From an uncultured Pseudomonadota bacterium (GTDB lineage Bacteria > Pseudomonadota > Gammaproteobacteria > Steroidobacterales > Steroidobacteraceae), in NCBI GenBank assembly GCA_903929455.1, contig CAIYVA010000048.1:1-42666 (forward strand): DNA of 42,666 nt, written 5' to 3'. Shown piece after piece: positions 1 through 42,666 of this stretch (positions are counted from its first letter, which is position 1; the number at the start of each line of letters is the position of its first letter). The notes beneath the pieces were generated by a model, which ran no database searches, had not been told where the DNA came from, and saw nothing but the letters and a program-made list of their open reading frames with translations. A program made the translations under genes and the position numbers.

Positions 1-77
1 CGGCGCACAATGGTAGTGAAGCCGATCCAGTCGGCACGCGCACGAGAGGTCTTTAAGGCCGCATGAGACTGACTCAT
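1..77 (-). CDS. ABC-2 type transporter permease, N-terminal fragment (YadH-like)
   Basis: Only the first 25 codons lie in the window; the gene continues beyond base 1. The reading frame starts at the ATG whose complement is at 75-77 and gives MSQSHAALKTSRARADWIGF followed by TTIVR. The DWIGFTTIVR pattern resembles the cytoplasmic N-terminus of YadH-type ABC-2 permeases, just before their first membrane segment. The start overlaps the stop of the upstream ATPase gene by four bases (ATGA), so the two are translationally coupled and should form one exporter. Substrate unknown. The identification rests on the short peptide and on context. Confidence 0.6.
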   Translation of the reverse strand, partial: MSQSHAALKTSRARADWIGFTTIVR

Positions 78-1033
78 TGGCCACCCCCCACCGCAGTCAC
101 GTCGGTGTCTTTGGCCTGGTTCGTGCTCACCAAGCGCATAAACAGCTCTTCTAAGCGATTGACCTTGTTGCGCATGGAAATCACGTCCACCCCTTGAGCC
201 GCCAATCGAACAAAGATGTCGTTGAGGCTACGGTTCTTAGAGACTTCCACTTCAAGCGTACGCGGATCAGACAGCGACACGATGTAGCCCGGCAGATGAG
301 GCACCGCCAGACAAGGCTCGCGAAGATTAAGCAGGAAGGTTTCTGTTTGTAGCTTTCTCAGCACATTACTCATCAAGTCATGCTCAATAATCTTACCCTT
401 ATCGATGATCGCCAAATGTCGGCATAAATTTTCGGCTTCTTCGAGGTAATGCGTGGTCAAAATGATGGTGACGCCACGCTCATTGGTCTCTCTTAAAAAA
501 TCCCACATGGTGCGGCGGATTTCGATGTCAACGCCTGCCGTTGGTTCGTCCAAAATCAAGAGGCGCGGCTCGTGCACGAGGGCGCGCGCAATCATCAGCC
601 GCCGCTTCATCCCGCCGGATAGCGTGCGCGCGATCGCTTTGCGTTTCTCCCACAACTGCAGTTGCTTGAGGTAACGCTCCGTACGTTCACGGGCAAGCGG
701 GCGTGGAATGCCATAGAAGCCCGCCTGATTAAGTAGAATGTTTTCAACAGATTCGAACTGGTTGAAGTTGATCTCTTGCGGCACGACCCCAATGCAAGAC
801 TTTGCGATGGCCGTTTCCCGATCGATGTCATGACCAAAGACCGACACTGTCCCGCTGGATTTGCGCACCAACGACGTCGATATTCCGATGGTGGTGGTTT
901 TGCCCGCGCCGTTTGGTCCTAGCAGGGCGAAGAAGTCCCCCTGCTCAACATCTAAATCAATCCCTTTTAAGGCTTGAACACCGTTGGCATAGGTTTTGAC
1001 TAACTGACGGATCGAAAGGGCGTGCATGGCCAT
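74..1033 (-). CDS. ABC-2 type exporter ATP-binding subunit (YadG-like)
   Basis: Cytoplasmic ATPase that would power an ABC-2 exporter with the permease that follows it. Visible motifs: Walker A GPNGAGKTT at about residues 39-47, Q-loop VVPQEINF around 84-91, signature LSGGMKRR around 138-145, Walker B LLILDEP around 158-164, and an H-loop in TTHYLEEAE. The length of 319 aa and the extra C-terminal domain of about 90 residues fit the YadG / NodI-like class rather than a minimal ATPase. The start chosen is MAMHAL; a GAGG motif lies seven bases upstream. YadGH substrates are not established; drug or polysaccharide export is possible. Confidence 0.85.
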   Translation of the reverse strand: MAMHALSIRQLVKTYANGVQALKGIDLDVEQGDFFALLGPNGAGKTTTIGISTSLVRKSSGTVSVFGHDIDRETAIAKSCIGVVPQEINFNQFESVENILLNQAGFYGIPRPLARERTERYLKQLQLWEKRKAIARTLSGGMKRRLMIARALVHEPRLLILDEPTAGVDIEIRRTMWDFLRETNERGVTIILTTHYLEEAENLCRHLAIIDKGKIIEHDLMSNVLRKLQTETFLLNLREPCLAVPHLPGYIVSLSDPRTLEVEVSKNRSLNDIFVRLAAQGVDVISMRNKVNRLEELFMRLVSTNQAKDTDVTAVGGGQ

Positions 1034-1125
1034 CGTAGTGCCTCAGAAGCAAAGGAAGCGCTGGGTCGGGCGCAAGAGTAAGACGATCATTGCCCAGCGG
1101 CAAGCGTGATTACCCTAACACTACT

Positions 1126-1785
1126 TCACACGCGAAGTTCTTTTTGCTTTTTAAACGGGCGTAGCCCGTCAGCAGCCAGCAATTGCAGACCGAGCAGGTG
1201 AGTGTCGGGTACGGACGATGCATGGGCGCGCAGAGAAGGCGCCAACAGACCATGCCAAAAGGTGTGGTGGTAGCCCCAGCGCGCCATCAACCGCGGTGCG
1301 GCGCGATCGGCACTGCTGTCGACAGCCGATAGCGGAAGTCCCCGCCACGCCCGATGCGTAGCCGGGGTCATGCCAAGCGCGAGTGCTGCGGTCATCAGAT
1401 CACGGCGCGTCAAGTGCCATGCGAAAAAAGCCACCATGCGCGCGAAGCCACGCTCTGACTCTGACAGCAGCGGCGTTAAGGAGGCAGGCGCCGTTTGGCG
1501 CCAAGGACTGATGTCATCAAATGCCATATCGAACAGGGTGTATGGACACGTAGCGACCGCACGGATCGCCACCCCATCGAGTAGACCTAATTGGGTCGCC
1601 AGCGAAGCGCGCAAGCCAAAGGGAGGGTCCTCGGGGGACTGTTGATATCGGTGGACCACTAAGGCCAGAAAGGCCTCGTTCATTTCATAAATCGACTGCA
1701 GTGTGCCGTCGTCCAAAAGAGCCGCAGGCACCACGTGATGAGAAGCCAAGCTCGCTGGGGCCATCAGATGGTTGGTTTTCTCCAC
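1126..1785 (-). CDS. FlhD-like regulator with C-terminal extension (tentative)
   Basis: Residues about 28-90 resemble FlhD. The stretch LQSIYEMNEAFLAL aligns with E. coli FlhD LLKHIYDINLSYLLL, and the following segments FGLRASLATQLGLL and LFDMAFDD match FlhD FRLGINEEMATTLAAL and CHFRFD in order and spacing. This alignment is from memory and by eye. FlhD is about 116 aa; this protein is 219 aa. It carries some 110 further residues, with predicted helices (FARMVAFFAWHLTRRDLMTA) and a Trp/His-rich patch (RWGYHHTFWHGLL), that I cannot place. It is divergent from an FlhC-like gene 121 bp away, which strengthens the idea, because FlhD and FlhC act as one complex. No flagellar gene is in the window. 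Confidence 0.45.
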   Translation of the reverse strand: MEKTNHLMAPASLASHHVVPAALLDDGTLQSIYEMNEAFLALVVHRYQQSPEDPPFGLRASLATQLGLLDGVAIRAVATCPYTLFDMAFDDISPWRQTAPASLTPLLSESERGFARMVAFFAWHLTRRDLMTAALALGMTPATHRAWRGLPLSAVDSSADRAAPRLMARWGYHHTFWHGLLAPSLRAHASSVPDTHLLGLQLLAADGLRPFKKQKELRV

Positions 1786-1842
1786 GGGTCTGCTCCAAAA
1801 ATCGGCGGGAGGGATTGGCTTTCGGCGAGTGTCAGAGTACAG

Positions 1843-1864
1843 TTTTGGTGGATTTTTACCAAAA
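1843..1864. promoter_or_regulatory. Inverted repeat in the divergent flhD-like / flhC-like promoter region
   Basis: The arms TTTTGGT (1843-1849) and ACCAAAA (1858-1864) form a perfect 7-bp inverted repeat around an 8-base centre. It lies in the 121-bp spacer between the two divergent regulator genes, upstream of a TATAAA box at 1881-1886 that could be the -10 of the rightward gene. The position suits an operator, possibly for autoregulation. No binding protein can be named from sequence. Confidence 0.35.
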
Positions 1865-1906
1865 ATAGTTTCTCGTGAAATATAAATAACTAGGAATTAC
1901 AGCAAT

Positions 1907-2470
1907 ATGAAAGAAATAGAAGATCGATATACCAAGGATCGTGAGCGCATAGACCTTGCGCTACGAATGATCCACCACGAGGCACGGACAACGACCATCC
2001 GCCATTGGACGGGCCTGACCGATGACCGGATTAGAAAGCTGTATCACACCTACGTCGTGGCGGTCACACCGGGCGTGCGTCGTCACCGCGGAAAGTCCCC
2101 GACGCAAACTGCATTCTTCCTAAAAAATGCCGCCCATCGTCGCCAAACCGCCACGCTAGCGGGCCTGTTCGCCTTGTTAGGTCTTTTGCAGACCACCGAA
2201 TCCGCACCCGTCGGCAGCGTCGCGGCACTGGAGCGCGGCATCTTGCTTTGCCGCACCTATGAAACGTATCTCGCCTTACAAAACCCGATTCACTTGTCTT
2301 TTGAACACGCCTTGCGGCTGCTGTCTTTATTACAGCGTCGATCGGAACTAAAGCCAGACACCTGCCGCGGATGCCAAAGCCTGCGGGTCATTGATGTCTT
2401 AAGCGCTCGGGTGGCTCATTGTGAGTGGTGCGGTGAGCACGCGCGAGATCAGTTACTAAAAGCCAGTTAG
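1907..2470 (+). CDS. FlhC-like transcriptional regulator
   Basis: 187 aa, close to the 192 aa of E. coli FlhC. The N-terminal helix-rich part (DLALRMIHHEAR, then WTGLTDDRIRKLYHTY) matches the FlhC region containing LAMELITLGAR and LSRGRLIKLYKE. The C-terminal part has four cysteines, C153, C156, C172 and C175 (CRGC and CEWC), matching the FlhC zinc site in number, pairing and spacing. FlhC normally works as the FlhD4C2 activator of class II flagellar promoters. Here the partner would be the divergent gene at 1126-1785. An AGGA ribosome binding site lies upstream of the ATG. The target regulon is unknown; family assignment is by motif and by eye. Confidence 0.6.
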   Translation: MKEIEDRYTKDRERIDLALRMIHHEARTTTIRHWTGLTDDRIRKLYHTYVVAVTPGVRRHRGKSPTQTAFFLKNAAHRRQTATLAGLFALLGLLQTTESAPVGSVAALERGILLCRTYETYLALQNPIHLSFEHALRLLSLLQRRSELKPDTCRGCQSLRVIDVLSARVAHCEWCGEHARDQLLKAS

Positions 2471-2506
2471 ACTAGGCGCATGCGCTTGTCGCGCGCGCCA
2501 AGGCTC

Positions 2507-3451
2507 ATGTCACGCCCTCCTCATATTTTTGCCGGCCCCTATATCCAGCGATCCAGCGAACGCCGCAAGGACGTCGCCTGGGTTGCCGAAGCGCTTGAGC
2601 GCCCGAGCTCGCGATTTGTGGTGCTGTGGCAAGACCACAATCTGATTCATACAACGCACGAGCCGCAAGCGGCACTGGTGGATCGCACCTGCCTACCCGA
2701 CGAAGCGCTCTCCGAGAGTATCTTTTTGGGGCAACGAGACGACATCGCATTTTTTGCGATCGATCTTGCCGACCGCTCACTCTGCTCGCTGCCACCAGAT
2801 AGCGACTTTAAAGAATTGCGGGTGTGGGGCGGTCTACTGGCCAACCCGGAGGCGGGACTACTCGCCTACGCACGCGCCTTGATCTATTGGCGCACGCGCC
2901 ATCGTCATTGCGGTCAATGCGGTGCTCCCACGGTTGCAGCTGACGCCGGTCACGTCATGCGCTGCACGCGCGCAGGATGTGTCACACAAGCATTCCCCCG
3001 CATTGATCCGGCGATCATCGTTCTCGTGACGCATCAAGAGCGGGCTCTACTGGGACGACAAGCCAGTTGGCCAAGCGGACGATACTCAACGATCGCAGGT
3101 TTTGTAGAGCCGGGCGAAAGTTTGGAAGATGCGGTGAGACGAGAAGTCAAAGAAGAGACAGGTGTCGACACCACACAAGTACGCTATCACTCTTCACAGC
3201 CTTGGCCATTCCCCTCCTCACTGATGATTGGCTTTGAAGCACAGGCCACGAGCGATGTGGTTGCTTGTCCCGATGGCGAACTAGAAGATGCCCGTTGGTT
3301 TAGCTACGCGGACATTCAAGCAGGAACGCCTCTACTACCGCCGCCCGCCTCCATCTCTTTCCAATTAATTGCTGACTGGTATGTGCGTGGCACAGGTCGT
3401 ACGCTTATCGATGAACCCATCGTCGTAAACCAACAAAAACGCCCCGCCTAA
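2507..3451 (+). CDS. nudC: NADH pyrophosphatase / NAD-capped RNA decapping Nudix hydrolase NudC
   Basis: Hydrolyses NADH to NMNH and AMP and, in E. coli, removes NAD caps from RNA. It has the NudC zinc ribbon (CGQCGAPT ... RCTRAGC), a complete Nudix box (GFVEPGESLEDAVRREVKEE, then TGVD) and the family-specific SQPWPFPSSLM motif right after it. An open frame extends back to an ATG at 2480. I chose 2507 because the resulting MSRPPHIFAGPYIQRSSERR matches the usual start of long NudC proteins. That gives 314 aa. The stop overlaps the start of the next gene (TAATG), so the two are probably co-transcribed. Confidence 0.9.
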   Translation: MSRPPHIFAGPYIQRSSERRKDVAWVAEALERPSSRFVVLWQDHNLIHTTHEPQAALVDRTCLPDEALSESIFLGQRDDIAFFAIDLADRSLCSLPPDSDFKELRVWGGLLANPEAGLLAYARALIYWRTRHRHCGQCGAPTVAADAGHVMRCTRAGCVTQAFPRIDPAIIVLVTHQERALLGRQASWPSGRYSTIAGFVEPGESLEDAVRREVKEETGVDTTQVRYHSSQPWPFPSSLMIGFEAQATSDVVACPDGELEDARWFSYADIQAGTPLLPPPASISFQLIADWYVRGTGRTLIDEPIVVNQQKRPA

Positions 3452-4233
3452 TGCTAGTGGATGGGAGTACCGCGTTTTTGCTGAGTGCGGCCTTCGCGGC
3501 CGGCTGCATTGACTCGATCGTTGGCGGCGGTGGATTAATTCAGTTGCCAGCACTGCTGGCGGGCCTACCGAACGCTTTGCCCTCCTTTCTATTAGGGACC
3601 AACAAATTTGCAAGCTTGATGGGAACTGGTAGCGCGGCCCTACGCTACGCTCGCACGGTCACTCTGTCATGGACAATACTGGCACCCGCTGCTGGTATCG
3701 CCTTCCTAGCCTCGCTGTGTGGATCGATCGCCGTCGCGCATGTATCACCCGCTCTATTCAGACCGATGGTACCGATCGCCTTACTGCTGGTATTAATCTA
3801 TACCTTGACTCGAAAAGATTTAGGACAGGCACACACCCCTAGGCGCTTAACAGTCGCAGTGGCTGGCATCGGTCTGATCCTGATCAGCATAGTCGGTTTT
3901 TACGATGGCTTCTTTGGGCCCGGCGCCGGTAGCTTTTTGATGCTGCTATTCATTCGCTTTTATGGTTTTGACTTTTTAAACGCCGCGGCGTCTGCACGTT
4001 TGGTGAATTGCGCTACTAATGCAGCCTCCCTCTTGTGGTTTGGCAGTCATGGGCAAGTGTTTTGGTTGTTAGGCGCTTTGATGGCGGCCGCCAACGTAGC
4101 AGGCGCACAAGTCGGTACGCGACTGGCTATTCGGCAAGGCTCGGCCTTTGTCCGTGTTTTATTTATCGCAGTCGTGTCGGTACTGATCATCAAAACCGGT
4201 CGCGATGCGCTGCTCTTGTTGCAGCGCGGGTAA
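3451..4233 (+). CDS. TauE/SafE family membrane permease
   Basis: 260-aa integral membrane protein with about seven or eight hydrophobic segments. It shows the internal duplication of the TauE/SafE family: the first half begins AAGCIDSIVGGGGLIQLPAL, and the second half repeats the pattern as GFYDGFFGPGAGSFLMLLF. Members export sulfite, sulfoacetate or other organosulfur anions, but most have no known substrate, and nothing in the neighbourhood points to sulfur metabolism. It overlaps nudC by one base and is followed after six bases by an NRDE gene, so it lies within a small operon. Confidence 0.85.
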   Translation: MLVDGSTAFLLSAAFAAGCIDSIVGGGGLIQLPALLAGLPNALPSFLLGTNKFASLMGTGSAALRYARTVTLSWTILAPAAGIAFLASLCGSIAVAHVSPALFRPMVPIALLLVLIYTLTRKDLGQAHTPRRLTVAVAGIGLILISIVGFYDGFFGPGAGSFLMLLFIRFYGFDFLNAAASARLVNCATNAASLLWFGSHGQVFWLLGALMAAANVAGAQVGTRLAIRQGSAFVRVLFIAVVSVLIIKTGRDALLLLQRG

Positions 4234-4239
4234 ACAACG

Positions 4240-4995
4240 ATGTGTCTATTGGCATTCGCTTGGAAGACGCACGCGACATGGCCCCTCGTTTTAGTCGCCA
4301 ATCGAGATGAACTACACGCGAGGCCAAGCGCTGCATTGGCCTGGTGGCCGCACGCATCTATTTTGGGTGGACGCGATTTACAAAGCGGCGGTACTTGGCT
4401 CGCAATGGATCGTCAAGGACGATTCGGTGTGATCACTAACTTACGCGGCGCACCCAATCCTGCACAAGCGCCCAGTCGCGGCGAGCTGATTCCACGCTTC
4501 TTACAGTCAGATCTGCGTCCTAGCGACTTCTTGAAGGCACTTGCACCCGACGTGCGTCGTTATGCCGGTTTCAATTTGATACTCGGCGATCATGATGAGT
4601 TACTGGTGTTATCAAGCGCCGAGCCGGATCAGCCACGCCGCTTATCGAGCGGAGTATATGCGATCAGCAACAACGCACTCGACTCAGACTGGCCCAAAGT
4701 GCGCCGAGCGCGCACCGCACTCATGGCGGCTCTGGCCAAACCCAGTGTCTCCACACGCGACCTGTTAGAGACACTCGCCGATCGCACAGAAGCGGCCGCG
4801 CACGATCTCCCCGAGACCGGCCTGACGGCTGCCCGCGAACGCCAATTATCCAGCGCCTTTATCGTTGACGACACCTATGGCACTCGATGCACCACCGCGA
4901 TCCGCCACACAGGCCAGGTCATTGAGTTAGTCGAGCAATCTTTTTCGCCAGACGGGCAGAAAGCCGACCTACGGTCTGAACAGATCCACCTCTAA
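4240..4995 (+). CDS. NRDE / TANGO2 family protein
   Basis: 251 aa. It starts MCLLAFAW with a cysteine at position 2, followed by VLVANRDELHARPS, the NRDE motif that names the family, and GGRDLQSGGTWLAM, also typical. Cys2 after methionine removal would be an N-terminal nucleophile candidate; that is an inference. TANGO2 homologues have been linked to heme trafficking and Golgi organisation in eukaryotes; the bacterial role is not settled. Last gene of the nudC group; 93 bp separate it from the argR start, and that gap contains the arginine operon promoter. Confidence 0.85.
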   Translation: MCLLAFAWKTHATWPLVLVANRDELHARPSAALAWWPHASILGGRDLQSGGTWLAMDRQGRFGVITNLRGAPNPAQAPSRGELIPRFLQSDLRPSDFLKALAPDVRRYAGFNLILGDHDELLVLSSAEPDQPRRLSSGVYAISNNALDSDWPKVRRARTALMAALAKPSVSTRDLLETLADRTEAAAHDLPETGLTAARERQLSSAFIVDDTYGTRCTTAIRHTGQVIELVEQSFSPDGQKADLRSEQIHL

Positions 4996-5049
4996 ACGGG
5001 CCCCGCCCGAGAAGGACAGTCGCTTTGGCCGGCGGGCGGTGCCGACCTA

Positions 5050-5077
5050 TTGACAGGTCCGCATAAATATGCAAAAT
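5050..5077 (+). promoter_or_regulatory. Putative sigma-70 promoter of the arginine operon
   Basis: A perfect -35 hexamer TTGACA (5050-5055) is followed after 16 bases by CAAAAT (5072-5077), four of six matches to the -10 consensus. Transcription would start near 5084, only about five bases before the argR ATG at 5089. There is no Shine-Dalgarno sequence, so argR mRNA is probably leaderless or nearly so. The -10 element lies inside the palindromic TATGC cluster described separately. Confidence 0.5.
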
Positions 5078-5093
5078 ATGCGCACTTTATGCA
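5061..5093. promoter_or_regulatory. Putative ArgR operator (ARG-box-like) upstream of argR
   Basis: Four half-sites of the form GCATA/TATGC occur in 33 bases: GCATA at 5061-5065 and TATGC at 5068-5072, 5077-5081 and 5088-5092. The first two form a palindrome around AA. E. coli ARG boxes are two 18-bp palindromes built on TGAAT/ATTCA half-sites; here the half-site would be GCATA. The cluster covers the -10 region, the start point and the argR start codon, so binding should block initiation and give autoregulation of the whole operon. That this is ArgR's site is inferred from position and symmetry. Confidence 0.5.
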
Positions 5094-5565
5094 AACCGCC
5101 CCCCCACTGCCATCTCACTCCGACCCAAGGCCTACCGAGGATCGACGGGACGCCCTCAAGCGAATCATCGGTGAGGGCCGCATCGGGCGGCAGTCTGAAC
5201 TCGTCCGTCTGCTCAAATCAGCAGGGCACGAGGTCACCCAGTCGAGCGTCAGTCGCGACTTGCGCGATCTAGGGGTAGCCAAGATCGGCGACCGCTACGT
5301 ATTAGAGACCAGCGGAAATTCCCCCGCCGCAGGCTTATCGGCGGTCGCCGCGTTTGTACAAAGCATCGTCGCCGCGGGCCCGCATCTGATCGTGATTCGC
5401 ACAACCACCGGCTCAGCCTCTAGCGTCGCAGCGGCCATCGATCAGCGCCAATGGTCAGAAATCGTAGGCACGATCTCAGGAGACGACACCATATTTGTCG
5501 CCACCACCGACCTGCACGCGCAACGCGCGTTACTCGCCCGACTTAAATCCTTTCAACCCCGCTAA
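5089..5565 (+). CDS. argR: Arginine repressor ArgR
   Basis: 158 aa from the chosen ATG, close to the 156 aa of E. coli ArgR. The N-terminal winged helix includes GRIGRQSELVRLLKSAGHEV followed by TQSSVSRDLRDLGV, where the family reads SQxxVSRxLxxxG. The C-terminal oligomerisation and arginine-binding domain ends with GTISGDDTIFVAT; the GDDT motif supplies the paired aspartates that contact arginine. A longer TTG-initiated frame from 5050 exists, but it would start on the -35 hexamer and encode the operator, so I reject it. First gene of the arginine operon, nine bases before argG, so it is expected to repress itself and all seven genes after it. Confidence 0.9.
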   Translation: MQTAPPLPSHSDPRPTEDRRDALKRIIGEGRIGRQSELVRLLKSAGHEVTQSSVSRDLRDLGVAKIGDRYVLETSGNSPAAGLSAVAAFVQSIVAAGPHLIVIRTTTGSASSVAAAIDQRQWSEIVGTISGDDTIFVATTDLHAQRALLARLKSFQPR

Positions 5566-5574
5566 AGAATCCCT

Positions 5575-6807
5575 ATGACCCAATCAACGACGGGCGCTAA
5601 GCCCATTTTGCTTGCATTTTCTGGTGGCCTCGACACGTCTTTTTGCGTGCCCTGGTTAATTGAGACCTATCAACGCCCAGTGATCACCGTCACGGTCGAT
5701 ACCGGTGGCATTGATGCTGAAGCCGCGAAAACACTGGCCGAGCGCGCAAAACAACTCGGTGCGATTAGCCATCATCTGGTGCCAGCGAAACCTGAGTACT
5801 TTGATCGCGTTCTGAAGTTCTTATTAATGGGCAACGCACGACGCGGACAGCTGTATCCTTTTTGCGTGGGCGCTGAACGCGTCTTGCAAGCGCAAATGAT
5901 TGCGAGCATGGCGACTTCGCTTGGATCTACCACGGTGGCACACGGCTGCACCGCGGCCGGCAATGATCAAGTGCGTTTTGAGGTGGCCCTACGCACCCTA
6001 GCGCCCGGCTTAGAGATCTTGGCGCCCGTCCGTGATCATGCGTTTAAACGTACGGAGCAATTGGCATTCCTGCAGAGCAGGCATTTGCCGGTACCGCCGC
6101 ATGGCGCCGCCTACTCCGTGAATCGCGGCTTATGGGGTGTCACGATTGGTGGCACAGAGACGTTAACGTCCACCGGCAGCATTCCGGATGATGCATGGGT
6201 TCTCAGTCGCGATGCGTTTAGCGCACCACGTGCGCCTGCTCGCCACACCCTATCGTTTCAAAGCGGCGTACCTTGCGCACTTGACGGTGTGACCATGGAC
6301 CCGGTGGCGGTGATTGAAAAATTAGAAGCACTGGCTGCACCCTTCGCAATCGGTCGCGGCATTCATTTAGGCGATACCGTCATCGGCACCAAGGGACGGG
6401 TGGCGTTTGAAGCACCAGCGGCTGATGTTCTGCTCACAGCACATCGGGAATTAGAAAAATTAGTGCTCACCGGTCGTCAGGCGCGAATCAAAGAATTGGT
6501 GGCCATGCCTTACGGCGATCTGGTGCATGAAGGCCATCATTTGGATCCCGTATGCCGCGACATTGAGGCGCTACTCATCTCGTCCCAAGAGCGTGTCACA
6601 GGTGATGTTCATGTGCTCTTTAGGCCCGGCAGCGTATTCGTCGAGGGTGTTTCCTCGCCTTGGTCTCTGATGACCGCCTCCAAAGGCGTCTATGGGGAGG
6701 CGGCTGGTGAATGGACACCCGCCGATGCGCTGGGGTACTCCAAGATGTTGGCGCTCCCAGGCACTTTCTATACGCGCGCCGGACAACAAGCAAAGGTTAA
6801 GTCATGA
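5575..6807 (+). CDS. argG: Argininosuccinate synthase ArgG (Xanthomonas / Bacteroidota subtype)
   Basis: Ligates citrulline and aspartate with ATP to form argininosuccinate. 410 aa. The PP-loop reads AFSGGLDTSFCVPWL, followed by VDTGGIDAEAA in place of the common ADxGQ segment, then VAHGCTAAGNDQVRFE and GLWGVTIGGTETL. These variants and the C-terminal GDTVIGTKGRVAFEAP block match the ArgG subtype that I recall from Xanthomonas and Bacteroides, both of which use N-acylornithine transcarbamylases, rather than the E. coli or Bacillus types. It fits the pathway inferred for the operon. The stop overlaps the next gene by four bases (ATGA). Confidence 0.93.
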   Translation: MTQSTTGAKPILLAFSGGLDTSFCVPWLIETYQRPVITVTVDTGGIDAEAAKTLAERAKQLGAISHHLVPAKPEYFDRVLKFLLMGNARRGQLYPFCVGAERVLQAQMIASMATSLGSTTVAHGCTAAGNDQVRFEVALRTLAPGLEILAPVRDHAFKRTEQLAFLQSRHLPVPPHGAAYSVNRGLWGVTIGGTETLTSTGSIPDDAWVLSRDAFSAPRAPARHTLSFQSGVPCALDGVTMDPVAVIEKLEALAAPFAIGRGIHLGDTVIGTKGRVAFEAPAADVLLTAHRELEKLVLTGRQARIKELVAMPYGDLVHEGHHLDPVCRDIEALLISSQERVTGDVHVLFRPGSVFVEGVSSPWSLMTASKGVYGEAAGEWTPADALGYSKMLALPGTFYTRAGQQAKVKS

Positions 6808-7880
6808 AATCTGTCGTTGTAGATAAAATCGCATCCATCACCCAAGCACGCTCACTGGGTCATGAGCTGCGTATTTCCGAGGACATCCCTTGCGAAGAGG
6901 GAGTGATCGTCGTGGTTGAAGTATTAACGGAAAAAAATACCTACAACATGCTGGAACTGACCAGCGGTCGTATGGCTAAAGTATCTAAAGGAGACATTGT
7001 GGCGGGCGCTCTTGGGCACCGCAAAGCACTCTTCGGCTACTCCGGTCATGTGCCGAAGCAAATCAAGCCGGGTGATGTCATTCAGATGCTCAACATCGGT
7101 GGCGTATTGGGTGTGTGCGACTCCGCGAATGCAGATCGTGGCCGCCCTTTTGACTGTCGAGTGCTGGGCGTGGTTCTGCAGTTTCCTTTTTTGGGTGAGC
7201 GCATCGGTGTACCCGCACGCATCGGGCAACGACCGCTCGATCTGGCCGCCTCACTCAACACACAGGGTGTCCCCGTGATTGCCCTAGCAGGCACTTGCAT
7301 GGAGGCAGGTAAGACAGCAGCGGCCTGCGCCATCATCTCGCGCATGCGCCATCGTGGCCTTTCCGTACACGCGTTCAAGGCGACCGGCGTCTCCTTGCGT
7401 CGTGACATTTTAGCCATGGAAGATGCTGGCGCCCGTCGCTCGATGATCTTTACTGACTTTGGGGTGGGCACCACCACGGCAGCCGTAGGCCCCGCACTGA
7501 CGCGCGCCATGCTGACTGAAATGGCGATTGGTCAGCCTGATGTCATCGTCTTTGAATTGGGAGACGGCCTATTAGGCACCTATGGTGTCGAGGCGATCTT
7601 GTCGGCTGCCGACATCCGCCAGTCACTCACTGCCGTTGTACTGTCCGCCAACGATCCAGTGGCCGCCTGGGGCGGCGTCAAACTGTTGCGAGATAAATTT
7701 CTCATCGAACCCGCCGTGGTCACAGGGCCCGCCACCGATAACCAAGTGGGCGTAGACATCATCACCGCACAGATGGGCGTCAGCGCCTTCAATGCGCGAA
7801 GCCATGGAACAGAACTGGGCGATCATCTATTAGAAGTGGCGGGCCTCGCGACTAAGTTTCCAGTGAAGTCGGCGGCCTAA
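6804..7880 (+). CDS. P-loop protein, BioD/DUF1611-like; candidate glutamate N-acyltransferase
   Basis: 358 aa, function not recognised directly. Residues 1-140 form a beta-rich N-terminal region. Residues 158-350 look like a P-loop NTPase-type fold: Walker A LAGTCMEAGKTAA (GxxxxGKT at 163-171), then FKATGVSLRRDIL, then DVIVFELGDGLLGTYGVEAI (from 246). These elements match in order DUF1611 C-terminal domains (GTDxxVGK, ATGQTG, VVEGQGSL) and dethiobiotin synthetase. A DUF1611 protein, DgcN, is reported to acetylate D-glutamate, which is chemically the first step of arginine synthesis. Here it sits between argG and argC with four-base and one-base overlaps, in an operon with no other acylglutamate synthase. 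I infer L-glutamate N-acetyl- or N-succinyltransferase. A regulatory or chaperone role cannot be excluded. Confidence 0.55.
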   Translation: MKSVVVDKIASITQARSLGHELRISEDIPCEEGVIVVVEVLTEKNTYNMLELTSGRMAKVSKGDIVAGALGHRKALFGYSGHVPKQIKPGDVIQMLNIGGVLGVCDSANADRGRPFDCRVLGVVLQFPFLGERIGVPARIGQRPLDLAASLNTQGVPVIALAGTCMEAGKTAAACAIISRMRHRGLSVHAFKATGVSLRRDILAMEDAGARRSMIFTDFGVGTTTAAVGPALTRAMLTEMAIGQPDVIVFELGDGLLGTYGVEAILSAADIRQSLTAVVLSANDPVAAWGGVKLLRDKFLIEPAVVTGPATDNQVGVDIITAQMGVSAFNARSHGTELGDHLLEVAGLATKFPVKSAA

Positions 7881-8947
7881 TGAACGGCGTCAAAAAAATC
7901 CCTACGGTTATTTTAGGCGGTACGGGCTATGTCGCCGGCGAACTCATACGCCTACTACAGGCTCATCCTCATTTCGATCTGCGAGCGATCGTGTCTGACT
8001 CAAAACCAGGCGCCGCGGTAGCTGATGCCTTTCCCCATCTGTCGTCCGTGGTGGGTGAACAATGCTTTGTCTCTATCGAGATCGCGCAACAGTTGCTGTG
8101 TAATGCACCCGATAGCCTCGTATTGGCGGCGGCGCCACACGGCGTATCAGCAACACTCATCGATCAACTACTGACACATACCGCGCAGGCCGGGCGGCAT
8201 CCCAAAGTGGTGGATATTTCTGCTGACTATCGCTTTAGAGAGGCCGACGCCTATCAATCGGTGTATCGACATGCGCATGGCGCACCGCAGCGCTTGAGCG
8301 ATTTCATCTGCGCCCTGCCGGAGCATATCAGCACCCTACCCAGCCAGCACGTCGCTCATCCAGGCTGCTTTGCGACAGCCATGCTGCTATCGATCGTGCC
8401 TTTAATATCGCTCAAGCTGATTGAACCTCGTGTATTTGTCAGCGGTATCACGGGGAGCACAGGATCCGGCCGAACCCCAACTGAAGGGACGCATCATCCT
8501 AGACGGCACAGCGATCTCTATTCTTATGGCGCACTCCAGCATCGGCATGCGCCGGAAGTGGTGTCGATTGTTAAGACCGTAACGGGCGACACCATTGAAT
8601 GTCACTTCGTGCCTCACTCAGGCCCTTTCGCACGTGGCATTCATGCCACGACACAGGCGACTTTGAAAAAGCCGCTCAAATCCGACGAGGTCATGGCGGC
8701 GCTGCACGACTTTTACAAGGGCCAGCCTTTTGTTCGGGTATCAAACCAAGCACCTCACCTTAAAGATGTGGTCAGCAGCAACTACGCTCACTTATCCGCC
8801 ACGACAGACGGCCAAACCGTTGCTGTGGTATCGGCGATCGACAACTTAACCAAGGGCGCGGCCGGCGGCGCCGTGCAATGGGCCAATCGACTTTTTGGCT
8901 TCGATCAAATCACCGGCCTTAGCGCACCCGCGCCCGGTTGGACTTAA
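7880..8947 (+). CDS. argC: N-acyl-gamma-glutamyl-phosphate reductase ArgC
   Basis: NADPH-dependent reduction of N-acylglutamyl phosphate to the semialdehyde, third step of arginine synthesis. 355 aa. Rossmann motif GGTGYVAGELIRLL at 13-26; catalytic Cys163 in AHPGCFAT; SGITGSTGSGRTP and HHPRRHSDLYSYGALQHRHA are typical of the family, and the latter resembles Xanthomonas and Bacteroidota forms. The start overlaps the previous stop by one base (TAATG). Whether the substrate is acetylated or succinylated follows from the transcarbamylase downstream and cannot be read from ArgC. Confidence 0.93.
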   Translation: MNGVKKIPTVILGGTGYVAGELIRLLQAHPHFDLRAIVSDSKPGAAVADAFPHLSSVVGEQCFVSIEIAQQLLCNAPDSLVLAAAPHGVSATLIDQLLTHTAQAGRHPKVVDISADYRFREADAYQSVYRHAHGAPQRLSDFICALPEHISTLPSQHVAHPGCFATAMLLSIVPLISLKLIEPRVFVSGITGSTGSGRTPTEGTHHPRRHSDLYSYGALQHRHAPEVVSIVKTVTGDTIECHFVPHSGPFARGIHATTQATLKKPLKSDEVMAALHDFYKGQPFVRVSNQAPHLKDVVSSNYAHLSATTDGQTVAVVSAIDNLTKGAAGGAVQWANRLFGFDQITGLSAPAPGWT

Positions 8948-8967
8948 TTTCAAGGTATCGGTACATC

Positions 8968-10122
8968 ATGGCCACGGCAGTTCCTAACCACGGCAGTCAC
9001 CTAGCTCACGTGTTCGCGCAGTACCCCTTAGAGGTTGTGCGAGCGCATGGCTGTTGGCTTGAGGGGCGCGATGGACAGCGCGTGGTGGATTTCTATGGCG
9101 GCCATGCGGTGGCCGCACTTGGCTATGGGCATAGCCGTTGGATCGAAGCCTTAGAAGGACAAGCGCGCTCGGTGCAATTTCAAACGAACGCCATCCCGAT
9201 GGCCGTACGTGAACGTGCGGCCGAACGCTTAGTCGCCTTTGCAGGCTTAGGGCTCGATCAAGTGTTTTTTGTGAACTCAGGTGCTGAAGCCAATGAGAAC
9301 GCACTACGTACCGCATTCCGATTAACAGGTCGCCGACAAGCCATTGCGCTTGAGCAAGGGTGGCACGGACGAACAGCCGCCGCTGGTGCTGTGACCTTTG
9401 GGGCGCGCGACAAATGGTATGGCTTCCCGCAGACGCCCTTTGATGTGCAGTGGATCTCGCGCACGGATCCTGCCGGCGCACTTGCGATCAATCACGACAC
9501 GGCCTGCGTGATCGTTGAACCGATCCAAGGCCTTGCCGGCGCTTTTGAAGTACCCACCGATGTACTCCGCGCGCTGCGCGCGCGTTGCACTGAAGTGGGC
9601 GCGCTTTTGATCTTTGATGAAGTGCAGTGTGGTGTCGGTCGCACAGGTTACCCATTTGGCGCTAATCGTGTATCGGTCACACCTGACATGCTGACCACGG
9701 CCAAAGCCCTGGGCGCAGGCTTTCCGGTATCGGCTTTGCTGATGTCACCCCACGTTGCAGGCGCTCTTAAGATTGAAGACATGGGCACCACCTTCGGTGG
9801 CGGACCGCTGGCCTGCGCCATCGTCGAGACCGTCATCGACATTATCGAATCCGAAGGGCTACTCGAGAATGTAAAAAAGATGTCAGCCCTGATTCAGTCA
9901 AGCTGTGTCGGCGGCGTCGTGAGTGGCGTGCAAGGCGCAGGCTTACTCCTGGGTCTTAAAACCACGCGCCCCGCCAAAGCGATCCAAGCAGAATTACTGG
10001 CTCGTGGCATTTTTGTCGGCACAGCGGCTGATCCGCATATCATCAGACTGCTGCCGCCTTTTACGATTGGCCAAGATCATGTGGCACTGCTGGCGCAGGC
10101 ACTGCAGGAGCTTACCCCATGA
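8968..10122 (+). CDS. argD: N-acylornithine aminotransferase ArgD
   Basis: PLP-dependent class III aminotransferase converting N-acylglutamate semialdehyde to N-acylornithine. 384 aa from the ATG chosen; a longer TTG-started frame from 8938 exists, but AAGG lies 12 bases before this ATG and the family starts near here. Visible: NSGAEANENALR (phosphate binding, about 104-115), FDEVQCGVGRTG with the pyridine-contacting Asp217, and the Schiff-base lysine K246 in TTAKALGAGFP. ArgD enzymes commonly accept both acetyl and succinyl substrates (E. coli ArgD also serves as DapC), so it does not decide the acyl group. The stop overlaps argF' by four bases. Confidence 0.92.
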   Translation: MATAVPNHGSHLAHVFAQYPLEVVRAHGCWLEGRDGQRVVDFYGGHAVAALGYGHSRWIEALEGQARSVQFQTNAIPMAVRERAAERLVAFAGLGLDQVFFVNSGAEANENALRTAFRLTGRRQAIALEQGWHGRTAAAGAVTFGARDKWYGFPQTPFDVQWISRTDPAGALAINHDTACVIVEPIQGLAGAFEVPTDVLRALRARCTEVGALLIFDEVQCGVGRTGYPFGANRVSVTPDMLTTAKALGAGFPVSALLMSPHVAGALKIEDMGTTFGGGPLACAIVETVIDIIESEGLLENVKKMSALIQSSCVGGVVSGVQGAGLLLGLKTTRPAKAIQAELLARGIFVGTAADPHIIRLLPPFTIGQDHVALLAQALQELTP

Positions 10123-11120
10123 GTCTTTCCCGATTTTTAGACCTTGCAGATCTCGCGCCTGAGGAAATTCGTGATCTCTTAGCGTTGGCTGAACGATTGC
10201 AGCAACATCCCGAGCCGCAGGCACTCGCAGGGAAAATTCTTGGCCTGATCTTTCTCAATCCTTCGCTTAGAACACTCGCCTCTATGCAGGCTGGCATGGC
10301 GCGCCTCGGTGGAAGTTCCTTCGTGATCACGCCGGGGCAAGGCACGTGGGCGCTGGAGACCCGTAGCGGCGTCGCGATGGATGGCGACGCTGCGGAGCAT
10401 ATTCGCGAGGGCCTACCGGTCCTCGCCTCTTACTGTGACGCACTGGGCATTCGTGCCTTTGCCGCGGGACGCGACCTTGCGATGGATGTAGCAGATACGT
10501 CATTCAAAGCCATGGCAGAGCTCATTCAAAAGCCGCTTATTAATCTTGAGTCAGCCATTAATCATCCCTGCCAATCGCTTGCCGACTGGAAGACCCTGGA
10601 TGACTTGCGCATCGCTCCAAGAACCAAGTTCGTGTTGTCGTGGGTACCCCACCCGCGCGCACTGCCGCTCGCGGTGCCGGCTGCGACAGCCCACATGGCG
10701 GCCCTGCGCGGCCACGACGTCGTCGTGCTACGCCCCGATGGCTTCGCATTGCCCTCTCCTGTGATGGATCGCGTGCATGCCGCTGCCAAACTCAGTGGTG
10801 GCTCAGTAACAGAAACTGATGATCGGGTAGCCGCACTCAAGGGTGCGCACATCGTGTACGCCAAGGAATGGGGCTCGACACGACATTATGGTGACGCGGA
10901 TGGTGACGGAGCCTTACGCCGCCATCTGAGTGACTGGCAATTGAACGAGCAGTCTTTTGCAAACGCCACGCCGAATTGCAAATTAATGCACTGCTTACCG
11001 GTGCGTCGCAATGTGGCAGTCGCAGAGGCGCTACTAGATAGTCCGCGCAGCGTAGTGCTGCACGAAGCACACAATCGATTGGTGGTGCAAATGGCCGTAC
11101 TGTATCGCTTACTAAAATAA
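10119..11120 (+). CDS. argF': N-acylornithine carbamoyltransferase, probably N-succinylornithine type
   Basis: Transfers carbamoyl from carbamoyl phosphate to an N-acylated ornithine, giving N-acylcitrulline. 333 aa. Carbamoyl-phosphate motif NPSLRT at 48-52; HPCQ at 149-152; HCLPVRRN at 291-298. The family marker MDGDxxEH is present as MDGDAAEH, so Ala92 occupies the site that is Glu92 in Xanthomonas acetylornithine enzyme and Pro90 in Bacteroides succinylornithine enzyme. Published mutation of Glu92 to Pro, Ser, Val or Ala turned the former into the latter. HPRALPLAVP and QGTWALET also follow the Bacteroides form (HPRPLPQAVP, QGAWKLET), and the Xanthomonas Lys302 position is Met325. I infer succinylornithine as substrate. 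Confidence 0.88.
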   Translation: MSLSRFLDLADLAPEEIRDLLALAERLQQHPEPQALAGKILGLIFLNPSLRTLASMQAGMARLGGSSFVITPGQGTWALETRSGVAMDGDAAEHIREGLPVLASYCDALGIRAFAAGRDLAMDVADTSFKAMAELIQKPLINLESAINHPCQSLADWKTLDDLRIAPRTKFVLSWVPHPRALPLAVPAATAHMAALRGHDVVVLRPDGFALPSPVMDRVHAAAKLSGGSVTETDDRVAALKGAHIVYAKEWGSTRHYGDADGDGALRRHLSDWQLNEQSFANATPNCKLMHCLPVRRNVAVAEALLDSPRSVVLHEAHNRLVVQMAVLYRLLK

Positions 11121-11170
11121 CGACCATCCCATTTTTATTTTTTTATTTCACTTTAATTGTAGGAATTTTC

Positions 11171-12109
11171 ATGAGCTACCGCCCCGAACAAGCCGCCGCC
11201 ATTCGCGCCATGCGCAGCGCCGCACCGTACATCCGTATGTACAAGGGCAAGGTCTTCATTGTAAAGATCGGTGGCGCAATTTTCGCCAACCCCTCGGCGG
11301 TTCGCTCGCTGGTTGAGCAGGTGGCAATCTTGCATCAAGTGGGCATCCGCGTGGTCTTAGTGCATGGCGGCGGCCCTCAGCTTGATGAGATGCAGCGCTC
11401 CCTAGGCATGGAACCTTTGATGGTCGATGGCCGACGAGTGACCGATGCACAGACCCTCGATGTCACTGTGATGGTCTTAAACGGTCTGCTCAACACGCAA
11501 CTGTTGAGTCTGTGTCGCGAGTTGGGACTCGACGCGGTCGGCATCTCTGGATTAGATGGCGGATTAGTACGCGCGCATAAAAGAGCGCCGGTCAAAAGCG
11601 CGAGTGGCACGCTCGTAGACTACGGACAGGTTGGTGATATCGAGGGCGTCGATCCTCATGTGATTCGGTCGCTATTAGATGCCGGTTATATGCCAGTCGT
11701 TAGTCCACTGTCAGCGGACGCAGAGGGTCATGTACTGAATATCAATGCGGATACCGTCGCCGCACATCTCGGCGCCGCACTCAATGCGGAGAAGCTGCTT
11801 TTGTGTACAGGCGCTGCCGGCATATTCGAGCAACTCGCAGATCCGTCCACCCTGGTGTCATACACCGACTTGGCAGGTCTTAAACGACTGGAGGCGCTCG
11901 GTTGTTTCGCTGATGGCATGCTGCCCAAAGCAGGCGCCATCGAGACGGCCATCAAAGGTGGCGTACGGCGAGTACATGTGATCTCCTTTAAGTCGACGGA
12001 TGCCCTGCTTGCTGAGGTCTTTACCAATGAAGGCCTAGGCACCCTGATCGTGGCGGACATCAAGGCGCTGTCGCCAGCTGAGCAGAGCGGCGGAGCCAAA
12101 TCGCCATGA
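11171..12109 (+). CDS. argB: N-acylglutamate kinase ArgB (stand-alone)
   Basis: Phosphorylates N-acylglutamate, second step of the pathway. 312 aa amino acid kinase fold: IVKIGGAIF at about 35-43, LVHGGGPQLDEMQ, NINADTVAAHL, and the C-terminal EVFTNEGLGTLI. The first 30 residues (PEQAAAIRAMRSAAPYIRMY) resemble the extra N-terminal helix of arginine-inhibited hexameric kinases, so feedback inhibition is likely. Unlike Xanthomonas ArgB, it has no C-terminal GNAT (acetylglutamate synthase) domain; the protein ends soon after the kinase fold. It lies 50 bases after argF' with an A/T-rich spacer and an AGGAA ribosome binding site, and overlaps argH by four bases. Confidence 0.92.
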   Translation: MSYRPEQAAAIRAMRSAAPYIRMYKGKVFIVKIGGAIFANPSAVRSLVEQVAILHQVGIRVVLVHGGGPQLDEMQRSLGMEPLMVDGRRVTDAQTLDVTVMVLNGLLNTQLLSLCRELGLDAVGISGLDGGLVRAHKRAPVKSASGTLVDYGQVGDIEGVDPHVIRSLLDAGYMPVVSPLSADAEGHVLNINADTVAAHLGAALNAEKLLLCTGAAGIFEQLADPSTLVSYTDLAGLKRLEALGCFADGMLPKAGAIETAIKGGVRRVHVISFKSTDALLAEVFTNEGLGTLIVADIKALSPAEQSGGAKSP

Positions 12110-13293
12110 GTCGCCTATGGGACAAGGGGAAGCCGCTTGATGAGGCCGTACTCGAATACACCGCCGGTGAGGACTATGCGCTCGATGCACGACTAGTCCC
12201 CTATGACATTAAGGCATCACTCGCGCATGCCCAAGGATTGCACGCCGCCAAGCTACTATCGGCAGCAGACCTCGCCATCCTGACAACAGCCCTGCAGGAA
12301 TCTGCCGTGGCTTATGAGAGTGGCGCTTGGCAGGTCACGCTACAGCAGGAAGATGGGCAAACGGCACTAGAGGCTCAGCTAACGACCCGAGCGGGCGCTG
12401 TGGGTGGGCGCATTCACTTAGGTCGCTCACGCAATGACCAAGTACTGACCGCTCTGCGCCTTTACCTCAAGGACGTCAATCAGGCGCTCACCGCCGGCAC
12501 CGAAGGCGTCGCCTTGGCGCTTGATCGTTTGGCGGCGAGATATCCAGCGGTGGCACTCCCCGGTTACACCCACATGCAACAGGCTATGCCGAGCTCTATA
12601 TCATTATGGGCGGGCGGCTTTGCCTCTGAGTTTAGAGATGACGCCGCTCAGTTAGGCCACGCGATGGCGCGCGCCGACAAAAACCCGCTCGGTTCGGCCG
12701 CCGGTTACGGCACGCCGGGGCTACCGCTCAATCGCAACGATACCAAGGAACGATTGGGATTTGCTGTCAATCACGAGCCAGTCACTGCGGTACAACTGTC
12801 GCGTGGCAAAGCGGAAGCGCATCTTTTATTTGAAATCTGCTTACTGATGATTGATGCAGGTCGATTGGCCGCCGATCTGTTGTTGTTTTACACACAAGAG
12901 TTTGCATTTGTAACGCTGCCTGATCATTTCACGACCGGCTCATCGATCATGCCGCAGAAGCGCAATCCGGATGTGTTTGAACTGATCCGTGGCCGCAGCA
13001 GCACAGCACACGCCTGTTTGTCAGAGGTATTGGGAATCACTGCCAAACTACCGAGCGGTTATCAGCGCGATCTACAACTCATCAAGGTGCCACTTTTCCG
13101 AGGCATCGATCTCGCGATGCAGACGCTACAGATTTTGCCAATGGCGCTCGACGGATTACAGTTTAGGCCTGACCATCTGCATCTTGATCCGGCCATTCAT
13201 GCAGCTGAGCGCGCCAATCGCTTAGTCGTCGAGGAAGGCATTCCTTTTCGAGACGCCTACCGACGAGTCGCGGCTGAACTCTCAGAAAAATAG
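12106..13293 (+). CDS. argH: Argininosuccinate lyase ArgH, short form
   Basis: Cleaves argininosuccinate to arginine and fumarate; last gene of the operon. 395 aa, shorter than the roughly 460 aa of E. coli ArgH but similar to the Xanthomonas form. Fumarase/aspartase superfamily signature TGSSIMPQKRNPDV carries the catalytic serine loop; GRIHLGRSRNDQV and PGYTHMQQAMP are also clear. An oddity: the usual ED(I/V/C)H motif reads EDGQ, so Gln85 stands where a histidine is nearly always found. The rest of the active site looks intact, so I still call it functional. The convergent fghA stop follows after 16 bases. Confidence 0.9.
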   Translation: MSRLWDKGKPLDEAVLEYTAGEDYALDARLVPYDIKASLAHAQGLHAAKLLSAADLAILTTALQESAVAYESGAWQVTLQQEDGQTALEAQLTTRAGAVGGRIHLGRSRNDQVLTALRLYLKDVNQALTAGTEGVALALDRLAARYPAVALPGYTHMQQAMPSSISLWAGGFASEFRDDAAQLGHAMARADKNPLGSAAGYGTPGLPLNRNDTKERLGFAVNHEPVTAVQLSRGKAEAHLLFEICLLMIDAGRLAADLLLFYTQEFAFVTLPDHFTTGSSIMPQKRNPDVFELIRGRSSTAHACLSEVLGITAKLPSGYQRDLQLIKVPLFRGIDLAMQTLQILPMALDGLQFRPDHLHLDPAIHAAERANRLVVEEGIPFRDAYRRVAAELSEK

Positions 13294-13297
13294 AATT

Positions 13298-13330
13298 AAA
13301 AAAAGAAAATCAGCCGCCCAGAACGGCGGC
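13298..13330 (-). terminator. Rho-independent terminator of frmA-fghA
   Basis: On the minus strand GCCGCC and GGCGGC (13330-13325 and 13318-13313) form a 6-bp GC stem around GTTCTG, followed by the stop codon and then a U-rich run (TTTTCTTTTTTT). The stem lies within the last codons of fghA. Confidence 0.6.
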
Positions 13331-14155
13331 GTGATGCCGCAGATGGTCTTCCATCAAGCTTTGAATGAAGTAATAGCCGTGGTCGTAGGCCGCGTGCATA
13401 CGCAGCTCTACTTTCTGACCTGATAACCGACAGGCTTCGACAAAGCGCTCTGGCATGAGTTGCTTCACGAGAAATGGATCCGCCGCACCTTGATCGATCA
13501 AAATACGCGTCCGGCACTGCTGTTCCCGTACCAGCATACTGGCATCATAAGCGGCCCAGCGGCTTTGATCGGCACCGAGATACCCCGTGAATGCTTTGTG
13601 ACCCCAAGGGCAATGGCTCGGCGCTGCAATAGGTGCGAACGCAGAAATGGATCGATATCGGTGAAGATTTCGCAAGCCGATGACCAGCGCGCCGTGACCA
13701 CCCATCGAGTGACCGAAGATACCTTGCGCATCAGCGCGCGCTGGAAACGCGCCTTGAATGAGCGCAGGCAACTCCTCACTCACATACTGATACATTTTAT
13801 AATGGGCAGACCAAGGCGCCTCTGTGGCATCTACATAAAAGCCAGCGCCACGGCCAAAGTCCCAATCAGCTGTGTCACCCGCAATACTGACTTCACGTGG
13901 ACTGGTGTCCGGTGCTACCAGCATCAATCCTAGTTCCGCAGCGAGTCGCTGCGCGCCCGCTTTAATCGCGAAGGTTTCTTCTGTGCACGTTAAACCTGCC
14001 AAATAGTAAAGAACAGGCACCGGGCCTAACTGTGCTTGCGGCGGCTGGTAAACCGAAAAACGCATCGGCGTCTGACATGCGCTCGACGCATGCTTATAGT
14101 AACCCTGCACGCCACCAAAACAGCGGTGCTCTGATATCGTTTCGTAAGTGCTCAT
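13310..14155 (-). CDS. fghA: S-formylglutathione hydrolase
   Basis: Hydrolyses S-formylglutathione to formate and glutathione, second step of formaldehyde detoxification. 281 aa alpha/beta hydrolase of the esterase D family. The nucleophile elbow is GHSMGGHGAL (about residues 147-156); YYLAGLTCTEETF supplies the oxyanion region; the C-terminal HAAYDHGYYFI contains the catalytic histidine. It follows the class III alcohol dehydrogenase gene by 19 bases on the same strand, as in many proteobacteria. E. coli paralogues are frmB and yeiG. Confidence 0.92.
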   Translation of the reverse strand: MSTYETISEHRCFGGVQGYYKHASSACQTPMRFSVYQPPQAQLGPVPVLYYLAGLTCTEETFAIKAGAQRLAAELGLMLVAPDTSPREVSIAGDTADWDFGRGAGFYVDATEAPWSAHYKMYQYVSEELPALIQGAFPARADAQGIFGHSMGGHGALVIGLRNLHRYRSISAFAPIAAPSHCPWGHKAFTGYLGADQSRWAAYDASMLVREQQCRTRILIDQGAADPFLVKQLMPERFVEACRLSGQKVELRMHAAYDHGYYFIQSLMEDHLRHHAAVLGG

Positions 14156-14174
14156 GTGCGCCTAAGGTGAAAGA

Positions 14175-15287
14175 TCAATACACCACCACGCTTCGAATAG
14201 ACTCACCAGAGTGCATCAAGTCAAACGCATCGTTGATGCGATCGAGTGGCATCTGGTGAGTGATCAGTGGATCGATCTGAATTTTTCCATCCATATACCA
14301 ATCGACAATCTTAGGCACATCGGTGCGACCACGAGCGCCACCAAAGGCAGTGCCTTTCCATACGCGACCCGTCACTAACTGGAATGGGCGGGTAGAGATC
14401 TCTTGGCCGGCACCTGCCACACCAATGATGATGGACTCACCCCAACCGCGATGACAGCACTCCAGGGCCTGTCGCATTAAATTCACATTACCGACGCATT
14501 CAAAGCTGTAGTCAGCGCCGCCATCGGTCAGGGATACCAAATAGGGGACTAAGTCACCCTCTACCTCTTTGGGATTAACAAAATGGGTCATCCCAAACTT
14601 CTCCGCTAATTCCTTACGTCGCGGATTGAGGTCAACACCAATGATTTTATTGGCACCAGCCAGGCGCGCACCTTGAATGACATTGAGACCGATGCCACCT
14701 AAGCCAAACACCACCACATTGGCGCCTGGCTCCACCTTGGCGGTATTGATGACTGCACCGATACCGGTGGTCACACCGCAACCGATATAACAAACCTTAT
14801 CAAAGGGCGCATCGCTACGAATCTTGGCTACTGCAATTTCCGGAAGGACGCTGTAGTTTGAAAATGTGGAACAGCCCATGTAGTGATGAACTTTGTCTTT
14901 GCCAATGGAGAATCGGCTGGTGCCATCCGGCATCACACCTTGACCTTGGGTCGCTCGAATCGCCGTACACAAGTTCGTCTTATGAGAGGTACAGCTTTTG
15001 CACTCGCGGCACTCGGGGGTGTACAGAGGAATCACGTGATCCCCCTTTTTGAGGGTGCGAACCCCTGGCCCCACATCAACCACCACACCCGCACCTTCGT
15101 GTCCCAAAATAACGGGGAACAAGCCTTCGGGATCAGCACCTGAGCGCGTGAACTCGTCGGTATGACAGACGCCGGAGGCGCGCATCTCAATCAGTACTTC
15201 ACCCGCTTTTGGGCCGTCGAGATCAAGGGTCACAACCTCTAATGGCTTTCCAGCGGCGTAGGCAATGGCTGCACGCGTCTTCATCAC
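14175..15287 (-). CDS. frmA: S-(hydroxymethyl)glutathione dehydrogenase (class III alcohol dehydrogenase)
   Basis: Oxidises S-hydroxymethylglutathione, the adduct of formaldehyde and glutathione, with NAD+. 370 aa zinc medium-chain dehydrogenase. Catalytic zinc ligands are in [12 protein letters not shown] and ILGHEGAG; the four structural-zinc cysteines are in [18 protein letters not shown]-binding [13 protein letters not shown] follows. FECVGN and the C-terminal [11 protein letters not shown] are typical class III features. AGGAG lies before the ATG. First gene of a two-gene unit with fghA. No FrmR-type repressor gene is adjacent. Confidence 0.95.
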
Positions 15288-15573
15288 TCACTCTCCTGAC
15301 GGTTTAACGACAACGGGTCATTCAATCTGGGTGCAGTATCGCCGACTTCAGCGTCCGGCGCACGCGACAAAATGAGCGCCGCTGTCGCCGCCGCGAGACT
15401 TGCGCTATCTAGCAGGTATCCCATAAGTAATTGAGGAAAAACAAATTATTAGTCCCTCGGCTATCACCCTCGGCACGCTTCAGACCTCGGTCCAAAACGA
15501 CGCAGGCGATGAGGTGCGCCGTACAGCGATATGAAGCCTTATGATCGCGGTTAAGCCCTAAGGATGTAATGCC
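15288..15573. other. Divergent intergenic region between frmA and the M20 peptidase
   Basis: 286 bases with no convincing reading frame. It must contain the promoters of both flanking genes. The A/T-rich stretch around 15425-15452 is the likeliest promoter position, but I see no clear -35/-10 pair. AAGGATG at 15559-15565 is the ribosome binding site of the peptidase gene. Confidence 0.4.
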
Positions 15574-16974
15574 ATGAAGCTGCCCCTGCCAACCGCGTTG
15601 TTACTCACGATGCTCACCCTCCCCACGTGGGCAGACAGCGACAACCCTCTTGATTCGAGCGCAGAAGCGCGCGCCATCCTAGCCGCCGTGGTCAGCTTCG
15701 ATACAGCGAGCGGACACGGGCAGGTCCCCAAAATGGCGGAGTATCTGGCCGCTCAATTTAGAGCAGCTGGCTTCGAGCGCACCGACATCACGCTCGTTCC
15801 GTTAGGCGACACGGCCTCACTGGTGGTCCGCTACCACGGCGATGGTCGCGGCGGAAAGCCGATCGCTTTCATGGCGCACATGGATGTCGTCCCGGCCAAT
15901 CGCAGTGAGTGGCAACGCGATCCGTTCACTTTAGTAGAAGAGCAGGGTTATTTTTTTGGGCGCGGCACACTAGACATGAAAGAGGACGTGGCTCTTTTGA
16001 GTCAGACTTTTATCCGATTAAAGCGCAATCATTTTATGCCCAGCCGTGATCTCATCTTGGTATTCACCGGAGATGAGGAAACATCTGAAGAAACCGCCAT
16101 CGACTTGGTGAATCACCACCGCGAGTTAGTCGATGCTGACTATGCACTGAATGGCGACATGGGCAGTGGCGTCCTAGACGCTAGCAGCGGCAAGCCGTTG
16201 CTGTTTTACATTCAAGGCGCTGAAAAAAGCGTCGCTTCCTTCACCTTAACTGCCCGAAATCCTGGTGGCCACAGCTCGCAACCACGACCCGACAATGCCA
16301 TTTACGAACTAGCGAGCGCGCTCACTGCGATCAGTCACTACCAGTTCCCTACCCAAACCAATAGTTGGACAATCAGCGACTTCAAAGCAGCCAGCACCGT
16401 CACACCGGGATCACTCGGCCAGGCAATGGCGCGATTTGCCGAGCACCCCACTGATCAGGCTGCAGCTACGCGTATTGCGCAATCACCACCGTATGTTGGC
16501 AAGCTTAAAACCACCTGTGTGGCCACACAAATCAGTGGTGGCCACGCTGAGAATGCCCTCCCACAGACCGCATCTGCAGTCGTCAACTGCCGGATATTCC
16601 CGGGCACCTCGGCAGAGACTGTGCAAAGCCGCCTTCAGGCATTAGCAGGGCCACGCATCACCATCACCTCGAACTATCCACCCACCTACTCAGATCCCTC
16701 TCCACTCAGATCCGATGTCGTAGCGGCGGTCCAAAAAGCTGTGGATGCTGCAAACCCCGGCGCAGTCGTTGCGCCCACCATGGTTGCCTATGCCACCGAT
16801 GGCTCTGTCTTTCGAAAAGCGGGTATACCAACCTACGGGGTTGGCAGTATGTTTATCAAAGACGCTGAGAACTACTCCCATGGGCTGAACGAGCGCATTC
16901 CAGTTGAGCGTTTTTATAACGGCCTGATCTACTGGGATGTCATCATTCATACGCTGGCGACTGACTCGCACTAG
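15574..16974 (+). CDS. Exported M20 family metallopeptidase
   Basis: 466 aa. The N-terminus (MKLPLPTALLLTMLTLPTWA) is a classic signal peptide, so the protein acts in the periplasm. M20 zinc site: AHMDVVP, with metal-binding His and bridging Asp; GRGTLDMKED; TGDEETSEET, with the catalytic Glu pair; and NGDMGSG. The dimerisation domain includes GGHSSQPRPDNAIYEL, followed by GGHAENALPQTASAVVNCR and a C-terminal ligand in YSHGLNERIP. The family includes dipeptidases, aminoacylases and ArgE. Because it is exported, it is unlikely to be the missing deacylase of the arginine pathway. A role in peptide scavenging is more likely. Confidence 0.85.
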   Translation: MKLPLPTALLLTMLTLPTWADSDNPLDSSAEARAILAAVVSFDTASGHGQVPKMAEYLAAQFRAAGFERTDITLVPLGDTASLVVRYHGDGRGGKPIAFMAHMDVVPANRSEWQRDPFTLVEEQGYFFGRGTLDMKEDVALLSQTFIRLKRNHFMPSRDLILVFTGDEETSEETAIDLVNHHRELVDADYALNGDMGSGVLDASSGKPLLFYIQGAEKSVASFTLTARNPGGHSSQPRPDNAIYELASALTAISHYQFPTQTNSWTISDFKAASTVTPGSLGQAMARFAEHPTDQAAATRIAQSPPYVGKLKTTCVATQISGGHAENALPQTASAVVNCRIFPGTSAETVQSRLQALAGPRITITSNYPPTYSDPSPLRSDVVAAVQKAVDAANPGAVVAPTMVAYATDGSVFRKAGIPTYGVGSMFIKDAENYSHGLNERIPVERFYNGLIYWDVIIHTLATDSH

Positions 16975-17136
16975 ACAAGCGGTTAATCGGCAGCTTACGC
17001 AGTGATCGCAAACAGTGGGCGGGTGTGCAACGAACAGTATAAAATGCATGAGGCATCTGTTTTGGCCGTGTACACCACACCGAGTACCGCGCTGACCGGC
17101 TCATTGTTACGCTCCAAAGGACAATAAAACGCCACT

Positions 17137-17565
17137 ATGAGCATCTGGTTTTCTGAAACGCCTGATATTACTGCGCTAAATAGAGGCTTCAAGAAAGGCC
17201 TAGCCACCTATTTAGACATCAACCTCACCACGATTGGTGACGATTGGCTATCAGGCACTTTGCCGGTGACCGAACGGACCCATCAGCCGATGGGCCTACT
17301 GCATGGCGGCGCATCGGTGGTACTTGCCGAAACCCTAGGCAGTGTCGGCTCCTATTTATGCATAGACCCCAATCAGTACGTTTGTGTCGGCCAAGAGATT
17401 AACGCCAGCCACCTGCGCAGCGCCGCATCAGGCCTCGTCACCGGCACCGCCCGCGCGCTACGCATTGGTCGCCGCAGTCATGTATGGCAGATCGATATCA
17501 CTGACGAGCAGGGGGCGATGATTTGCGTATCGAGACTGTCGGTTGCCGTGATACAACGACGCTAA
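17137..17565 (+). CDS. Hotdog-fold acyl-CoA thioesterase (MenI/YdiI-like)
   Basis: 142 aa, length and sequence close to E. coli YdiI (MenI), which hydrolyses 1,4-dihydroxy-2-naphthoyl-CoA and other aryl-CoAs. Visible: GDDWLSGTLPV, QPMGLLHGGASVVLAETLGS with His56 and Glu65 (equivalents of the YdiI catalytic His54 and Glu63), EINASHLRSA, and HVWQIDI. No menaquinone genes are nearby and the organism carries a ubiquinone factor (UbiK), so the physiological substrate may be a general acyl- or aryl-CoA. TATAAA at 17038-17043 may be a -10 element. Confidence 0.82.
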   Translation: MSIWFSETPDITALNRGFKKGLATYLDINLTTIGDDWLSGTLPVTERTHQPMGLLHGGASVVLAETLGSVGSYLCIDPNQYVCVGQEINASHLRSAASGLVTGTARALRIGRRSHVWQIDITDEQGAMICVSRLSVAVIQRR

Positions 17566-17603
17566 TGCAGCAATCGTTCGACCATCAGCAGAAAGGACAA
17601 CGT

Positions 17604-17774
17604 ATGCACCGCTATGTCTTGCTGTCACTCATCGCTTTTTTCATCGCCGGTTGCGGCCAGAAAGGCCCTCTGGTGCTACCGAACCGCACCAAACCTGAGC
17701 AGCCCCACGCTCCATCAACCAGCCCAGCGCCCACGCCCGATGCGCCGTTGGCCAGTCCAGCCGCCACACCTTAA
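17604..17774 (+). CDS. lptM: Small LptM/YifL-type lipoprotein
   Basis: 56 aa. A short signal ends in a lipobox (FFIAGC), followed at once by GQKGPLVLP, the diagnostic motif of LptM (YifL), an outer membrane lipoprotein that assists LptD disulfide maturation in E. coli. The rest is a Pro/Ala/Thr tail. The start is the ATG at 17604, preceded by GAAAGGA. In many gammaproteobacteria this gene stands before lysA or dapF; here it is five bases before polA, while dapF lies about 20 kb away. Confidence 0.8.
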   Translation: MHRYVLLSLIAFFIAGCGQKGPLVLPNRTKPEQPHAPSTSPAPTPDAPLASPAATP

Positions 17775-17779
17775 ATTTC

Positions 17780-20545
17780 ATGACCGACGTCCAACGCCTC
17801 TATTTAATCGACGGCTCCTCTTACCTATATCGCGCTTTTCACGCGCTGCCGCCTTTTTCAAACTCACAGGGCCAGCCCACCAACGCCATATTTGGCGTGA
17901 TCAACATGCTGCAAAAGTTTTTGCGCGAGGCAACGCCAACGCATATTGCAGTGGTGTTTGACGCGCCGGGCCGTACTTTTCGTGATGATTTATTCGAGGC
18001 CTACAAAGCACATCGTCCACCGATGCCAGATGAATTGCGCTCGCAAATTGCGCCCTTGCTAGAAGCGGTCGAGGCCATGGGCTTGCCCTTACTGCGCATC
18101 GAGGGTGTGGAAGCCGATGATGTGATTGGCACGCTAAGCAAAACCGCAGTGGCCGCTGGCATGCAGGTCGTCATATCCACCGGCGACAAGGACATGGCAC
18201 AACTGGTGTGCGCTGAGGTCACCTTAATCAATACGATGACCAACACCACCTTAGATCGTGCGGGCGTGAAGGCAAAGTTTGACGTTTACCCTGAGCAAAT
18301 TATTGATTATTTGGCGTTGATCGGTGACAGCTCAGACAACATCCCGGGTGTGCCCAAGGTGGGCCCAAAGACGGCTGCCAAGTGGCTCACTACCTACGGA
18401 AGCGCCGCCAATCTCGTCACGCATGCGGATGCTATTGAGGGGAAAGTCGGTGAGAGCTTGCGAGCGCATCTCGAGGTGCTGGCGCTATCACAAAATCTCG
18501 CGCAAATTCGCTGTGATCTGACGCTGCCACTCACGTTAAATGAGCTGCATTACCGTGACCCAGACATCGCGCGCCTCACTGAGCTCTATCAGCATCTTGA
18601 ACTTAAAAGCTTATTGCGCGACCTGCAGCCAGGCGGCAGTTTAAAAAAAGAGATCCCCAGCAGTTTGGCGAGTGAGTCCACGCCGCCAGAGGATTCGGCG
18701 GCATTGGATTCATTCGCATCGGCACTTGCGGCCATACCTCGTCACTATGAAACGGTGACCACATTCGACGCGCTAGATAAGTGGATCAATAAAATAAGTG
18801 AAGCGGCGGTGTTCTGTTTTGACACAGAGACCACTGGACTCGACTATCTGAGTTCTGAAATCGTTGGGATCTCTCTGTGCGTTGAGGCAGGTCACGCAGC
18901 GTATATTCCCTTGGCGCATGACGGGCCAGATGCACCGCCGCAACTCGATCGCAACAGGGTGCTAGAGCGCCTCAAGCCGTTGTTGGAAGATCCAACGCGC
19001 CCAAAGGTGGCGCAACATGCCAAGTTTGATATGCATATTTTTGCAAATCACGGCATTCAGGTCGCTGGGGTGAAATACGACAGCATGCTGGAGTCTTATG
19101 TACTGAATAGCGTGACGACGCGTCACGATATGGATTCGATGGCTAAACGTTATTTGGGTATCGACACCATTACGTTTGAGCAAGTTGCAGGCAAAGGCGC
19201 CAAGCAACTCACGTTTAACCAGGTGCCTATCGACATAGCAGCCAACTATGCCGCTGAGGATGCCGATATCACTTGGCGATTGCATCAAGTGCTACATAGA
19301 CAATTAGAGGCAATGCCTAAGCTCTCGCGTCTGTATGACACGCTAGAACAACCCTTGCAGCCAGTACTGCATCGGATGGAACGACGCGGCGTGTATATCG
19401 ACTCTGCGTTTTTGCGCGCCCTGGGGCATGAGTTCGGCGTTCGACTCCAGGAGCTAGAGAAGAGCGCGCACGAGGCGGCAGGCGGTCCGTTCAATCTGGA
19501 ATCCCCGAAGCAACTGCAGCAGATTCTGTTTGAAAAATTGGCGATCCCTGTGGTTCGTCGCACGCCTACTGGACAACCCTCCACAGCCGAGGATGTCTTA
19601 GAAGAGCTCGCGTCACAGCATGCGCTACCAAAACTGATTTTGGAGTTTCGCGGGCTCGCGAAACTACGCAGCACCTACACCGAGGCGCTGGCCCAACAGG
19701 TGAATCCCCGCACCGGGCGCGTCCATACCTCCTACCATCAGGCCATCACGGCCACAGGAAGGCTGTCGTCATCCGCACCGAATTTGCAAAACATCCCGAT
19801 CCGCAGCCAGGAGGGACGGCGCATACGGCAAGCATTCACAGCGCCCCCGGGCAGACAGATCGTAGCGGCGGACTATTCGCAGATTGAGCTGCGCATCATG
19901 GCGCATCTCTCGAATGATCCGGGCTTAGTCAGTGCATTTGCGCAACGCTTGGATGTGCACAAGGCGACCGCCGCAGAGATGTTTGGGGTTCCCTTAGCAG
20001 ACGTCTCCGATGAGCAGCGGCGCGCCGCCAAGGCCATCAATTTTGGACTCATGTATGGCATGTCAGCGTTTGGGCTGGCGGCCAGATTGGATGTGAGCCG
20101 CGCGTCGGCCGCGCAGTACATTGAGCGCTACTTCGAACGCTATCCCGGCGTGCGCCTCTATATGGAGGAGACGCGCCGCGTGGCACGCGAGCAAGGGTTT
20201 GTTGAGACGGTAGAAGGCAGACGACTGTATCTACCAGACATTCGCTCGCGCAATAAGCAACTGCAGCAATATGCAGAGCGGGCAGCAATCAACGCGCCGA
20301 TGCAAGGCACCGCAGCCGACATTATTAAGCGCGCCATGATTGCAGTAGATCACTGGATAGAGACCGAGCGCGTGCCCGCAAGCTTGGTGATGCAGGTGCA
20401 CGATGAACTGGTACTTGAAGTGGATACTGAGGCACTCGAGGTGGTGCGACCTACGCTAGAGAAATTGATGTGTGCAGCGGCAACGCTGGCGGTCGAGCTA
20501 GAGGTCGATATCGGCGTAGGCGCCAATTGGGACGAGGCGCATTAA
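17780..20545 (+). CDS. polA: DNA polymerase I
   Basis: Repair and Okazaki-fragment polymerase, 921 aa (E. coli 928). Residues 1 to about 290 are the 5'-3' exonuclease (YLIDGSSYLYRAFHALPPF, GVEADDVIGTL, GDSSDNIPGVPKVGPKTA). The 3'-5' exonuclease follows and looks active, with CFDTETTGLD and later AEDADITWRL. The polymerase has motif A DYSQIELRIMAHLS, motif B (O-helix) RRAAKAINFGLMYGMSAFGL and motif C VMQVHDELVLEV. All three activities therefore seem intact. It probably shares a transcript with the lptM-like gene five bases upstream. Confidence 0.97.
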   Translation: MTDVQRLYLIDGSSYLYRAFHALPPFSNSQGQPTNAIFGVINMLQKFLREATPTHIAVVFDAPGRTFRDDLFEAYKAHRPPMPDELRSQIAPLLEAVEAMGLPLLRIEGVEADDVIGTLSKTAVAAGMQVVISTGDKDMAQLVCAEVTLINTMTNTTLDRAGVKAKFDVYPEQIIDYLALIGDSSDNIPGVPKVGPKTAAKWLTTYGSAANLVTHADAIEGKVGESLRAHLEVLALSQNLAQIRCDLTLPLTLNELHYRDPDIARLTELYQHLELKSLLRDLQPGGSLKKEIPSSLASESTPPEDSAALDSFASALAAIPRHYETVTTFDALDKWINKISEAAVFCFDTETTGLDYLSSEIVGISLCVEAGHAAYIPLAHDGPDAPPQLDRNRVLERLKPLLEDPTRPKVAQHAKFDMHIFANHGIQVAGVKYDSMLESYVLNSVTTRHDMDSMAKRYLGIDTITFEQVAGKGAKQLTFNQVPIDIAANYAAEDADITWRLHQVLHRQLEAMPKLSRLYDTLEQPLQPVLHRMERRGVYIDSAFLRALGHEFGVRLQELEKSAHEAAGGPFNLESPKQLQQILFEKLAIPVVRRTPTGQPSTAEDVLEELASQHALPKLILEFRGLAKLRSTYTEALAQQVNPRTGRVHTSYHQAITATGRLSSSAPNLQNIPIRSQEGRRIRQAFTAPPGRQIVAADYSQIELRIMAHLSNDPGLVSAFAQRLDVHKATAAEMFGVPLADVSDEQRRAAKAINFGLMYGMSAFGLAARLDVSRASAAQYIERYFERYPGVRLYMEETRRVAREQGFVETVEGRRLYLPDIRSRNKQLQQYAERAAINAPMQGTAADIIKRAMIAVDHWIETERVPASLVMQVHDELVLEVDTEALEVVRPTLEKLMCAAATLAVELEVDIGVGANWDEAH

Positions 20546-20656
20546 CTGGATAGCGACAGCAAAATAATTGCCCCGCGGTCTAAAAAACAGGGAACTTAGC
20601 TGCCAGCAGGCCGTCTGAGTCTATGTACGTCGCGAAACGTGCCCCGTTGTTCTCCC

Positions 20657-21307
20657 TCAGCGGGTTTCTGACCCACGTATTGGGTCGGTCTCGCCCAGCG
20701 TCGGTTCGCCGACGCTGGGCTCTTTTGAATTCAGGTGACGCTTCAAGGCTCGACGCGCCTCCTCGACCCCCGTCTTGGCGGGGGTTGAAAACAGTTGGGC
20801 GGTCGCCCGCCCTTCCACTTCTCGGCGCACCTTTGCCAAGGTCGTGGCTCCGGCACTGCGCGAGAGCTTGTCTGCTTTCGTGAGCAATAAGTGCACCGCT
20901 CGCCCGCAGGAATGGGAATACTCGATCATCTGCCAGTCCTGATCCCCCAAGGGGCGTCGGGCATCCATGATCAAAAACAATGCTTTAAGCGACTCACGCG
21001 ACTTAAAATAGGTCTCCAGCAGCCCTTTCCAGTGGGCCTGCAGCGGCCGCGGCACCTTGGCAAAGCCATAACCGGGTAAATCAACGAGGCGGCGACCGTC
21101 TTCCAACTCAAAAAAATTGATTAACTGTGTCTGACCTGGGGTTTTAGACGTCTTGGCTAGGCCATGGCGCTGGGTAATGGCATTGATCGCACTGGACTTG
21201 CCACTGTTCGAGCGGCCGGCGAAAACCACTTCGACGCCAGTATCGGCCACGAACTGCGATGGTTCATGCGCACCTTTCAGGTAGCGTGCGTGAGGAAAAG
21301 CCGACAT
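20657..21307 (-). CDS. engB: Ribosome biogenesis GTPase EngB (YihA/YsxC)
   Basis: Essential GTPase needed for large-subunit assembly. 216 aa from the chosen ATG (MSAFPHARYLKGA); a longer TTG frame to 21322 is less likely. G1 is GRSNSGKSS at 31-39, G3 is DLPGYG at 76-81 (with the TPGQTQ switch before it), and G4 is LTKADK. The C-terminal tail of about 25 residues is charged and is partly encoded by a perfect 12-bp hairpin. It is convergent with polA and divergent from cytochrome c4, an arrangement seen in other gammaproteobacteria. Confidence 0.93.
   Translation of the reverse strand: MSAFPHARYLKGAHEPSQFVADTGVEVVFAGRSNSGKSSAINAITQRHGLAKTSKTPGQTQLINFFELEDGRRLVDLPGYGFAKVPRPLQAHWKGLLETYFKSRESLKALFLIMDARRPLGDQDWQMIEYSHSCGRAVHLLLTKADKLSRSAGATTLAKVRREVEGRATAQLFSTPAKTGVEEARRALKRHLNSKEPSVGEPTLGETDPIRGSETR
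20693..20720 (+). terminator. Perfect 12-bp hairpin with TTCG loop, inside the 3' end of engB
   Basis: GCCCAGCGTCGG (20693-20704) and CCGACGCTGGGC (20709-20720) pair perfectly around TTCG, an exceptionally stable UUCG tetraloop when read on the plus strand. TCTTTTG follows, a poor U-tract. It lies 147 bases after the polA stop and within the last codons of engB. It may terminate or protect polA transcripts. Confidence 0.45.
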
Positions 21308-21379
21308 CGTGTAGAATCTCAACGTGCGTGGCCCACCAGTCTATCAGGGCGACGCGAGTGCCCACGGAGTCACATAGAG

Positions 21380-22042
21380 ATGAAGCAGTTTTTTTGGGTT
21401 TCCACCATCGGTGGATCCGTATTGAGTCTGATCCTGGGCGTGAGCTCAGCAGTCGCTGGGGAAGCCCCTGTGGTGGGCGATGCCACCGCTGGCGCGGCCA
21501 AAGCCGTCACCTGCAGCGCCTGCCATGGCGTTAACGGCATGTCCTTGAGCCCAGAATGGCCTAATTTGGCGGGCCAACACCACGAATACACCCAACAACA
21601 ATTGGGCTACCTGAAATCTGGGGTACGTGTGGCAGCAGCCATGAACCCCATGGCAGCAGGCTTGAGCGTCCAAGATATGGCGGATCTAGCCAGCTATTTT
21701 GAAAAACAGACGCCCACCGGCCTCGAGGGGGATGCCAGCTTGGCGCAGACCGGCCAAAAACTGTACCGCAGCGGGATCCCGAGCCGAAATATCCCCTCGT
21801 GCATGGGCTGTCACGGCCCTAATGGCCGGGGCAATGGTCCTGCCAAATGGCCACAAATTCGCGGTCAAAATGCGAGCTATGTAGCGACTCAACTGAGCCA
21901 CTACGCCGAGAACGCGCGCTACACATCGGTTGCCGGACAGCCCGCCGTCGATGCCAACGCCGAGATCATGACGACGATCGCCAAGCGCTTGCAACCGGAT
22001 GAAATCAAGGCCCTAGCCGCTTACGTGCAAGGTCTGCGCTGA
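21380..22042 (+). CDS. Diheme cytochrome c4
   Basis: 220 aa, periplasmic, two c-type haems. Signal peptide to about residue 26 (VSSAVAG). Haem sites are CSACH at 45-49 and CMGCH at 140-144, each opening a similar half (PNLAGQHHEY and PQIRGQNASY), with later methionine ligands in MNPMAAGLS and AEIMTTIA. This duplicated layout is the cytochrome c4 family, which passes electrons to terminal oxidases. The chosen start has GGAG ten bases upstream; the frame is open much further upstream, but that part overlaps engB. A DsbA-like gene follows after 47 bases. Confidence 0.92.
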   Translation: MKQFFWVSTIGGSVLSLILGVSSAVAGEAPVVGDATAGAAKAVTCSACHGVNGMSLSPEWPNLAGQHHEYTQQQLGYLKSGVRVAAAMNPMAAGLSVQDMADLASYFEKQTPTGLEGDASLAQTGQKLYRSGIPSRNIPSCMGCHGPNGRGNGPAKWPQIRGQNASYVATQLSHYAENARYTSVAGQPAVDANAEIMTTIAKRLQPDEIKALAAYVQGLR

Positions 22043-22089
22043 TTAGCCATGACGATTCGGCATCGCCTGTGACAGCTTAAGGAGTTCTG

Positions 22090-22944
22090 ATGAATACACC
22101 CTTCCGTAGACCACTGCTTCTGTTGGTCTTGGCGACAGTAGGCTTGACTGCCTGCAATCGTCACGCCACCCCTATCGCCGCCAACCATCGCGCCACCGCA
22201 GCCGCCGTTGTCCAACCGCATGCCGCCAAGTCGGCTCCCGTTGAGCATGCCGCGGGCATGCCAGAGGAAAGCGACGGTATCAATGAAGCGCTGACCGGAC
22301 TGTCGCCCATCGCGAGCGCCGTTGCCGCAAGTACGCCGGCAGTGGCAGCACCAATCCCCTCGAAATGGATCGAAGATAAAAACTATAAAACGCTGTCGCC
22401 CGCGCAACCCACCAGCACCCCCCCAGACAAAGTCGAGGTGGTGGAAGTGTTTTGGTATGGCTGCGGTCATTGCTACCACTTGGATTCATACATTGAGAGT
22501 TGGCGCCAAAAAGGCCAGGCTCCCTATGTCAATTTCCAGCGCGTACCCGTGATGTGGGGCGATGTGCATAAAGCGCACGCGCGCCTGTTTTACACCCTAG
22601 AGGCGCTCGGCAAACTCGAGCAGCTTCATACATCGGTGTTTCGCGAAATTAACGTCAATAAGAACTTTCTGGCCGCACAAGACTCGGCAGAAACCGAGCG
22701 GTTGCAGCGCGCTTTCTTGAAAGCCAATGGCGTATCTGATGCTGATTTTGATCGCACCTACCGTTCGTTCTCAGTAGAAAGCAAACTGCGCCGCGCAGAG
22801 GAACTGACCCGTCGCTACAAAGTGACGGGAGTCCCTATGGGCGTGATCAATGGCAAGTTTACCAGCGACGTTGGACAGGCCGGTGGTGAACAGCAGTTCA
22901 TCAGCCTGATCACCGACATCGCAGCGTCGGAACACAAACGATAA
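22090..22944 (+). CDS. DsbA-type thiol:disulfide oxidoreductase, lipoprotein form
   Basis: 284 aa. The N-terminus (RPLLLLVLATVGLTAC) ends in a lipobox with Cys22, so the protein should be lipid-anchored. An Ala/Pro-rich linker of about 85 residues follows. The thioredoxin-fold domain then begins with VEVVEVFWYGCGHCYHL, redox motif CGHC at 125-128; the cis-proline is in TGVPMGVING. E. coli DsbA is soluble with CPHC; the lipoprotein anchor and CGHC dipeptide are seen in other lineages. The neighbouring cytochrome c4 gene is a plausible functional link, since Dsb enzymes act on apocytochromes. A strong terminator follows. Confidence 0.88.
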   Translation: MNTPFRRPLLLLVLATVGLTACNRHATPIAANHRATAAAVVQPHAAKSAPVEHAAGMPEESDGINEALTGLSPIASAVAASTPAVAAPIPSKWIEDKNYKTLSPAQPTSTPPDKVEVVEVFWYGCGHCYHLDSYIESWRQKGQAPYVNFQRVPVMWGDVHKAHARLFYTLEALGKLEQLHTSVFREINVNKNFLAAQDSAETERLQRAFLKANGVSDADFDRTYRSFSVESKLRRAEELTRRYKVTGVPMGVINGKFTSDVGQAGGEQQFISLITDIAASEHKR

Positions 22945-22964
22945 ACCATGCATTGATGTGATGA

Positions 22965-22991
22965 ACGCCCGCCGAGAGCGGGCGTTTTTTT
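22965..22991 (+). terminator. Rho-independent terminator after the DsbA gene
   Basis: ACGCCCGC and GCGGGCGT form a perfect 8-bp stem around CGAGA, followed by seven T residues. It closes the cytochrome c4 - DsbA unit. Confidence 0.9.
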
Positions 22992-23007
22992 ATCTTGTCG
23001 CGGCCGA

Positions 23008-24030
23008 TTAACTGGTAAACAGCTTTACCTGCCAGATGTCCTTGCCAGTGACCGCCATAATCGGCCGAAGCGCCAACAACGCAGTCTTTCCTAAAACGCG
23101 CTCTAGCTGAGCCAGCTCTGCCAAACTACGGCGCGTTTGATCATCCAGCGGCAAGTCCTCAAAGCCCGATTCTCGCATCAGCAGTAGGCCCTTAGCGCGT
23201 AAAGCCAACTCCCCGTGCAGACGCAAATAGCAGAACAAATCAGCCAGCACCTCACCACTGAACCGAGCGCGCAACGCCTGCAAGTACATGCCTGCCGGTG
23301 TTCCCAAAAACTGTCCCGAATTGATGGCCTTTAGTAAGTTTATCTTGGCATCCAGATCGGATTCCATCCAATCACGCAATCCCTGCTCGCTACGCTTGAA
23401 TGCAACATACAGCGCGCCTGGGAGTACCACCACCATCACGGCGGTCGCGATAATCGGCTGTACTAACAGATGATTAAAAGCGGAGTGCACCATCACCGCA
23501 AACAGAAATCCCGGTAGAAAAATAATCAGTCCGCTGCTCGGGCGACGGTCATATAGGGCCACTGACACCATCGCAAAAAGACCAGTCGTCCCCCCATGCA
23601 TGATCGCTGTTCCAAATCCGCGGATCACCTGCACGATTAAAACCGCCTGAGATCGCTCAGCCAAGTAGAAAACGTTTTCCACTAGAGCGAAGCCCGCGCC
23701 GAGGGCAAATCCAACAATCACGGCATCCACCAACAGACCAACACGTCGGCTGCGTACGAAATAAATGACCGTTAAACCCTTAAGGAACTCTTCGATCCAG
23801 GGCGACACATACCGAGTGAAGGGCACAAAATCGATGTCCATATGACCATAGACTGTCGTATTGACGAAAAAGCTGGCACCCGCCATTAACGCGCCTATCG
23901 CAATGACGGCAAGAATCCACTTGATAGAGACCAACTTAAAACTATCGAAGATGATTAACGCAGCGAGAAATAGCATCACAGGTAACAAAGCAATGGGTGT
24001 ATGCCAATTCAACAAGAAGTCGATATTCAT
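23008..24030 (-). CDS. PrsW-like intramembrane metalloprotease
   Basis: 340 aa. Residues 1 to about 215 contain seven or eight membrane segments with the PrsW (family M82) motifs: the EExxK-type pair Glu80-Glu81 in WIEEFLKG, ENVFYL with Glu118, MHGGTTG with His145, and VHSAFNHLLV with His182. PrsW of Bacillus cuts an anti-sigma factor in the membrane. About 125 hydrophilic, probably cytoplasmic residues follow that I do not recognise; they could bind a substrate or regulator. The gene starts 27 bases after a large exported HExxH protein on the same strand, so two metalloproteases of different compartments are probably co-expressed. Confidence 0.8.
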   Translation of the reverse strand: MNIDFLLNWHTPIALLPVMLFLAALIIFDSFKLVSIKWILAVIAIGALMAGASFFVNTTVYGHMDIDFVPFTRYVSPWIEEFLKGLTVIYFVRSRRVGLLVDAVIVGFALGAGFALVENVFYLAERSQAVLIVQVIRGFGTAIMHGGTTGLFAMVSVALYDRRPSSGLIIFLPGFLFAVMVHSAFNHLLVQPIIATAVMVVVLPGALYVAFKRSEQGLRDWMESDLDAKINLLKAINSGQFLGTPAGMYLQALRARFSGEVLADLFCYLRLHGELALRAKGLLLMRESGFEDLPLDDQTRRSLAELAQLERVLGKTALLALRPIMAVTGKDIWQVKLFTS

Positions 24031-24057
24031 TCCTAATCATCCCTTAACACCAGCCCA

Positions 24058-27018
24058 TCAAAGCACTTGAAGCGACAGCATAAATTCAGTTTTTCCAAGA
24101 CCCGCGCCACCGAAGCCCCGCGCCACCCCGATGGAGAACATCATCGGCAAGCGATGCATCACTTGCAGTTTAAAGTCTAACTGCGCACCGATGTTTTCAG
24201 CAGATTCTCGCAGCCGATGATCTTGAATATCGGTCACGAGCACGCTGGTGAAGATCTCAGGTCGTGCCCAACTGAGATAAAAACCCGGGCTGCCAACGCC
24301 CTCAAATCGAATCGGCGGCAAGCTCCATTCCAATTGAGTTTTAGCAATCGTCTTGCCATTGAGCTCATCAAGCGCAAACCCCGGCATAGTGAGTAGATCG
24401 CGATAACGCTGCGCACCGCCATTCGCGGAATTATCGACATAATTATTGCCGAAGCCACCTAGGTAGGTATTCGCCAACGGATTGCGCTTGCTACCCTCGG
24501 ACACACTGATGCCACTACGCAACCACACGGAGGAATGGTCAATGGGTAATGACAGCCCCAGGTCATAGCGCGCGGTCACGCTGGGAATCAGATCACCCGC
24601 TGCACCGTAGGTGTGTGCCATCACCGACCACGTATGTCCCCCCTCAGCATCCACAGCGCCTGGTGAGGAAAGCGTATCGACTGACACGATGCCTGTATCA
24701 ATGGTGGACAAATTTCGTGACGGAGACGCGATATTCTGAAAACCAGGTAATGAGTCAAGACCGCCATAAAAAGCCACCCTCGTCACAAAGTCGAGCGTTT
24801 CTGGCGGATTAAAAACCAATGGTCGATCGTAGTTGACGTAAAGGCTATAGCCTTCAAGCGCCCGCTTGGTTGGACCGAACAAATCGTAGAAATCAGCGCC
24901 GTTCCATTTGGCGCCGGTGGTCCACTCCCCCATATGCAAGTCGACCGTGGCATGTAGGCGTTGCTTGGCTGGCAAGCTAGCATCGGGGCTGTAACTCACA
25001 GCCGCCTTAACGGAATCGAAGCCCAATGGATCGGACCATTGCGCACTGAACCCGAAGGCTTTAGCGCCCTTATAACCTTCGATGCCCGGGATCAGATAGT
25101 TGAGACCTAATTGTTGTAGCGGTCGATAGTCACCTTTTTGAGTGATACGCGCGTCGTAGTCCTTAACCACGCCAGTCGTCAGCCCCCAACTCGATACGAC
25201 TGGATGCAGGGAGGCCACTTGGCTGCCCAACAGGGTGATGGCGCTCAAATCATCCGTTGGATGGGCGTTAATCACCGTGGGGACAAAGCCAACGCCAGAA
25301 TATCTTTGCACGATCAAGGTGGAGTCATCGAGCGGTAAAGGCTTGAAGAATCCAACGGAGGTGTTACTAACCGCTTCCAGCTCCTCCGTCGCTAACTCAT
25401 AGCGATAAATGTTTGAGACCCCAGTGTAGTAACTGCTTCCGAATAAATACCGGCTATCTTTGGAGAACACAAAGTCCTCCGTCACCGCTCCCTCTAGTTC
25501 AAAACGATGCGCCGGCTTCGAATCACCCGCTAGGACTGCCTCTGTACTCATCACCCTCACTTCTGTGAGCGGTACTGCAGTCGGCTTTGATCCCGGTCGG
25601 GTCACCGAGAGAGCCAACCACTGACCATCCGCCGAGAGATCCAGATCCATCGCTTGCTCTGCCAACTTAAAAACAGAGACCACTTTCCAGTCGGTGTATG
25701 GATAAGGCATGCGTACTAGCATGACCATCCCTCGGTTATGCCGCAGACCCCACAGTGAACGATCAGCTGCATTAAATGCCAAATCGCCAATACGCGCCCC
25801 CCGATACAGCGTGCGCGCCTTGTGGGCGCGCAAATCGAAGGCCTCGATATTGCGATAGGTCGTGTTATTGGTAGTAAAAAAGAGCGTTTCATTCACGCTG
25901 TCATAGGCTAGCGAAGACACTCGCAAACCACCGGGGCCTTTGATGTCATGCAGCGGGGTTACCGTACCATCGGCGCGGGAGATCGCAACCAGTCGCGATA
26001 TCTGCCCAGGATATTGAACTGCTGCGTACAACGTCTTGCCATCGGCGGAGATCACGATGCGCGAAACAGCTCCGAGTAGTTGCTTAGTGATATCAACAAA
26101 TGGCGTCAGCGGATGCTCTTCAATCGCGGCAATATTTTTTGCTTGAAAAGCATGCTCAAAACGCACCCAGTTTTGCCATGACTGATCAAGCGTCAAACCG
26201 AATGCGCGCTTGAAGTCGTCAGCATAGTAGCGCTCGGTGCCTTCCCCTCGCCGCCACCACGAAAGCAGTTGCTCAGGGCTATAGGTCAGCGCCAGGTAGT
26301 TCATAAAACGAGTGCCATACAGATAGGCATTGGACCCGGCGCGGAAATCAACATCCGTTCCCTTAGAAACGAGACCCAGTGGATCATAAAAAGGAATGGC
26401 GTCAGCGACCATCGCTCGAAAAACCATCTCGTCATAGCCTCCCTGAGCGCGCCCGGTTCCCCCCATTCGCCACGTTTCCATGAAGACCGCACTCCCCTCT
26501 TGATACCAACGCGGTGCGGTGGAGCGAGGGGCCGTCAAGTAATAGTAAAGGAGGCTTTCAGGGTGCTGCGCATCCACATCGACTTTGCCGCGAAACAGTG
26601 TGCGGAAAAATCGATCAGTGGAATTGGCGCTGTCGTTGACAACGAGGTGCGTTGTTTCATGAGCCGCAGTCGATGCAAAAGCATCAGCTGGCGTCACGGA
26701 TTCATAGGGATCGTCGGGGGTCGAGACCTCAAAGAAAATGCGATTCCTCGGTGTTGCAATCGCGGTGGCGTTGGAGACATCGCTAAAATCTTGCAGCAGT
26801 AAGTTGGCCTTGTGATCAGGCCGATAGGCGAAGAGTTTGTTTTGTGCATCCAGCGCATCTAAAAAAGCGCGTGTTGCACTGGGTACCAAAAAAGAAGTGC
26901 CGGGATCGTAATACACAATCCGAAGATCAGATGTGTCGACATATTTTAGTTGCGCCTCTGCCGATACCGCCCACAGCATCGAGAGGACAAGGACAACGCC
27001 GCCAAAGTGACGCATCAA
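24058..27018 (-). CDS. Large exported protein: HExxH peptidase domain, beta-propeller, outer-membrane-like barrel
   Basis: 986 aa with a signal peptide (cleavage near AEAQ, residue 23). Residues 25 to about 290 look like a gluzincin peptidase: HETTH at 120-124, and 50 residues later RWYQEGSAVFMET with Glu174 as likely third zinc ligand (MA-like superfamily). Residues about 310-640 hold repeated ISADGKTLYAAV, LSADGQWLALS and FSKDSRYLFGSS units, typical of TolB/WD40-like propeller blades. The last 330 residues are rich in alternating aromatic strands (SFSAQW-like, GFYLSWARPE) and end FMLSLQVL, suggesting an outer membrane beta-barrel. Substrate unknown. Domain borders are by eye. Confidence 0.6.
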   Translation of the reverse strand: MMRHFGGVVLVLSMLWAVSAEAQLKYVDTSDLRIVYYDPGTSFLVPSATRAFLDALDAQNKLFAYRPDHKANLLLQDFSDVSNATAIATPRNRIFFEVSTPDDPYESVTPADAFASTAAHETTHLVVNDSANSTDRFFRTLFRGKVDVDAQHPESLLYYYLTAPRSTAPRWYQEGSAVFMETWRMGGTGRAQGGYDEMVFRAMVADAIPFYDPLGLVSKGTDVDFRAGSNAYLYGTRFMNYLALTYSPEQLLSWWRRGEGTERYYADDFKRAFGLTLDQSWQNWVRFEHAFQAKNIAAIEEHPLTPFVDITKQLLGAVSRIVISADGKTLYAAVQYPGQISRLVAISRADGTVTPLHDIKGPGGLRVSSLAYDSVNETLFFTTNNTTYRNIEAFDLRAHKARTLYRGARIGDLAFNAADRSLWGLRHNRGMVMLVRMPYPYTDWKVVSVFKLAEQAMDLDLSADGQWLALSVTRPGSKPTAVPLTEVRVMSTEAVLAGDSKPAHRFELEGAVTEDFVFSKDSRYLFGSSYYTGVSNIYRYELATEELEAVSNTSVGFFKPLPLDDSTLIVQRYSGVGFVPTVINAHPTDDLSAITLLGSQVASLHPVVSSWGLTTGVVKDYDARITQKGDYRPLQQLGLNYLIPGIEGYKGAKAFGFSAQWSDPLGFDSVKAAVSYSPDASLPAKQRLHATVDLHMGEWTTGAKWNGADFYDLFGPTKRALEGYSLYVNYDRPLVFNPPETLDFVTRVAFYGGLDSLPGFQNIASPSRNLSTIDTGIVSVDTLSSPGAVDAEGGHTWSVMAHTYGAAGDLIPSVTARYDLGLSLPIDHSSVWLRSGISVSEGSKRNPLANTYLGGFGNNYVDNSANGGAQRYRDLLTMPGFALDELNGKTIAKTQLEWSLPPIRFEGVGSPGFYLSWARPEIFTSVLVTDIQDHRLRESAENIGAQLDFKLQVMHRLPMMFSIGVARGFGGAGLGKTEFMLSLQVL

Positions 27019-27137
27019 AATACGGAGGGTCGCTGTCGGAGGCCGCCGAAGACACTAATCGTTATGAGCATAGACTGCCCTGCGCCTGTCTTCAGATGAT
27101 TGCACGTCACAATCCGACGATACCTAACATAGAGAAA

Positions 27138-27173
27138 GCGCGCGTCGGTTTGGATACGTAACCGACAACGCGC
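27138..27173 (-). other. Inverted repeat between the lipoprotein gene and the HExxH gene
   Basis: GTCGGTT (27144-27150) pairs with AACCGAC (27160-27166) and is extended by GCGCG/CGCGC with a bulge, around a 9-base loop. On the minus strand it is followed by TTTCTCT. It stands just beyond the terminator of the lipoprotein gene and 120 bases before the next start. It may be a second terminator or a leader structure. Confidence 0.35.
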
Positions 27174-27187
27174 ATCGTCTAGCAGAC

Positions 27188-27216
27188 CAAAAACACCTCG
27201 TTGATCCGCGAGGTGT
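27188..27216 (-). terminator. Rho-independent terminator of the small lipoprotein gene
   Basis: On the minus strand ACACCTCG and CGAGGTGT form a perfect 8-bp stem with an 8-base loop, followed by TTTTT. It starts 27 bases after the lipoprotein stop codon. Confidence 0.85.
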
Positions 27217-27242
27217 ACGCTAAGCGCCTAAACAGCGCTTAC

Positions 27243-27518
27243 TTACTTTTTATTGCCGTTACCGGCCACGCCAGCCGCTTTAGACGCATTGGCGGCACCG
27301 GACGCATCCGAACCTGTGTCCTTGGCGGCATCTGCCGCTGCCGCATCCGCTGTTGACTCCGTCGGAGCAGCAGGGCTTGCGGTCTCCTCAGTGGTCGCGC
27401 GCGTAGGCTTCATGATCGTACCGGCCACTTCATTTGGGGCAGGCGACTGGCTACAAGCCGAGGCGAGACCCAAAACGCCACCAATCGCCACCGACAACAT
27501 CAGACGTGTGAGTTTCAT
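27243..27518 (-). CDS. Small Ala-rich lipoprotein
   Basis: 91 aa. A signal sequence (KLTRLMLSVAIGGVLGLAS) ends in lipobox LASAC, with Cys22 as the lipid-modified residue. The mature part is a low-complexity tail dominated by Ala, Thr, Ser, Asp and Gly and ends NGNKK; no fold is expected. The next residues after Cys (SQSP) lack an Asp at +2, so outer membrane sorting would be predicted. No family recognised. It stands alone with its own terminator. Confidence 0.65.
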   Translation of the reverse strand: MKLTRLMLSVAIGGVLGLASACSQSPAPNEVAGTIMKPTRATTEETASPAAPTESTADAAAADAAKDTGSDASGAANASKAAGVAGNGNKK

Positions 27519-27799
27519 ACGATGTCCTTAAATTAGAAAAAAAGAATAAGAAACGTAGCCAATGATCGGCCAATATAACTGGGAAAACGATAGCAGACTG
27601 AGACTCTAATAGTTGGTAAATCCTCTGTGGCAGCAGCGGCATACGGTACATTGGGGGCGGCCACGGCAAATAATTGATTTATAATCATTTTAAGCTGTTT
27701 TGAACGGCCACTGTCTAGCCCGCGTCCGAAGACATCACGGTGGCCTACCAGACGATTCAACCATTCAGGCTGCAGAGCTCGCACAGAGGATCATGCGTC
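27519..27799. other. Divergent intergenic region between the lipoprotein and DUF917 genes
   Basis: 281 bases with no convincing gene. It must hold both promoters. TATAAT at 27680-27685 in an A/T-rich segment is a good -10 for the rightward gene, but no -35 stands at the right distance. AGAGGA at 27785-27790 is the ribosome binding site of the DUF917 gene. Confidence 0.4.
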
Positions 27800-29020
27800 A
27801 TGCACACGCGGCGTCAGTTACTACGTTCACTTAGCCTCGCGGGCCTGGCCGCAAGCCCCATTGGCCGAGCAGTTGCTCGAGCACCATTACCAACCCCGCG
27901 TGAACCACGCGCGCGGGCACTGAGTCCACAGGATATGGATGACATCTTAGTCGGCTGCGCTTATTTGGGCTGCGGCGGCGGTGGCACCCTAGCTGAGGGT
28001 CATGCCCAGTTAGCGGATGATCTGCATGCAGGCTTACGCTTCGAGCTCCTCGCGGTCGCCGATCTGAAAGACGACGAGTGGGTCGCATCCCCCTATGGCA
28101 TCGGAAGCAACGCACCACCGAGTGAAACTGAGAAAAAGAAGTATGCCGCTTTGCTCCCGATCAAAGGGGATGCAGTGGAGGCATCCTTTCGACTGCTCAG
28201 CCAATTCCTACAACGGCCGTTTGTGGCGACCATCGCCGGAGAGCTGGGCCCTTGGAGTACGGCTGCGGCGCTATCAACCGCTGCTCGATTACACATTCCG
28301 ACACTGGATGCGGATCGCGTCGGTCGCGCCACACCAGAGGCGACACAAGACTCCATCGCGCACGCCGGTTTCGCAACCACGCCCTTAGCCGCAGTGACCG
28401 GATTCGGCGACAGCTTAATTCTTGAGAAGGTAGCCCGAGGATCTCGCGTGGAAGACATCTTGCGGGCCATCTCGATCACCAGTCTCGGTGAGTTAGGCGT
28501 CACCGACGCCGCTCTATCGGGTCACGATGCCAAACGCCCGGGCACCCTAGTGGTCGGCTCGATCTCGCACGCAGAACGCCTGGGTAAAGCCTATCGCGCA
28601 GCTGTATCTATGGGCGCTGACCCGATTCAAGCAGTGCGTGCAGCAGGCTCAGGTTACTTTCTCTTTGAAGGCGTCGTCGTTGACTTCCCGTGGAAGGATG
28701 AGGCAGGTTTTTTGTTGGGCGAAGTCATCATCGAGGGGCGCGGCACTTTCCGCGGCAGTCGTTACCGTATTCACTATATGAATGAAAACCTAATCGCCTG
28801 GCGCGATGATCAAGTCAGCGTAACCCCACCTGATCTAATCTCCGTCGTTGATACCCGCAGTGGCGCGGCGATTGCTAATCCCGACTTCACAATAGGGCAG
28901 CCCGTCTCGGTGATCGGATTTTGTGCACCAGAGATTTGGCGAACACCGGCGGGCTTAGACGTCTTTGGCCCGACTCATTTTCAATTCAATACACCGTACG
29001 TCCCCATCGACAGACCCTAA
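27800..29020 (+). CDS. DUF917 family protein with Tat-type signal peptide
   Basis: 406 aa from the ATG preceded by AGAGGA. The N-terminus TRRQLLRSLSLAGLAASP has twin arginines and a mildly hydrophobic stretch, as in Tat signals. The mature part matches DUF917 (S-methylthiohydantoin desulfurase / hydantoinase-associated family): LVGCAYLGCGGGGTLAEG near its start, ELGPWSTAAALSTAARL, TLDADRVGRATPE, and a C-terminal beta-rich domain (FLLGEVIIEGRGTFRG). Family members I know of are cytoplasmic and stand beside hydantoinases or permeases. This one is predicted to be exported folded and stands alone, so its role is unclear. Confidence 0.7.
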   Translation: MHTRRQLLRSLSLAGLAASPIGRAVARAPLPTPREPRARALSPQDMDDILVGCAYLGCGGGGTLAEGHAQLADDLHAGLRFELLAVADLKDDEWVASPYGIGSNAPPSETEKKKYAALLPIKGDAVEASFRLLSQFLQRPFVATIAGELGPWSTAAALSTAARLHIPTLDADRVGRATPEATQDSIAHAGFATTPLAAVTGFGDSLILEKVARGSRVEDILRAISITSLGELGVTDAALSGHDAKRPGTLVVGSISHAERLGKAYRAAVSMGADPIQAVRAAGSGYFLFEGVVVDFPWKDEAGFLLGEVIIEGRGTFRGSRYRIHYMNENLIAWRDDQVSVTPPDLISVVDTRSGAAIANPDFTIGQPVSVIGFCAPEIWRTPAGLDVFGPTHFQFNTPYVPIDRP

Positions 29021-29143
29021 AACGGGTCGATATCCGACGCGCGCCTCCGTGGTTACTGAACAACCACTTGGGTGGTAAACCGCCGTTTTGGCATGGCACT
29101 TATTGCTCTGTTCCTGCATTTTTTAGAGCAGCGAGCCGAGCCT

Positions 29144-29180
29144 AAAATCACAGACGAGGTCCACCTCGGTGAGTGATTTT
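29144..29180. terminator. Two-part hairpin downstream of tRNA-Arg and DUF917 gene
   Basis: The outer arms AAAATCAC (29144-29151) and GTGATTTT (29173-29180) and the inner arms CGAGGT (29155-29160) and ACCTCG (29163-29168) are both perfect inverted repeats. It lies 10 bases beyond the 3' end of the minus-strand tRNA and 124 bases beyond the DUF917 stop. The A and T runs at the ends suit a bidirectional terminator. Confidence 0.55.
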
Positions 29181-29189
29181 GTACGCAAA

Positions 29190-29266
<77 letters not shown>

Positions 29267-29339
29267 TTGGACGTGTCGATTCTACCCGTGCACCCAAGCC
29301 CCGTCCAACAAGCGCTTTCTGAGTGAGCCCATCTCACGG

Positions 29340-29345
29340 TATAAT
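29340..29345 (+). promoter_or_regulatory. -10 box of the cytochrome c5 gene
   Basis: A perfect TATAAT stands 35 bases before the GTG start. TTCTGA at 29317-29322, 17 bases upstream, is a weak -35 (three of six). Confidence 0.5.
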
Positions 29346-29379
29346 GTTCTTCTTAAATTGACTGTTTTAGGGAAAGCAC

Positions 29380-29904
29380 GTGAGCAAGCAGGACAATCAT
29401 TTTTTCAACACCTTCAGCATAGTCATTGGCGGCCTCGTGGCTTTCTCCATTGTGCTATTCGTCATCGCCCATAACATCGGCGCTCCCTTTGAAGCCGCGC
29501 GCATCGAAAATGACGCCGTGATGACGGCTAAAGTGCAAGAGCGCACAGCGCCCATCGGCAAGCTGGCGGTGTCTGGCCAAGACAACAGCGCCATTCCGAT
29601 GGTCACCGGTCACGAAGACACCGCAGCAGTGGCCAGCGCCTTACCGATCCCAAAGACAGGTGAAGAGACTTTCAAAGCCGTCTGCAGCGCCTGCCACACA
29701 GCAGGTATTGCTGGCGCGCCCAAAGCGGGCGATCACAGCGCTTGGTCCGCGCGCATCGCGCAAGGAAAAACAACGCTGTATGAGCATGCAGTGAAAGGAT
29801 TTCAAGGCAAAAATGGCGTGATGCCCGCCAAGGGCGGACGAGCCGATTTACCGGATGATCTGATTCGTCAGGCGGTAGATTACTTAGTCAAACTCGCGCA
29901 GTAA
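29380..29904 (+). CDS. Membrane-anchored cytochrome c5 family protein
   Basis: 174 aa with a GTG start preceded by AGGGAAAG. Residues about 13-32 (IVIGGLVAFSIVLFVIAHNI) form an uncleaved membrane anchor. A linker of about 60 residues follows, then a monohaem domain with CSACH at 102-106 and a methionine ligand in GVMPAKGG. The FKAVCSACHTAG and LPDDLIRQAVDYLV segments are typical of cytochrome c5. It probably carries electrons in the periplasm to a terminal oxidase. Single-gene unit with a strong terminator. Confidence 0.9.
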   Translation: MSKQDNHFFNTFSIVIGGLVAFSIVLFVIAHNIGAPFEAARIENDAVMTAKVQERTAPIGKLAVSGQDNSAIPMVTGHEDTAAVASALPIPKTGEETFKAVCSACHTAGIAGAPKAGDHSAWSARIAQGKTTLYEHAVKGFQGKNGVMPAKGGRADLPDDLIRQAVDYLVKLAQ

Positions 29905-29928
29905 CTGCGCCTGCGTCGACGAACTAAG

Positions 29929-29953
29929 AACCCAGCCAACGGCTGGGTTTTTT
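29929..29953 (+). terminator. Rho-independent terminator after cytochrome c5
   Basis: AACCCAGCC and GGCTGGGTT form a perfect 9-bp stem around AAC, followed by TTTT. The convergent ubiK stop begins inside the T-tract. Confidence 0.88.
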
Positions 29954-30203
29954 ATGGCTTGCGCTCTAATTCCGCAAGCCTCGCCTCTAACTTCACCAGC
30001 ATCTCGCGCGTACGCGCAAGCACACCCGCCTGCACATCAAACTCTTGACGCGTCACGAGATCCAACTTACCCAGTCCTGCTTGCAGCACGCTCTTAAAAT
30101 TATTGTCTAGATCTTCTTTTAACGCCGTCAGTTGCGCGGGCACCGAAGCCGCGAGCTTTTTCGCCAAATCTTCCAAGAAGCGTGGATCAAAGGTCGTGCT
30201 CAT
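29952..30203 (-). CDS. ubiK: Ubiquinone biosynthesis accessory factor UbiK (YqiC/BMFP)
   Basis: 83 aa from the ATG at 30203, which has AGGAG seven bases upstream; the frame is open further back but unsupported. FDPRFLEDLAKKLAASVP is the amphipathic N-terminus, and TRQEFDVQAGVLARTREMLV leads into the C-terminal coiled coil KLEARLAELE, exactly the layout of UbiK. UbiK works with UbiJ in the soluble ubiquinone-synthesis complex under aerobic conditions. In many gammaproteobacteria the gene neighbours comM or a PII gene, and here a PII gene is divergent. Confidence 0.88.
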   Translation of the reverse strand: MSTTFDPRFLEDLAKKLAASVPAQLTALKEDLDNNFKSVLQAGLGKLDLVTRQEFDVQAGVLARTREMLVKLEARLAELERKP

Positions 30204-30314
30204 GCGAGGCTCCTGCCGAATACTGATCGATTCATCGAGAGAGCAACAGATATGGGGATAGCAGCGCGCAACCCAAGGCCATTGACAGTGCCATTCCACC
30301 ACATCGCTGTGCCG

Positions 30315-30331
30315 TGCGCCAAAACGGTGCG
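30315..30331. promoter_or_regulatory. NtrC-like enhancer site
   Basis: TGCGCC-AAAAC-GGTGCG matches the NtrC palindrome TGCACC-N5-GGTGCA with one change in each half. It lies about 80 bases upstream of the sigma-54 element, a usual enhancer distance. Confidence 0.45.
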
Positions 30332-30393
30332 CAACCGTCACGCATTGAGCGGGGGTATAAAGATAACTCATTGATATATAACAAATAAATAAA

Positions 30394-30409
30394 TGGCATG
30401 GAAGGTGCA
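30394..30409 (+). promoter_or_regulatory. Sigma-54 (RpoN) promoter of the PII gene
   Basis: TGGCATGGAAGGTGCA has the invariant GG and GC dinucleotides at the correct spacing and matches most of TGGCACRNNNNTTGCW. Transcription would begin near 30420, about 35 bases before the PII start codon. It implies induction under nitrogen limitation. Confidence 0.7.
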
Positions 30410-30454
30410 ACGTCGTTAGTGCACTGGCCACTACCACCTGATGGGGGACCGCAT

Positions 30455-30793
30455 ATGAAACTGATTGTTGCCATGATTAAGACTCACCTTGTGGATGACA
30501 TCCGCCAGACCGTCGCGCATATCGGCGTACAAGGCGTGACCATCACTGAGGTGCACGGTTTTGGTCGCAGCCGCGGCCACACCGAACTCTATCGGGGTGC
30601 CGAATACCAGATCGATTTTGTACCCAAGAGCAAACTTGAAATTGCCGTTGAGGATGGCATTTGCGAACAAGTGGTGGAGGCCATCACCAACGTCGCTCGC
30701 ACCGGCAAGATTGGTGACGGCAAAATCTTCGTCTACGAACTCAGCCAAGCCATCCGTATTCGTACCGGCGAAATGGGAGTAGAGGCTTTTTAA
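30455..30793 (+). CDS. glnK: Nitrogen regulatory protein PII (GlnB/GlnK family)
   Basis: 112 aa, the exact family length. T-loop HGFGRSRGHTELYRGAEYQI carries the uridylylation site Tyr51; the B-loop is VARTGKIGDGKIFV; the C-terminal AIRIRTGE is conserved. PII proteins sense 2-oxoglutarate, ATP/ADP and, through GlnD, glutamine. They control NtrB, GlnE, AmtB and often N-acetylglutamate kinase or acetyl-CoA carboxylase. No amtB follows, so GlnB or GlnK cannot be told apart by context, but the sigma-54 promoter favours the nitrogen-regulated GlnK type. Link to the arginine operon in this window is only a possibility. Confidence 0.93.
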   Translation: MKLIVAMIKTHLVDDIRQTVAHIGVQGVTITEVHGFGRSRGHTELYRGAEYQIDFVPKSKLEIAVEDGICEQVVEAITNVARTGKIGDGKIFVYELSQAIRIRTGEMGVEAF

Positions 30794-30902
30794 AGTGTTT
30801 GCTACACGTGATGGCTCAGCCTGTGACGGGGTTCAAAGGCTTAAGCGTGCTAAGCTGACACCATCCCGTAAGCGCCCGTTGGTCTTCTTTAGGATGCAAG
30901 CC

Positions 30903-31394
30903 ATGAGATCCTGTTCCCTTCGCGTTACTAGCCTTGTGCTACTCATTGCATCTCTCCATTGCCTGCCCTCAGTGGCACAGCAAAGCAGCGGCGCGGTCTA
31001 TAAGTGGTCTGATAGCCACGGCGGCGTACACTACACCGATCGTCCGCCGCCATCGGACGGCAAATTAATTAGCATCGATAATCATGTGGCCTCCCCATCC
31101 CCTCCTACTCGATCAGCCCCTGCTGCAGCCAGCGACGGTGCGTCTAGTGCAGCCCCCAAAGCGAACCCTGACCCGCGCCTCAAGAGCGCGGTCGATGCGG
31201 ATGTGAGTGCAGCCAATGCCGAGCAGTGCAACAAAGCGCAAGAGCGCTACCAAAATTTGATTCGTGCGCGGCGCTTATTTAAAAATGGCTCGGGCAATGA
31301 GCGCGTCTATTTGTCCAGCGATGAGATCGATCAGGAGCGGATGGACGCCAAACATGACGTTGATTTCTATTGCAGCAAGGACGACACCCCCTAA
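30903..31394 (+). CDS. DUF4124 domain periplasmic protein
   Basis: 163 aa from the ATG preceded by AGGA; an ATG nine bases upstream lacks proper spacing. Signal peptide ends near SVAQQ. GAVYKWSDSHGGVHYTDRPP is the DUF4124 signature, found in many small exported proteins of gammaproteobacteria. A Ser/Pro/Ala linker follows, then a helical C-terminal part with QCNKAQERYQNLIRARRLF. Function unknown; a cell envelope role is usual to assume but unproved. Confidence 0.82.
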   Translation: MRSCSLRVTSLVLLIASLHCLPSVAQQSSGAVYKWSDSHGGVHYTDRPPPSDGKLISIDNHVASPSPPTRSAPAAASDGASSAAPKANPDPRLKSAVDADVSAANAEQCNKAQERYQNLIRARRLFKNGSGNERVYLSSDEIDQERMDAKHDVDFYCSKDDTP

Positions 31395-31478
31395 AACACT
31401 GCAAAACGCTTCCCCTCGGAGCGATTTCGCGTTTCACTAGTCACCTCGGCCATCCGGCCGCTGTCGATGGGAGAACGC

Positions 31479-32372
31479 GTGAAAACTGGATTCATTGGCC
31501 TAGGCGCCATGGGCTTGTCGATGGCCCGAAACCTACATCGCTCCGGACAATTGGTCGGCGTCTGGAACAGAAGTCTCGAAAAAACCACCGCGTGGGTTGC
31601 AGAGAGCGGCTGCAGCGCCGCACAAAACCCCGCCGAGTTGGCAAGTTCAGTTGAGGTCTTGGTGCTGTGTGTGTCGGCTGATGCCGATGTCCTGAGTCTT
31701 ATCGATGCACTGTTACCTGGTGCTCGCCCAGGCTTAATTGTCATTGACTGCTCCACCGTATCAGCCACCACCGCGCGAGACGCCGCCGCGCGCCTGTCCT
31801 CCAAAGGGGCCGCCTTTCTGGATTGCCCCGTCAGTGGCGGCGTGGAAGGCGCGCGTGATGCCACCTTAGCCATCATGTGTGGTGGGGATGCGGATGCCTT
31901 TGCGCGTGCACGACCCGTGTTAGAAGCGATGGGCAAAACCATCACTCACATGGGCCCTAGTGGATTCGGGCAATCGACCAAAGCCACCAATCAGATCTTG
32001 TGTGCAGGCGTCATCCAAGCGGTCGCCGAAGCCATGGCCTTCGCTAAAGCAGAGGGCCTGCCACTCGACAAAGTGATTGATACGCTCGGTAAGGGTGCTG
32101 GGTCTTCGTGGTATTTCATCCACCGAGCACCGTTTATGGCGCGCGAACACTTCCCTGCAGGCTTCAAAGTACGGCTGCATGAAAAAGATCTCGGTATCTG
32201 CCATGACATGGCTTTAAAACACGGGGTACAGCTGCCGGTGGTGGAAACCACCCGCGCCCAGTACCAAGGACTGATGCAAGCGGGCTACGGGGATGACGAT
32301 ATTTCCACGCTATTTCGGTTAAAAGATGCGCTTTTTACCGCCGGGGCTCACACACCGGTCACGAAAATCTAA
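31479..32372 (+). CDS. Beta-hydroxyacid dehydrogenase (3-hydroxyisobutyrate / tartronate semialdehyde reductase family)
   Basis: 297 aa from the GTG at 31479, chosen because GGAGA stands six bases upstream and MKTGFIGLGAMGLSMARNL begins at the Rossmann motif, as in the family; an ATG four codons earlier has no ribosome binding site. The substrate-binding signature DCPVSGGVEGA (about 115-125) and the catalytic lysine K168 in GQSTKATNQI are present. Members oxidise 3-hydroxyisobutyrate or reduce tartronate or succinic semialdehyde. No valine or glyoxylate pathway gene is adjacent, so the substrate is open. Confidence 0.88.
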   Translation: MKTGFIGLGAMGLSMARNLHRSGQLVGVWNRSLEKTTAWVAESGCSAAQNPAELASSVEVLVLCVSADADVLSLIDALLPGARPGLIVIDCSTVSATTARDAAARLSSKGAAFLDCPVSGGVEGARDATLAIMCGGDADAFARARPVLEAMGKTITHMGPSGFGQSTKATNQILCAGVIQAVAEAMAFAKAEGLPLDKVIDTLGKGAGSSWYFIHRAPFMAREHFPAGFKVRLHEKDLGICHDMALKHGVQLPVVETTRAQYQGLMQAGYGDDDISTLFRLKDALFTAGAHTPVTKI

Positions 32373-32420
32373 GGTGGAATGCCCAAAACCAAGTCAGCCT
32401 GCGCATGGCAAAATACTCCC

Positions 32421-33347
32421 ATGACCCATCTTAGAATTGCCACCCGTCAGAGTGCGCTGGCCTTATGGCAGGCGAACCACGTCGCTGACTTGCTGCGGGC
32501 GCGTTTTAACGATCTCACGGTGTCATTGGTGCCGATCACAACGACGGGTGATCGCATCCAAGACAGGCCCTTGTCAGCAGTGGGTGGCAAAGGCCTGTTC
32601 ATCAAAGAACTTGAGGTGGCCCTACTGGCTGGGGACGCCGATATGGCTGTGCACTCCATGAAGGACATGCCTGGCTTGCTCCCGGAGCGTTTAATCATCG
32701 GCGCTGTGTTGCCACGCGCTGATCCGCGCGATGCCTTTGTGTCTAATCGCTTTGCTCGATTTGCCGATCTACCGATCAATGCCCGTATCGGCACCTCAAG
32801 CTTGCGCCGTCAAAGCATTCTGGCAGCCGCCCGACCGGATCTACAGATGGTGCCACTACGCGGTAATGTCGATACGCGTCTAAAAAAATTAGACGATGGT
32901 GAGTTTGATGCGATCGTACTGGCCGCAGCAGGCTTAACCCGTCTAGGCCTAGGCACGCGCATTACCGAAGCGATGGATACCACGTTGGCTTTGCCTGCGG
33001 TGGGTCAAGGTGTCATCGGCATCGAATGTCTAGAAGACGGTCGCGTCCTTAACTATTTAAACCCGCTGAATGACGTTGACACCACGGATTGTCTGAGGGC
33101 TGAACGTGCGTTCTCAGCGCGCTTAGAGGGTAGCTGCAGTTCTCCAATCGCGGGCTTCGCCGTTTTAAAGCAAGGCCAGCTAGAGCTGGCGGGCATGGTG
33201 GCGCACCCGAATGGTCGTTTGGTATTTAGAGACCACCTCAAAGGACGCCGCCAAGATGCCGCCTCTATAGGGCACACGCTGGCTGAGCGTTTACTCGCGG
33301 CGGGCGCTGACTCCCTGTTAGCTGAGCTGCGCGCTCAGACACCCTAA
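32421..33347 (+). CDS. hemC: Porphobilinogen deaminase (hydroxymethylbilane synthase)
   Basis: Polymerises four porphobilinogens to hydroxymethylbilane in haem synthesis. 308 aa from MTHLRIATRQSALALWQ, which aligns with the E. coli start (VLRIATRQSPLALWQ). An ATG at 32379 has a ribosome binding site too close and would add 14 unconserved residues, so it is the second choice. Visible: KGLFIKELE, AVHSMKDMP, RIGTSSLRRQ, RGNVDTRL and the dipyrromethane-cofactor cysteine C239 in LEGSCSSPIAGF. hemD follows after three bases. Confidence 0.95.
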   Translation: MTHLRIATRQSALALWQANHVADLLRARFNDLTVSLVPITTTGDRIQDRPLSAVGGKGLFIKELEVALLAGDADMAVHSMKDMPGLLPERLIIGAVLPRADPRDAFVSNRFARFADLPINARIGTSSLRRQSILAAARPDLQMVPLRGNVDTRLKKLDDGEFDAIVLAAAGLTRLGLGTRITEAMDTTLALPAVGQGVIGIECLEDGRVLNYLNPLNDVDTTDCLRAERAFSARLEGSCSSPIAGFAVLKQGQLELAGMVAHPNGRLVFRDHLKGRRQDAASIGHTLAERLLAAGADSLLAELRAQTP

Positions 33348-33350
33348 CCC

Positions 33351-34121
33351 ATGACTCACCCCGCGATCGGCGTCTTAGTCACCCGCGCTGCGCAACAAGC
33401 ACCTCCTTTAGCCAGCGCACTCAAGGCGTGTGGTGCAAGCGTGTTTTTACTGCCCGCCATTGAACCGGTCGGTTACGAACTGGAAGCGACTCATCCGGCA
33501 CTGGCCCCCTCAAATCACTTTGCATCGATTATTTTTGTCAGCGTCAATGCCGTGCGCTTTGGCGCGCACCTGTGTGATGGCCAGCAAAGCGCCCGCGTGA
33601 TCAGTATGGGACCCGCCACCTCAGCAGCGCTTAAACAAGCGGGCATACCCAATACAGTGCTAGCGAATCCCGGTTCTGACTCCGAAGCGCTTCTACAATC
33701 GCCTGATCTGTCGCACGTGGATGGCGCACGCATTTTAATTGTAAAAGGCATGGGTGGCCGCGCGTTACTCGGCGATCGACTGCGCGAACGCGGTGCCACG
33801 GTGATCTATGCCGATGTGTATGAGCGACAGCGTGCGAACCCCTCACCACATACGATTGCCACCATCGAAGATCACTGGCGGCAAGGGAATATTTCTGTGG
33901 TGACTGCCACCAGCGGTGATGTGCTCCGTCGCTTGAATGAAATTCTGTCGCCGACAGGGCGCCAGTATCTCAGCCACACGGCTTTGCTGGTCAGCAGTGC
34001 GCGTGTCGGCGCACTCGCTCGCGATCAAGGTTTATTAGGTCCCTTGATCATCGCCTCACAGCCCGATGATGCGGGCCTAGTAGCGGCATTCAAACGATGG
34101 CAAATTCAGTCTGCGTGTTGA
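33351..34121 (+). CDS. hemD: Uroporphyrinogen-III synthase
   Basis: Closes and inverts ring D of hydroxymethylbilane. 256 aa, normal for the family, whose sequence is poorly conserved. The weak family features are here: VTRAAQQAPPLASALKACGA at the start, FVSVNAVRFGA, SMGPATSAALKQAG, ILIVKGMGGRALLGDRLRER and VVTATSGDVLRRL. The call rests mainly on its place three bases after hemC. No hemX or hemY follows, unlike in E. coli; instead the next gene is convergent and ends five bases away. Confidence 0.87.
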   Translation: MTHPAIGVLVTRAAQQAPPLASALKACGASVFLLPAIEPVGYELEATHPALAPSNHFASIIFVSVNAVRFGAHLCDGQQSARVISMGPATSAALKQAGIPNTVLANPGSDSEALLQSPDLSHVDGARILIVKGMGGRALLGDRLRERGATVIYADVYERQRANPSPHTIATIEDHWRQGNISVVTATSGDVLRRLNEILSPTGRQYLSHTALLVSSARVGALARDQGLLGPLIIASQPDDAGLVAAFKRWQIQSAC

Positions 34122-34125
34122 TATC

Positions 34126-35154
34126 TTACGTACGTGACTGCTCATCCGGAGCATAGTCAAAGGAATCAAAGTACAACTGAGCCAACGGTAACCCTTGGCG
34201 CGGCAAATGTTCTTTTAGGGCAGCGATTAACTGTGGCGGACCTGCCGCATACACATGGGCATCGTGTAAATCAGGAAAGTCTTGCAGGATGGCGTCGTGT
34301 AGCCAACCGGCGCGATGGCGCTGGGTCTCCTCACCCACGCCCTCAGACAGCACCGTCACCACACGCAAGTCTGCAAAGTGAGGCACGCGCGCCATCAGCC
34401 ACGCAGACTGATATAAATCCAGTTCTCGCTTAGCGCCCCAGTACACATGAATGGGGCGACGCACACCGCTCTCTAGCACGTGCCGCAAGATAGATTTAAT
34501 CGGCGAAAACCCGGTGCCACCCGCCACCAGAACTAGGGGCGCAGTCACCTCATCGACCGGCTGATACACGAAGTGTCCTAGCGGCCCTTCAATGCGCAGC
34601 AAATCGCCGACTGTCAGCGTATCAAACACCGCACTGGTGAATTCACCACCGGCGACTTGGCGAATGTGCAACTCGATCAGTCCCGCATCATGCGGTGGCG
34701 AGGCAATTGAGAAGCTGCGACGGCGATGACCCGGCAGCATGACATCTAAATATTGACCCGCCTGGAACTGAAAGTCCTCGATCGCAGGCAAGCGTAGATA
34801 CACGCCCATCACATCAGGCGCCCATCGCTCCAGTCGCTCCACGCGACACGGCAAGGCTTTGATCTCCACATCACTGACCCGTCTGATCTCACGCGCTTCG
34901 ACCACGACATCTGTCAGCGCGACCGCTTGGCACAGCAAGACTTCTCCCGCCCGATACTCTGCCTCACTCAGTCCGAGGGTGCGCCCACGTGGGTAACTCA
35001 CCTGGCCGGATACCAAATGCGCTCGGCAAGAGCCGCAGTTGCCCCCCTTGCAGCTATGGGGAAGATTCATATGCGCCGCTAACGCGGCTTCCAAAATCGG
35101 TCGATCCGGAATTAGCGAGATGACTCTATTTTGCGGACGAACGGTCAATTGCAT
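34126..35154 (-). CDS. 2Fe-2S ferredoxin-NAD(P) reductase, CDP-6-deoxy-delta-3,4-glucoseen reductase-like
   Basis: 342 aa from the ATG at 35154; the frame is open further upstream but would overlap the divergent gene. Residues 1-90 are a plant-type ferredoxin with C35, C40, C43 and C75 (CKGGNCGSC ... LLC). The flavin domain follows, with RRRSFSIASPP, and then the NAD domain with LVLVAGGTGFSPIKSI and VYAAGPPQL. This fused order is that of AscD/RfbI-type reductases and phenol hydroxylase reductases. Such orphan genes are common beside housekeeping genes in Xanthomonadales-like genomes, and their oxygenase or dehydratase partner is unknown. No deoxysugar gene is near. Confidence 0.8.
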   Translation of the reverse strand: MQLTVRPQNRVISLIPDRPILEAALAAHMNLPHSCKGGNCGSCRAHLVSGQVSYPRGRTLGLSEAEYRAGEVLLCQAVALTDVVVEAREIRRVSDVEIKALPCRVERLERWAPDVMGVYLRLPAIEDFQFQAGQYLDVMLPGHRRRSFSIASPPHDAGLIELHIRQVAGGEFTSAVFDTLTVGDLLRIEGPLGHFVYQPVDEVTAPLVLVAGGTGFSPIKSILRHVLESGVRRPIHVYWGAKRELDLYQSAWLMARVPHFADLRVVTVLSEGVGEETQRHRAGWLHDAILQDFPDLHDAHVYAAGPPQLIAALKEHLPRQGLPLAQLYFDSFDYAPDEQSRT

Positions 35155-35209
35155 ACCAACAGTTTGCCTGTAAAAGCCATAGAATGTCTGCATGGACGAG
35201 GCCATCAGC

Positions 35210-36064
35210 ATGTGGGTCGTGGGCGCGGGATACGTGGGCGGACGCTTGGTGCGCAAATCCCCGCATGCCTGCGCCATCACGCGCTCCGCTCGCAGTGCTG
35301 GCGTACTCGCAGCCTCCGGCGTCCAGGCGATTGCGTGTGATTTTGACCACGCTGACGCGTCGCTGCCCGCCTCCCTACCCACGCCGTCGGTGATTGCCTA
35401 CCTCGTTCCACCCACCGAGGGCGGCACGCTGGATATACGACTCGGTCACTTTCTAGAGCGGCTCGTGCCACGTCCGAAACGCTTTGTGTATCTCAGCACA
35501 ACGGGGGTGTACGGCGACACAGGCGGTGGGTGGGTAGACGAGGACACCCCTACTCATCCACTGACCGATCGAGCCAAACGGCGCGTCGATGCGGAGCAGC
35601 GCGTCAAAAATTGGTGTGCCGCGCAGGACGTGACCTGGACCATTCTGCGGGTACCTGGCATCTATGGACCCCACCGCCTACCACTCGAGCGCTTACAGCG
35701 TGGTGAACCCATGATTCGCCATGCCGAAGCAGGCATCACCAATCGTATCCATGTGGATGATCTGGTGCAGGCGCTATGGTTAATCGGTCAGGCAGACATT
35801 GCCGCCAATCGTATCTATAACATCACGGATGGCTTAACCATTTCCATGACCGAGTACTGTGAGCGGGTGGCGCGCTTGACGGGACTACCGATGCCGCGCC
35901 TCATCAGCCGCGCAGAAGCACAACAACAGCTATCACCCGCGCTGTTGTCCTTTTTGTCCGAGTCGCGCCGCGTCAATAGTCAACGCATTATTCAGGAGCT
36001 GGGCTTCGCGCCGCGTTACCAGAATCTCGAGCAGGGCATTTTGGCTAGCCTGCCATCTACTTAG
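35210..36064 (+). CDS. NAD(P)-dependent SDR epimerase-like protein (YeeZ-like)
   Basis: 284 aa from the ATG at 35210, which has GAGG eight bases upstream and puts the Rossmann motif MWVVGAGYVGGRLV at the very start. An ATG six codons earlier (35192) is possible. Extended-SDR features: YLSTTGVYGDTGGGWV, and RVPGIYGPHRLPLERL, with the HVDDLVQAL segment following. The SxnYxxxK catalytic tyrosine is not in the standard context, as in YeeZ-type members. Function unknown; possibly a metabolite reductase. The gene is divergent from the reductase, with a spacer of about 55 bases. Confidence 0.75.
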   Translation: MWVVGAGYVGGRLVRKSPHACAITRSARSAGVLAASGVQAIACDFDHADASLPASLPTPSVIAYLVPPTEGGTLDIRLGHFLERLVPRPKRFVYLSTTGVYGDTGGGWVDEDTPTHPLTDRAKRRVDAEQRVKNWCAAQDVTWTILRVPGIYGPHRLPLERLQRGEPMIRHAEAGITNRIHVDDLVQALWLIGQADIAANRIYNITDGLTISMTEYCERVARLTGLPMPRLISRAEAQQQLSPALLSFLSESRRVNSQRIIQELGFAPRYQNLEQGILASLPST

Positions 36065-36095
36065 GCAAGACGCATGAGCGCAATCTGAGACCTGC

Positions 36096-36752
36096 ATGAC
36101 ACCCCACTTGCCTGCTCCGCTGCCGAAAGCAACGCCCTTGATCGGACAGTACGTTCGCCTTCTGCCTTTAAGCAATGAACACGCCACCGATCTATGGCAG
36201 ATGAGCCAACACGCAGACACGGCCGCGTTATATCGTTTTCTACCAAGTGACACACCACCCCAATCCATCCGCGACGTACAGGCATGGGTCCAAGAGAAGC
36301 AATCGCACAGCGATCCGCTCTTTTTTGCGTGTGTCAGTCAGCAGACAAATCGTGCGGTGGGTCGACAATCGCTCATGCGCATCACCCCAGACCATGGCGT
36401 CATTGAGATCGGCAACATCTTATGGGGACCGGAGATGGCACGCAGCCGTCTAGCGACTGAGGCGTTCTTTTTATTTGCAAGCTACGTGTTTGATACGCTC
36501 AGGTATCGTCGCTTCGAGTGGAAGTGCGATGCACTCAATCAACCATCGCGAGCAGCGGCGCTACGCTTTGGATTTTCATTTGAAGGGATTTTTAGGCAAC
36601 ACATGTGGGTGAAAGACGCCAATCGCGACACCGCATGGTTTTCTCTCATGGATCATGAGTGGCTTCTTTTGAAGCCACGCTACCAACGGTGGTTATCCGC
36701 TGACAACTTCGATCAGCAAGGCCAGCAAAAGAAGCGCCTAGCTAACGCTTAA
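36096..36752 (+). CDS. GNAT family N-acetyltransferase (RimJ/RimL-like)
   Basis: 218 aa. [18 protein letters not shown] at the start and [40 protein letters not shown] and [17 protein letters not shown] near the end follow the RimJ/RimL-like pattern (including the WKCDxxNxxSRxAAxRxGFxxEG block). Such proteins acetylate protein N-termini or small amines. It is not linked to the arginine operon and does not resemble ArgA, so I do not take it for the missing acylglutamate synthase. Its stop overlaps the convergent rimO stop (shared TTAA). Confidence 0.85.
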
Positions 36753-38119
36753 GACGCGATAGACAGTTTGGCGCTTAAGTCGTAGGTGTCAGCCGCTGTG
36801 ATCACCACATCCGCGAACGTACCGATGGCAAGTTTACTCACCCCTGCGCCTCGAATGATCACCGTGCCATCAATTTCAGGTGCATCCGCGAAACTACGGG
36901 CAATCGCCACTAGACCGCGACCTTTACCCTCTAGACCATCAATCAGAACACGTTCGCGCCGACCGACGCGTTTCGCAAGACGCGCCGCGCTGATCAACGC
37001 CGCCTTTTCCATGAAGCGCTCATAGCGCTCTGTTTTGATCTCTTCTGCGACAGGATCAGGCAAGGCATTCGCCGCAGCGCCTGTGACCGGCGAATACTTG
37101 AAACAACCGACTCGATCGAGATCGGCTTCATCCAACCAATCAAGGAGGATCTGGAAGTCTTGCTCAGTTTCCCCAGGAAACCCAACAATAAAAGTGCTGC
37201 GAATCGCCAGGTGCGGCAAGGCCTTGCGCCACGCCTGAATACGCGCCAAGGTGTTCTCAGCATGCGCGGGTCGCTTCATTAATTTTAAAATACGCGGGCT
37301 GCCATGCTGGAAGGGAATGTCGAGATAAGGCAACACCAGACCCTCAGCCATCAGTGGAATCACCTCATCCACGTGTGGATAGGGATACACATAATGCAGG
37401 CGCACCCATGCCTCACGCTCTAGAGCAATCTGACCGAGCTCGCGCGCCAGATCAATGAACTTGGTGCGAATTTCTCTTTTGCCCCATGTCTCTGCTTGGT
37501 ATTTCACATCAGCGCCATAAGCGCTGGTGTCTTGAGAGATCACCAACAACTCACGCACGCCGGCATTCAGTAGGCGTATGCCCTCATTCAGCACATGTGT
37601 AATTGGGCGGCTCGCCAAATCGCCGCGCATGGAGGGAATAATGCAAAAGCTGCAGCGATGATCGCAGCCTTCTGAGATTTTGATGTACGCATAGTGTCGC
37701 GGCGTCAGCTTGACGCCTTGCGGCGGCAGTAAATCGACGAAAGGATTTTGAGGCCTCGGTAGGTGCTCATGCACTTGATTGAGCACCGCCTCATACGCAT
37801 GCGGGCCTGTGACCCCCAAGACGCGCGGATGGCGCTCGAGTATTTTTTCCGGCTGAGCACCCAGACAGCCGGTCACAATGACTCGACCATTGGCTTCTAG
37901 CGCCTCACCAATCGATTCCAACGATTCATGTACAGCGTCGTCAATAAAGCCGCAGGTATTGACCACCACCAGATCGGCGTCCTGGTAGGTAGGCGCAATC
38001 TGGTAGCCCTCGGCACGCAATTGCGTCAGGATCCTTTCCGAGTCGACTAGCGCTTTCGGACAACCGAGACTGACAAAGCCGACGCGGGGTGCGGTATTCA
38101 TGAGGGGCTGACTAGACAT
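36749..38119 (-). CDS. rimO: Ribosomal protein S12 methylthiotransferase RimO
   Basis: Radical-SAM enzyme that adds a methylthio group to the conserved aspartate of ribosomal protein S12. 456 aa from [14 protein letters not shown]; longer starts would run into dapF. The N-terminal UPF0004 domain has cluster cysteines C20 ([14 protein letters not shown]), C56 (NTCGFIDDA) and C85 (TGCLGA). The radical-SAM cluster motif CDHRCSFC is at 152-159, followed by IIPSMRG. A C-terminal TRAM domain ([18 protein letters not shown]) binds substrate. The [12 protein letters not shown] motif separates it from MiaB. Confidence 0.95.
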
Positions 38120-38200
38120 ACGGGAGGCCATCCTACCTGTCACGCGCGTCAACAGCCACTGACACTGCGTCTTTGGCCCGCGGCGCGCTATCATTGACCC

Positions 38201-39028
38201 ATGCAACTCGAATTCACCAAAATGCATGGCTTGGGCAACGATTTCATCGTCTTTGATGCGCCGCGCGACTGGCCGATCGATGGCCAGCGGCTGCGCGCCC
38301 TAGCCTGCCGTAAAACCGGCATCGGCTTTGACCAGGCATTGGTACTGGAAGCGCCCCGCCAAGCCGACACCGTCGTCTACTATCGGATTTTTAATGCCGA
38401 CGGCACCGAAGTGGAGCAATGCGGCAATGGCGCCCGTTGTGTCGCCCGGCTGATGGCAGATCGACGGGGCCTGGGCAAGGCTGAATTTCGCATGGGCAGC
38501 CCGGCAGGCCTTGTGGTGGCCCGCACTGAAGCCAACGGCTTGGTGTCTGTAGCGATGGCGACACCCTCGTTCATGCCGAGCGCGCTGCCTTTTGATGCGC
38601 CTCACGACAAGCCTTTTCATTCATTGGCTCTATCCCAGCAGGACATCGAGATCAGCGTGGTATCGATCGGCAATCCACACGCGGTACTCAAGGTGGCCTC
38701 GATCGAGCGCGCTTTAGTGGACAGCATCGGTCCTGAGGTAGAAAATCACGCTCGGTTTGCGCGACGCACCAACGTTGAGTTTATGGAAGTGGTGAGTACT
38801 ACCCACATCCGACTCCGGGTGTATGAGCGCGGCGTTGGGGAGACCGCAGCTTGTGGCACCGGCGCCTGCGCCGCCGTGGCGGTGGGTCGGCGTCATGGCT
38901 GGCTTGCCACCAAGGTCGATGTGGATCTGCCCGGTGGTCGATTGCAGGTAGAGTGGCTCGGTGATGAACACCCGATCTGGCTTACCGGTCCCACCACAAC
39001 CGTCTTTAAAGGACAGATGGACTTATGA
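38201..39028 (+). CDS. dapF: Diaminopimelate epimerase
   Basis: Interconverts LL- and meso-diaminopimelate for lysine and peptidoglycan synthesis. 275 aa. Catalytic cysteines C74 (EQCGNGARC) and C218 ([10 protein letters not shown]) are both present; [13 protein letters not shown] opens the protein. It begins the conserved gammaproteobacterial group dapF-DUF484-xerC and overlaps the next gene by four bases. The rimO start lies 81 bases away on the other strand, so the two share a promoter region. Confidence 0.96.
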
Positions 39029-39756
39029 CACCTCCGACCAGCAAAACGCGAGCCCCCGCAGCATCTGCCTTGGCGGATGAAACCTCAGTCACGGCGTTTC
39101 TAAGTGAACACCCTGACTTTTTTGATAGTCGGGAGGCCTTACTGGCCACACTCCGACTGCCACATCACCGCGGCGATGGCGGCACGGTCTCTCTGGTTGA
39201 ACGGCAATTAGATGTGCTTCGTGAGCGCTCGCGCGAACATGAACTACGGCTGAAAACCTTAATTGATAATGGCCACGCAAACGATGCCTTGGCAGAAAAA
39301 ATACACCGCTTGGCAGTTCGACTGATCGCCGTTGACAGCGTCCAGGGTCGCATTAAATCGGTTGAGCTCAGTTTGCGAGATGATTTTAACGCAGCTGAAT
39401 TCGTCATCCTGCTGACAGGCGCCGTGCCGGGACTTGCCTCTATTGACACGCGCAGCATTCGTTTTGTGGATGTAGATCACGCTGAACTGAAATCATTCGA
39501 CTCGTTATTTGACTCAGGCAAACCACGCTGTGGCCGCATCCGAGATTCACAAAGAGATTTTTTGTTTCCATCCAATCCAACGGCCGTCGGCTCAGCAGCA
39601 CTCGTGCCGCTCGGCGCTCGCGGCAGCATCGGTTTATTGGCAATCGCCTCTGCAGACGTAGATCACTTTAATCCGACCATGAGCACAGAGTTTCTAGCGC
39701 GTATAGGTGAGTTGATTTCTGCCGCCCTGCATCGCTCTGCCTTGGTCAATGCCTAA
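39025..39756 (+). CDS. DUF484 family protein
   Basis: 243 aa. VTAFLSEHPDFFDSREALLATLRLPH is the DUF484 N-terminal signature, and VSLVERQLDVLRERSREHEL begins a coiled coil that leads into a GAF-like domain (SAALVPLGARGSIGLLAIAS). The gene almost always lies between dapF and xerC in gammaproteobacteria, as here with four- and eight-base overlaps. Its function is not established. Confidence 0.92.
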   Translation: MTPPTSKTRAPAASALADETSVTAFLSEHPDFFDSREALLATLRLPHHRGDGGTVSLVERQLDVLRERSREHELRLKTLIDNGHANDALAEKIHRLAVRLIAVDSVQGRIKSVELSLRDDFNAAEFVILLTGAVPGLASIDTRSIRFVDVDHAELKSFDSLFDSGKPRCGRIRDSQRDFLFPSNPTAVGSAALVPLGARGSIGLLAIASADVDHFNPTMSTEFLARIGELISAALHRSALVNA

Positions 39757-40711
39757 TTTAACCATCGCATCAGATAGCCAGCAGCCAGCGTGGTCTGCCC
39801 GCGATCAGCTTTGGATGGCACAGTGGTTTGAAAGTCTGCGTAGCGAACGACGATTAAGCCCACACACCGAAGCGGCTTATCGCAGAGACATTGGTGCTTT
39901 CACTGACTGGTGCTTGACGGATGGGGTCAGTCAGTTTGATGGCCTATCCAATGATCATCTGCGCCGCTTCGCCGCACATCAGCATCGCAACCATCTCGCC
40001 CCTCGATCGATCCAACGGCAACTATCTGCGCTAAGAACTTTTTTTAGATTCTTGATGCGCGAGGGCCATCTAGCCAAAAGCCCCGCGATGCAAGTACGTG
40101 CCCCTAAGGGCATGAAGCGCCTACCGCAAGCAGTGGATGTAGATCGCATGTCACGCTTGCTTGATGTAACGCGCACCGAGGATGCAATAGATCCTGTTTT
40201 GATGGCGCGCGACCGAGCGATATTGGAGATGCTCTACTCCAGCGGCTTGCGATTAAGTGAACTGGTGGGACTGAATCTCACCGATGTTGATTTGAACGAC
40301 CAGACGGTGCGCGTATTGGGCAAAGGAAATCGACAACGCATCGTTCCTTTAGGCGCCAAAGCGGTGCAGGCGTTTCGCGTATGGCTAGTCGAACGACTGC
40401 CTCTGGTAGAAGACACCGAAACCGCCGCCTTTGTCGGTCGGGGCGGGCGACGACTCGGTGCGCGAGCAGTGCAGTTGCGAGTGGGTGCCTGGGCTAGGCG
40501 TCAGGGACTCGATGTGCATATGCACCCACATTTATTCCGACACTCGTTTGCCAGTCATCTACTGGAGTCCAGTCATGATCTGCGGGGCGTACAAGAGATG
40601 CTTGGACACGCCAACATCTCAACCACGCAAATCTATACCCACCTTGATTTTCAGCATCTCGCGAAAGTGTACGATGAGGCGCACCCGCGCGCTCATAAGA
40701 GACCCCGCTGA
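39749..40711 (+). CDS. xerC: Tyrosine recombinase XerC
   Basis: Resolves chromosome dimers at dif with XerD and FtsK. 320 aa. The N-terminal core-binding domain includes SPHTEAAYRRDIGAFTDWC. The catalytic set is complete: R168 (SSGLRLSEL), K192 (GKGNRQR), H261 and R264 (HPHLFRHSFASHLL), H287 (LGHANIS) and nucleophile Y296 (TQIYTHLDF). Linkage to dapF and DUF484 identifies it as XerC rather than XerD or a phage integrase. Confidence 0.95.
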   Translation: MPNLTIASDSQQPAWSARDQLWMAQWFESLRSERRLSPHTEAAYRRDIGAFTDWCLTDGVSQFDGLSNDHLRRFAAHQHRNHLAPRSIQRQLSALRTFFRFLMREGHLAKSPAMQVRAPKGMKRLPQAVDVDRMSRLLDVTRTEDAIDPVLMARDRAILEMLYSSGLRLSELVGLNLTDVDLNDQTVRVLGKGNRQRIVPLGAKAVQAFRVWLVERLPLVEDTETAAFVGRGGRRLGARAVQLRVGAWARRQGLDVHMHPHLFRHSFASHLLESSHDLRGVQEMLGHANISTTQIYTHLDFQHLAKVYDEAHPRAHKRPR

Positions 40712-40768
40712 GCGAATCATTCGATACACTGCCATCATGACTGATCATGCCTACAGAGACGTTGCCTC

Positions 40769-41152
40769 ATGATGCCTTCTGATGACGACACGCCAACCGA
40801 TATCAAACTGCGACGCAAATCGCGCGTCGTTGCCATCACCTATGCGGATGGGCGACAGCATTCACTGTCATTTGAGTATTTGCGCACACACTCCCCTTCT
40901 GCCGAAGTGCAAGGACATGGGCCAGGACAGGAGGTGTTACAAATCGCTAAAGAAAACGTCACGGTGCTTGGCATGGAGCCGATTGGGCGCTATGCGGTGC
41001 GCCTTCTGTTTGATGACGGGCATGACACCGGGCTATACACCTGGAAGTATCTACGCGAATTAGGCGAGGACTTTAATACCAAGTGGGCGCGCTATTTGGA
41101 GCGCTTGGCAGGCATCGGCTATGAACGCAAGCCACCACCTACGTCCGTCTAA
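40769..41152 (+). CDS. DUF971 domain protein
   Basis: 127 aa. IKLRRKSRVVAITYADGRQH followed by SLSFEYLRTHSPSAEVQGHG and later AVRLLFDDGHDTGLYTWKYL match DUF971 (the gamma-butyrobetaine hydroxylase N-terminal-like domain). In other gammaproteobacteria the gene stands near hslVU or ubiE; here it follows xerC after 57 bases. The family may help iron-sulfur protein assembly or binding, but that is unproved. Confidence 0.88.
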   Translation: MMPSDDDTPTDIKLRRKSRVVAITYADGRQHSLSFEYLRTHSPSAEVQGHGPGQEVLQIAKENVTVLGMEPIGRYAVRLLFDDGHDTGLYTWKYLRELGEDFNTKWARYLERLAGIGYERKPPPTSV

Positions 41153-41161
41153 CGGCAGACG

Positions 41162-41527
41162 CTAAGCGGTCGGAATAAAATCATCGTCGCCTTGCTGTTC
41201 ACGCTCAAACACTAAAAAGTCAAAGTATCCGCACTGGCTTCCCGAAGGGTAGCGCCGACACACATTGGGTCGTGCTGCATAGACAGTGCATCGCCTTTCT
41301 TCTTGGTCAAAGAAACGGCAGGTTGATTTGTAAATATGATCTTTACGGTGCCTGAGAATCTGCTCATCGACGCCCTTGGCTCGATACCGAACGGTAAATC
41401 GGCGACGCGCCGTCTCCACAGGAAGATCAAAGTGCTTAGCGAGGCGCGCGATATCAAAGTCGCTGATCGCAATGCGATCATACGAGCAACAATAACCGGG
41501 ACACTTTGAGCAATCGTACTTGGCCAC
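41162..41527 (-). CDS. YkgJ family cysteine cluster protein
   Basis: 121 aa from the GTG at 41527, chosen because AGGA stands eight bases upstream; a TTG further upstream (41569) would add 14 residues. The N-terminus YDCSKCPGYCC and the later segments TCRFFDQEERRCTVYAARPN and VCRRYPSGSQC give the conserved cysteines of the YkgJ/CxxCxxCC family, thought to chelate zinc or iron. Substrate and role unknown. Convergent with the DUF971 gene; a weak hairpin CGTCT/AGACG joins the two 3' ends. Confidence 0.82.
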   Translation of the reverse strand: MAKYDCSKCPGYCCSYDRIAISDFDIARLAKHFDLPVETARRRFTVRYRAKGVDEQILRHRKDHIYKSTCRFFDQEERRCTVYAARPNVCRRYPSGSQCGYFDFLVFEREQQGDDDFIPTA

Positions 41528-41645
41528 GCGTGCATCCTGCAGACTCGACCGGAACAGGCCGTTTCGCAATGTACCTGATCACACGCGCTGTGTGCACGGG
41601 CCTTACGCATCGCGCCCTACCCCATGCTGTTCGGACAGTGAGGAT

Positions 41646-42587
41646 TTAGGGCTCGGGATCCGATCCTTCAGTGACCCCTTCAAACAAAGCAGTCGATAGA
41701 TAGCGTTCGCCCGTATCGGTGAGCACGGTCAAAATCACACTGCCAGGCGCTGCCTTGGCAGCCACTTTGAGCGCGGCGGCGACATTGCCACCGGAGGAAA
41801 TGCCGACGAATAAGCCCTCTTTTTGCGCCAACAACTTGGCCGTGGCGATGGATTCCTCATCGGTGACCGACAGGTTGTCGTCGAATACGGTGCGATCCAG
41901 CACCGGTGGAATAAAGTCTGGCGTCCACCCTTGGATTTTATGCGGCTTAAACTCACCGCCCGCCAACAGTGGCGCGTTCGCAGGTTCAGTGGTCACCACT
42001 TTAATATCCGGTCGCGCGAGTTTCAGCATCTGGCCCACGCCCGTCAGCGTGCCGCCCGTGCCCCAACCGGACACAAAATAGTCGAGGCGCTGACCGGCAA
42101 AGTCGGACAGGATTTCAGGTCCCGTCGTTTGACGATGGAAGGCTGGATTCGCTTCGTTGGCGAACTGGCTGGTCTGGAACCAACCGTGCTTCTCGGCCAA
42201 CTCTTTGGCCTTTCGCACCATACCGGAGCCTCGCTCAGCTGCCGGTGTCAGAATCACTTTGGCGCCCAGTGCGCGCATGATCTTGCGGCGCTCAATCGAG
42301 AAGGTTTCCACCATTACAGCGACAAATGGGTAGCCCTTGGCAGCAGCAACCATCGCCAATGCAATGCCTGTGTTACCTGAGGTTGCCTCGACAATGGTCT
42401 GACCAGGTTTTAATAGGCCGCGTTGTTCCGCATCGGAAATCACACCGAGCGCTAAGCGATCTTTCACCGACCCACCCGGATTGAAAAACTCCACTTTCGC
42501 GTAGAGCGTGACATGCGAGGGTGCTAAGCGATTGATGCGAACGATCGGGGTACGACCAATGGTGTCGACAATGTTGTTGTAAATCAT
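41646..42587 (-). CDS. cysK: Cysteine synthase (O-acetylserine sulfhydrylase)
   Basis: PLP enzyme making cysteine from O-acetylserine and sulfide. 313 aa from the ATG at 42587; a TTG four codons upstream is rejected because AGGTTGGA fits this ATG. K42 in NPGGSVKDR binds PLP; EATSGNTGIALA is the substrate loop; GWGTGGTLTGVG holds the phosphate; ISSGGNVAAAL closes the site. The MIYNNIVDTIGRTPIVRINR start fits CysK, though CysM cannot be excluded by eye. No sulfate-assimilation gene is adjacent. Confidence 0.92.
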   Translation of the reverse strand: MIYNNIVDTIGRTPIVRINRLAPSHVTLYAKVEFFNPGGSVKDRLALGVISDAEQRGLLKPGQTIVEATSGNTGIALAMVAAAKGYPFVAVMVETFSIERRKIMRALGAKVILTPAAERGSGMVRKAKELAEKHGWFQTSQFANEANPAFHRQTTGPEILSDFAGQRLDYFVSGWGTGGTLTGVGQMLKLARPDIKVVTTEPANAPLLAGGEFKPHKIQGWTPDFIPPVLDRTVFDDNLSVTDEESIATAKLLAQKEGLFVGISSGGNVAAALKVAAKAAPGSVILTVLTDTGERYLSTALFEGVTEGSDPEP

Positions 42588-42666
42588 GGAACTATCCAAC
42601 CTGCACGAGGTTTGAGTAAGGGAGAGAGGGGCAGTGTAGGCCTGCCGTTTTAAATAGTGAGCGACC

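Follow-up and report, generated by a model that had tools for sequence, protein, structure and literature searches.

Which protein acylates glutamate in an arginine operon that encodes no recognised enzyme for that reaction? The first arginine step is a regulated, textbook reaction filled by several unrelated enzymes, and the DNA analysed here (the window, 42,666 nucleotides of a contig from an uncultured, Steroidobacter-like bacterium of the Steroidobacteraceae) carries an operon of the order argR-argG-gene-argC-argD-argF'-argB-argH, in which the place between argG and argC is taken by a conserved reading frame of uncertain function. The parts of the operon are these:

5050-5565, + strand: argR, arginine repressor (PF01316 and PF02863 over cut-off; start codon uncertain)
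5575-6807, + strand: argG, argininosuccinate synthase (Pfam and NCBIfam matches)
6804-7880, + strand: candidate N-acyl(succinyl)glutamate synthase of 358 aa, here called family A (conserved reading frame; no family above cut-off)
7880-8947, + strand: argC, N-acylglutamyl-phosphate reductase (TIGR01850 over cut-off)
8938-10122, + strand: argD, N-acylornithine aminotransferase (best model under its cut-off; start uncertain, with an in-frame ATG at residue 11)
10119-11120, + strand: argF', N-acylornithine carbamoyltransferase (NF003384 over cut-off; passes the N-acetylornithine carbamoyltransferase model)
10392-10394, + strand: codon for Ala92 of argF', the acyl-specificity position (by alignment with the Xanthomonas enzyme)
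11171-12109, + strand: argB, acylglutamate kinase with no acetyltransferase domain (TIGR00761 over cut-off; PF00696 only)
12106-13293, + strand: argH, argininosuccinate lyase of 395 aa (TIGR00838 at 279.2 bits, cut-off 279.5)

ArgB, at 312 aa, is a stand-alone amino-acid kinase domain scoring over the argB cut-off (212.8 bits against 151.3) and under the cut-offs of LysW-type kinases, which rules out a LysW carrier pathway. Pfam and NCBIfam find no GNAT among the operon genes, so the operon has no GNAT ArgA2. A sequence-only reading of this DNA had described the operon as complete from kinase to lyase and lacking only its synthase; the synthase is indeed absent, but the operon is not complete, as a deacylase is missing too. 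The same reading was right that the gene between argG and argC overlaps both neighbours: it shares 4 bases with argG (end 6807) and a single base with argC (start 7880). Its coding sequence is under strong purifying selection, judging from dN values of 0.02 and 0.11 with dS above 2 (saturated) in comparisons to two different relatives (97% and 85% identical), and across 14 order-level operons it is conserved to the level of argG and better than argB, argC, argD, argF' or argH.

Could a familiar synthase lie elsewhere in the genome? The source assembly is 95.6% complete in 244 contigs, so an absent gene might sit in a gap, a worry that a survey of relatives mostly answers. In the source genome itself the check for ArgA, ArgJ (PF01960) or a fused, NAT-domain synthase-kinase returns nothing over cut-off, and ArgJ and NAT-domain enzymes were dropped as candidates. 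A protein search of 148 relatives (own genome included) matched 124, five of which (G092, G096, G117, G138 and G147) match only via a paralogue at about 30% identity, leaving 119 genomes with homologues at the level of family A; some of these 119 carriers are represented by contig-end fragments, which in G055 and G073 are no more than short C-terminal stretches. In 17 of the 148 there is the NAT domain of the Xanthomonas-type fused N-acetylglutamate synthase-kinase, and no genome has both it and the gene, so that the anti-correlation with fused argB proposed in the sequence-only reading holds without exception. By the labels of the search, the gene is found in eight families of the order and the NAT domain in six, and no family is mixed. 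TIGR01890, an ArgA model that picks up ArgB as well, finds matches in 133 of the 148, none over cut-off; these 133 comprise 115 carriers, the 17 genomes with the NAT domain, and one genome with neither (G070, 62% complete). The other 11 genomes with neither probably lack the pathway, since there is no ArgB-like match in them. ArgJ is found in 0 of the 148 relatives and in 0 of 5 distant carriers. With argA and argJ absent from all 148 relatives, neither is usable for an anti-correlation of its own. Members of PF07755, considered as an alternative, are patchy (over cut-off in 60 of the 148) and co-occur with the gene.

Linkage to the arginine genes is just as regular. The order argG-gene-argC on one strand is seen in 141 of the 141 loci where all three are detected (a count into which several genomes entered twice, via two collections), with the stop codon of the gene falling 1046 to 1392 bases past that of argG. 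Among the best 80 of 547 homologous loci, the named ones belong to Steroidobacteraceae and Gammaproteobacteria, and among the carriers in culture are Povalibacter uvarum DSM 26723 (L100, homologue at 8001-9074) and Peristeroidobacter agariperforans KA5-B (L159). In a wider sample of the class, 9 of 369 genomes have a homologue scoring over 300 bits (5 within the order and 4 in other families), and 18 more have a weaker one. All four carriers from outside the order keep argG-gene-argC at 41-45% identity, while in the three of them with long flanks the remaining arg genes are visibly reordered. Strong matches among 398 genomes of the phylum are limited to G000 and to G761, a member of another class with a score of 564.8 bits, whose cassette reads argR-gene-argC-argB; argG, argD, argF and argH were not detected within the 19 kb fetched. 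In that genome, then, the gene stands with those for steps 2 and 3, kinase and reductase. The exclusion with the fused synthase-kinase, the absence of ArgJ and the conserved linkage to arg genes together make a glutamate N-acyltransferase well supported in terms of genome context.

What kind of protein this would be was approached through profiles and a predicted structure. In Pfam and NCBIfam the only matches are P-loop families under their thresholds (PF07755, MobB, CobQ/CobB); no acetyltransferase (GNAT/NAT) domain matches at E up to 1, the ArgJ family PF01960 does not match, and sequence searches of the PDB return chance-level rows or none. The full predicted model (pLDDT 82.4, from 26 sequences) consists of an all-beta part followed by a P-loop part, with these features:

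6804-7253, + strand: N-terminal all-beta domain, about residues 1-150, with the motif GALGHRxALFGYSGH (predicted models)
7290-7316, + strand: Walker A, residues 163-171, GTCMEAGKT (G163, T164, M166, G169, K170 and T171 invariant in two alignments)
7377-7379, + strand: K192 of the motif AFKATG, invariant; proposed counterpart, mapped by motif, of the second active-site lysine in BioD/CTP synthase
7455-7457, + strand: D218, invariant; proposed Mg/ATP-site acid
7554-7556, + strand: E251 of the motif FELGDG, invariant; proposed Mg/ATP-site acid

A BioD/DUF1611-like domain with Walker A at residues 163-171 had been suggested from the letters alone. The Walker A and the BioD-like P-loop are confirmed, the P-loop half of the predicted model matching CTP synthase (Z 17.0), the DUF1611 proteins 2g0t and 2obn (Z 15.8), DgcN 7xrj (Z 14.7; an N-acetyltransferase by the title of the entry) and BioD (Z about 14.5-15). 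Membership in DUF1611, the family of DgcN, is rejected by the tests run: the profile search against PF07755 scores 14.9 bits against a cut-off of 25 (15.9 and 14.2 bits in distant carriers), the Rossmann-like PF17396 has no match at E up to 1, and the N-terminal domain is predicted as all-beta (pLDDT 89.9 when modelled alone). An hhalign comparison to 22 DgcN-like sequences is insignificant (probability 3.9, E 0.011, residues 93-195 only). The genome has a DgcN of its own (L067, on another contig), which matches 7xrj at E 5.3e-88 and PF17396 at 1.3e-23 and adjoins a gene read as dgcA, while the operon offers the gene no dgcA neighbour. Fold searches with the N-terminal domain give weak rows only (best Foldseek E 0.52, best VIA-align Z 3.1), a result in which a fold may have been missed. 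DgcN, a D-glutamate N-acetyltransferase and the one enzyme of that kind known in this fold space, resembles family A in its BioD-like P-loop fold, in a Walker A followed by K/R-ATG and E-x-G motifs, and in the N-acylation of glutamate, the chemistry proposed for family A; it differs in the PF07755 and PF17396 matches, the N-terminal domain and the dgcA neighbour. With BioD and CTP synthase, family A shares the fold of its C-terminal half, at 13-20% identity, and unlike them it has an extra beta domain and no biotin or CTP context.

The choice of acyl group can be approached through argF'. Residue 92 of argF' in the window falls in the same alignment column as residue 92 in the Xanthomonas enzyme, a column at which the PDB chains of that enzyme vary among E, A, S and V; these varying chains are presumably specificity mutants, and position 90 of BT3717 is, judging by the numbering, probably the same column. 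Among 118 argF' loci the carriers have Ala in 100 (96 distinct sequences), Pro in 2 and Val in 1, the Pro and Val loci being those of distant carriers, and one carrier locus is cut off at that point; the NAT loci have Glu in 14. All 103 readable carrier loci thus have Ala, Pro or Val, and all 14 loci with the fused enzyme have Glu. According to GapMind (PMC7311316), specificity is switched by a single residue, the one at position 90 in BT3717, where S, P, A or V gives a preference for the succinyl form. By this residue, carrier operons look succinyl-type and NAT operons acetyl-type, and with Ala92 in the argF' of the window succinyl is more likely than acetyl as the acyl group. In a tree of 47 argF' proteins a single change separates carriers from NAT operons, so the association amounts to one historical switch, deep and without exception; independent origins of the switch, which were considered, are unsupported by a tree that needs one change only. 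On that tree the carriers from other families group apart from the rest on a deep branch of long rows; the rows L211 and L208 have long branches.

Genome context thus upholds the core of the sequence-only reading, a missing glutamate N-acyltransferase that is not a GNAT, while the DgcN/DUF1611 assignment is corrected and the acyl group is more likely succinyl. We consider it probable that the gene encodes an N-acyl-L-glutamate synthase of neither the GNAT nor the ArgJ type, with L-glutamate and succinyl-CoA as its most likely substrates and N-succinyl-L-glutamate as the product. The P-loop half would hold the nucleotide part of CoA and work together with the beta domain, the succinyl group would stay on through ArgB, ArgC, ArgD and ArgF' as far as N-succinylcitrulline, and a desuccinylase encoded elsewhere, possibly DapE, would strip it ahead of ArgG and ArgH.

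The deacylase, too, is absent from carrier operons, and mutual exclusion alone therefore fits either of the two roles, synthase or deacylase. Of the 17 NAT loci, 15 have an M20 protein by a DapE query; in the NAT operon L230 the M20 enzyme after argG passes the acetylornithine deacetylase model and is followed by a 439-aa fused synthase-kinase passing its own model. Across 142 gene-bearing loci the same query has a sole match, which lies in the window but outside the operon (15574-16974). Many of these 142 loci are short, and the 85 that span 9 kb or more and contain argH have no match other than that one. An M20 enzyme in fused-synthase operons thus occupies the place that the gene has in carriers, and carrier operons have no M20 by this query, as expected were the gene itself an N-acylcitrulline or N-acylornithine hydrolase with the synthase elsewhere. 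We find this quite unlikely: a BioD-like P-loop fold would be an improbable amidohydrolase, the gene in G761 travels with argC and argB and not with argF or argG, and the source genome has a DapE that could desuccinylate. Both the fold and the argC-argB cassette favour a synthase over a deacylase. That DapE is the one protein over the DapE cut-off when three of the genome's four M20 matches are scanned (L278 left out); an ArgE elsewhere in the genome was also considered, and none of these three is over the ArgE cut-off. The other two scanned, the M20 protein of the window and L276, fall into PRK09133, a hypothetical subfamily, and their N-termini resemble those of secreted proteins. A DapE-like desuccinylase acting at a later step would suit a succinyl pathway.

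A regulatory or accessory role in the operon, with a GNAT elsewhere making N-acylglutamate, has a similarly low probability. The source genome does have 13 GNAT matches, among which L074, the best candidate, weakly matches the ArgA model (24.8 bits, cut-off 202.85) and has a homologue just downstream of argH in G116, and L070 reaches 31.6 bits, against a cut-off of 280, with an N-acetylglutamate synthase model. Yet 0 of the 13 pass an N-acylglutamate synthase model (10 scanned at E up to 1e-5, 3 at 1e-10), just one of the 70 carrier operons with 1 kb or more of downstream sequence has a GNAT of the L074 type beside argH, and for an accessory protein there is no need of exclusion with the fused synthase in all 148 genomes. 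The chemistry leaves room for another departure from the synthase proposed above, namely a glutamate-acylating, ATP-dependent ligase that would activate succinate or glutamate in the manner of BioD or CTP synthase, CoA-free. This is unlikely, though its attractions are structural ones: the best matches of the P-loop half are to ATP-using ligases and synthetases (CTP synthase and BioD), the invariant K170/T171, K192, D218 and E251 resemble the ATP/Mg residue set of those enzymes, and the genome's own DgcN, aligned by motif, has Arg where family A has K192. Against it, DgcN, the sole related fold reported as a glutamate N-acyltransferase, reportedly uses acetyl-CoA, and every arginine-pathway synthase known to us works from an acyl-CoA or by transacylation.

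Returning to the N-acyl-L-glutamate synthase that we favour, a close functional counterpart would be ArgA2 (BT3761), described in PMC9026213 and PMC7311316 as the proposed N-succinylglutamate synthase of Bacteroidetes and as a GNAT. ArgA2 has the same proposed reaction and lies in an arginine operon with a succinyl-type transcarbamylase, but the proteins are unrelated, family A having no GNAT match. The window agrees with the succinyl-type arginine pathway in the Ala92 of its argF' and in its stand-alone kinase, and departs from it in having no GNAT ArgA2 in the operon. The Xanthomonas-type fused synthase-kinase (PF04768) takes the same first step in sister families of the order, and differs in that a GNAT-type domain is fused to ArgB, the operon includes argE, and the argF' residue is Glu. 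Searches of the open-licence literature yielded no description of such a P-loop N-acylglutamate synthase and nothing tying DUF1611 to arginine biosynthesis or DgcN to D-glutamate N-acetylation, the DUF1611 papers listed being on Dickeya; evidence for arginine-independent growth of cultured carriers was likewise not found there, PMC6208644 included.

If the gene does encode this synthase, an enzyme that is neither GNAT nor ArgJ would constitute a new enzyme class for the first arginine step, and a function would be assigned to family A, a P-loop family that has no name. The same result would explain how the many Steroidobacterales genomes with no known synthase might make arginine, and the succinyl-type pathway, so far a matter of Bacteroidetes, would reach into the Proteobacteria. 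Were the ATP-dependent ligase the correct reading, most of an order of Gammaproteobacteria would have a CoA-free entry to arginine.

The paralogues that complicated the survey of relatives form a group with full-length homology to family A (hhalign E 2e-51), at about 30% identity and outside arginine operons. Rather unlikely is the proposal that the two-domain P-loop family joins succinate to glutamate in an ATP-driven ligation yielding N-succinyl-L-glutamate and that these paralogues, beside M20 peptidases, would be part of a wider N-acylation family. Examination of 31 paralogue loci shows a neighbouring M20 peptidase gene in 13 and an ABC exporter gene in 16.

A second position in argF', the N-acylornithine carbamoyltransferase gene of the operon (window 10119-11120), varies with operon type. 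At the residue following RRNV, operons that carry the arginine gene (the candidate acylglutamate synthase gene between argG and argC) have Ala (83), Val (15) or a gap (3), the distant carriers outside the order have Glu (3), and operons with the fused N-acetylglutamate synthase-kinase have Lys (11) or Gln (3). The window ArgH (12106-13293) is 395 residues long and its match ends at about position 386 of a 455-position model, which means that the C-terminal region is either shortened or absent. An M20-family protein is encoded downstream of argH, at a distance of about 2.3 kb (window 15574-16974); it appears to have a signal peptide, and the subfamily that it matches, PRK09133, is a hypothetical one. 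Genome G116 encodes a GNAT protein directly downstream of argH (locus L037, 475-993); a homologue of it (135.9 bits) is found in the genome of the window at locus L074, away from the operon.

A close homologue of the arginine gene occurs in genome G761, from another class, in a compact argR-gene-argC-argB cassette (locus L307, 7089-10739), which suggests transfer between classes.

Paralogues of the arginine gene, full-length homologues outside arginine operons, fall in different surroundings. An M20 peptidase gene adjoins those at loci L052-L060, L062, L063 and L213, often with a flavin reductase-like gene also nearby; paralogue and peptidase are perhaps an acylation-deacylation pair. In a second group (L061, L064-L066, L215-L227) the adjoining genes are those for an ABC exporter resembling MsbA, for a protein like the phosphate-selective porins and for an esterase. 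The genome of the window also encodes a genuine DUF1611 DgcN (locus L067, 8753-10740, contig C191), matching the DgcN structure 7xrj at E 5.3e-88. By reading, the adjoining gene is dgcA-like; the two make up a D-glutamate pathway distinct from the arginine gene.
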